A DNA stretch of 41,011 nt, from NCBI GenBank assembly GCA_947628985.1, contig CANRCA010000003.1:1-41011 (forward strand), read 5' to 3'. The number at the start of each line of letters is the position of its first letter. Position 1 is the stretch's first letter. The notes beneath the pieces are model-generated. The model did no database searches, was not told the origin of the DNA, and saw nothing but the letters and a program-made list of their open reading frames with translations. A program made the position numbers and the translations under genes. Positions 1 to 41,011 of the stretch are shown one piece after another. Source of the DNA: an uncultured Bacilli bacterium. Its GTDB lineage: Bacteria; Bacillota_I; Bacilli_A; RF39; UBA660.

Positions 1-93
1 TTCAACATATATATCATATCATATCTTTTCATATTTTTGTATTGTTTTATCACCTCATATCTAATACACAGCAAAAAAATTTAAAAATTTTAA

Positions 94-393
94 TTATAAC
101 TTCTTATTTATCTTTTTTAAAATAAGGCAAGTAATCCAAGCAATTAATATACCAAATGAAAATGCACCATCAAAAATCATTATGATAAGTCCTGAAAGTT
201 CATTTCCTGAAATAGCTCCAAAAGAATAAGAACCAAATAATCCCATATATGTTGCAATCCCATAGAGTAAAATAACAATTATTAAATACAATGGAATAAA
301 TTTTAAAGCTTTTTGTTTTACTTTTAAACAAAATATCAATTGTACTAAAAATGCAATTACAAAACAAATGAGCAACCAAAATATACTATTCAT
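94..393 (-). CDS. small three-TM membrane protein, unknown function
   Basis: This encodes a 99-aa hydrophobic protein with about three predicted membrane helices (roughly residues 4-23, 32-51 and 68-92) and a short Lys-rich C-terminal tail. An AGGAGG ribosome site lies 7 nt before the ATG, which supports the start. It stands apart from the transporter operon by about 180 bp in which I see no clear terminator or promoter. I do not recognise the family; the Gly/Ser-rich stretch between helices 2 and 3 is the only notable feature. It is probably a real gene of unknown function. Confidence 0.75.
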   Translation of the reverse strand: MNSIFWLLICFVIAFLVQLIFCLKVKQKALKFIPLYLIIVILLYGIATYMGLFGSYSFGAISGNELSGLIIMIFDGAFSFGILIAWITCLILKKINKKL

Positions 394-576
394 TTTTAAT
401 CCTCCTACTATTATATCTAATTAATAATATCATAAAAAGTTCAATTATTAAATAAGTTCAATAGTATAAATTTAATTATATTCGTGACACATTAAAAAAT
501 TTTTGTTGTGTATTTTATTAATTTTTACCCCACATTATGTTAAAAAGATAATTTTTAAATAGAATTTATTATTTTT

Positions 577-1251
577 TTATTTTCTTCTATAATAATTATA
601 AATTTTTGTAAATTTTGATAATTTTATACTAATGATAAATAAAACCATATAAATTATTATTAATAAAACATATGATATTTTATACAAATCTATAAATAAA
701 GTTAAAAATATAATTGGTGCTATTATAATATTATAAATAATATTTTTTCCTAAACTATTTATATTAATAATAATCAAACAAAACAAACTTAATATATTAA
801 AAAATATTATATCTTTGATAAATATTTTAATAAAAAATATTACATTAAAATTTAAGCTATTACTTTTAACAAATAAAATTAATATAACAAATAAAATTAA
901 TCTCATTAAAATAATTAATATTGTGTTTATAAAAATATTATATAATATAATTTTTTTATAATTTTTTCTTAAAACCAAATATTCAGCTGAATTTAATATA
1001 TCAAATAAATATATTTTAAAAGTAACATAAAATATTATAATATAATTCATTATTTTAATAAGTTTTTCAATATTTGAACAATTAATTATATTCATAATAC
1101 CTAAATAATTTAATGTATCATAATTATTTAAATATTGAATAACACTTTTATCTATGAATAGAATTATCAATAAAAATAGTATTTGAAGCAAAAAATACTT
1201 TAATATTTTTTCTTTTATTAAGTTTATATTTTTATATATTATGTATTTCAT
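577..1251 (-). CDS. ABC-2-like membrane subunit, last gene of transporter operon
   Basis: This 224-aa protein is very rich in Ile, Leu and Asn, with about six predicted membrane helices and a basic C-terminus. It is the last of four genes transcribed together on the minus strand. Its GGAGTGA ribosome site overlaps the end of the preceding gene, whose stop lies only 3 nt upstream of this ATG, so translation is probably coupled. The sequence is too diverged for me to name a family. Position next to an ABC ATPase and another six-TM protein suggests a permease half of an ABC-2-type exporter or immunity transporter. That role is inferred from context. Confidence 0.7.
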   Translation of the reverse strand: MKYIIYKNINLIKEKILKYFLLQILFLLIILFIDKSVIQYLNNYDTLNYLGIMNIINCSNIEKLIKIMNYIIIFYVTFKIYLFDILNSAEYLVLRKNYKKIILYNIFINTILIILMRLILFVILILFVKSNSLNFNVIFFIKIFIKDIIFFNILSLFCLIIININSLGKNIIYNIIIAPIIFLTLFIDLYKISYVLLIIIYMVLFIISIKLSKFTKIYNYYRRK

Positions 1252-1254
1252 ATT

Positions 1255-2031
1255 TCACTCCAAAACATAAATTTTTTTATATTTTAAATTAATGTATTTT
1301 ATTATTTCAAGTATTAATAATAAAATTATAATTTCTAATGAAAAGCAACATATTTCAAAAATAAATGAACTATATTGGAATGGATATAAATAATATCCAT
1401 AAAACAAATGAAAATCACTAAATGTAGCTATAACATTAGATGAATATTGCCAACATCCATTAAGTATAATAATTAATGATAATATTCCACCACCTATAAA
1501 TTTATTAAGACATTTATATAAACATATAGATATTAAAATTAAAATATTAATAATAATATAATATTTAATAAAACTATAGCAATTATATAAAATAAAAGGT
1601 ATTTTATAATATTCTATAAAACTAAAACTAATGTTTCCAAAACATTTAAATGTAACGATAATAAGACCTATAATTATATAATATAAATAAATAATAAAAT
1701 TAACTATAGAAACATTTTTTAAAAGATTGTTCAAATATTCTTTTTTATTTTTATATCTAATAATATTTTGATAGCTTTTATCAAAATATGAAATTGTATA
1801 AATTGACGAAACAAATAAAATACAAAAAAGAAATAATTGAAATAAATGACCACTAAATAAAGATAATATTGTACCTTCATAAGATAAACTTACTATATCA
1901 CTATTTAATTCATAACTACTGAAAAATACTGCCAATATAGAAGCAAGAAAGATTGCTTTAAATTTATCTGTATTTAAAAGTATTTTTATTTTTTTATAAT
2001 TCATCAATTGTTTTTTTATTAGATTTTTCAT
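1255..2031 (-). CDS. ABC-2-like permease subunit
   Basis: This is a six-TM hydrophobic protein of about 258 aa that follows the ABC ATPase and overlaps its 3' end. The frame stays open to 2049. I chose the ATG at 2031 because GGTGA sits 6 nt upstream, inside the ATPase coding region; a later ATG at 2004 is also possible. The N-terminus is basic and followed by a first helix near residues 25-45, with further helices spread to the C-terminus, as in ABC-2 permeases. The overlap implies translational coupling and a fixed stoichiometry with the ATPase. The substrate is unknown. Confidence 0.7.
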   Translation of the reverse strand: MKNLIKKQLMNYKKIKILLNTDKFKAIFLASILAVFFSSYELNSDIVSLSYEGTILSLFSGHLFQLFLFCILFVSSIYTISYFDKSYQNIIRYKNKKEYLNNLLKNVSIVNFIIYLYYIIIGLIIVTFKCFGNISFSFIEYYKIPFILYNCYSFIKYYIIINILILISICLYKCLNKFIGGGILSLIIILNGCWQYSSNVIATFSDFHLFYGYYLYPFQYSSFIFEICCFSLEIIILLLILEIIKYINLKYKKIYVLE

Positions 2032-2653
2032 ATAATTCACCATTATCAAATTTATATATTTTATCTGCTAGTTCATAAATATCTTCTTTTATGTGACTAG
2101 TTATTATTATAATTTTATCTTTTTTTACTTCATCTTTTAATATTTTTTTAATACTTTTAACAGATTTAGATTCAATACCATTAAATGCCTCATCTAATAT
2201 AATTACTTTTGGATCTTCTATTAATACTTGAGCTATTCCAAGTTTTTGTTTCATACCAAGTGAATATTCACTATATTTTTTATCTTTTTCCTCATATAAG
2301 TTAACTTTTTTTAATGTCTCTAAAATATCTTTATCTGTTATTTTATTTTGAATTGATGCTAATAATTTTAAATTTTCAAATCCAGTCAAATCAGGTATAA
2401 AGTCAGGTCCATCTATTAATGCTCTAGTATTTTCTGGGAAAGAATTATTTTCAATATAATTATATCCATCTTGTAATATTTCACCACTTGTAGGAATATA
2501 AAATGCACATAATGTTTTTAAAAACATACTTTTCCCAGATCCATTTCTACCAATTAGCCCATATATAGTACCACTTTTAAATGTAATATTTATGTTATTA
2601 AGAACTGTAACTTTTTTAAACTTTTTTGTTAAATTTTTAACTTCTATTTTCAT
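1994..2653 (-). CDS. ABC transporter ATP-binding protein
   Basis: This is a 219-aa nucleotide-binding subunit. Visible motifs are Walker A GRNGSGKS (about residues 35-42), a signature in the form YSLGMKQ (about 130-136) in place of LSGGQ, Walker B KVIILDEAF (about 149-157) and a switch His in TSH. The length and the SLGMKQ signature are typical of ABC-2 drug, lantibiotic or bacitracin-type exporters. The AAAGGAG ribosome site overlaps the TAA of the upstream 321-aa gene. Together with the flanking membrane proteins it should form an efflux or self-immunity transporter. The substrate cannot be read from the sequence. Confidence 0.93.
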   Translation of the reverse strand: MKIEVKNLTKKFKKVTVLNNINITFKSGTIYGLIGRNGSGKSMFLKTLCAFYIPTSGEILQDGYNYIENNSFPENTRALIDGPDFIPDLTGFENLKLLASIQNKITDKDILETLKKVNLYEEKDKKYSEYSLGMKQKLGIAQVLIEDPKVIILDEAFNGIESKSVKSIKKILKDEVKKDKIIIITSHIKEDIYELADKIYKFDNGELYEKSNKKTIDEL

Positions 2654-2667
2654 ATTTTAATTCTCCT

Positions 2668-3633
2668 TTACTTTTCACACATATGTATAAATTTTTCTTT
2701 ATTTTTATAAGATAATAATGCAATTAATAATGTTAATAAATACCAAGATAAATTAGTTGTTAAATATAGCAAAATGTTTTCTGTATTTCTCCATGAATAT
2801 ATTGTTAATAAATTAAAATAATTTGTTAAAATATTTAAATTATTTTGAAAAAATAAACCAATAATAACTTCACTTACAAACCAAAGTATATAAATTATCA
2901 AAAAACTTTCAATTAATGAAACTATAAAGTTTTTATTTTTACTCAATATGGTCAATGCAATATTTATATATATTCCTAAATTTAACACTATTATAATTAT
3001 ATATGAAATATAAAATATAGGATTATTATATAAAGTTTTCATAGTAGAATCTATTAGCATTAAATTAATATCTGCTTCAGGATTTAAATTTCTTGTAACT
3101 AAACAACAAATACCAAAAATTACTATTAATATTGTTGGTAAAATCCATATATCTTTATAAGCTGTTTTAAAAATATTTTTTATATAATTTTTATAATTGT
3201 CTCTTAATAAATAATTTTTTACTTCCTTACTATTAAACCTTTTCGATAATTCATATATAATTGGGAAAAGTATTAATAATGGAACAAAAAATGGAAAAAG
3301 TATTGACATAAATCTATCAAACATTATATTTTCAAATAAATAAAATGCACTATAGGTTGAAGTTTTATATTTTGTTATTTTATTACAATAATCTACAAAA
3401 TTATCATCTACTTTAAAGTCTTTATCAAATTCTTTTATGTATTTTTGCTCAAATTTTTGTATATCATTTTTATCTATTTTACTATATTCTTTACAAATTT
3501 GAAAATATTTATGATCATATATTTGATTTTCTCTACCATCTTCTAAAAATCTATAATTAATCCATGATAATATAATTATCAATATTAAAATTATATATAT
3601 TGTATTTTTAACTATTTTATTTTTTTTACCCAT
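2668..3633 (-). CDS. multi-pass membrane protein, first gene of ABC operon
   Basis: This 321-aa protein has an N-terminal helix (about residues 8-25), a hydrophilic loop of about 80 residues that is probably extracytoplasmic, and then five or six more helices. That layout resembles ABC-2 permeases with a large first loop. An AAAGGAG ribosome site lies 5 nt before the ATG. It is the promoter-proximal gene, and the ATPase gene starts 14 nt after it. The terminator of the HTH regulator separates it from the next gene upstream. The family is not recognised with certainty. Confidence 0.75.
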   Translation of the reverse strand: MGKKNKIVKNTIYIILILIIILSWINYRFLEDGRENQIYDHKYFQICKEYSKIDKNDIQKFEQKYIKEFDKDFKVDDNFVDYCNKITKYKTSTYSAFYLFENIMFDRFMSILFPFFVPLLILFPIIYELSKRFNSKEVKNYLLRDNYKNYIKNIFKTAYKDIWILPTILIVIFGICCLVTRNLNPEADINLMLIDSTMKTLYNNPIFYISYIIIIVLNLGIYINIALTILSKNKNFIVSLIESFLIIYILWFVSEVIIGLFFQNNLNILTNYFNLLTIYSWRNTENILLYLTTNLSWYLLTLLIALLSYKNKEKFIHMCEK

Positions 3634-3694
3634 ATTTTTCTCCTTTTAATATTAATAATTATAAAAATGTTATATTTTAATTAAAACCACTTTT

Positions 3695-3724
3695 AAAAAA
3701 AAACATTCCACTTTTAAGTGGAAT
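3695..3724 (-). terminator. intrinsic terminator of the HTH regulator gene
   Basis: On the minus strand an 8-bp stem ATTCCACT/AGTGGAAT with a 4-nt loop is followed by nine U residues. It lies immediately after the stop codon of the XRE gene, so that gene is terminated before the ABC operon. Confidence 0.9.
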
Positions 3725-3725
3725 A

Positions 3726-4490
3726 CTAATAAACTAACTTATTATTTGTAAATTCTTCATAAATATTTAATTTAAATTTTTCTGTTTTTTGATTATTTTT
3801 ATTATCTGTATATGTAAATATTAAATATAAATCATCGAGTTCTTTTTTACCAAATATTTGTGAATTATTTTCATTATTAAAATTTATTTTTGTTTCATTT
3901 AAAATATCTGAAATTAATTTAATATTATCTGAAATATCATTTTCAGTCATATAATATATTGTATTTTTACTATTTTCTATACTTATAGAATATTCTTTAA
4001 TTAAAGTTTCACCATCGTCACCAATATAAATGATATCAGGAATAATAACAAATGTTTTTTGTGGATTAAATATAATATATCCACTTATTTGATATAAATT
4101 ATTGCTAAAACTTATATCATAAATATTATTCTTGTTATAATTAAATAATGTAAAAATTATGCAAAATATAGTCGTCAATATAATTATTATCAATCCAATT
4201 AATATTAAAAATTTTCTTTTAGTTTTAAAAACATATGAATTTATTATATCTATAAAAGATTTATTTATTTTTTCTTTTTTTATTCTTTCACCACTCAATA
4301 AATCTTGTACATTTACTTTTAATTCTTTACTTAAATTAAATAATAGTATTGAATCAGGTAAATTTAATCCTGTTTCCCATTTTGAAATTGTTTTAGCATT
4401 AACTCCTATTTTTTCTGCTAATTCCTCTTGTGTCATATTTTGTTCTTTTCTTAATTCTGCTATAAATTTTCCTATTTTTCCTAAATCCAT
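3726..4490 (-). CDS. membrane-anchored XRE-family transcriptional regulator
   Basis: This 254-aa protein has three parts. An XRE/Cro helix-turn-helix occupies about residues 7-62, with TQEELAEKIGV followed by KTISKWETG. A single membrane helix lies at about 93-116. A C-terminal region of about 130 residues is rich in beta strand and lies outside the membrane. The topology fits a one-component sensor that binds DNA inside and senses something outside. It sits directly upstream of, and in the same direction as, an ABC exporter operon but has its own terminator, so it may regulate that operon without being co-transcribed. The GGAGG ribosome site supports the start. The ligand is unknown. Confidence 0.88.
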   Translation of the reverse strand: MDLGKIGKFIAELRKEQNMTQEELAEKIGVNAKTISKWETGLNLPDSILLFNLSKELKVNVQDLLSGERIKKEKINKSFIDIINSYVFKTKRKFLILIGLIIIILTTIFCIIFTLFNYNKNNIYDISFSNNLYQISGYIIFNPQKTFVIIPDIIYIGDDGETLIKEYSISIENSKNTIYYMTENDISDNIKLISDILNETKINFNNENNSQIFGKKELDDLYLIFTYTDNKNNQKTEKFKLNIYEEFTNNKLVY

Positions 4491-4824
4491 ATTGCCTCCA
4501 ATACTTTTTCAAATATATTTTAACAAATTATACCCTATTTTTAAATAAAAAATATGTAGATTTGGCACATTTCTTTCTTTAAATATTAAAATAAAACTTT
4601 TTTAATTTTAATCACATAAGTTTTAAAATATAATTTAATTTTTTAATTGAGTTTTAATATTCTTATCATTTTTTTTCATTTTTTTTTGATAAATTATTTT
4701 GAATTATTCATAATTGTTTTCAGTGTTTTTTTTGAGTTTTTTTAGTTAATTCGTCACAAAATTGAAAAAAATCGATTTTTTTGAAATTAAAAAGTCCTTA
4801 AAGTAAGGACTCAATTAATACTTA
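4491..4824. other. 334-bp intergenic region between HTH gene and envelope cluster
   Basis: This extremely AT-rich stretch has no open reading frame. It contains a TATAAT hexamer at 4527-4532 (minus strand) that could be the -10 of the HTH gene, with no convincing -35, and the terminator of the 532-aa gene at 4784-4811. Between these I see only homopolymeric T and A runs. Confidence 0.6.
4784..4811 (-). terminator. intrinsic terminator of the envelope cluster
   Basis: On the minus strand an 8-bp stem AGTCCTTA/TAAGGACT with a 3-nt loop is followed by a U-rich tract. It lies 14 nt beyond the stop of the five-TM protein gene, the last gene of the cluster. Confidence 0.9.
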
Positions 4825-6423
4825 TTACTTTAAAATAAATGTGTATTTTATACCTCTAATTAATAAATATAATTCTATTTTACTTGCATCTTTTAATTCA
4901 CTTGGTACTTCAAAATATGAGTTTTTATCTTGTGCTATATCAACATCTATTTTATTTAAATGTATTGTATTATATTTACCCATATATCTATATCTAATAA
5001 ATCCATAATATTTTAATAAATCTGATGGTGTTTTTATATGTTTATTTATATATAACGAATTATCTAAATTAAGAGTTCCTATTATTTTTAATACACTTAA
5101 ATTACCTTTATTAACTGATTTTGGCATTACAATCATAGTTGAATTTTGACAATTATTATTAACACAATATTCATAATTTTCTTTAAATTTATCTTGAATT
5201 TCATAAGAATTAATTATTAATTTAGAATCTTTTAAAATAGTATCTTTAAAATCAATTTCATTTGGTAAAGCTAAACTACCTTTATCTTCTGTTTTAGTTA
5301 AATCTACTGGTTTTATTAATATATCTTTATAAGTAGAATCACTTATCATATTTTCATTATAATTACTTATTCTTAAAAAATATTCACTTTTAACATCTTT
5401 TTGATCTACTTCAAATGCTACTAATAATTTTTTATCTTCTCCTGAATTAACTGAAGTTGGTGTAAATAAAGTACCTAAATCCATAAATTTATCTCCTAAA
5501 TCAAATCTAGGTATTAAAAGTTCATTATTAACTTGTAATCTAAATGTTTGTCTATCTAAATTTAAATTACTCATATATTTATTACTAACATTTATCTCAA
5601 TTAAAACATAATATTTTCCTTCATTAATAACATTATTATTCATATCTGTATTAGTTATATAACTATTTTCTGCTTGATACCATAATTGATTTGCAAGTAC
5701 TTCACCATTTTCAGTAAATTGTGGTATTTTTATATTTATTCTACTAATTGCAAATAAAGATACTCCAAATATAACACAAGAAACTAATACTGTTACAAAT
5801 AATTTATTTTCTAATACAAAATATTTTGTTAAACGTAATAATTTTCTAAAAAATCTACTTATTTTATAAGTATCATTTCCTAATGTAACTTCTACTTCTT
5901 CATTATCTGTAATATCTATATTTAATTCTTCTAAATCTTTTTTAAAATCAAATTGTTTTAAATTAAATCCTAAAGTTCTTCCAAATATAATAAATAAGAA
6001 TACAACTTGTGGCAATAAAACAATCAAACAAATATCTCTTACTGCTCTTACACTTTCAACATCTAAAGATTCTACTTGTAAATTTCTAAATATTGAAGCT
6101 ATATATATAAAGAATATAAATAAACCAATATAATATAAAAATACCCATAAATAAGTACTTCTACTTTTTCTTTTAATAGATAAAATATAATATATCAATA
6201 AAGAAATAAGTATAGCAAAAATATCAAAAATATACATTATTGAATTTATATGATCTGTAAGTAAGTTAGCAGTATTTATATAAAAATGATTTGCAGCATA
6301 ATCACTAAAAAAATTAAATATATTTAGTGTTTTAACTGACAAATATAAAAGCATAGCAAAAAGTACAGCATGAATTAATCTAAAATTTTTGATTAAGAAT
6401 GCATAGGGTCTTCTAACTATCAC
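4825..6423 (-). CDS. five-TM membrane protein with large extracytoplasmic C-terminal domain
   Basis: This 532-aa protein has predicted helices at about residues 10-35, 61-83, 91-112, 131-149 and 206-228. An acidic cytoplasmic segment (about 155-195) lies before the last helix, and a beta-rich outer domain of about 300 residues follows it. The middle of the outer domain resembles Ig-like DUF4352 domains, but I cannot assign it. The start is a GTG with AGGAGG 8 nt upstream. It is the last gene of a five-gene minus-strand envelope cluster and may also be read from its own extended -10 promoter in the 57-bp gap before it. The role is unknown; surface or wall function is inferred from neighbours. 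Confidence 0.8.
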   Translation of the reverse strand: MIVRRPYAFLIKNFRLIHAVLFAMLLYLSVKTLNIFNFFSDYAANHFYINTANLLTDHINSIMYIFDIFAILISLLIYYILSIKRKSRSTYLWVFLYYIGLFIFFIYIASIFRNLQVESLDVESVRAVRDICLIVLLPQVVFLFIIFGRTLGFNLKQFDFKKDLEELNIDITDNEEVEVTLGNDTYKISRFFRKLLRLTKYFVLENKLFVTVLVSCVIFGVSLFAISRINIKIPQFTENGEVLANQLWYQAENSYITNTDMNNNVINEGKYYVLIEINVSNKYMSNLNLDRQTFRLQVNNELLIPRFDLGDKFMDLGTLFTPTSVNSGEDKKLLVAFEVDQKDVKSEYFLRISNYNENMISDSTYKDILIKPVDLTKTEDKGSLALPNEIDFKDTILKDSKLIINSYEIQDKFKENYEYCVNNNCQNSTMIVMPKSVNKGNLSVLKIIGTLNLDNSLYINKHIKTPSDLLKYYGFIRYRYMGKYNTIHLNKIDVDIAQDKNSYFEVPSELKDASKIELYLLIRGIKYTFILK

Positions 6424-6448
6424 TTTGCTAACCTCCTATTATAAAAAA

Positions 6449-6457
6449 ATTATAGCA
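6449..6457 (-). promoter_or_regulatory. extended -10 promoter for the 532-aa membrane protein
   Basis: The minus strand reads TGCTATAAT, a TGn extended -10, about 26 nt before the GTG start and just upstream of the AGGAGG. No clear -35 is present, which extended -10 promoters tolerate. Confidence 0.55.
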
Positions 6458-6480
6458 TAAACTTTTATAAAAAAAAAGAG

Positions 6481-6813
6481 TTAGTCTCTTTTAAAGTAAA
6501 TCATTTGCCCAGGCATTAAATAAATAGTTTTATTTTGATCTACTATATCTTCTTTTTTTTCATCAAAAATATCGCTTACTGTTTTTAATGTATCTCCTTC
6601 TTTTGTAATATAATAACTAACATCTTTTTTAGGAATTAATAAAGTTTGTCCAGGATAAATATAATCATCTAATTTAAGTCCATTTAATTCTGCTAGTAAC
6701 TTAGTATTTACATCATAAAATTTTGATATTTGATAAAGAGTATCACCTTTCTTTATTTCATAAGTCATATAAAATGGACTTTCTAAATCTTTCTTTATAT
6801 TTTCATCTAACAT
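6481..6813 (-). CDS. double LysM domain protein
   Basis: This 110-aa protein is almost entirely two LysM modules: about residues 17-62 (YEIKKGDTLYQISKFYDV through PGQTLLIP) and about 66-108 (YITKEGDTLKTVSDIF through PGQMIYF). LysM modules bind N-acetylglucosamine-containing glycans such as peptidoglycan. There is no recognisable signal peptide or membrane helix, which is odd for a wall-binding protein; export by another route, or a cytoplasmic role as seen for some single-LysM proteins, is possible. AGGTGAT lies 5 nt before the ATG. Its place inside the envelope cluster supports a surface-related function. Confidence 0.88.
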   Translation of the reverse strand: MLDENIKKDLESPFYMTYEIKKGDTLYQISKFYDVNTKLLAELNGLKLDDYIYPGQTLLIPKKDVSYYITKEGDTLKTVSDIFDEKKEDIVDQNKTIYLMPGQMIYFKRD

Positions 6814-6855
6814 TTAATATCACCTAAAGTATTATATGTAATTTAAATTATTAGG

Positions 6856-7956
6856 TTATTTAATATATACAAACATAGTATTATCACTATTAAATGTTAA
6901 TTCATAATTATAAAATAATTTTCTATTTCCATTTAATGGTTCATATAAATAGAAATAATCTTCAAATGAATAATATAATTTGTTATTATTTTCTTTGACT
7001 ATTTTTATTTCATTATCATTTATTTTTTGTTTTAATTTATTATTTTCTTTTATTGTTTTATACATTCCATTATTAAATTCATATTTATATTTTGAATTTT
7101 CTTCATTATATTTAATTTTATTAATTTTATATTCATTTTTACTACAACTTACAAATTTTCCATTTTCATATTTAACAAAACCTTTTTCATTATTTCCAAT
7201 TATTTTAACTTTATTATTTTTAGTATTTATTTCATATAAAATAGAATATTTATTATCAAATATATATAAATTATTTTTAATATTTCCTACAAAATAAGAA
7301 TCAAAATCTAAATTATATCCAAGATTAATTGTTTTTTTATTAGAATTTGTTAAGTTTAATGATATTAATGATGTAAATTCATGCTCTTCATCATTATTAG
7401 CCATATAAATAGTATCTCCTAATAAATATGCTAAACTATTATCATATTTATCTTTTTCAAATAATACTACATTTTTATATGATTTACCATTCATAATATA
7501 ATATCCTTTATAATTCCATAATGCTATATATTCATTATCATTAAGTAAATTATAATATATAAAATCTTTATTAGGTTTTGTAGTATTTACATCTATTTTT
7601 TTATATTGTTCTAATAATGGAGAATCTATTATATTATAGTCAACAAATTCATTATCTTTATAGCATAATGGATAAGTTTCAATTCCATCGATTATAGGAT
7701 ATATACAACTAAATTCATCATCCTCTATTGTATTTATTTTTTTTATTTTTGATATTAAAAATTTTCTTTTTGTATAAACATCAAAATTATATTTTTTATT
7801 TCCATCATTTATTTCATAATAAAATCTTTTATTTTTATAAATTGTTTTAATTTGATAATTATTTAATTTATATTCAACTGTATAATTTGAAAATCCATAT
7901 TTAAATAGTATTAAAATTATACATAATAATATTGAAAAAACAAGTATTTTTTTCAT
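6856..7956 (-). CDS. membrane-anchored beta-rich extracytoplasmic protein, unknown function
   Basis: This 366-aa protein has a short basic N-terminus and one hydrophobic segment (about residues 4-20), with no lipobox cysteine in a good position, so it is probably a signal anchor. The rest is rich in Asn, Lys, Tyr and alternating beta-strand patterns. Repeated short blocks such as NLYIFDNKYSILYEI and KLYYSFEDYFYLYEP recall beta-propeller sheets, but I cannot assign a family. AGGTGG lies just before the ATG. It is read with its neighbours in the envelope cluster, although a terminator-like hairpin sits upstream at the end of the prepilin-like gene. Confidence 0.75.
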   Translation of the reverse strand: MKKILVFSILLCIILILFKYGFSNYTVEYKLNNYQIKTIYKNKRFYYEINDGNKKYNFDVYTKRKFLISKIKKINTIEDDEFSCIYPIIDGIETYPLCYKDNEFVDYNIIDSPLLEQYKKIDVNTTKPNKDFIYYNLLNDNEYIALWNYKGYYIMNGKSYKNVVLFEKDKYDNSLAYLLGDTIYMANNDEEHEFTSLISLNLTNSNKKTINLGYNLDFDSYFVGNIKNNLYIFDNKYSILYEINTKNNKVKIIGNNEKGFVKYENGKFVSCSKNEYKINKIKYNEENSKYKYEFNNGMYKTIKENNKLKQKINDNEIKIVKENNNKLYYSFEDYFYLYEPLNGNRKLFYNYELTFNSDNTMFVYIK

Positions 7957-7989
7957 TATACCACCTAATTAAATTATACAAATATTAAA

Positions 7990-8017
7990 CAAAAAAAGAA
8001 AGTGTTATTCACACTTT
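7990..8017 (-). terminator. intrinsic terminator after the prepilin-like gene
   Basis: On the minus strand a 6-bp stem AAAGTG/CACTTT with a 7-nt loop overlaps the stop codon and is followed by C and seven U residues. It could reduce read-through from the prepilin-like gene into the 366-aa gene, making the downstream part of the cluster weaker. Confidence 0.65.
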
Positions 8018-9396
8018 TCTTTTCCATTAACTACTCTTGTTTTTCCTGTACTTGTATATCCACTTAAAGTTTTCTTATCACTCCACTTATATGTATAATA
8101 TTTTGTATTTACTTTTTTAGCAGTAGCATTTACTTTTTCAGTAGTATATTTTACACATTTGTCTCCTTCAAGTTTATAACCAGAAGCGCAAGATTTTACA
8201 TAAGATACTTTTGGTTCAACTTTTGTACAAGTTTTACCATTTAAAGTATATCCTGCTTTTGAACATTTATATTCAATTTTTCCATTTGTTACTTGATAAC
8301 ATTTTAAACTTGATCCACTACCTTCAGTTAAATTAGCAGTACTTGGACAACTATATGTTTTATCTACTACATAACATTTTAAGTTTGATCCACTACCTTC
8401 AGATTTACTTCCAACAGGACAACTATATTTTGTTGTACTTGGTGTAGTAGTTGTTACATCTCTATAACATGTATCTGTATATTCTTGTTTTATGTCTTCA
8501 CATTTTTGTTCAGGTACACTCTTATAACATACATTACAAGTTGTTTTTGTTTGTCCATTTATAAATTTATTTACGCAATCACAATTGTATGGCACTTGAG
8601 TATATATAGTTTTACAACTTGGTTTTGTTTGAGTTTTAGTACAATCATATGCTTCTCTTTTTGTTGTAGTAGTTCCGGGAACAACTGTTTCAACTCTGTT
8701 TACATATCTTTTCTTTTCAGTAACTATTGTATTTACTTTTGTTTTTGTTCCAGCAGTTACTACTGGTGTTGCACTTTCAGTTAATGTTGTAGTTTCTTCT
8801 TTCTTAGTAGTAGCATCTTTTGTATCTGCTACAACACTTTTAATACAATATTTACCATCTAAAGTATATCCAGCTTTACAACTATAATTTGTTTTTGTTC
8901 CAGTTACAAGTTTTTTAAATTGATATTGAGTAATTTTTTCAACTGTACATTTCTTTTCACATTTATCATCTTTACAATAATTGTGACATCCTAATACTTT
9001 AATTACATAATCAGATTCAGTATTACATACTAAATTAGTTTTTAATTCATATCCAAGTTCAGTTTTAATTAAACTTACATAAGAACTATATTGATTACAT
9101 GCATTACCATCTTCATCTACAAATGGTAATAATAATTTCTTTTCAAGCATTTCTGCTAAAGTTATTTTAACTTCTTGACCTTCTTCAGTAGGCATTTTAT
9201 CATCTGTGAAATAACTTTCTCCAGCTTCTTGCATGTATTTAATATTTTCTCTAAATACATTACTGTAGAAAGGTTTCATGTTTGGAACTTTCTTTTGGAA
9301 TAACCAAACTAAGATAAAGATAAATAACCCAGCAAATATAATTTTAACTAATAAATCTAAAATGCTAAATCCATTTTTTCTATCATTGCTATACAT
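8005..9396 (-). CDS. prepilin-like protein with Cys-rich repeat region
   Basis: This 463-aa protein begins MYSNDRKNGFSILDLLV followed by a hydrophobic helix to about residue 33. That matches the type IV prepilin pattern G|F-x-x-x-E with Asp in place of Glu at +5. Residues 45-150 resemble the globular part of small pilins or pseudopilins, with several Cys. The C-terminal half carries five repeats of the form C-x-x-G-x-x-L-x(3-5)-C (about residues 173-184, 326-341, 350-366, 378-390 and 403-414), a denser Cys block at 252-299, and Thr-rich linkers. AGGGGG lies before the ATG. It is probably displayed on the surface and disulfide-stabilised. No pilus ATPase or prepilin peptidase is in the window, so assembly into a pilus is not shown. 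Confidence 0.75.
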   Translation of the reverse strand: MYSNDRKNGFSILDLLVKIIFAGLFIFILVWLFQKKVPNMKPFYSNVFRENIKYMQEAGESYFTDDKMPTEEGQEVKITLAEMLEKKLLLPFVDEDGNACNQYSSYVSLIKTELGYELKTNLVCNTESDYVIKVLGCHNYCKDDKCEKKCTVEKITQYQFKKLVTGTKTNYSCKAGYTLDGKYCIKSVVADTKDATTKKEETTTLTESATPVVTAGTKTKVNTIVTEKKRYVNRVETVVPGTTTTKREAYDCTKTQTKPSCKTIYTQVPYNCDCVNKFINGQTKTTCNVCYKSVPEQKCEDIKQEYTDTCYRDVTTTTPSTTKYSCPVGSKSEGSGSNLKCYVVDKTYSCPSTANLTEGSGSSLKCYQVTNGKIEYKCSKAGYTLNGKTCTKVEPKVSYVKSCASGYKLEGDKCVKYTTEKVNATAKKVNTKYYTYKWSDKKTLSGYTSTGKTRVVNGKEKCE

Positions 9397-9414
9397 ATTA
9401 TATACCCCCTTCTA

Positions 9415-10860
9415 TTAATTTAATTTTCTTGTTTGTAAATGATCATATTTATATTCTAGTGTATCAAATAAATCTTGACTAAATCCAACTGAATCAGGAA
9501 CATTATCAACTTCTACTCCTGCAGCTGTTGCTATTACATTATTCCATTCACCAGTTACTATACCAGTATATATTTCAGAAACAGTAATATCTGTTAATAA
9601 CTTAGTATAATAATCTACACAAACTTTAACACATACAGGTTGCATACTATCAATATTATATTCAAATACTGTTGTTCCATAAGGATTTGTTGTTGATAAG
9701 AAAGCAAATAATCTATCTTTTGCTTGGAAATCATAAGGATTTACATCTCCATACATTCCATCACATTGCCATTCATTCCAGAATTTATAACCCAATTTTT
9801 CTACTTGTTCTCTTATAAGATCTGATGGATAAATGTTATTTTTTTTAAGTTCTTCTTTTTCTTCTTCACTTAAACTCATTATTTCAGTAATTCTTTTATA
9901 TATATCATCATAACTCTTTATAAATTCTTGTAATTCTGTTCCATCTGTAGTAAATAAATGAGCTGGAACATGATGCCATCCAATTAGTTGTGGTGATGAT
10001 GGTATATTAGTATATAAAACTAAAAATTTTTGTGCATAATCATCAACTATATTAACATCAAACATTTTATTTCCGTTTTCATCTAATGGTAATTCACCAT
10101 TCATTACTCTAATACAATTAGCTATATTATCAACTGTAACTACTGATTTTTCATTTTCACTTAAATCATTCATTAATGGTTGATAATATGTTTCATAAAT
10201 ATAATTTGCTCTTGCTTCTACTTGAGCATTATCTGTAACATCAAAGAATGTTCCATATTCACCAAGTTTTAAATTATTTGTATTATTTTCTAAATTTGGT
10301 GTTACATCTTCAGCACCTGGTATAATTATAGTTTCATCTTCATTATTTTGAGTTTCATCTATAGTTTCTACTTTATTATCTGTTTTATTATTTGAATTAG
10401 TAAGAGCACATGTTCCACCAATTCCTAATAAAGCACCAGCAAGTCCAATAGCTACATATTTACCAGCATTACTTTTTCCTTCTTTAATTTCTGGTCCTTC
10501 ATATGAACTTGTTTCCTCATATATAGGCATTTCAATATCTTCTTCTGGATGTTCTTCTTCAATTGGTTCTTCATCTAATGATGAGGCTTTTTGAGTATCT
10601 ATTTCATATCTATAATCATCATATTTTTTCTTAAGATTTTTTAATTGTTCTTTTGATAAATCTAATTCTTTAACTTTCCTTAAATCTTGAACAGCTTCTG
10701 TATATATCTTTTGTGAACGAATATCTTCAGATATTATTCTATCAATTTCAAACTTATCTCCTCTTTTTTTAACATCTTCAAATTGATTATGAAGTAAAAT
10801 GTCTTGTTTAAAGTGATAATTTTTTACTAATGTAATTTCTTCTAATAATTTTTCTTTCAT
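9415..10860 (-). CDS. single-pass membrane protein with acidic cytoplasmic domain, first gene of envelope cluster
   Basis: The frame is open to 10917, but AAGGGGG lies 8 nt before the ATG at 10860, giving 481 aa. Residues 1-85 are charged and helical, probably coiled coil. Residues 90-130 are very acidic (runs of Glu with Pro). A Gly/Ala-rich membrane helix lies at about 134-154. The remaining 325 residues would be outside the cell, with an acidic linker and then a folded domain containing several Trp, Tyr and three Cys. I do not recognise the family. A consensus promoter lies 30 nt upstream, so it heads the cluster. The N-in topology with a helical inner domain could link the surface apparatus to a cytoplasmic partner. 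Confidence 0.8.
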   Translation of the reverse strand: MKEKLLEEITLVKNYHFKQDILLHNQFEDVKKRGDKFEIDRIISEDIRSQKIYTEAVQDLRKVKELDLSKEQLKNLKKKYDDYRYEIDTQKASSLDEEPIEEEHPEEDIEMPIYEETSSYEGPEIKEGKSNAGKYVAIGLAGALLGIGGTCALTNSNNKTDNKVETIDETQNNEDETIIIPGAEDVTPNLENNTNNLKLGEYGTFFDVTDNAQVEARANYIYETYYQPLMNDLSENEKSVVTVDNIANCIRVMNGELPLDENGNKMFDVNIVDDYAQKFLVLYTNIPSSPQLIGWHHVPAHLFTTDGTELQEFIKSYDDIYKRITEIMSLSEEEKEELKKNNIYPSDLIREQVEKLGYKFWNEWQCDGMYGDVNPYDFQAKDRLFAFLSTTNPYGTTVFEYNIDSMQPVCVKVCVDYYTKLLTDITVSEIYTGIVTGEWNNVIATAAGVEVDNVPDSVGFSQDLFDTLEYKYDHLQTRKLN

Positions 10861-10888
10861 TTTATATTCCCCCTTAAATGTGATTATG

Positions 10889-10917
10889 ATTATACCACAA
10901 ATGTACATAAATGTCAA
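10889..10917 (-). promoter_or_regulatory. sigma-A promoter of the envelope cluster
   Basis: The minus strand reads TTGACA, 17 nt, TATAAT: a perfect consensus promoter. The start site should be near 10882, about 22 nt before the 481-aa gene. Confidence 0.9.
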
Positions 10918-10968
10918 TAATTCACAACATTTTCACTTATCGCAATTATTATTACATAATTATTTTTA

Positions 10969-11394
10969 TTAGTCAACATTATTTTTACTTTTAATTAATA
11001 CCTTATCTAATTTAAATTCAAATATAGTAAATATCGTTAATATGAAATATATTATTCCTTTAAATACGTTCTTATATATAAATATTGATTTAATATAATT
11101 TTTTGAGTAATCTATATAGTTCATAGAATTTAGCACAATATATTTTAAGATATAACTACTAAATATTCCTAAAACAATTACTATAATTAACTTACTAATT
11201 CTAGCAGTTGAATAATATTTTTTATAGTTATAGCATATTGGAACTAATAAAAATATTATAAATAAGCTTAATATTAAATAAATAACTCCAAATAAATTAC
11301 TATCCGCTAAAAAATAATATATCATTTCAATAATAGTTAAAATAATATATAAAATTGTTAATGAATAAATGGCTATTTTCTTATATTTATACAT
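10969..11394 (-). CDS. four-TM membrane protein, unknown function
   Basis: This 141-aa protein has about four membrane helices (roughly residues 7-28, 33-54, 65-87 and 105-125) and a charged C-terminus. The only upstream AGGAG is about 14 nt from the ATG, longer than usual, and an in-frame TAA blocks an earlier start, so initiation may be weak. It is divergent from the RNB-domain gene and has no homology that I recognise. Confidence 0.65.
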   Translation of the reverse strand: MYKYKKIAIYSLTILYIILTIIEMIYYFLADSNLFGVIYLILSLFIIFLLVPICYNYKKYYSTARISKLIIVIVLGIFSSYILKYIVLNSMNYIDYSKNYIKSIFIYKNVFKGIIYFILTIFTIFEFKLDKVLIKSKNNVD

Positions 11395-11482
11395 TTTTTC
11401 TTATTTGTCTCCTTAAATAAATTATAACACAATACTTGTTTTTATAAAATATAATATGTTATATTAAATAAGAGGGTTTAAT

Positions 11483-13207
11483 ATGAATAGTAAACTATTA
11501 TTTAACTATATAAAAATGCAAAGTTATTATGATCATGACTTAGAATATATTGAAAATTATTTAGATTTAACTTTTCAACAATTAGTAAGATCATCTTTTA
11601 AATTATTAAATTCTTTAATTGATTCAAATCAAATTATAATTAATAGTACTTATTTAAATGATATAGATAGTTGTATAAATTTTATATGTTATTTATTTAA
11701 AAATGATAAAATTACTGAAAAAGAAATAGAAATTAATAAAGAAAGAATTAAAAAATCAAAAATGGCTTTAATAGCTAATGCTAATAAATATAATAACGAT
11801 GTTTTAATTAAATGTGCTAGTAAATTAGATAAAATATCTTTAGATAAATTTATTAATTTAGATAATCTTAAAAAAATAGTAATAAATTTAATTGATAAGA
11901 AAGAAGATACTAATATTATTAAGAAATTTATAAGTACTAATAAAGGCGAATTACTTATTAATACTGGTGAATTATTTGATTATACTTTTAAGTTAGCCAT
12001 AAAGTCTTTAAATATAAATGATAGAGATATTTATTATTATATCTGTCTTTTAAAAATGTTTTATACTAAAAATATTAATAAAGATAAATATATTAAAATG
12101 TTAAATATTGTTAGTAATGATTCTAATAGTTTTGCAAATGAAATATATTTAATATTATTTAATGATAGAGATGCTTTAAGTGAAGAAGAAATATTAGATA
12201 AATATGGTATTATTACAAAATTACAAGATAAAAAAATTATTATACCTAAATCTATTAGTAATTGTGATGAATGTATTATAACTATTGATGATGAAAATAC
12301 AATGTTAAGAGATGATGCTTTAAGTATTAAAAAAGATGGTAATAATTTTATAGTAGGAATACATATTTTAGATGCTGGTAAATTTATAAAGCCTAATAGT
12401 AAGATAGATATAGATGCTTTAAATAACTATAAATGCTTATATTGTACAGAAGATAATAATTTAAGAATATTTAGTAATGAAATAGAAAATGAATTATCTT
12501 TAAATGAAAAAAATAATAGAAATTGTATATCTCTTTATATTATTTTTAATGAAAATGCTGATATTATTGATTACTTCTTTAAAGAAGAAAATATTTTAAT
12601 TAGAAATAATTTAAGTTATACACAAACAGATAGTATTATTGAATGTGGATTTCATGATTATAATTTTTTAAAAGATTTATATAACCTTGCTTTTATATTG
12701 GAAAATAAAAATAAAAAGAAAAAAGATTATTGGAAAAATAAAACTATTCCTAATAATCCACTTGATTCAAAAAGTAATACTATTGTTAGAGAATTTATGG
12801 TTTTATATAATTATTTAATAGCATCTTTTGCTAAAGAAAATAATATTCCTTATATTTATAGAGTACAAGAAAAATCTTATTTAAAAGATTTAATTAGTGA
12901 ACTTAATATTGATAAAGATGATGAAATTAGTCAAATTGCAAATAATACTTATTTATATAGTAAATATAGTACTATTGCTATGCCACATAGTGGTCTTAAT
13001 TTAGATGTTTATTCTCATTCAACTGATTCTGCTAGAAGATATCCTGATTTATATAATCAATATTTATTTCATAAATTTTATTTTAAAGATAAAGAATTTG
13101 AATTTAATGAAGATAATTTTAAATTATTAGTTGAATATTTTAATCAAAGAACAACTGAATTACATTTAATGAAAAGTGAGTTAATTAAAGTTAGAAAGCC
13201 TAAATAA
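11483..13207 (+). CDS. divergent RNB (RNase II/R)-domain protein
   Basis: This 574-aa protein has an RNB exonuclease domain in its second half. Core blocks are visible: ITIDDENTMLRDDALSI (residues 266-282), then GIHILDAGKFI as in GVHIADVSHYV, EFMVLYNYLIASFA (about 437-450), and YSHSTDSARRYPDL (510-523) matching the TSPIRRYxDL block. By alignment with E. coli RNase II Asp201/207/209/210, the first, third and fourth Asp are kept (269, 277, 278) and the second is Leu275. The N-terminal 240 residues are helical and show no cold-shock domain; no S1 domain follows. The family degrades RNA 3' to 5'. Activity here is uncertain. AGAGGG precedes the ATG. Its stop abuts the stop of the convergent pump gene. 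Confidence 0.8.
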   Translation: MNSKLLFNYIKMQSYYDHDLEYIENYLDLTFQQLVRSSFKLLNSLIDSNQIIINSTYLNDIDSCINFICYLFKNDKITEKEIEINKERIKKSKMALIANANKYNNDVLIKCASKLDKISLDKFINLDNLKKIVINLIDKKEDTNIIKKFISTNKGELLINTGELFDYTFKLAIKSLNINDRDIYYYICLLKMFYTKNINKDKYIKMLNIVSNDSNSFANEIYLILFNDRDALSEEEILDKYGIITKLQDKKIIIPKSISNCDECIITIDDENTMLRDDALSIKKDGNNFIVGIHILDAGKFIKPNSKIDIDALNNYKCLYCTEDNNLRIFSNEIENELSLNEKNNRNCISLYIIFNENADIIDYFFKEENILIRNNLSYTQTDSIIECGFHDYNFLKDLYNLAFILENKNKKKKDYWKNKTIPNNPLDSKSNTIVREFMVLYNYLIASFAKENNIPYIYRVQEKSYLKDLISELNIDKDDEISQIANNTYLYSKYSTIAMPHSGLNLDVYSHSTDSARRYPDLYNQYLFHKFYFKDKEFEFNEDNFKLLVEYFNQRTTELHLMKSELIKVRKPK

Positions 13208-15784
13208 TTAAACTCCCATATATTTTCCACTTTTTTTAAATATTATTTTTCTTATTATATCAAAAGGTATTACGCTAAATGCTAATATTATCATTACTTC
13301 AAATTCATATATAGTAAGTCCTGTAGTTCTAAATATTTCTCCTCCAAAATATATTAATGTTACTTGTACTATTGTAATGAATAAAAATATTAATAAAAAG
13401 ATTTTATTTTTAAATATATTTGCAAAAGTATTTATTCTATGTGTTCTTGAATTAAATGCATTAAATATATCTATAAATATAAATAATCCAAAAAATGCTG
13501 TCATTAAATATTTATTATTAATATCATATCTATATAATGAATATATAAATGGAGATTTTAAAAACCAAATACATAATAACATTGAATATATTCCATCAAA
13601 GAATATTTGATTTTTCATGTAAGAATTAATTATTTTTTCATTTTTCTTTTTAGGACGTTCTTCCATATATTCTAAAAGTGCTGGTTCAAATGAAAATGCA
13701 AGTCCTGCAAATGTATCCATAACCATATTAACCCATAAAACTTGTATTACTGTTATTGGAGATAAAATTCCTATAAAAGGACCTATTATACTAAGTAATA
13801 CAGCACAACAATTAACACTTAATTGAAAAATAACAAATTTTCTTATGCTTTTAAATATTGTCCTTCCATATAGTATAGCAGATGATATAGACATAATATT
13901 ATTATCTATAATAACTATATCACTAGTTTCTTTTGCTATTTCTGTTCCACTTCCCATTGAAAATCCAACATCTGCTTTTTTTAATGCTGATGCATCATTT
14001 ACTCCATCTCCAGTCATACCAACTACTAAATCATTTTCTTGTGCTAACCTTACAAGTCTATTTTTATCTTGAGGTAAACTTCTACTTAATACTCTTAATT
14101 TATTAAGTATTTTTTTTACATTTTCATCAGACATATTATTAAATTCTTCACTTGTTAATACAATATCACTATCACTATTTATTATTTTTAAATCTTTAGC
14201 AATAGAGGATGCTGTTTCTTTAGCATCTCCTGTTACCATTACAACTTGTATACCAGACTTTTGTATTAATTCTATTCCTTTATATGCTTCTTTTCTAATA
14301 GTATCTTTTAAAAATATAAAACCAACTAATGTAAGTGCTTCTACTTTTTCATTATCACTAATTGCGATAGCAAGAACTCTTTCTCCATTTTTAGTTTTAC
14401 TATTAATATATGAATTTATTTTATCTTTTTCAAGTAATACTCTTTTAGTACCATCATTTTTTAAATAAAAATTACATTTATCAAGTATTACTTCATAAGC
14501 ACCTTTTATAAAAGTAGTTTTATTATTATAATTTGTTGTTATAGTAGAATATTTAACTTTACTATTAAAATTTACTTTATTTAATATTTTATATTTAGAT
14601 TTATCATCACTTTTCATAAATTCTAAAATTGCTCTTTCAGTTGTATTACCACCTTCACATTTTGAATTATCAAAAAAAGCATCATTATTATAAACAAAAG
14701 ATTGATAAATAATATCATAATTATTTAACTTTTTTAATTCATCAACATTTTTATATTCTATTAATTCTGCATTTGTATATCTTACTGCTTTTAAATGTCC
14801 TTCTGTAAGAGTACCTGTTTTATCAGTAAATAATATATTTAAAGATCCTGCTGTTTCTATTCCAACTAATTTTCTAACAAGTACATTTTTCTTTAATAAT
14901 CTTTTCATATTAGATGATAAAACTAATGTAATCATCATAGGAAGACCTTCTGGAACAGCCATTACTACTACTGCTACACTAAGTGTTAATGCATATACAA
15001 AATGAGGAAAAAATATTTTAAAATCAAATATTTTACTTAAATCAAAATTATTAGCAATAACTACTGCATTTAACATATATGATAAAAATACAAGTACTGC
15101 TCCTATATAACCAATTTTACTTATAACTTTTGCTAAATCAGTAAGTCTTGATTTTAATGGACTTGGTTCTGTTTTTTCTTGAATTGAAGTTGCTATTTGA
15201 CCATAATGTGTTTTATCTCCTACTAACTCTACTATCATAATAGCATTTTGTTCTGTTATGATAGAACCCATATAAACATCATCATTAACATTTTTTTGTT
15301 TTTCTAATGTTTCACCTGTTAATGAACTTTCATCAATATAAACTTCTCCTTCAATAATTTTTCCATCTGCAGGTACTCTATCTCCACTATCTAAATATAC
15401 AATATCACCTACTACTACATCATCTATTTCAATAACTTCTTTTTTAGAATTTCTAAGTACTTTTACTGATATTTTACTATTTTCTTCTGCTAATTTATCA
15501 AATGCTTTTTCACTTCCATATTCTGATATAGCAGAAATAAAAGATGCTAAAAATATAGCAACTGCTATACCTAAAGTTTCATATATATTAGAATCTTGAA
15601 ATAAAAAAACTATTTTTATTGCTAATGCTATTAAAAGTATTTTAATAATTGGATCATTTAAAGATTCTATAATTAAATTAAAAAATGAATTTTTATGCTT
15701 ATTAGATAATTTATTTGAGCCATATAATTTTCTAGATTCTACTACTTCTTTACTGCTAAGTCCTGTTTTTTTATTAGTATTCAT
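13208..15784 (-). CDS. P-type Ca2+-transporting ATPase, PMCA-like
   Basis: This 858-aa P2-type ATPase has an actuator motif SSLTGET (about 153-159), M4 motif PEGLP (about 278-282), phosphorylation loop DKTGTLT (Asp321), hinge motif GDGVND (about 592-597) and a ten-helix layout. The M6 motif VNMVMDTFAGLAF and the M5 segment FQLSVNCCAVLL match plasma-membrane-type (PMCA) pumps, which carry one Ca2+ per cycle, rather than SERCA. It would export Ca2+ using ATP. GAGGAAAA lies before the ATG. Its stop is immediately next to the stop of the RNB gene with no terminator between them. Confidence 0.93.
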   Translation of the reverse strand: MNTNKKTGLSSKEVVESRKLYGSNKLSNKHKNSFFNLIIESLNDPIIKILLIALAIKIVFLFQDSNIYETLGIAVAIFLASFISAISEYGSEKAFDKLAEENSKISVKVLRNSKKEVIEIDDVVVGDIVYLDSGDRVPADGKIIEGEVYIDESSLTGETLEKQKNVNDDVYMGSIITEQNAIMIVELVGDKTHYGQIATSIQEKTEPSPLKSRLTDLAKVISKIGYIGAVLVFLSYMLNAVVIANNFDLSKIFDFKIFFPHFVYALTLSVAVVVMAVPEGLPMMITLVLSSNMKRLLKKNVLVRKLVGIETAGSLNILFTDKTGTLTEGHLKAVRYTNAELIEYKNVDELKKLNNYDIIYQSFVYNNDAFFDNSKCEGGNTTERAILEFMKSDDKSKYKILNKVNFNSKVKYSTITTNYNNKTTFIKGAYEVILDKCNFYLKNDGTKRVLLEKDKINSYINSKTKNGERVLAIAISDNEKVEALTLVGFIFLKDTIRKEAYKGIELIQKSGIQVVMVTGDAKETASSIAKDLKIINSDSDIVLTSEEFNNMSDENVKKILNKLRVLSRSLPQDKNRLVRLAQENDLVVGMTGDGVNDASALKKADVGFSMGSGTEIAKETSDIVIIDNNIMSISSAILYGRTIFKSIRKFVIFQLSVNCCAVLLSIIGPFIGILSPITVIQVLWVNMVMDTFAGLAFSFEPALLEYMEERPKKKNEKIINSYMKNQIFFDGIYSMLLCIWFLKSPFIYSLYRYDINNKYLMTAFFGLFIFIDIFNAFNSRTHRINTFANIFKNKIFLLIFLFITIVQVTLIYFGGEIFRTTGLTIYEFEVMIILAFSVIPFDIIRKIIFKKSGKYMGV

Positions 15785-15841
15785 ATTTTCCTCATTTAAG
15801 TTTATTATGCTATTTATAAAAAAATGACTTAAATATATAAT

Positions 15842-15869
15842 TTACTTATTAATATTAAAATGATAAAAT
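15842..15869 (+). promoter_or_regulatory. candidate promoter for dCMP deaminase operon
   Basis: TTACTT, 16 nt, TAAAAT ends 19 nt before the ATG of the deaminase gene. Both hexamers deviate from consensus and the spacer is short, so this is only a candidate. Confidence 0.4.
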
Positions 15870-15888
15870 TAATTAAGAGGTAAGTAGT

Positions 15889-16377
15889 ATGAAAAGAGTT
15901 GATAAAAATAATTATTATTTAGATATAGCACAAGCTGCTTGTGAAAGAGCAACTTGTCTTAGAAAGAAATGGGGAGCAATAATTGTTAAAGATGATGAAG
16001 TTATATCAACTGGATATAATGGTGCTCCAAGAGGAAGAGCAAATTGTACTGATTTGAATAGATGTATAAGAGAAGAATTAAATGTTCCAAGAGGAGAAAG
16101 GTATGAACTTTGTAGAAGTGTTCATGCTGAACAAAATGCAATTATTTCTGCTGCTAGAAAAGATATGATTGGAGCTACTTTATATATTGTTGGTATTGAT
16201 CCTAAAACAAATGATTATGTAGCAAATTCTATGTCTTGTAGTATGTGTAAAAGATTTATTATTAATAGTGGTATAGAAAAAGTTGTATTTAGAGATACTA
16301 AAACTAAATATAGAGAAGTTCTTGTAAAAGATTGGATAGAAAATGATGAAAGTATTAATGGTACTATGGGTTACTAG
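15889..16377 (+). CDS. comEB: dCMP deaminase / ComEB-type zinc deaminase
   Basis: This 162-aa cytidine/deoxycytidylate deaminase has the zinc motif HAEQNAI (His79, catalytic Glu81) and the second zinc site CSMC (Cys117 and Cys120). The early block KKWGAIIVKDDEVISTGYNG is typical of dCMP deaminases, which convert dCMP to dUMP for thymidylate synthesis. The length fits the family. AGAGGT precedes the ATG. The stop TAG overlaps the GGAG ribosome site of the next gene, so the two are co-transcribed. Confidence 0.92.
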   Translation: MKRVDKNNYYLDIAQAACERATCLRKKWGAIIVKDDEVISTGYNGAPRGRANCTDLNRCIREELNVPRGERYELCRSVHAEQNAIISAARKDMIGATLYIVGIDPKTNDYVANSMSCSMCKRFIINSGIEKVVFRDTKTKYREVLVKDWIENDESINGTMGY

Positions 16378-16386
16378 GAGATTAAA

Positions 16387-17214
16387 ATGATTTTAGACAT
16401 AATTATACCCGTATTCAATAAAGAAAAAAATATTTTAAATACTTATAATAAAATAAATGAAGAACTTTCTAATATTAAACATAATTTTATATTTGTAGAT
16501 AATAATTCTAGTGATAAATCTTTCGATATTTTAAAAGATATTTATAATAAAGATGATAGTAATGTTAAAATAATTAGATTATCTAAGACATGTAATATTG
16601 AAACTTGTATATATGTAGGAATAAAATATAGTAAACATGATTTAGTATGTATTTATAATTATTTTAATCCTTCTAATATTTTAAAAATGTATAATTATTT
16701 AGAAAAAAATAATGATATTGATTCAGTATGTTTATATTCAAATAATAAAAAATCTGTTAAAGAAAAATTTTTAAATTTATTTTTAACAACTAAATATGAT
16801 AGTAATAAAACATTAAATAGAATGTTTAGAAGAAATGTTTGTAACGCTATTATCGAATATTCAAAAGATAATATGTTTACTAATTATACATTTGATTTAA
16901 TTGGTTTTAAAACAGAATATATAAATTTTGAAAATAAAAATAGTATATGTAATTTTAATTTAATTTATTATAGTGATAAAATTATTAATTTATTTAAATA
17001 TTCTTCTTATATATTATTTACTTTATCTTTTATATATTTAATATTTATATTATTTGATTTAATTCACATAAGTAATGAAGTAATATTGTTAATAATTTTA
17101 TTATTTACATCTTTAAATTTGTTAATGTTATATTTTAATACTAAATATAATTTAAAAATTAAAAATGAATATTATATAAAAGATAAAATAGGTTTTGATG
17201 AAAATTTCTTATAA
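16387..17214 (+). CDS. GT2-like membrane protein lacking the DxD motif
   Basis: This 275-aa protein has the fold pattern of family 2 glycosyltransferases of the dolichyl-phosphate-mannose/GtrB type. It starts ILDIIIPVFNKEKNI, has FVDNNSSDKS (about 36-45) at the nucleotide-binding loop, and two C-terminal membrane helices (about 205-225 and 231-250). Where active enzymes read DxDLQDPPE, this one reads IYNYFNPSN (about 89-97), so both metal-binding Asp residues are absent, and the downstream acceptor region is also changed. It is co-transcribed with the dCMP deaminase. It is either a non-catalytic relative or has moved its metal site; enzymatic function is doubtful. Confidence 0.7.
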   Translation: MILDIIIPVFNKEKNILNTYNKINEELSNIKHNFIFVDNNSSDKSFDILKDIYNKDDSNVKIIRLSKTCNIETCIYVGIKYSKHDLVCIYNYFNPSNILKMYNYLEKNNDIDSVCLYSNNKKSVKEKFLNLFLTTKYDSNKTLNRMFRRNVCNAIIEYSKDNMFTNYTFDLIGFKTEYINFENKNSICNFNLIYYSDKIINLFKYSSYILFTLSFIYLIFILFDLIHISNEVILLIILLFTSLNLLMLYFNTKYNLKIKNEYYIKDKIGFDENFL

Positions 17215-17216
17215 TT

Positions 17217-17250
17217 AAAAGTAGATAATTTTGTTGTTATCTACTTTATT
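17217..17250. terminator. bidirectional terminator between GT2-like gene and tsaD
   Basis: An 11-bp perfect stem AAAGTAGATAA/TTATCTACTTT with an 8-nt loop is flanked by A-rich and U-rich tracts, so it can end both the plus-strand GT2-like transcript and the minus-strand tsaD transcript. Confidence 0.85.
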
Positions 17251-18250
17251 TTAATTTTGCATAACTTTGAGCATTTAATGATAGTGGTGAAAATTGTTTA
17301 TTTTTATAAAGTACATATGCAGCAGCACCTATCATCGCAGCATTATCTGTACAATATTTTTTTTCTGGCATATGCATTTCTACACCAAGACTTTCACACA
17401 TTGATTTTAATGCTTCTCTAATATGAGTATTAGCGGCAACTCCACCACTAATTAAAAATGTTTTTAAATTATAATTTAATAATGCTTTTTTAGTTTTATC
17501 TACTAAATGTTCTGTAACACAATCTTGAAATGAACGAGCTACATCATATTTATTAACCTCATTTCCTCTTTGTCTTTCATTATGAACTAAATTATTAACA
17601 TGACTTTTAATACCACTAAAACTAAAATTATAAGATTCATCATTTAAAATATTAGGCATTTTATAAGTAGGTTCTCCTTGCAATGCATATTTTTCTACAT
17701 TAGGTCCACCTGGATATGGTAAATCTAATATTCTTGCAACTTTATCATATGCTTCTCCAATCGCATCATCTAAAGTTTGACCTAAATATTCAAATTCATT
17801 TTCACTTTTCATAAGTATTAAATCAGTGTGTCCTCCTGATACGATTAATGAAAGTAATGGATATTCAAGTTTATTTCCTATCATATTAGCATAAATATGT
17901 CCCATCATATGATTAGTACCAATAAATGGCTTATTATAAATAAATGCAAGGGCTTTTGTTGCTTCTACTCCAACAAGTAAACTTCCAAGTAATCCAGGAG
18001 CATAAGTACAAGCAAAAGCATCCATATCTTCTAATTTCATATTAGCTCTTTGTAAACATTCATCTATTACCATTGTTATATTTTCTAAATGTAATCTACT
18101 TGCTACTTCTGGTACTACTCCTCCATATTTTGTATGAACATCTATTTGAGAATTTATTACTGTTGCTATATCTTCAAAACCATTTTTAATAATACTTACA
18201 CTAGTTTCATCACAAGAAGATTCAACTGCTAAAATATATACATCTTTCAT
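17246..18250 (-). CDS. tsaD: tRNA N6-threonylcarbamoyladenosine synthase subunit TsaD
   Basis: This 334-aa Kae1/TsaD family protein starts with LAVESSCDETSVSI. It carries the metal-binding pair in TNHMMGHIYAN (His114 and His118), nucleotide-binding glycine loops (LSLIVSGGHTD, FLISGGVAANT) and a C-terminal DNAAMIGAAA. TsaD moves the threonylcarbamoyl group from TC-AMP to A37 of ANN-decoding tRNAs. AAGGTGA precedes the ATG, and the rimI stop and this start share one base (TAATG), so translation is coupled. It is the last gene of tsaB-rimI-tsaD; tsaC and tsaE are not in the window. Confidence 0.97.
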   Translation of the reverse strand: MKDVYILAVESSCDETSVSIIKNGFEDIATVINSQIDVHTKYGGVVPEVASRLHLENITMVIDECLQRANMKLEDMDAFACTYAPGLLGSLLVGVEATKALAFIYNKPFIGTNHMMGHIYANMIGNKLEYPLLSLIVSGGHTDLILMKSENEFEYLGQTLDDAIGEAYDKVARILDLPYPGGPNVEKYALQGEPTYKMPNILNDESYNFSFSGIKSHVNNLVHNERQRGNEVNKYDVARSFQDCVTEHLVDKTKKALLNYNLKTFLISGGVAANTHIREALKSMCESLGVEMHMPEKKYCTDNAAMIGAAAYVLYKNKQFSPLSLNAQSYAKLK

Positions 18251-18582
18251 TATTTCACCTTCTCCATTATAATTGCTGTATTTTCTCCATAATATCTTTC
18301 TCTTAAACTAATTTCTTTAAAACCAAGTTTACTATATAATCTAATTGCTTCATTATTGTTTTCATTTACTTCTAGCATTATTCTACTGTAATCTTCTTCT
18401 TCAATCATTTTATTCATAAGTGAAGTTGCTACACCTTTTTTTCTATCTTCCTCATTTACAAATAAATTCATAATATCAATAACGCCATCAACTAATCTTA
18501 TTTCTAAATAACCTAATACTTTTTCACCATCCATATAATTATAAACAGAATCAGTATCACTTAATATTTCTTTATTAATCAT
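18250..18582 (-). CDS. rimI: ribosomal-protein-alanine N-acetyltransferase RimI-like (GNAT)
   Basis: This GNAT-fold acetyltransferase has acetyl-CoA loop [14 protein letters not shown] and C-terminal block [24 protein letters not shown], both typical of RimI. The frame is open to 18639, but GAGGTGGA lies just before the ATG at 18582, giving 110 aa. That is short for RimI (about 150), with the N-terminal strands trimmed. It overlaps the end of tsaB by 8 bp. RimI commonly sits between tsaB and tsaD in Bacillota; the family acetylates N-termini such as that of S18. Confidence 0.88.
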
Positions 18583-19126
18583 GATTTTCCACCTCAATTT
18601 TTTTAACATAGTTTGCTTTAATATGATGTGGATTTTCACTTTTCATATTTTCACAATATTTTATTATTTTTAAAACATCTAATTTTTCTTCTACTTTTTC
18701 ATAGTCACAGTTATCTTCTTCACTATAATATTCAGGAATTATATTGTTATTATTTTCATCAAATGCACTTATATAATATCCTTTATTATCTTCAATAACA
18801 GCTTTTCTTTTTTTATTATTATCATTACTTACTAAATAAGCGGTTAAACTTGATATAGTATTAATATCTATATTTAAAGCATAAGCCATTGTTTTTGCTA
18901 TTGACAAACCTATTCTAATACCAGTAAAACTACCTGGACCATTAACTACGATAATCTTTTTTAAATCTTTAACATTTAAATTATTTTCTTTAAATATTTC
19001 TTCTATCATAGGCATAGTATAAATAGAATGACTATACTCACTTTCTTTTGTTTTTATAAATAAATCATCATTATTTTTAAGTGCTATTGTTATTAAGCTT
19101 GAATGTGTATCAATAAATAAAAGCAT
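18575..19126 (-). CDS. tsaB: tRNA t6A synthesis scaffold protein TsaB
   Basis: This 183-aa ASKHA-fold paralogue of TsaD begins [10 protein letters not shown] and contains [21 protein letters not shown], the diagnostic TsaB block. TsaB is non-catalytic and dimerises with TsaD. It is shorter than the usual 220-230 aa, with a reduced C-terminal lobe. The frame is open to 19135 from a GTG, but AGAGGTGA is 5 nt before the ATG at 19126 and the resulting N-terminus fits the family. The start codon lies inside a 9-bp hairpin followed by U-rich codons, described separately. Confidence 0.92.
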
Positions 19127-19148
19127 GGAAGTCACCTCTTTCCATGCT
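19122..19148 (-). promoter_or_regulatory. hairpin over the tsaB start codon, terminator-like
   Basis: The minus strand forms a 9-bp perfect stem AGCATGGAA/TTCCATGCT. Its 9-nt loop carries the tsaB ribosome site and its 3' arm carries the tsaB ATG. The next bases are TTTATTTATT, so the element also looks like an intrinsic terminator placed 4 nt after the stop of the upstream Ca2+ pump gene. It may terminate pump transcripts, mask the tsaB start, or both. Confidence 0.7.
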
Positions 19149-19151
19149 ATA

Positions 19152-21800
19152 TTATATCACTCTTTTCTTATTTTTTAAATGTTTATATATTTCCATTACT
19201 GTTAAAATTGGTAATGCTAGTAAAAATAATAGTATCAAATATAAATATGGTATTTGATAAGTTTGTAAGAATTTAGATAAGAATGGTACTTCCATAACTA
19301 AAATTTGTAATAATATACTAATAACTATAGTTAATAAAACAAAATAATTCTTTTTAAAGCTATTTTCAAAAATACTTTTACTTTCACTTCTACAATTTAT
19401 TACATGAATATTTTGAATAAATACCATTAAAGCAAGAACATATCCTCTTGCATGAGCAACTTCCATATGTACTTTATTAATTAAGAATATCCATAATAAG
19501 AAAACAATAATTCCTATAAATAATCCTGATATTAATATTTGTTTTATTAATTCTTTTTCAAATATACTTTCATTTGGATCTCTAGGTTTTTCTTTCATAA
19601 TTGTTTCTGTTTCTCTTTCAAATGAAAGTGCCATATCTTGTAAACCATCAGTTACTAAATTTAACCATAATAATTGAATTGCAACTAAAGGAATAGGTAG
19701 TCCAAATGCTATTGACAATACAAAGAATAATACCTCTGCAAACCCACAAGATAATAACATTATACAAATTTTTCTAATATTTGAATAAGCATTTCTTCCT
19801 TCTTCAATACCAGCTACTATAGATGAAAAATTATCATCAATTACTATCATTTTTGCTGTTTCTTTAGCAACATCTGTTCCACTTCCCATAGCAATTCCAA
19901 TATTAGCTGCTTTAATCGCAGGAGCATCATTTACTCCATCTCCAGTTACTGCTACAAATTCTCCTTGTCTTTGAAGTGACTCAACTATTTTTAATTTTTG
20001 AAGAGGTGTTACTCTTGCAAAAACTTTTTTATCACTAATAAATTTATCAAATTTATCTTCATCATCAATATAAAAATCTAAATTTTCTCCAGTTGTTACT
20101 TCGCTTTTATCTTCAATCATGTTTAAACTTTTAGCAATTGCATATGCAGTCAAGGCATGATCTCCTGTTATCATTAATACTTTTATGCCTGCTTTTTTAC
20201 ATAATTTAATTGATTCAATTGCTTCTTTTCTAACTGGATCTATAAATCCTACTAATCCAATAAAATTTAAATTAGATATATCTTTTTCACTATATTTTTC
20301 TTTTCCTTCAATTTCTCCATCACATATTGCGATTACTCTATAACCATTTGATGCCATTTCTTCATTTTGTTCTAATATTTCTTCTTTATTTAATTTAACT
20401 AATTTTCCATCTTTATATGAATGTTTACAAAAATCTAGTATTACTTCTAAAGAACCTTTACAAGTACAATATACTTTATCATCTTTTTGATAAAATATAG
20501 CACTATATTTTTTTTCTGATTCATATGGTATTTCATATATTTTTTTATAAGTTATTTTATCTGTACCTAATTTTTTAGATAAGGCTAAAAATGCAACATC
20601 AATAGAATCTCCAAAATATTCCCATTTATTTTTATTTTTTTCTAACATTGCTTCATTATTAATTTTACCTAATATTGAAATATATTTTGCATTTTCTATA
20701 TTAGAATTATTATATGGTATTATTTTACCTTCAGAATTGTATCCGTTTCCTTCTATATCAAATTCTTCTTTACTTGCTAAAACTATTTTTTTAGCAGTTT
20801 GTTCATTAACTGTTAGTGTACCTGTTTTATCACTAGCAATTACTGTACAACTACCTAAACTTTCAACAGAATTTAATTTTTTAACAATTACATTTCTTTT
20901 ACCCATTTTATTAGAACCAATAGTAAGAGCCATTGTAAGAGCAAGTGGTAAACCTTCTGGCATAGCTGATACTGATAATGCAACTACTGATAAAAATATA
21001 TCTATTGAACTATAACCTTTAAAATATAAAACAATTCCTATAATTATTGAAATTACTACAATAATCATTGATATTTGTTTTGAAAATTTTTCCATTCTTA
21101 TTGTTAATGGTGATTTAGTATCAGCAGTGGATGTTACTTTTTGAGCAATTTTTCCAACTTCTGTATTAATACCTGTTTTAGTTACTACTGCTAGCGCTCT
21201 TCCTGTCATAACAGAAGTTGCTGCATATAACATACATTTTTTTGAAATTTCATTATCATTTGCTACTTCTATATTTTTATTTACTCCAATACTTTCTCCA
21301 GTTAAAACAGATTCATTTACTGTAAGATTATTTGATGATAATATTCTTGCATCTGCTGATATTACTGTTCCTGGTTCTATTACAATAATATCTCCAGGTA
21401 CTATTAAAGATGAATCTATTTCTTTATGTTTATTTTCTCTTATAACTTTTACTTTTACTTTAATTAAATTTTTTAATGCTTCACTATTTTGATTAGCTTT
21501 ATATTCTTGAAATGTAGATACTATTGCATCAATTAAAATAATAAATATAATTGCAATTCCATCAATTGTTTCAGATACTACAAATGAAAGTATAGCAGCC
21601 ACTATTAAAACATAAATAATTGGATCGTTTATAGCACTCAAAAAAAGTTCAAAAACATTTTTCTTTTTTTCTTTTGGAAGTTCATTTAATCCATATTCTT
21701 TTAATCTACTTTTTGCTTCTGTATTTTTAAGACCACTTAAAGAACTTCCTAATTCTTTTAATACTTTATTTTTATCCATCTTACTATAATCTTTTTCCAT
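19152..21800 (-). CDS. P-type cation (Ca2+) ATPase, SERCA-like
   Basis: This 882-aa P2A-type pump has TGES (about 167-170), PEGLP in M4 (about 281-285), DKTGTLT (Asp324), TGDGVND (about 619-625), a Glu in M5 (CGFAEVLFF, near 689) and NLVTDG in M6 (about 714-719). The M5 Glu and the M6 Asn/Thr/Asp set match the two-site SERCA pattern, unlike the PMCA-like pump at 13208-15784. It is expected to pump Ca2+ or a related cation out of the cytoplasm. The upstream htrA-terminator separates the two genes in the other direction; tsaB follows 25 nt after its stop. Confidence 0.92.
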
Positions 21801-21813
21801 TTTAGCTCCTAAT

Positions 21814-21843
21814 TTATAAAAAGTGATTTATTTAATCACTTTT
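21814..21843 (-). terminator. intrinsic terminator of htrA
   Basis: On the minus strand a 10-bp stem AAAAGTGATT/AATCACTTTT with a 5-nt loop overlaps the htrA stop and runs into a U-rich tract. It separates htrA from the SERCA-like pump gene. Confidence 0.85.
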
Positions 21844-22914
21844 ACCTAATTCTACATTAAATACTTTATGTTCTTTTCCTCTAATTACTGTAATTTCAAC
21901 TATTTCATTTGGTTCATGTTTATATAAGTAATATCTTAATCTTGCAACATTTGTAACTTCATTATCACCTATTTTAACAATTACATCTCCTTTTTCAATT
22001 CCAGCTTTATTAGCAGGTCCTCCTGCAGTTGATTCTAAAACAATTACACCTGAAGTTATTGAATCATCTAAAGTTATTCCTTCTCTTCTTAAATAATATG
22101 TTGGAGTAGATATTTCTGCCATACTTACTCCTAAATATGATCTTTGTATTTCTTCTTTATTAACAATTTTATTGGCATAATTAACTGCATCTTCAATTGG
22201 TATTGCAAAACCAATTCCTTCTATTTCATTTTCTACTATTTTCATAGTATTAATACCAATAACCTCTCCATTTACATTACAAAGAGGTCCACCACTATTT
22301 CCAGGATTAATTGCTGCATCTGTTTGCATAACATTCATAATCCAATCATTTGTAGTAGAACTTACTTGTACTTCTACCATTCTATCTTTTCCACTTAATA
22401 TTCCTCTTGTAACTGTACCTAAATAATCAATATCCATAGGAGATCCAATAGTAAATACAGTATCTCCTAATTTAGCATTTTCACTACTTCCTATTTTAGC
22501 AACACTTGTAACATGTGATTTATCTATTTGAATAACTGCTATATCTGCAAACTCATCACTACCTATAACAGTTGCATCTAATGTTTCACCATTACTTAAA
22601 ACTACTTTTATTTCACTAGCATCTTCTACAACATGATGATTAGTCATTATATATCCTTCTTCACTATATATAAATCCAGAACCAATCCCAGCTAATGAAT
22701 TTCTTTGATAATTTTCAACAACTACTACTGCATTATAAATCTTATCTATACCTTCAGATATTCCATTATCAGTTACTGTAACTAATTTTTCAGAAGTAGA
22801 TGCTTTTTCACTTTCTTTATTTATAGGTAAAAAATATAATGCTGTATACATTATACCTGCTCCTAACAATGAAGATAATAAAATACTAATAAAATATGTT
22901 AATTTATTTTTCAT
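21832..22914 (-). CDS. htrA: HtrA/DegP-family serine protease with PDZ domain
   Basis: This 360-aa protease has an N-terminal signal anchor (about residues 7-29) and a trypsin-like domain with catalytic His94 (TNHHVV), Asp124 (FADIAVIQ) and Ser207 (GNSGGPL). One PDZ domain follows at about 260-355, with AGGPANKAGIEKGDVIVKIGD. The architecture matches the membrane-anchored HtrA of Bacillota, which removes misfolded proteins at the membrane/wall interface. The AAAGGAG ribosome site overlaps the stop of the upstream Abi_2 gene, so the two form an operon. Confidence 0.95.
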   Translation of the reverse strand: MKNKLTYFISILLSSLLGAGIMYTALYFLPINKESEKASTSEKLVTVTDNGISEGIDKIYNAVVVVENYQRNSLAGIGSGFIYSEEGYIMTNHHVVEDASEIKVVLSNGETLDATVIGSDEFADIAVIQIDKSHVTSVAKIGSSENAKLGDTVFTIGSPMDIDYLGTVTRGILSGKDRMVEVQVSSTTNDWIMNVMQTDAAINPGNSGGPLCNVNGEVIGINTMKIVENEIEGIGFAIPIEDAVNYANKIVNKEEIQRSYLGVSMAEISTPTYYLRREGITLDDSITSGVIVLESTAGGPANKAGIEKGDVIVKIGDNEVTNVARLRYYLYKHEPNEIVEITVIRGKEHKVFNVELGKSD

Positions 22915-22923
22915 TTTTCTCCT

Positions 22924-23856
22924 TTATTCAATATATGATATTTGTTTATAATTTTCTGGAAATCCCATTCTATATAATACCTTATCAATTTTAATAGAAT
23001 TTAATTTTGAAGATAACCAATCTATTTCATATTCAATTTCATTCATCATCATTTTAAAATCATTATATGTTAACATATGTTTTAAAATAATTATTAATGC
23101 AAAAATATCATGTTTTCCATAGATATATTCATCTTCTACTTTTGGTATATCAAGTTCATAATGAAATCTTGTATCATCAATACTTTTTTGTGTTTCATGA
23201 TTATATAGTATATCTTCATGAGCACATAAATTTCTATAATTAGATAAAATTGTAAGATAATCTCCTAAAGATTCTGAATTAATATTTGAATAGTATGACG
23301 CTATTTCATTTTTATCATCTTGTTTTAATACTGAAAATAGTTCACTTACTAATCCAAAACTTAATACTTTAACTCCTACCCATAATGGTATATATCCATA
23401 ATTATTTATATAATGACTTGTTGCTGTATGTTGGTACCCATTAATTCTTATTTGTCTTTTTATTTTTCTTATTAAATCATTTATTTGTCTATTTTTTTCT
23501 TTTGTTCTATCAAAATTATCAGGATTTAAATAATCTTTTTCTTTATATCCATATTTTCTACTTAAAACATAACTAAATATTGATTTATAGTTATTTTCTA
23601 CAATTAATAAATTTTTAAAAATTATATTTCTAAAATATCTATCAAATGAAAATAATGCATATAATTCTTCAAAAGTAGATCCTGGAATAAATTTTTTAGA
23701 ACCATTTATTAAAAAAGGAGAACGATATCCATTCAAAAAGAAATAGTTTTCTCTTAAAAGTATAGTTTTTGCTTTATCATAATCATTTATAGTAAGCCCT
23801 TTACTTTTTAATATATCTAATTGTTCCTCAATTGTTTTAAATACTTTTGCAGCCAT
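22924..23856 (-). CDS. Abi_2 (AbiD/AbiF-like) HEPN-domain protein
   Basis: This protein belongs to the Abi_2 family. The N-terminal block has FLNGYRSPF and FDRYFRNIIF. The C-terminal part carries SNYRNLCAHED, with an RxxxxH motif (Arg208 to His213 when counted from the chosen start), the RNA-cleavage signature of HEPN nucleases. AbiD/AbiF proteins cause abortive infection in lactococci, but many chromosomal members have unknown roles. Of two possible starts (GTG at 23862, ATG at 23856), the ATG has AGGAG at 7 nt, giving 310 aa. The stop is embedded in the htrA ribosome site, tying the two genes together. A TATAAT at 23876-23881 may be its -10. Confidence 0.85.
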   Translation of the reverse strand: MAAKVFKTIEEQLDILKSKGLTINDYDKAKTILLRENYFFLNGYRSPFLINGSKKFIPGSTFEELYALFSFDRYFRNIIFKNLLIVENNYKSIFSYVLSRKYGYKEKDYLNPDNFDRTKEKNRQINDLIRKIKRQIRINGYQHTATSHYINNYGYIPLWVGVKVLSFGLVSELFSVLKQDDKNEIASYYSNINSESLGDYLTILSNYRNLCAHEDILYNHETQKSIDDTRFHYELDIPKVEDEYIYGKHDIFALIIILKHMLTYNDFKMMMNEIEYEIDWLSSKLNSIKIDKVLYRMGFPENYKQISYIE

Positions 23857-23923
23857 ATACACTCTCCTATTGTAAATTATATCATTTAATAAGATTTTTT
23901 TAAATGATTTTTTTATAATTTAA

Positions 23924-23955
23924 CACTAAAAAAGTTCGACTTGTATCGAACTTTT
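23924..23955 (-). terminator. intrinsic terminator after rpsI
   Basis: The minus strand has a 10-bp stem AAAAGTTCGA/TCGAACTTTT with a 6-nt loop and a run of six U residues. It ends the rplM-rpsI transcript. Confidence 0.92.
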
Positions 23956-23975
23956 GAAACATTGAAATAATTATA

Positions 23976-24371
23976 TTAACGTTTACTAAATTGTGGTGCT
24001 CTACGTGCTTTCTTAAGACCATATTTCTTTCTTTCTTTAATTCTTGAATCACGAGTAACCATTCCATTTGCTTTTAATACTGGTTTACTTTCTGCATTTG
24101 CAAGAATTAAAGCTCTTGTAATACCTAATCTAATAGCACCTGTTTGTCCTGAAAATCCTCCACCTTTAACTACAACATCAATATCATATTTATCTTTATT
24201 TTCTGTCATTTCTAAAGGTTGAACTAAATCCATAACTAATGTTTTATAAGGCATGTATTCATTAACATCTTTTCCATTAACAGTTATATTTCCTTTTCCA
24301 GGTACAAGTGTAACTTTAGCAACACTTCTTTTTCTTCTGCCAATAGCAGTTATTTTATTTTTTTCTGCCAT
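23976..24371 (-). CDS. rpsI: 30S ribosomal protein S9
   Basis: This 131-aa protein shows the S9 blocks [20 protein letters not shown] at the N-terminus, [19 protein letters not shown] in the middle and the basic C-terminal tail [14 protein letters not shown], which reaches tRNA in the P site. The length is normal. Its start lies 1 nt after the rplM stop, the usual rplM-rpsI pair. Confidence 0.98.
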
Positions 24372-24372
24372 A

Positions 24373-24804
24373 TTACTTTACCTCTAAACTTTCTGGCTTT
24401 TGAGCCTCATGTTTATGTTCACTTCCAGCATAAACAAATAATTGTCTATACATTTGTCTTCCTAATCTATTTTTTGGAAGCATTCCTCTAACTGCTCTTT
24501 CAACCATTTCTACTGGATATTTTTCTTTCATTTCTTTAGCAGTTCTCTCTCTTAATCCTCCTGGATATCCACTGTGATTATAGTACATTTTCTTATTTAA
24601 TTTGTCTCCAGTTAAATTAATTTTTTCAGCATTAATAATAATTACATTATCTCCACAAGCTAAATGTGGTGTATAAGTTGGTTTATGTTTTCCTTTTAAT
24701 ACATGAGCTGCAGCTACTGCAACTTTACCTAAGTTCTTACCCTCTGCATCAATAACATACCACTTATGTTCAATGTTTTCTTTCTTTAACATAAATGTTT
24801 TCAT
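24373..24804 (-). CDS. rplM: 50S ribosomal protein L13
   Basis: The frame is open to 24864, but L13 proteins begin close to [20 protein letters not shown] and GAAGGGA lies upstream of the ATG at 24804, giving the normal 143 aa. Diagnostic blocks are [31 protein letters not shown] and [14 protein letters not shown]13 assembles early on 23S rRNA. It is driven by a consensus promoter through an 88-nt leader that may carry an L13-type autoregulatory structure; the extra 20 codons upstream in frame are simply leader sequence. Confidence 0.97.
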
Positions 24805-24892
24805 AATTTTTCCCTTCTTTGATTTCAATGCTGTTATATTTGCAACTATAACTCTCTTTCCCACAGAGATTGCATCCCCATCAAAATGTACC
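24805..24892 (-). promoter_or_regulatory. candidate L13 (rplM) mRNA leader
   Basis: The 88-nt untranslated leader of rplM has G+C well above its surroundings and nested pairing. CTCT/AGAG forms one hairpin, GTTATA/TATAAC another, and GCAA pairs with a later TTGC. Bacillota rplM genes often carry an autoregulatory L13 leader, and the position fits. I have not matched the consensus base by base. Confidence 0.45.
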
Positions 24893-24898
24893 GAAAAT

Positions 24899-24927
24899 AT
24901 TATATAAAAAGTATATTACAATGTCAA
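24899..24927 (-). promoter_or_regulatory. sigma-A promoter of rplM-rpsI
   Basis: The minus strand reads TTGACA, 17 nt, TATAAT: a perfect consensus. The start site should be near 24892. Confidence 0.92.
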
Positions 24928-24999
24928 ATATTTTTTTCATATTTTACTTGATTTTCTATTATTTTTTACTATTTTTCACTTTTTAAATACATAATATGC

Positions 25000-25029
25000 T
25001 TGACAATCATTATATATCATTGATAAAAT
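25000..25029 (+). promoter_or_regulatory. promoter of the secreted Cys-repeat protein
   Basis: The plus strand reads TTGACA, 18 nt, TAAAAT, ending 25 nt before the ATG. It is divergent from the rplM promoter across an AT-rich spacer. Confidence 0.75.
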
Positions 25030-25054
25030 TATTATGATAATGGAGGAACAAAAA

Positions 25055-26119
25055 ATGAAGAATAAAATAGGGATAGCATTAATAGCAGTATTATTTGTAG
25101 CAAGTAGTGCAGCTGCTGCAACTGGATATATTTATGATAGTAAAAGGGTAGAAAAGAATCCAAATTTACCAAATAATGAAAATAAAATTACATATGAATA
25201 TTATTTAGAAGATGAACTTCAAGAACAAATGCCAGTAAATCCAGACATAACAAATGAAGATGGAACTGTTACTAAGGATAATGTTTATAGATTTTCTAGA
25301 TATGTTTGTACAAATGATGTAACTGGTGAATTTAACAATGAAACTTGGACTTTTACACCTAGTGAAGAAAAAGAAAGTAATTGTAGCTTATATTTTGTTA
25401 ATTCTTTCTATGATGTTACATTAGATGTAAGAGGTGGGGTTGCAGCTGATGTAAATCCAATTAAAGTTGAAAGAGAAAGTGACAGAGATTTCATAATAAC
25501 TCCTGATGAAGGTCATGAATTTAAAGAAGTAACTTGTACAAATGGAAAAGAAGCAAAATGGGATCAATCAACTAATACATTAAATATTAGTGCTATTACT
25601 GAAAATTTAGCTTGTACTGTTATATTTGGAACTCAAGATTTAAAAGTAGATATAACTGTTAAGAATGGAAATGGTACTACAACTGAAACAGCTGGTTATG
25701 GTGAAAGTGTTAGTGCTATAGTTCAACCTAGTGAAGGATATGGAAATCCTAAAATAGAATGTACTAATAATCAACAAGCCACATTTGCTGATAATAAATT
25801 ATCAATAGAAAAATTAACAGATAGTACAAAATGTACTGTAACATTTAGTGAAGCAGCTCCTAGTACTTATAAATTATCAATAATTAATATTCCTAACGAA
25901 GTTACTATTACACAAGGTAGCAACGGACAAGATATACAAGAAGGAAAAGATGGAGGATTTACATTAAAACCAGCTGATGGATATGATTTGGCACTAGATT
26001 GTGGTGGTGTTGCACCAAGTTCAACTACAGTTAATTCAGATGGTTCTATTACATATAATTTCTTAGCTATTAAAAATAATATAACTTGTAGTGTTACAGC
26101 AAGTTTAAAAACTAATTAA
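25055..26119 (+). CDS. secreted or anchored protein with Cys-paired InlB-like repeats
   Basis: The ATG at 25055 has GGAGGA 7 nt upstream, giving 354 aa; an earlier in-frame ATG at 25034 lacks a ribosome site. A hydrophobic N-terminal segment ending in Ala residues (about 5-24) is a signal peptide or anchor. The rest is built from about four Ig-like modules of 65-75 residues, each with the pattern PxxGY/H-x(5-8)-C, a strand, then C-T/S-V near its end (for example EGHEFKEVTCTNG with LACTVIFG). This resembles divergent InlB B-repeats, but with two Cys per module that probably form a disulfide. It is monocistronic with its own promoter and terminator. The function is probably surface adhesion or display. 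Confidence 0.75.
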   Translation: MKNKIGIALIAVLFVASSAAAATGYIYDSKRVEKNPNLPNNENKITYEYYLEDELQEQMPVNPDITNEDGTVTKDNVYRFSRYVCTNDVTGEFNNETWTFTPSEEKESNCSLYFVNSFYDVTLDVRGGVAADVNPIKVERESDRDFIITPDEGHEFKEVTCTNGKEAKWDQSTNTLNISAITENLACTVIFGTQDLKVDITVKNGNGTTTETAGYGESVSAIVQPSEGYGNPKIECTNNQQATFADNKLSIEKLTDSTKCTVTFSEAAPSTYKLSIINIPNEVTITQGSNGQDIQEGKDGGFTLKPADGYDLALDCGGVAPSSTTVNSDGSITYNFLAIKNNITCSVTASLKTN

Positions 26120-26124
26120 AAATT

Positions 26125-26149
26125 AAGTTTTCGAAAGAAAACTTTTTTA
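26125..26149 (+). terminator. intrinsic terminator of the Cys-repeat protein gene
   Basis: An 8-bp stem AAGTTTTC/GAAAACTT with a GAAA tetraloop is followed directly by a U-rich tract. Confidence 0.9.
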
Positions 26150-26178
26150 TTGATTTTATTTAATTAAAATGATAAATT
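26150..26178 (+). promoter_or_regulatory. promoter of dus, implying a leaderless transcript
   Basis: TTGATT, 17 nt, TAAATT ends 7 nt before the ATG at 26186, so transcription would begin at or next to the start codon. No Shine-Dalgarno sequence precedes this ATG. Confidence 0.5.
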
Positions 26179-26185
26179 ATTGTTT

Positions 26186-27172
26186 ATGAAATGGAATATT
26201 AAAAATTTAAAATTTGATAATAATGTTATATTAGCTCCAATGGCTGGTATTACAAATCATTCTTTTAGAAATATAGTATCTCAAATGGGAGCTTGTTTAG
26301 TATATTCTGAAATGATTAGTTCAGAAGCTATTATAAGAAATAATAAAAAAACATGGGATATGATAAATAATCAAGATGAAAATAATTTAGTAATACAAAT
26401 ATTTGGTGGAAACAAAGATACAATGGCAAAATCAGCTAAACTAATTTGTGAAAATATTAAAAATGTGTCAATGATTGATATTAATATGGGATGTCCTGTT
26501 CCTAAAGTTGCTGTAAGATCCCAAGCAGGTTCTAGTTTACTAAAAGATAAAAATAAAGTTTTTGAAATAGTTAATGCTGTTGTAAATGCAGTAAATGTAC
26601 CAGTAAGTGTTAAAATAAGAGCAGGATGGAATAATGATAATATTAACTGTGTAGAAATTGCTAAAACTATTGAAAAAGCTGGTGCTAGTGCTATCGCTAT
26701 TCATCCAAGAACTAGAGAACAAGGATATAGTGGTGTAGCTGATTGGAATTTAATAAAGCAAGTAAAAGAAGCTGTGAATATTCCTGTAATAGGTAATGGT
26801 GATATTAAAAATATATATGATGCTAAAAGAATGTTAGAAGAAACAAAATGTGATGCTATTATGATTGGAAGAAGTACTATAGGTAATCCTTGGATTATAA
26901 AAGAATGTATTGAATACTTAAATAATAATAAAGAAATAGAAAAACCAAATTATAAAGAAATATTAGATATGTTAGTATATCATTATAATTTATTAAAAAA
27001 AGATACATCTATAAGAAAAGCAATTTTAGATATCAAACCACATGCTCTAGCATATTTAAAAAATATACCTAATACTAAAGAATTAAAAAAAGAGTTAGCA
27101 TTAAGTAAAACTGAAAAAGATTTTATGAATTGCATAGAAAAATTATATAATCATATAGAAAATTTAATATGA
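26186..27172 (+). CDS. dusB: tRNA-dihydrouridine synthase (DusB-like)
   Basis: This 328-aa FMN-dependent Dus protein carries ILAPMAGITNHSFR at the N-terminus, the catalytic-Cys block MGCPVPKV (Cys near residue 98), SVKIRAGW and IHPRTREQGYSG in the barrel, and IGNGDI and MIGRSTIGNPWI at the phosphate-binding end. It reduces uridine to dihydrouridine in tRNA D-loops. The frame could start at a TTG two codons earlier. The ATG at 26186 fits the family, but neither has a ribosome site. The stop is TGA, followed by a terminator, which argues for the standard genetic code. Confidence 0.95.
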   Translation: MKWNIKNLKFDNNVILAPMAGITNHSFRNIVSQMGACLVYSEMISSEAIIRNNKKTWDMINNQDENNLVIQIFGGNKDTMAKSAKLICENIKNVSMIDINMGCPVPKVAVRSQAGSSLLKDKNKVFEIVNAVVNAVNVPVSVKIRAGWNNDNINCVEIAKTIEKAGASAIAIHPRTREQGYSGVADWNLIKQVKEAVNIPVIGNGDIKNIYDAKRMLEETKCDAIMIGRSTIGNPWIIKECIEYLNNNKEIEKPNYKEILDMLVYHYNLLKKDTSIRKAILDIKPHALAYLKNIPNTKELKKELALSKTEKDFMNCIEKLYNHIENLI

Positions 27173-27183
27173 AAAACTTATGA

Positions 27184-27221
27184 AAATACTAGAAATTATT
27201 GTAAATCTAGTATTTTTTTTA
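27184..27221 (+). terminator. intrinsic terminator of dus
   Basis: A 9-bp stem AATACTAGA/TCTAGTATT with a 12-nt loop is followed by eight U residues. Confidence 0.92.
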
Positions 27222-27248
27222 TATAATTAAAATTAAGGAGGAAATAAA

Positions 27249-28682
27249 ATGAAAAAGACTGGATTATTTAAAATAATCATGTTTATACTACTTGGTATAA
27301 CAGTAGCAACTTGGATTTTTTCAGCAAGTTTATATAGTGATGGAACTATGGGTGAATTCGGTATAAATAATATTGGATTCTTTCAATATTTTTTACTCTT
27401 ATCACGTGGTTTTATATATGAATATTTTGTACACACATTCTTATTAATCATTAGTGTTGGTGCTTTATATTCTGTATTATTAAAAACTGGAAAATATAGA
27501 ACTTTAGTTGAAAAAATCAGTAAAAAATTTAGAGGAAAGGAATTAATATTCTTAATTGCAAGTTCATTTGTAATTGCTATATTATCATCTGTATTTGATT
27601 ATGGATTTAATTTATTCATATTTATTCCATTTATAATAAGTATTATATTAGCAATGGGATATGATAAAATTACAGCTTGTGTAGCAACATTTGGTTCACT
27701 TCTAATTGGTACAATTGGAAACACTATTGGTTCTGATACAGCTGTAGTTGCAAATGAATTATTATCAGCAAATTTAGGCAATGGAATAATATTTAAAATT
27801 GTTTTATTTGTTTTAGCATTTGCTGCATTAATATTCTATTTATTTAAGGCAAAGATTGATAAGAGAGCAAAATATGAAGAAGAGGATGTATTCTTAGAAG
27901 AAGATGTTAAAGGTAAAGGATCAGTATTACCAATAATAATTGTATTTGGATTATTATTTGTATTCCTAGTATTAGGATGTACTGATTGGGGAAGCCTTAA
28001 CGTTAATATATTTACTGACTTAAATGATAAAGTTATTAATTATACTCCAAATCTACCTTACTTAAATATTACAACTACAGGTATAGATAGTGGTGCTAAA
28101 GAAACAGCTATATTTGCAAACTTATTTGGAAATTTCTCTGCTTTTGGAACTTGGGGATGCTTTGAAATGTCAATAGCCTGCTTAATATTTACTTTAATAT
28201 TAGGTCTTTGCTATAGAATTAAATTTAAAGATATTTTTGAAGCTATGCAAAAAGGTGTTGCTAAAGTATTAAAACCAGCATTTATGGTATTATTAGCTTA
28301 TACTGTTTTATACTTTGCTGCAAATACTTTATTCTTCCCAACAATAGCATACTGGATACTTGGAATTACTAAGAAATTTAATTTATTATTTAGTTCAATT
28401 ACATTAATTTTAGCTTCAGTATTCCATGTAGATTTCTTATATGTTGCTTCATACTTTATACCACAAATTTCCGCTATGGGAGTAGATGCTGATGTTCTTG
28501 GTATTTTATCTCAAGGTATGTATGGTGTTACTATGTTTGTAGCTCCAACAAGTGCTTTACTAGTTTTAGGTTTAAGTTATCTTGGAATATCTTACAAAGA
28601 TTGGCTAAAGAGAACTTGGAAATTAGTAGTTGCTTTACTTGCTATAGTAGTATTAGTTACAGTATTAGCAATGTTAATATAA
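27249..28682 (+). CDS. YfcC/DcuC-family (ion transporter superfamily) membrane transporter
   Basis: This 477-aa integral membrane protein has about twelve helices in two halves. Re-entrant-loop-like Gly/Ser/Thr/Asn segments, for example GSLLIGTIGNTIGSDTAVVA (about 155-174) in the first half and FVAPTSALLVLGLSYLGIS near the C-terminus, are typical of YfcC/DcuC and short-chain fatty-acid carriers. These move carboxylates, amino acids or peptides with a cation. AAGGAGG precedes the ATG. It is monocistronic, lying between two terminators. The family is fairly sure; the substrate is not known. Confidence 0.75.
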   Translation: MKKTGLFKIIMFILLGITVATWIFSASLYSDGTMGEFGINNIGFFQYFLLLSRGFIYEYFVHTFLLIISVGALYSVLLKTGKYRTLVEKISKKFRGKELIFLIASSFVIAILSSVFDYGFNLFIFIPFIISIILAMGYDKITACVATFGSLLIGTIGNTIGSDTAVVANELLSANLGNGIIFKIVLFVLAFAALIFYLFKAKIDKRAKYEEEDVFLEEDVKGKGSVLPIIIVFGLLFVFLVLGCTDWGSLNVNIFTDLNDKVINYTPNLPYLNITTTGIDSGAKETAIFANLFGNFSAFGTWGCFEMSIACLIFTLILGLCYRIKFKDIFEAMQKGVAKVLKPAFMVLLAYTVLYFAANTLFFPTIAYWILGITKKFNLLFSSITLILASVFHVDFLYVASYFIPQISAMGVDADVLGILSQGMYGVTMFVAPTSALLVLGLSYLGISYKDWLKRTWKLVVALLAIVVLVTVLAMLI

Positions 28683-28704
28683 GTTAAATATAAAAATATT
28701 GATT

Positions 28705-28740
28705 AAAGTAAAGTTATCAAAGCTTTACTTTTTTTATTTT
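28705..28740 (+). terminator. intrinsic terminator of the YfcC-like gene
   Basis: A 9-bp stem AAAGTAAAG/CTTTACTTT with a 9-nt loop runs into a U-rich tract. Confidence 0.9.
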
Positions 28741-28779
28741 ATTTGGAATTAAATTATAAAATTAACTCATAATATTAGT

Positions 28780-30114
28780 ATGATAACTTATGAAAATGAT
28801 TTATTAAAAATATTAAAATCAAGTGAAATAGAAGCTAAAAAATTAAATCATCAATATGTTGGTACAGAACATTTTTTATTAAGTATATTAAATTCTGATA
28901 CAATATATAAAACTTACTGTGATAGTGTTAATTTATATTATAATGATGTATTAAATGAAATAAATAAAATTAAATCAAATAGAACAAGTAATGAATTAAT
29001 TTATACTCCATTACTTAAAAGATTAATTATTATTTCTACAAAAAATAATATAGTTACATTAAAAGAAGTATTTTTAAAATTAATAGAAAATTCTGAAGGA
29101 ATTGCATGTTCTATTATAAATAATTTAAATATTGATATTAAAAAATTATATAAAAAGATTAATTCTAATCAAAAATTAACTTTTGGTACAAATTTAAATG
29201 AAGAAAATCAAATATATCATGAAAATATAATTGGAAGAGAAAATGAATTAAATGAAGTAATAGAAGTATTATGTAGAAAAAACAAAAATAATCCTTTATT
29301 AATTGGACCAGCTGGTGTAGGTAAAACAGCTATTATTGAAGAGCTTGCTTATAGAATAAATAAAAATAAAGTTCCAAATGAACTTGTTAATAAAAAAATA
29401 ATTTCAGTAAATTTAGCTGAATTAATAAGTGGAACAAGATATAGAGGAGAATTTGAAGAAAAAATGCAATCAATGATAAAAGAATTTGAATCTAATCCAA
29501 ATCTTATATTATTTATTGATGAAATTCATACTTTAATTGGTGCTGGTGGCGCTGAAGGTGCAATTGATGCTTCTAATATTTTAAAACCATATCTTGCAAG
29601 AAATAAAATTAAATGTATTGGTGCTACTACTATAGATGAATATAATAAACATTTTTTAAATGATAAAGCTTTAAATAGACGTTTTTATCCGATAGATATT
29701 AAAGAACCAAATTATAAACAAACAGTTGATATTTTAAAAAATACAAAGAAATATTATGAAAAATATCATAATGTTAAAATAAATAATGAACAAATTAAAT
29801 TAATTGTTGATTTATCAAGTAAATATTTAAAAAATAGATATGAACCTGATAAGAGTTTAGATATTTTAGATAAAGTGTGTACTAAAGCTAAATTATTAAA
29901 TAATAAAAATGATTATTTAAATCAATTAAATGAATTAATTAATCAAAAAAATTTATATATTAAAAATAAAGATTTTAAAAATGCTACTAAATTAAATAGT
30001 AAAATAAAAAAATTAAAAAATAATAAAGATAAAATTGTTGTTAATAACTTGTTTATTAAGAATTGTTTTGAATCAAATGTTGATAAGATGTCAATTGGAT
30101 TTAAAATATGTTAA
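28780..30114 (+). CDS. ClpC/ClpB-like AAA+ protein with one ATPase domain only
   Basis: This 444-aa protein has a Clp N domain (about 1-135; HQYVGTEHFLLSIL) and one AAA+ module with Walker A GPAGVGKTA (176-184), Walker B LILFIDEIH (243-250), sensor 1 GATT and arginine fingers near 300-301. A UVR-like helical pair, as in the ClpC middle domain, lies at about 383-417. It then ends at IKNCFESNVDKMSIG, which corresponds to the D1-D2 linker of ClpC. The whole D2 domain and any ClpP-binding loop are missing, and no remnant follows before the next gene at 30167. No ribosome site precedes the ATG; a TAATAT at 28770 suggests a leaderless or very short leader. Confidence 0.85.
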   Translation: MITYENDLLKILKSSEIEAKKLNHQYVGTEHFLLSILNSDTIYKTYCDSVNLYYNDVLNEINKIKSNRTSNELIYTPLLKRLIIISTKNNIVTLKEVFLKLIENSEGIACSIINNLNIDIKKLYKKINSNQKLTFGTNLNEENQIYHENIIGRENELNEVIEVLCRKNKNNPLLIGPAGVGKTAIIEELAYRINKNKVPNELVNKKIISVNLAELISGTRYRGEFEEKMQSMIKEFESNPNLILFIDEIHTLIGAGGAEGAIDASNILKPYLARNKIKCIGATTIDEYNKHFLNDKALNRRFYPIDIKEPNYKQTVDILKNTKKYYEKYHNVKINNEQIKLIVDLSSKYLKNRYEPDKSLDILDKVCTKAKLLNNKNDYLNQLNELINQKNLYIKNKDFKNATKLNSKIKKLKNNKDKIVVNNLFIKNCFESNVDKMSIGFKIC

Positions 30115-30166
30115 ATTACTTATACATTTCACAATTACGTGATACAATATGTAATAGGTGATGAGA

Positions 30167-30832
30167 ATGGATTTATTATTAATATTTTTAATTATATTTA
30201 TACCAATAATAGCACAAATAAAAATAAATGGTGCTTATAAAAAATACTCTAAAGTAGATAATAGTATGAATATTACAGGAAAAGATGTAGCTAGAATGAT
30301 ATTAGATAAAAATGATCTTCAAAATATTACAATAGGTCAAATTGGAGGTAATTTAACAGATCATTATGATCCTTCTAAAAAGAATATAAATTTATCTCAA
30401 GGTATTTATTCAGATAAATCGGTTGCTTCTGTAGCAGTTGCAGCTCATGAAGTAGGTCATGCTATTCAAGATAAAGAAAATTATGGCTTTTTAAGAATGA
30501 GAACAGCTTTAGTACCAATTGTTAATATTACTTCAGGAATAGCTTCATATTTTGTATTTTTTGGGTTCTTATTTGAAGCATTAAATTTATTTTATATTGG
30601 TATAGCCCTATTACTTGTTGGTTTATTATTTCAACTTGTTACTTTACCAGTTGAATTTGATGCATCAAGAAGAGGAATAATTGAACTTAAAAAATGTGGA
30701 CTTGTAAGTACTACTGATGAAGTTGGAACTAAAAAAGTATTAAAGGCTGCAGCACTTACTTATGTTGCTGGATTTTTAGCTATGGCTCTTCAAATTATAA
30801 GATTAATTTTAATTAATAGAAACAATAATTAA
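30167..30832 (+). CDS. YugP-type zinc membrane metallopeptidase
   Basis: This 221-aa protein of the Zn_peptidase_2 family (B. subtilis YugP) has an N-terminal membrane helix, then VAVAAHEVGHAIQD (HExxH-like HEVGH with the following residues near 97-101), two helices in the middle and a C-terminal one. A conserved EFDASRRG block after the helices supplies the third zinc ligand region in this family. Three possible starts lie close together (GTG 30158, ATG 30161, ATG 30167). AGGTGA at 30156-30161 best serves 30167. Its role in Bacillota is poorly defined. Confidence 0.92.
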   Translation: MDLLLIFLIIFIPIIAQIKINGAYKKYSKVDNSMNITGKDVARMILDKNDLQNITIGQIGGNLTDHYDPSKKNINLSQGIYSDKSVASVAVAAHEVGHAIQDKENYGFLRMRTALVPIVNITSGIASYFVFFGFLFEALNLFYIGIALLLVGLLFQLVTLPVEFDASRRGIIELKKCGLVSTTDEVGTKKVLKAAALTYVAGFLAMALQIIRLILINRNNN

Positions 30833-30842
30833 ATTTGACAAA

Positions 30843-30875
30843 CAAAAAATGCAGGTAATTCTGCATTTTTATTTT
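30843..30875. terminator. bidirectional terminator between yugP-like gene and rpsR
   Basis: A perfect stem AAAAATGCAG/CTGCATTTTT with a 6-nt loop has U tracts in both directions. It serves the convergent plus-strand peptidase gene and the minus-strand rpsF-ssb-rpsR operon. Confidence 0.92.
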
Positions 30876-30886
30876 CTACTTTTATT

Positions 30887-31099
30887 TTATTTTGTATATG
30901 GTAATAATGCCATATATCTAGCAATTTTAATTTGATTTGCAATGTGTCTTTGATGTTTAGCACATGCACCAGTCATTCTTCTTGGTAAAATTTTACCTTT
31001 TTCATTAATATATTTTGATAAAATTGCTACATCTTTATAATCAACTGATTTTCCAGCACACATTTGGCAAATCTTTTTTCTTCTATAAAATTCAGCCAT
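30887..31099 (-). CDS. rpsR: 30S ribosomal protein S18
   Basis: This 70-aa protein contains [32 protein letters not shown] and [20 protein letters not shown], the S18 signature. S18 binds 16S rRNA together with S6. It is the last gene of rpsF-ssb-rpsR, 14 nt after ssb with GGAGG before the ATG. The Cys pair near the N-terminus (CQMC) recalls the zinc-type C+ forms of S18. Confidence 0.98.
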
Positions 31100-31113
31100 T
31101 ATTTTTTTCCTCC

Positions 31114-31599
31114 TTAAAATGGTAAATCATTATCGCTTAATGATACCTCTTTGTCATAATTTTCATATGGATCAGAGTTAGGAATATCATATTCTGGCAT
31201 TATATCTATTGGATCAGGACTAGGAGCATCAATAGGTTCATCTACAATACTTGGTTGTACTTGTGATGAATTATTGTTATCACTCTTTCCTCCAACAAAT
31301 TCTACATTATCAACTACAACTTCTGTAACATATCTTTTTGTTCCATCTTGAGCATCATAATTTCTAGTTTGTACTCTTCCTTCTAAACAAATCATATTTC
31401 CTTTTTTAAAATATTTAGATATAAATTCAGCTGTATTTCTAAATGCTACACATGGTAAGAAATCAGCATCATAATTTCCATCTTTATTTTTAAAATTTCT
31501 ATTAACAGCTACAGTAAAATTTGCAGTAGCAAAGCCAGTACTAGTACTTCTAATTTCTGGATCTTTAGTAAGTCTACCTACTAAAATAATCTTATTCAT
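31114..31599 (-). CDS. ssb: single-stranded DNA-binding protein
   Basis: This 161-aa SSB has an OB fold (about 1-105; [20 protein letters not shown] through [13 protein letters not shown]), a disordered Ser/Pro/Asp-rich linker and the acidic partner-binding tip DNDLPF at the C-terminus. It protects ssDNA and recruits replication and repair proteins. It sits between rpsF (3 nt upstream) and rpsR, the standard Bacillota order. Confidence 0.97.
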
Positions 31600-31602
31600 A
31601 TA

Positions 31603-31890
31603 TTACTCCTCTTCTCTTATGATAATATGTCTTAAAATGTTTTCATCAATTTTTGCTTTACGATCAAATTCTTTTACTGCATCAGCTGTTGCTTCTACAT
31701 TAAATACGTAATAATTTCCTCTTAATTGTTTGTTAATAGGATAAGCAAGTTTTCTTTGTCCCATATCCTTTGTATTGACAATTTTAGATTTCATATCAGT
31801 TAAAACTTTTTCAAAAGTTTTTACAGTATCTTTTTGTGTTTTTTCGTCAATATCAGTCTTAACAATAAACATTATTTCATATTTGTTCAT
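31603..31890 (-). CDS. rpsF: 30S ribosomal protein S6
   Basis: This 95-aa protein begins MNKYEIMFIVKTDIDEK and has QRKLAYPINKQLRGNYYVFNV and DENILRHIIIREE, all typical of S6. It is the first gene of rpsF-ssb-rpsR. AGGAGGTG precedes the ATG. A 56-nt leader carrying a CCG motif lies between it and a strong extended -10 promoter. Confidence 0.98.
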   Translation of the reverse strand: MNKYEIMFIVKTDIDEKTQKDTVKTFEKVLTDMKSKIVNTKDMGQRKLAYPINKQLRGNYYVFNVEATADAVKEFDRKAKIDENILRHIIIREEE

Positions 31891-31946
31891 TATTACACCT
31901 CCTTTTGGTCTATACGGCTTCTATAAGAAGCAAGGAACTTTCGTTC
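31891..31946 (-). promoter_or_regulatory. candidate S6:S18-binding leader of rpsF
   Basis: The rpsF leader folds into two hairpins on the minus strand: ACTTTCG/CGAAAGT, then GCTTCT/AGAAGC directly followed by CCG. The known S6:S18 leader motif presents a CCG in a bulge that mimics the 16S rRNA site and represses the operon. The position and CCG fit; the full consensus was not checked. Confidence 0.45.
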
Positions 31947-31952
31947 GAAAGT

Positions 31953-31981
31953 ATTATAGCACACAATATTCTATTTAACAA
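31953..31981 (-). promoter_or_regulatory. promoter of rpsF-ssb-rpsR
   Basis: The minus strand reads TTGTTA, 17 nt, TATAAT with a TGn extension (TGCTATAAT). The predicted start site is near 31946. Confidence 0.85.
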
Positions 31982-31991
31982 TATTTTTTTT

Positions 31992-32020
31992 CAAAAAAAA
32001 TATCAATAAAATTGATACTT
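31992..32020 (-). terminator. intrinsic terminator of the argS-DUF975 operon
   Basis: A 7-bp stem TATCAAT/ATTGATA with a 3-nt loop is followed on the minus strand by eight U residues. It lies 6 nt past the DUF975 stop. Confidence 0.85.
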
Positions 32021-32023
32021 TTT

Positions 32024-32671
32024 TTAGTTTTTAGTTTTTAATTTTTTTAATTCATCATAGTACATAATTTCAGCAGTAATCATATATGGTAATACCCATA
32101 TGTATAAAATTCCAAATGTTAATGCTGATAAAATCATCCATCCTATAAAGCTTAATTGGAAAACAAAATAATCCCATTTATAACCTTCCATTAATTCATT
32201 ACTTTTCTTAAGAGGACTTTCACTATCTAATTCTTCTGGTGTTGACTCTGCTAAAATATAAGTTAACATTGCATATTTTAAAGCATAAATAATTCCTGGT
32301 ATTACTAATAATAATGAAAATAAAGCAATTATTACATTAGAAACAATTATTGCTCCAATTATTTTCCAAATATATTCTTTTTTATATTTAGATAATAAAG
32401 CTTCTTTTAAATCTACTTCTTCTCCTCTAACTAACTTTATATAATATTGAACAAGTCCAACACTTAAAGGTAAAAGAAATAAATCTAATAATGTAGAAAT
32501 TACATAATATAGAGGACTTTCATCACTAATATTAAATATACCTGCAAATAATCCTAAAACAAATCCAATTGCAAAAGTTATACCTGCTACTAACAAAGTT
32601 CCTTTCCAAAAATTCCATTTGTTATTAAATCCAAATTCTTTAGCTTTTGCTTTTATTTCCTTTCTATTCAT
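32024..32671 (-). CDS. DUF975 family membrane protein
   Basis: This 215-aa protein begins MNRKEIKAKAKEFGFNNKWN, the usual opening of DUF975 proteins. It has about five to six helices, including LLLVIPGIIYALKYAMLTYI and a C-terminal FGILYIWVLPYMITAEIMYY, both characteristic. The family is widespread in Bacillota and of unknown function. AGGAGGTG precedes the ATG, 31 nt after argS, so it is co-transcribed with it. Confidence 0.88.
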   Translation of the reverse strand: MNRKEIKAKAKEFGFNNKWNFWKGTLLVAGITFAIGFVLGLFAGIFNISDESPLYYVISTLLDLFLLPLSVGLVQYYIKLVRGEEVDLKEALLSKYKKEYIWKIIGAIIVSNVIIALFSLLLVIPGIIYALKYAMLTYILAESTPEELDSESPLKKSNELMEGYKWDYFVFQLSFIGWMILSALTFGILYIWVLPYMITAEIMYYDELKKLKTKN

Positions 32672-32702
32672 TTTTTCACCTCCTTATCTTATCTACTATA
32701 TA

Positions 32703-34427
32703 CTACATTCTATCTGGTATTTCTATTGCTAGAATATCTAATAGTTTTTCACATGTATTATAAATTAATTTAAGCATAGATAAGTAAGTATTTCTTTTAT
32801 CATCATCTTTTTCATTTAATATATTAGTTTCTGCATAAAACTTATTAAATAAACTGCATATATCAAATAAATATTCACATATATAACTTAAAGTTTTTTC
32901 ATTATAAGAATTTTTTAATATCTTAGAAAGTTCTATTAATTTTATATAAATATTTTTTTCTGTTTCACTATATATTGATTTTATTTCATATTTTTCTATA
33001 TTTTGTTTTTTCAAAATAGATTTAATTCTAACCATAGTATATAAAATATATGGTCCTGTTTTTCCATCAAATGAACAAAATTTTTCAATATCAAATATAT
33101 AATCTGTTGAACGATATGGTAATAAATCTGCAAATTTAACTGCAGAAACTATTAATTTATCTAAAATATTTCTTTTTTCTTCATCATTATCAAATTTATC
33201 CATTTTTTTATTTAATTCTTCTTCAATTTGTTTTAATAATGAATTTAATGATAAAACTCCACCATCTCTTGTTTTATATGGCTTTCCATCTTTACCATTC
33301 ATAGTTCCATTATAATAATGTGCAAGTTTAACATCTTTTCTAACTAAACCACTTTTATAAGATGCTCTAAATACTTGTTTAAAATACATTGATTGTCTTA
33401 TATCTGCAATATACCAAATTTCATCTGGATTATAATTTTTAACTCTTGAATAAATAGTAGCTAAATCTCTAGTAGCATAAATAGATGCACCATTATTTTT
33501 AATTACTATTAATGGTGGTATTTCTACTTTATCATCATCTTTTTTAACATCTATTACCATTGCACCATTTGATTCATACATATATGGTTTTAATATTTCT
33601 AAAGTTGGTTCTATATAATTTAAAGAACTTAGTTCACCTTCCCATAAATCAAAATTACAATTTAAATAATCATAAACTCTTTTTATTTCATTAGCAGATA
33701 CTTCTACTATATCTTTCCACATACTGATATATGGTTCTTTTCCTTCTTCTACTAATGCAGTAATATTTCTTACTTCTTCTAATCTTTCTTCATCTTCCTT
33801 ACATGCATTACTAGCAGCAGGATAATATACTGAAAGTTCATAAGGAGTTATTTCTAATTTTGGATACTTTCCCTTATAATTTGGATCAAAATAACATAAA
33901 TCTGGTTTTCTTCTTTTAATTTCACTTATAACCATTCCAGATTGTCTTCCTAAATCTCCTAAATGAACATCTCCTATTACTTTATTTCCTAATAATTTTG
34001 CTAATCTTTTTAAAGATTCCCCAATATTAGCAGGTCTCATATGTCCTACATGTAATTCTTTAGCGGCATTAGCACCACCATAATCTATAATAATTGTTTT
34101 TTCTTCTTCTTTATCAATCAAAACATCAAAATTATCAATTGCTAAATTTATATTTTCTATTAAAAAATCATCATTTATAGTTAAATTAATAAAGCCAGGT
34201 CCAGCTATATTAATATTAGTAAATCTATTATCTATACTACTTACTATTTCTTTTGCTATTTCTAAAGGATTTTTTCCATATTTCTTAGCAAGTGGCATAG
34301 CAACATTTATTTGAAATTCACCTAAATCACGACGAGATGATGATTCTAATGTTACATCATCTATTTCATATCCACATTTATTAATAACATCTTTCAAATA
34401 ATTTTCGCTTTCTTTAATAAAACTCAT
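32703..34427 (-). CDS. argS: arginyl-tRNA synthetase
   Basis: This 574-aa class I synthetase has an N-terminal tRNA-recognition domain, the ATP-binding HIGH motif as HVGHMRP (about residues 119-125) preceded by IIDYGGANAAKELHVGH, the ArgRS-type KMSKS-region substitute KPYKTRDGGVLSL (about 380-392) and a C-terminal DALR helical domain with KFYAETNIL. It charges tRNA-Arg. AAAGGAA lies about 8 nt before the ATG, and a TATAAT at 34452-34457 may be its -10 without a clear -35. No T-box elements were seen upstream. Confidence 0.96.
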   Translation of the reverse strand: MSFIKESENYLKDVINKCGYEIDDVTLESSSRRDLGEFQINVAMPLAKKYGKNPLEIAKEIVSSIDNRFTNINIAGPGFINLTINDDFLIENINLAIDNFDVLIDKEEEKTIIIDYGGANAAKELHVGHMRPANIGESLKRLAKLLGNKVIGDVHLGDLGRQSGMVISEIKRRKPDLCYFDPNYKGKYPKLEITPYELSVYYPAASNACKEDEERLEEVRNITALVEEGKEPYISMWKDIVEVSANEIKRVYDYLNCNFDLWEGELSSLNYIEPTLEILKPYMYESNGAMVIDVKKDDDKVEIPPLIVIKNNGASIYATRDLATIYSRVKNYNPDEIWYIADIRQSMYFKQVFRASYKSGLVRKDVKLAHYYNGTMNGKDGKPYKTRDGGVLSLNSLLKQIEEELNKKMDKFDNDEEKRNILDKLIVSAVKFADLLPYRSTDYIFDIEKFCSFDGKTGPYILYTMVRIKSILKKQNIEKYEIKSIYSETEKNIYIKLIELSKILKNSYNEKTLSYICEYLFDICSLFNKFYAETNILNEKDDDKRNTYLSMLKLIYNTCEKLLDILAIEIPDRM

Positions 34428-34548
34428 GTGAATTCTTTCCTTTCAAGAAATATTATAACACGACTATTATAAAAATTAAATTAATTTTTTATCATATTTT
34501 TAAGCTTTTAAAATATAATACCATATATCTATATCATATATGTGTTTT

Positions 34549-34577
34549 TTGACAAAGCATTAAAAATATGGTATGAT
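34549..34577 (+). promoter_or_regulatory. promoter of the large structured RNA
   Basis: The plus strand reads TTGACA, 17 nt, TATGAT. The predicted start site (34584-34585) coincides with the first base of the helix that closes the RNA. Confidence 0.88.
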
Positions 34578-34583
34578 TAAATG

Positions 34584-35047
34584 CGTATGGAGCACTATGC
34601 TAGTCAAACATACCACTAGAAGATGGGGCTAAAAATCCATTAATTGTACAAAAGTGAGACTTTATATATTTTGCTTCTTTCGCCCAGATTGGGGTGAGTA
34701 TATAATTTTAGATTTAAGGATATTATGCAATGGCATGTATATGAATCCTTTTATCAAATCGAGTGTATATGAACGTACATGTCGTGAGTGATTTATTGGG
34801 ATAGAAATTGAAAAATAAATTGCAAAAGCGAATAAAAGTGAATTATGTTTGTTTGGGAAAACCTCTAGTGTGTCTATATTATAAGGATTGAAGTGCGGAC
34901 TAAGTGGTGATCGAGTGATCATTATGGTAACAAATGATTTATAATTTTAAAGAGAAATCGCCTACGGGTAACTAAGGGTAATTATGAGAGAAATTCAACT
35001 CGACCAAAGCCGTAAAATTAATTTATAATATTCCATGCAAATTTTTT
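34584..35047 (+). ncRNA. large structured non-coding RNA, about 460 nt, class not identified
   Basis: This stretch has visibly higher G+C than its flanks and no plausible gene. A promoter points into it. Its 5' end GTATGGA (34585-34591) pairs with TCCATGC (35032-35038), and a six-U run follows at once. Internal helices include CTAGT/ACTAG (34600/34615), TTATATA/TATATAA (34662/34699) enclosing CCCA/TGGG, AAGGAT/ATCCTT (34716/34745) enclosing ATGC-aatg-GCAT, TGATC-gagt-GATCA (34908-34921) and TACGG/CCGTA (34963/35010). The GAGT loop, as TCGAGT at 34911, can pair with ACTCGA at 34998, a pseudoknot. RNase P and tmRNA signatures are absent. It could be a known large class (OLE, ROOL, GOLLD) or a new one. 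The next gene's ribosome site starts only 3 nt after the U run. Confidence 0.75.
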
Positions 35048-35059
35048 CTAGGAGATAAA

Positions 35060-35578
35060 ATGAAAGATAAATGGATCATTAAGACTTTTTTAATGACTTT
35101 TTTTATAGCATTATTTTTTAATAGTGTTTCAAATGTCATTTCAAATAAATGTAATAATTTAATAATATTAATTTTACTTGCAATATTATTTATAGCTATC
35201 GGTATTATTTTTGATATAATTGGTACTGCTGTTTTAACTGCTAAAGAATCAACTTTTCATGCTAAAAGTGCTAAAAAAATTAAAGGCTCAAAACAAGGAG
35301 TATATTTAATTAAAAATTCTAGTAAAATAGCAAGTATATGTAATGATGTTGTTGGTGATATATGTGGTATTGTTAGTGGTTCTGTTAGTGCTATTATAGG
35401 AATTACAATATCAAATACTTTTAATATATCTGTTATATTAATTACTTTAATAATAAGTTCTATTATTTCAGCGTTAACTGTTGGTGGAAAAGCAATAGGA
35501 AAAAAATTTGCTATTAAAAATAGTGATGAAATAATATTCTGTGTTGCTAAAATTATTTCTAAATTTAAAAAAGATTAA
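35060..35578 (+). CDS. four-TM membrane protein downstream of the large RNA
   Basis: This 172-aa protein has about four membrane helices (roughly 8-26, 33-57, 100-122 and 125-143). A motif GTAVLTAKESTFHAKSAKKI after the second helix is faintly like the start of CNNM/DUF21 (CorB-type) transporters, but the CBS and CorC parts are absent. AGGAGA precedes the ATG by 6 nt. The 12 nt between the RNA's U run and this ATG contain the ribosome site, so expression probably depends on read-through of the RNA or on its folding. The function is unknown. Confidence 0.72.
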   Translation: MKDKWIIKTFLMTFFIALFFNSVSNVISNKCNNLIILILLAILFIAIGIIFDIIGTAVLTAKESTFHAKSAKKIKGSKQGVYLIKNSSKIASICNDVVGDICGIVSGSVSAIIGITISNTFNISVILITLIISSIISALTVGGKAIGKKFAIKNSDEIIFCVAKIISKFKKD

Positions 35579-35599
35579 GGTTTTAAAAATCTTAATCTT
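35571..35599. terminator. bidirectional terminator between the membrane protein gene and typA
   Basis: A 9-bp perfect stem AAGATTAAG/CTTAATCTT with an 11-nt loop overlaps the plus-strand stop and ends one base before the typA stop. U-rich tracts lie on both sides. Confidence 0.8.
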
Positions 35600-37405
35600 T
35601 TAATTTCTATTACTTCTAAATCTTTCTTTTTCATCAAGAATTTTCTTTCTAAGTCTAATCGCATCTGGTGTAACTTCTACTAATTCATCAGATTCAATAA
35701 ATTCTAATGCTTCTTCTAAAGTAAATGTTTTTGGTTTAGGAAGAGCAATTGCTTCATCACTACTAGTAGATCTTGTATTTGAAAATTCTTTATTTTTACA
35801 TGGATTAACATTTAAATCATTTTCTCTATTATTAATTCCAATTATTTGTCCAGAGTATACATCTACTGATGGCTCAACTATCATAGTACCTCTATCTAAT
35901 AAGTTATATAAAGCATATCCAAATGTTTTACCACTTTCCATTGAAACTAATACACCATTTTTACGACCTGTTATTTCACCAGCATAAGGTTTATATGAAT
36001 CAAAACTTCTTACCATGATTCCTTCACCTTTAGTATTAGTAATAAAGCTATTTCTATATCCTATTAAACCTCTTGTTGGAACTGAAAACTCTAATCTAAC
36101 ATAATTTTCTTCAGCACTTTCCATAAGTTCCATAGTACCTTTTCTTTCACTTAAATCACTTATAATTGTTCCTGAATAATCGTTAGGTACATTTATTATA
36201 ACTTTTTCATATGGTTCACATTTAACACCATCTATTTCTTTAAATATTACTTCTGGTTTTGAAACACTTAATTCATATCCTTCTCTTCTCATATTTTCAA
36301 TAAGAATAGATAAATGTAATTCTCCACGACCAGATACTTTAAATCCATCAGATCCTGGTAATTCTTCTACTTCTAAACCTACATTTCTTTCAAGTTCTGC
36401 CATTAATCTATCTCTTAAATGTCTAGAAGTTACAAATTTTCCAACTTTACCAGCAAAAGGACTAGAATTAACTAAAAAGTTCATTGATAGTGTTGGTTTT
36501 TCAATTTCAATACTTGGTAGTGGATCAACATGATCATTATCACATATAGTATCTCCTATTGAAATATCAGGACAACCTGCTACTATTACTATATCTCCAT
36601 AATATGCAGTATTTACTTCTTTCTTCTTAATTCCTTCATTTATAAATAATTTAGTAATTTTTTCTTTTTCAATACTTCCATCATTCTTAGAAATAGTTAC
36701 TGTTTGACCTACACTAATTTTACCTTTATTTATTCTACCTATTCCAAGTCTACCAATATAATCATCATAATCTAAAGATGAAATTTGGAATTGTAATGGA
36801 TCATTTTCATTTCCTTCAAAAGGTTTAGTAGTTTCAATAATTGTATCTAATAATGGAGTAATATCATTATTATCATCATCTATTTCATATTTTGCTATTC
36901 CTTCTTTAGCAATACCATATATTATTTTAAAATCTAATTGTTCGTTACTAGCATCTAAATCACAGAATAAATCAAATGTCATATTAACAACTTCTTCAGG
37001 ACGAGCATCTTTTTTATCTATTTTATTAATAAATAATATAGGTTTTAATCCATTTTTTAATGCTTCTTTTAAAACAAATCTTGTTTGAGGCATTGGTCCT
37101 TCTGCTGAATCAACTAATAAAACTACTGTATCAACTGTTTTAATAATTCTTTCAATTTCACTTGAAAAATCAGCATGTCCTGGAGTATCAACTATATTCA
37201 TTTTATAATCTTTATATCTAATAGAACAATTTTTAGCAGTTATAGTTATACCTCTTTCACGTTCTAAATCTCCACTATCCATAACACAATCAACAACTTG
37301 TTCATTATCTCTAAAAACACCATTTTGTTTTAATAAAGCATCAACAAGTGTACTTTTTCCAGCATCAACGTGAGCTACAACAGCAAAATTTATTATTTTT
37401 TCCAT
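35600..37405 (-). CDS. typA: translational GTPase TypA/BipA
   Basis: This 601-aa protein has G1 AHVDAGKST (about 10-18), the switch region MDSGDLERERGITITAKN, G3 DTPGHADF, G4 NKIDK, then EF-G-like domains II, III and V and the BipA C-terminal domain ending RLRKKILDEKERFR. The P-loop DAGKST replaces the more common DHGKTT. TypA binds ribosomes and aids 50S assembly and growth under stress or cold. AGGGGATG precedes the ATG, and a TTGAAA-N17-TATTAT promoter lies upstream. Confidence 0.97.
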   Translation of the reverse strand: MEKIINFAVVAHVDAGKSTLVDALLKQNGVFRDNEQVVDCVMDSGDLERERGITITAKNCSIRYKDYKMNIVDTPGHADFSSEIERIIKTVDTVVLLVDSAEGPMPQTRFVLKEALKNGLKPILFINKIDKKDARPEEVVNMTFDLFCDLDASNEQLDFKIIYGIAKEGIAKYEIDDDNNDITPLLDTIIETTKPFEGNENDPLQFQISSLDYDDYIGRLGIGRINKGKISVGQTVTISKNDGSIEKEKITKLFINEGIKKKEVNTAYYGDIVIVAGCPDISIGDTICDNDHVDPLPSIEIEKPTLSMNFLVNSSPFAGKVGKFVTSRHLRDRLMAELERNVGLEVEELPGSDGFKVSGRGELHLSILIENMRREGYELSVSKPEVIFKEIDGVKCEPYEKVIINVPNDYSGTIISDLSERKGTMELMESAEENYVRLEFSVPTRGLIGYRNSFITNTKGEGIMVRSFDSYKPYAGEITGRKNGVLVSMESGKTFGYALYNLLDRGTMIVEPSVDVYSGQIIGINNRENDLNVNPCKNKEFSNTRSTSSDEAIALPKPKTFTLEEALEFIESDELVEVTPDAIRLRKKILDEKERFRSNRN

Positions 37406-37435
37406 AATATCATCCCCTCTTTGATATGCCTATTA

Positions 37436-37464
37436 ATAATACATCATTTTTGACATATTTTCAA
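37436..37464 (-). promoter_or_regulatory. promoter of typA
   Basis: The minus strand reads TTGAAA, 17 nt, TATTAT, each one base off consensus. The start site would be near 37429, 24 nt before the ATG. Confidence 0.7.
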
Positions 37465-37574
37465 GAAAAAATTATAATTTTAAATATTTATTTCTGATAG
37501 TAATATTTTATCATTTACAATAAATGGTTAAAAATTTTAAATAATGGCAAAATAATATAGTAGGAGACAAGCTA

Positions 37575-37835
37575 ATGAAAGAAAAATTTATATTTAAAGA
37601 TGAAAAACAATTATATTCTACAATAGGAAAAAATATAAGATATTATAGAAAATTATATAGTTTAAATAAAAAGGAATTAACACAAGAAGCACTTGCTGAA
37701 ATTGCAAATGTATCTACTTCTCTTATTGGAAATTTAGAAAGTAAAAAAACTTATCAAGGGATAAGTATATATAATTTATATAAAATAAGTAATATTTTAG
37801 AAGTTCCTATTGAAAACTTTTTTATTGATCGTTAG
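37575..37835 (+). CDS. small XRE-family regulator 1
   Basis: This 86-aa protein is a single HTH domain. IGKNIRYYRKLYSLNKK leads to LTQEALAEIANVSTSLIGNLESKK (recognition helix region), then SIYNLYKISNILEVPIENFF. It is clearly paralogous to the XRE protein at 38193-38441 (shared TQExLAE, SLIGxLESxK, NLYKISxILEVPI). AGGAGA lies before the ATG. Its last 14 bases overlap the 3' end of the convergent XRE gene. It is probably a DNA-binding repressor; the target is not known. Confidence 0.88.
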   Translation: MKEKFIFKDEKQLYSTIGKNIRYYRKLYSLNKKELTQEALAEIANVSTSLIGNLESKKTYQGISIYNLYKISNILEVPIENFFIDR

Positions 37836-38085
37836 AATTAATTGGTTCAAAAAATTTTTCTATTGAAGTATTTAATACTATAGAAATTTTATATAATGTT
37901 ATTAAAGCTAATCCTTCACTACCTTTAGTACTTTCAAATTTTCTAATGAATTCAGGCGATACGCCTACATCAACTGCTAGTTGTTCTTGAGTAATCTTAT
38001 TAATTTTTCTATATTTGATAACATTATATGCTACTGTTTCTATAATATTTTCATCAAAATCAAATTCTCTTTTAAATTTTGTCAT
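37822..38085 (-). CDS. small XRE-family regulator 2
   Basis: This 87-aa single HTH domain protein (KITQEQLAVDVGVSPEFIRKFEST, then LITLYKISIVLNTSIEKFFE) has the same length and layout as the two neighbouring XRE genes but is more diverged. It is convergent with XRE 1 (14-bp overlap) and divergent from XRE 3. The AAGGTGA ribosome site partly overlaps a perfect 14-bp palindrome, a likely autoregulatory operator. Confidence 0.88.
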   Translation of the reverse strand: MTKFKREFDFDENIIETVAYNVIKYRKINKITQEQLAVDVGVSPEFIRKFESTKGSEGLALITLYKISIVLNTSIEKFFEPINSNDQ

Positions 38086-38094
38086 AAAATCACC

Positions 38095-38108
38095 TTATCT
38101 ATAGATAA
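38095..38108. promoter_or_regulatory. 14-bp perfect palindrome, candidate XRE operator
   Basis: TTATCTATAGATAA is its own reverse complement. It sits directly on the 5' side of the XRE 2 ribosome site, in the 107-bp region between the divergent XRE 2 and XRE 3 genes. Dimeric XRE repressors bind such sites; which of the three proteins uses it is unknown. Confidence 0.6.
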
Positions 38109-38134
38109 TTTTACACATTTTTATTTCAATTTTA

Positions 38135-38153
38135 TGTAGAGTGATACTATACA
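38135..38153. promoter_or_regulatory. imperfect inverted repeat, second candidate operator
   Basis: TGTAgAGTgatACTaTACA is a 19-bp inverted repeat with one mismatch per arm. It overlaps TATACA at 38148-38153, which could act as a -10 (with TTTCAA upstream) or a -35 (with TATAAT at 38171) for XRE 3. Confidence 0.5.
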
Positions 38154-38192
38154 TTTTTAAAATTTTATTTTATAATAAATTAGGTGATGTTA

Positions 38193-38441
38193 ATGACACA
38201 AGATGAATTAAATCGTATTATTGGTAAGAATATAAAAAAGTATAGACTTTTATATAATAAAAATCACTCAAGGATGACGCAAGAAAAATTAGCTGAAGCA
38301 ATAAATGTTTCTGTTTCTTTAATAGGTAGTTTAGAAAGTAATAAAATTAATAAAGGTATAGGAATTGTGAATTTATATAAAATTTCTGTTATACTAGAAG
38401 TACCAATAAATAAATTTTTTGAGGTGAATGATGATAAATAA
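38193..38441 (+). CDS. small XRE-family regulator 3
   Basis: This 82-aa single HTH domain protein is close to XRE 1: IGKNIKKYRLLYNKN, TQEKLAEAINVSVSLIGSLESNK, NLYKISVILEVPINKFF. The frame opens with GTG and ATG codons at 38184-38189, but AGGTGA (38182-38187) places the start at the ATG at 38193. It overlaps the next gene by 11 bp, and that gene's GAGGTGA ribosome site lies within its last codons, so the two are a coupled pair. Confidence 0.88.
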   Translation: MTQDELNRIIGKNIKKYRLLYNKNHSRMTQEKLAEAINVSVSLIGSLESNKINKGIGIVNLYKISVILEVPINKFFEVNDDK

Positions 38442-38865
38442 ATTAATTAATAAAAATAATTTAACTAATAAAGAGGAACTTAATGATATATGTAATAATA
38501 TATTTTTAAAAAAGAAAAATGTTGATACCTTCTTAATAAATCTTGATAATTATATAACGTTTTTAAAAAAATATTTAACAATAGATTATAATGATTTACT
38601 TTATATTATATTTAATACTATTAATAATGATATGTATAATTCAATTATTAAAAAAGAAAAAGAATTTAAAAAGATATTTTTATTGAAATACAATGAAAAT
38701 ATCGAATTTATATCAATTTTTATGAAATTAAAGAAAAGAAATTTTAATAATTTAATAACTCATTTAAATAATTGCAAGAGAAGATGTTATACATATTTTG
38801 AAGATATTGGTTTAAGAAATTTAAAGTTTTATTTAGCATTATTTCAAGAATTAGAAACTAAATAA
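38431..38865 (+). CDS. small helical protein coupled to XRE 3, unknown function
   Basis: This 144-aa Lys/Asn/Ile-rich, mostly helical protein has no membrane segment and no family I recognise. An ATG at 38428 is also in frame, but 38431 has the better distance (6 nt) from the AGG of GAGGTGA. Translational coupling to the XRE regulator suggests a regulator plus effector or regulator plus partner pair, a layout shared with toxin-antitoxin modules, though no toxin motif is visible. Its 3' end overlaps the convergent Fic gene by 8 bp. Confidence 0.7.
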   Translation: MINKLINKNNLTNKEELNDICNNIFLKKKNVDTFLINLDNYITFLKKYLTIDYNDLLYIIFNTINNDMYNSIIKKEKEFKKIFLLKYNENIEFISIFMKLKKRNFNNLITHLNNCKRRCYTYFEDIGLRNLKFYLALFQELETK

Positions 38866-39931
38866 ATACATCATACATATTTTTATAAGTGAAAGTTACT
38901 CTATTAGTTCCTTTCTTTTTTTCTTTTATTAAATATCCTTCTTCTACTAATTTATTTAAAACTTTATTAACTGAATTAATATGTAAATTACATTCTTTAA
39001 CTAAATCATTAGTAGTAAATACTATTTTTTTAACAATTACTGGATATACTTTATAAATAGTAGTTCCACCAATTTTATCTTTAAATTCTTCTAAGTCATT
39101 ATTGTATATTTTATTTAATTTTTTGATTTTTTTAATATTTAATAAACATTGCTCTTTAATACATTCTAAGATTGTTTTAATAAATTTATTTATATCATCA
39201 TTAGAATCAGCAGATAATAAAGTAAAATAAGTATTTTTTAAATTTTCTAAACTTTCTGATATGAATAAAATTGGAACTTCTTTTTTATAATATGATAATT
39301 GCATAGGAATAAATAATCTTCCTAATTTACCATTACTTGAAACATAAGGATGTATTTTTTCTAATTGAAAGTGTGACAAAATTACAGAAATAAAATCAGG
39401 ATCTGTATTTTCATTTATATATTCTATTAAGTTTTTCATTAAATCATTAATATCTGTATATACTGGTGGAACATATGAAACACTAGAACCAGCTAAACCT
39501 GGTTTTAATAAAAATGTTTGAATTTTTCTAAATTTTCCACTAGCTTTTGTTTTATTATTTTTTTTACAATTTATAAACATTGATTTATTTATTTTATTAA
39601 ATGTATCAATATCTATTTTTCCATTTGATATATCATTGATACCAATTAATAATGATTTTTTTAAATTATTAAATTGAATAACATCATTATTTTCTATCAT
39701 ATATGGAGTGTGAAACATATATTCTTTTTCTATTTTACTACCATCTATTTTAAATGAATAGAAAATATCAGAAGTAAATGCACATTCTAAAAATGATTTA
39801 TAATCATATGCCATGCTTTTTAAAAATCCTTTATATTCACCATAGATTTCTTCTGTTTCACATATTAATTTTATTAATTCATATGATTTATCATATTCTA
39901 AAGGTAATTTTTTTGCTTTATATGGTTCCAT
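38858..39931 (-). CDS. Fic-family protein with degenerate active-site motif
   Basis: This 357-aa protein has the Fic_N and Fic layout with a C-terminal winged helix (about 300-350; TTNDLVKECNLHINSVNKVL). The Fic motif HPFx(D/E)GNGRxxR appears as HPYVSSNGKLGR (194-205). The catalytic His is kept, but the acidic Mg2+ ligand and first Gly are both Ser, and the Arg after NG is Lys. The inhibitory-helix region reads SFKIDGS (about 59-65) instead of (S/T)xxxE(G/N). Active Fic proteins transfer AMP to target hydroxyls; activity here is doubtful. GGTGAT precedes the ATG. Confidence 0.87.
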   Translation of the reverse strand: MEPYKAKKLPLEYDKSYELIKLICETEEIYGEYKGFLKSMAYDYKSFLECAFTSDIFYSFKIDGSKIEKEYMFHTPYMIENNDVIQFNNLKKSLLIGINDISNGKIDIDTFNKINKSMFINCKKNNKTKASGKFRKIQTFLLKPGLAGSSVSYVPPVYTDINDLMKNLIEYINENTDPDFISVILSHFQLEKIHPYVSSNGKLGRLFIPMQLSYYKKEVPILFISESLENLKNTYFTLLSADSNDDINKFIKTILECIKEQCLLNIKKIKKLNKIYNNDLEEFKDKIGGTTIYKVYPVIVKKIVFTTNDLVKECNLHINSVNKVLNKLVEEGYLIKEKKKGTNRVTFTYKNMYDVFI

Positions 39932-39957
39932 TTATATCACCAATATTATCATATCAT

Positions 39958-40003
39958 AAAAAAATAAAAAAATATACATATATTTTTAAAAACATGTATA
40001 TTT
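39958..40003 (-). terminator. intrinsic terminator of the 120-aa gene
   Basis: On the minus strand a 10-bp stem AAATATACAT/ATGTATATTT with a 14-nt loop is followed by a long U-rich tract, overlapping the stop codon. Confidence 0.75.
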
Positions 40004-40364
40004 AATATGGATTTGGATAATCTAATAATCCATCACCCGAACCATTAACCCAATAAATTTTATTACCTTTAATTTTAAAATCATAATTTATTTTATATTT
40101 TTGTTTTCCATCTGTATTTTTATATATAAAAGTTATATTAGTATTTCCATTTGATTTTGGTATGAATACCCATTTATTATTTTCTTCTGTTTTTAACTCT
40201 AGATTATTATTACTTAATTCATAATACCATTTATAACCTTCTTCTTTAAAATCATATTCTATTGTAACTTGATCAGAATATTTTAATAAATAATTAGGTT
40301 TATAAAAAAATAATATAAACACAAGTAGAATAGCAGTAATTCCAAAAATTATATAATATCTCAT
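40002..40364 (-). CDS. membrane-anchored small protein, possibly chagasin-like fold
   Basis: This 120-aa protein has an N-terminal hydrophobic helix (about 3-20) and a beta-rich outer domain of about 95 residues. EEGYKWYYELSNNNLEL followed by NKWVFIPKSNGNTNITFIYKN recalls the GYxW...WxF...GxxxIxxxY spacing of chagasin (I42) cysteine-protease inhibitors, but the central G-G loop and RPW motif are not evident, so this is tentative. AAAGGAGTG lies just before the ATG and only 5 nt after the U run of a terminator hairpin, so expression may need read-through. Confidence 0.65.
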   Translation of the reverse strand: MRYYIIFGITAILLVFILFFYKPNYLLKYSDQVTIEYDFKEEGYKWYYELSNNNLELKTEENNKWVFIPKSNGNTNITFIYKNTDGKQKYKINYDFKIKGNKIYWVNGSGDGLLDYPNPY

Positions 40365-40380
40365 AACACTCCTTTATACA

Positions 40381-40416
40381 CAAAAAGCAACCAGCCCTGA
40401 TAAAGCTTGATTGCTT
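40381..40416 (-). terminator. terminator hairpin ending the right-hand RNA and preceding the 120-aa gene
   Basis: On the minus strand AAGCAATCA pairs with TGGTTGCTT (9 bp including one G-U) around a 14-nt loop, followed by five U residues. Its U run ends at 40382, 18 nt before the next start codon. Confidence 0.75.
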
Positions 40417-40570
40417 CGAGTTTTCGAAAAAAGAATTATAATCATTTATATTAAAGAATTTGGCTTTAATATAAATACTTCTAAATATTATCAGTATTTA
40501 GCATAATTTCTTATCATTTTGAGTTTTACTTTCTCAACGATATATCATTTGTCCTTAGTAGATAAGTATT
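40382..40570 (-). ncRNA. hairpin-rich non-coding RNA or long leader
   Basis: The minus strand has, in order, CTTATC/GATAAG (40566-40561 with 40515-40510) enclosing TTGAG/CTCAA; CTAAATA/TATTTAG (40501-40481); a perfect 12-bp stem TTTATATTAAAG/CTTTAATATAAA (40475-40445); TTCGA/TCGAA; and a final terminator hairpin. No reading frame fits. The 5' end is uncertain: the nearest good promoter is at 40883-40911, which would make the transcript about 495 nt and include a tandem repeat. It could be an independent small RNA, an attenuating leader of the 120-aa gene, or a tracrRNA-like molecule. Confidence 0.5.
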
Positions 40571-40610
40571 CTATTTCTTAAATTAATAAGATTATTATTA
40601 TTTATACTTT

Positions 40611-40754
40611 ATTGTAATTCTATACATAAATAACTAATAAATTAATATTAATTATAAACATATAAATATTATCAACAATTTTATTGTAATTTTATATACA
40701 AATAACTAATAAGTTAATACTAATTATAAATATACAAATATTATCAATAAATTT
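40611..40754. repeat. 72-bp tandem direct repeat, two copies
   Basis: Copy 1 is 40611-40682 and copy 2 is 40683-40754. They are identical at about 63 of 72 positions and adjacent with no spacer. The unit is almost purely A+T. It lies between the promoter at 40883-40911 and the hairpin cluster. Confidence 0.85.
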
Positions 40755-40882
40755 TATAAATTAATAATATTATAGAATTTTTTCACACGATAATTTTTAA
40801 TATGTTTCATCAATTTAAACTAAATATTTAAATTTAATAAAAATATATAGAATACATATTTTATTATCTATTGGACAATTAT

Positions 40883-40911
40883 ATTTTATCAAGTATAAAA
40901 ATTGTTGTCAA
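40883..40911 (-). promoter_or_regulatory. promoter reading toward the right-hand RNA
   Basis: The minus strand reads TTGACA, 17 nt, TAAAAT. The start site would be near 40876. A second TTGACA lies 17 nt upstream of the first but is not followed by a -10 of its own. Confidence 0.7.
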
Positions 40912-40974
40912 CACTTTTTTGAAAATTTTGTCAATTTTTTGTTACAATTCACAGTCGATAAGAAAGAGCTAAAA

Positions 40975-41001
40975 TAAAAATGTAGGAAAACCTGCATTTT
41001 T
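40975..41001. terminator. bidirectional terminator at the window edge
   Basis: A 10-bp stem AAAATGTAGG/CCTGCATTTT (one G-U pair) with an AAAA loop has U-rich tracts in both directions. It probably ends a minus-strand gene lying beyond the right edge. Confidence 0.75.
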
Positions 41002-41011
41002 ATATGGACTT

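What the first reader, a model, noticed from the sequence alone, without database searches (positions are those of the whole stretch)
34549..35047. Large (about 460 nt) structured RNA of unidentified class
Seen directly: a TTGACA-N17-TATGAT promoter whose start site falls on the first base of a 7-bp helix joining the two ends of the element (34585-34591 with 35032-35038), a U run right after the 3' arm, six or more internal helices, a hairpin loop GAGT able to pair with ACTC at 34998 (pseudoknot), and G+C clearly above the flanks in a very AT-rich genome. No RNase P (GAGGAAAGTCC) or tmRNA (tag frame, T arm) signatures. Known bacterial RNAs of this size and complexity are few (OLE, ROOL, GOLLD, group II introns). 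It is either a divergent member of one of these or something new.
Basis: partly seen in the sequence, partly recalled or inferred. Interest (0 to 1): 0.88.

Follow-up and report, generated by a model that had tools for sequence, protein, structure and literature searches.

The report
Compact OLE RNA beside oapA
The 460-nucleotide structured RNA is a shortened member of OLE, a known family of large bacterial RNAs that work at the cell membrane with the protein OapA; it is a real gene but not a new class, and its main interest is how far this RNA can shrink in tiny gut and rumen bacteria and still be kept.

Summary
The element is OLE RNA (Rfam RF01071): 216 bits against a gathering score of 50, end to end over the model at 34571-35052. 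The gene 7 nt downstream of that match (35060-35578) is OapA, the obligate OLE partner. In 35 related compact RNAs 95% of pair cells form standard pairs and 83 of 112 pairs show changes on both sides; controls are far lower. The promoter is conserved.

It is compact (482 against 616 model positions): P7 and P8 are gone and P9 is cut to about 40 nt. Loss of P7/P8 is published as 'variant 2', typical of RF39 gut bacteria (PMC11332333). So: a new member of a known kind.

Beyond the window, 98 of 145 genomes of its family carry OLE, full-length or compact. OapC and the MpfA CorC domain are absent from all 145, and OapB was not found where sought. Three genomes carry a roughly 380-nt 'mini-OLE' without P5-P8, still followed by oapA where checked. 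I found no description of that form in the papers read.

The parts
34549..34577 (+). sigma-70-type promoter (TTGACA, 17 nt, TG-TATGAT)
   Evidence: conserved in 80 of 89 OLE loci at 10 of 12 or better
34571..35052 (+). OLE RNA gene as matched by Rfam RF01071 (216 bits, model 1-616); the likely transcript starts near 34584
34585..34591 (+). end-to-end closing helix (taken as P1), 5' arm, pairing with 35032-35038
   Evidence: changes on both sides in 4 of 7 pairs
34605..34617 (+). P3 (34605-34612) and P3.1 (34614-34617), 5' strands: 8 + 4 = 12 bp, the length proposed to cross the membrane (PMC12265935)
   Evidence: partners 34844-34851 and 34837-34840
34622..34641 (+). P4 hairpin with A-rich loop GCUAAAAA (34628-34635), dimer bridge B1 in the cryo-EM structure of another OLE RNA
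34662..34705 (+). P5/P5.1 with loop GCCCA (34682-34686)
   Evidence: the loop is present in 89 of 91 RNAs
34711..34755 (+). P6/P6.1 with loop containing AAUGGCA
34756..34781 (+). short joining segment where the P7 and P8 helices of full-length OLE are missing (80 model positions replaced by 17 nt)
   Evidence: no-P7/P8 class
34782..34831 (+). P9, truncated: 50 distal model positions replaced by 4 nt, so the L9.3 kissing loop is absent
34876..35031 (+). P12 (34876-34885 with 35022-35031), P12.1 (34894-34898 with 35010-35014), P12.2 (34911-34916 with 34998-35003), P13 (34918-34938, GGUAAC loop) and P14 (34939-34987)
   Evidence: helix names assigned from the text of PMC9723947 and PMC12265935
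35042..35047 (+). U run after the closing helix; not conserved
35050..35054 (+). ribosome-binding site AGGAG of oapA
35060..35578 (+). oapA: OLE-associated membrane protein, 172 aa, CNNM-like, with the invariant D-V-x-G-D-I-C-G motif

Best explanation
34571-35052 is the ole gene of an uncultured rumen/gut Bacilli: a compact OLE RNA of about 460 nt, transcribed from its own promoter, followed at once by oapA. SHOWN here: family membership, covarying structure, loss of P7/P8, P9 truncation, linkage to oapA. INFERRED from published work on OLE: the RNA dimerises, binds OapA at the membrane, and the particle acts as a metal-ion (Mg2+) and stress-handling device in which the RNA stands in for the cytosolic regulatory domains of MpfA/CorC-type transporters. 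In this lineage the particle appears stripped down to RNA, OapA and perhaps bS21, without OapB and OapC.
For: RF01071 at 216 bits, end to end, no competing family. OapA downstream of OLE on the same strand in 86 of 91 loci; OapA found in 99 and OLE in 98 of the same 145 genomes. The two OapA-only genomes have contigs that end 106-256 nt upstream of oapA. Covariation: 83 of 112 pairs changed on both sides, score 0.457 against 0.191 shuffled and under 0.09 slid. OapA has a weak CNNM match, as published for OapA. OapC (PF01248) 0 of 145; MpfA CorC domain 0 of 145; bS21 131 of 145; map abuts infA with no KOW gene between in every same-family locus where both could be read; the KOW proteins read are L24 and NusG.
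Against: No transcript, membrane or dimer data for this organism. The genome is a 68% complete draft. 216 bits is low beside full-length family members (up to about 437 bits). OapC and OapB, essential in Halalkalibacterium halodurans, are not found, so function cannot be carried over in full. 47 of 145 genomes of the family lack an OLE match and yet also lack the CorC domain, so the 'OLE or MpfA' rule does not hold here in a simple form.
Confidence: 0.85

Rival explanations
1. The RNA is mainly a cis-regulatory leader of oapA (5' UTR or attenuator) rather than a trans-acting part of a particle.
For: oapA starts 7 nt after the match, with its ribosome-binding site at the very 3' end of the matched stretch; gene order is conserved in 86 of 91 loci.
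Against: In G020, G159, G076 and G022 no oapA was found in the stretch taken around OLE, the two genes lying on different contigs or kilobases apart, and G078 and G108 have 635-941 nt between them. OLE RNA is a stable abundant RNA that binds OapA in H. halodurans (PMC9723947). No conserved terminator was seen.
Confidence: 0.1
2. A decaying relic of OLE in a shrinking genome, no longer functional.
For: Reduced genome; loss of P7, P8, distal P9, OapB and OapC.
Against: Strong covariation and invariant blocks among compact forms; promoter and oapA kept; 17 of 18 genomes of the genus carry it.
Confidence: 0.03
3. A new large RNA class unrelated to OLE.
Confidence: 0.01

Closest known systems
OLE RNA, full length (RF01071; H. 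halodurans, Clostridium acetobutylicum)
   Same: End-to-end model match, P4 A-rich loop, P5.1 and P6.1 loops, P12-P14 core, oapA in tandem
   Different: About 130 nt shorter; P7, P8 and distal P9 absent; no OapB or OapC gene found
OLE variant 2 (PMC11332333, common in RF39)
   Same: Entirely lacks P7 and P8; reduced gut bacteria; no OapB or OapC
   Different: P9 is also truncated here; whether the published variant 2 consensus includes that could not be seen (figures not held)
OLE variant 1 (PMC11332333, common in TANB77)
   Same: Short P9
   Different: Variant 1 has shortened rather than absent P7/P8 and often lacks the end of P13; here P13 with its GGUAAC loop is kept
MpfA/CorC-type Mg2+ exporters
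   Same: OapA is CNNM-like (weak PF01595 match)
   Different: OapA has no CBS or CorC domains; OLE RNA is proposed to act in their place

Membership tests
OLE RNA (RF01071) | Covariance model score above the gathering threshold over the whole model | tested here: met
   216.1 bits against 50, model 1-616
OLE RNA (RF01071) | oapA gene in tandem | tested here: met
   35060-35578
OLE RNA (RF01071) | Published helices supported by covariation in this lineage | tested here: met
OLE RNA (RF01071) | Typical size of about 600 nt with P7, P8 and long P9 (typical, not required: published variants lack it) | tested here: not met
   482 nt match, P7/P8 absent, short P9
OLE RNA (RF01071) | Protein partners OapB and OapC (not required: published as missing from RF39 and TANB77 clades) | tested here: not met
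   PF01248 0 of 145; map-infA without a KOW gene; only L24 and NusG among KOW proteins read
OLE RNA (RF01071) | Transcribed, membrane-bound, dimeric | not testable with these tools
   promoter only
OLE variant 2 | P7 and P8 entirely absent | tested here: met
OLE variant 2 | Score class of PMC11332333 (235-310 bits on the authors' own model) | tested here: inconclusive
   216 bits on the Rfam model; the authors' model is not held, so the scores are not comparable
OLE variant 2 | RF39 clade host (common but not exclusive) | tested here: inconclusive
ROOL, GOLLD, raiA, HEARO, group II intron, RNase P, tmRNA | Rfam match or ARAGORN hit | tested here: not met

The most novel reading that the evidence does not exclude
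OLE erodes module by module while some dimer contact is kept. P7/P8-less RNAs like this one drop the P9 kissing loop (bridge B3) but keep the P4 A-rich loop and the P5.1/P6.1 loops (B1 and most of B2). A roughly 380-nt mini-OLE in three genomes drops P5-P8 (B2) but keeps the P4 loop and a self-complementary P9 loop (B1, B3). The irreducible particle would then be P1-P4, the P9 stem and P10-P14 (domain 2) plus OapA, putting the essential function in the domain that cryo-EM has not resolved.
Probability: 0.35. Interest if true: 0.6.

Novelty: new member of a known kind. Interest (0 to 1): 0.35.

Why it matters
OLE is one of the few large, highly conserved bacterial RNAs whose biochemical function is still open. 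Natural minimal versions that survive beside oapA without OapB, OapC, P7, P8 and (in the smallest) P5-P6 show which parts can be spared, and give short constructs for structure work on domain 2 and for reconstituting an OapA-RNA particle.

Tried and rejected
Protein-coding explanation: the antisense 86-aa frame is open in 1 of 35 relatives and has no Pfam match. Other RNA classes: no Rfam match. Pseudoknot GAGT/ACTC: it is helix P12.2. U-run terminator: not conserved. Folding energy as proof of structure: z only -1.5. Phage or mobile origin: no OapA relative in viral contigs with the single-protein query, which finds close relatives only. Compact form explained by loss of OapC: rejected, since OapC is absent from the whole sampled family, full-length carriers included. 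'OapA without OLE' as a sign of undetected OLE: the two cases, G124 and G126, are contig ends. NCBIfam gave no useful match to OapA. Automatic segment measuring failed for some RNAs: G168 was scored as having P7/P8, but the Rfam alignment shows it lacks them, and G105 is ambiguous; the tree counts carry these errors.

Full report
What it is. Rfam RF01071 (OLE) matches 34571-35052 on the + strand with 216.1 bits (gathering 50, E = 1.2e-59) over the full model, and nothing else competes. It is the only copy in the draft genome (68% complete). The next gene, 35060-35578, is OapA: it aligns with the proteins downstream of OLE in 21 related loci, with an invariant D-V-x-G-D-I-C-G block, and has a weak CNNM match, as described for OapA in PMC11332333. 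In 86 of 91 family loci oapA lies downstream on the same strand, usually within 80 nt.

Promoter, closing helix, helix-rich body and raised G+C are all real. The promoter is conserved: 80 of 89 loci have a match of 10 of 12 or better, against 15 of 445 control windows. The proposed pseudoknot is helix P12.2. The U run is present in the window but not conserved. Minimum free energy is not exceptional (z -1.5). An alignment of 35 compact RNAs scored on the OLE structure gives 95.2% standard pairs, 83 of 112 pairs with changes on both sides and a covariation score of 0.457, against 81.1%, 49.9 and 0.191 in shuffles and under 46%, under 38 and under 0.09 when slid. Caveats: the structure was taken from the family model and the window, which favours it in the slide control; shuffles do not keep relatedness; and part of P3 is in different registers in different sequences (75.7% paired).

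How it differs from textbook OLE. Eighty model positions of P7 and P8 are replaced by 17 nt, and 50 distal positions of P9 by 4 nt. PMC11332333 describes variant 2 as entirely lacking P7 and P8 and common in RF39, and says RF39 and TANB77 organisms largely lack OapB and OapC. My searches agree: PF01248 (OapC) 0 of 145 genomes of the family. No KOW gene lies between map and infA in any same-family locus where both could be read (L192 was not parsed and L202 is cut at a contig end). That OapB (YbzG) normally sits between map and infA is from memory, not tested here; the paper says only that it lies in a translation operon. Among nine genomes the KOW matches number at most two each; those whose reading frames I read are L24 and NusG. 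MpfA's CorC domain is also absent, 0 of 145, while bS21, a reported OLE-binding protein (PMC12054373), is in 131 of 145.

Family picture. OLE occurs in 17 of 18 genomes of the genus, all about 480 nt, in 98 of 145 genomes of the family and in 167 of 288 in a wider draw, in which all rows listed belong to the same family. Lengths fall in two groups: a P7/P8-less group (about 41 of 91 measured, one ambiguous) and a group with these helices; P9 is about 40-60 or about 80-105 nt, and the two traits are not tied. On an OapA tree P7/P8 absence needs three changes as scored; correcting G168, which I had scored wrongly, should leave two (my inference, not rerun). Nearly all P7/P8-less RNAs then sit in one 39-row clade. 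P9 shortening needs nine changes on the same tree. OapA is short and many branches are weak, so these are rough counts.

Mini-OLE. G145 (378 nt), G075 (381 nt) and G353 (378 nt) match the model from 1 to 616; the alignments of the first two lack P5, P6, P7 and P8, and the sequence of the third has the same architecture by eye. In G145 and G075 oapA begins 4 nt downstream, and the two OapA proteins form one clade inside the P7/P8-less group. Both keep the P4 A-rich loop and carry a self-complementary stretch in the P9 loop (CTGATCAG, TGATCA), although a simple fold of the region does not always give that exact hairpin. In the cryo-EM dimer of C. acetobutylicum OLE the bridges are the P4 loops (B1), L5/L6/L7 (B2) and the L9.3 kissing loop (B3) (PMC12286853). 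Compact RNAs like the window have lost B3 and keep the loops of B1 and most of B2; minis have lost B2 and keep B1 and a candidate B3. That every form keeps some dimer contact is a hypothesis from sequence only; my palindrome search is crude and missed or mis-assigned some P9 loops.

Mechanism. From published work (PMC9723947, PMC12265935, PMC11332333): OLE and OapA form a membrane particle needed for Mg2+, cold and alcohol tolerance in H. halodurans, and OapA resembles the CNNM domain of MpfA, so the RNA may replace the CBS/CorC part of such transporters. P3 plus P3.1 in the window is 8 + 4 = 12 bp, the length the authors propose for the membrane-crossing helix. I consider a stripped RNA-OapA (and perhaps bS21) particle of the same kind most likely here; none of this has been tested in this lineage.

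Verdict. New member of a known kind (OLE variant 2-like), with a more reduced relative nearby that deserves follow-up.

Noticed in passing
L134:1469-1846 (G145), L135:1463-1843 (G075), L242 (G353:C9:18515-18892): Mini-OLE of about 380 nt lacking P5-P8, with a palindromic P9 loop; oapA 4 nt downstream in the first two.
   Followed up: partly
window 40481-40573 (-): PGK RNA motif (RF03040, 82.9 bits) whose next downstream gene in the window is a 120-aa protein of unknown function (40002-40364), not a recognised phosphoglycerate kinase; a terminator-like hairpin lies between them near 40378-40418 (by eye).
   Followed up: partly
G065:C3:70010-70394 (L136) and G065:C14:9541-10150; G299:C37 and G299:C101: Genomes with two OLE matches; the second copy in G065 runs off its contig end. 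Paralogues or contamination, not resolved.
   Followed up: no
family-wide: 47 of 145 genomes have no OLE match and nearly all of these no OapA, and the CorC domain is absent from all 145, so many members of this family appear to have neither OLE nor MpfA.
   Followed up: partly
window 37575-38441: Three small XRE-type helix-turn-helix proteins in a row (37575-37835 +, 37822-38085 -, 38184-38441 +), judged by eye from the translations.
   Followed up: no
window 38858-39931 (-): Fic/DOC family protein with a C-terminal winged-helix-like region (PF02661).
   Followed up: no
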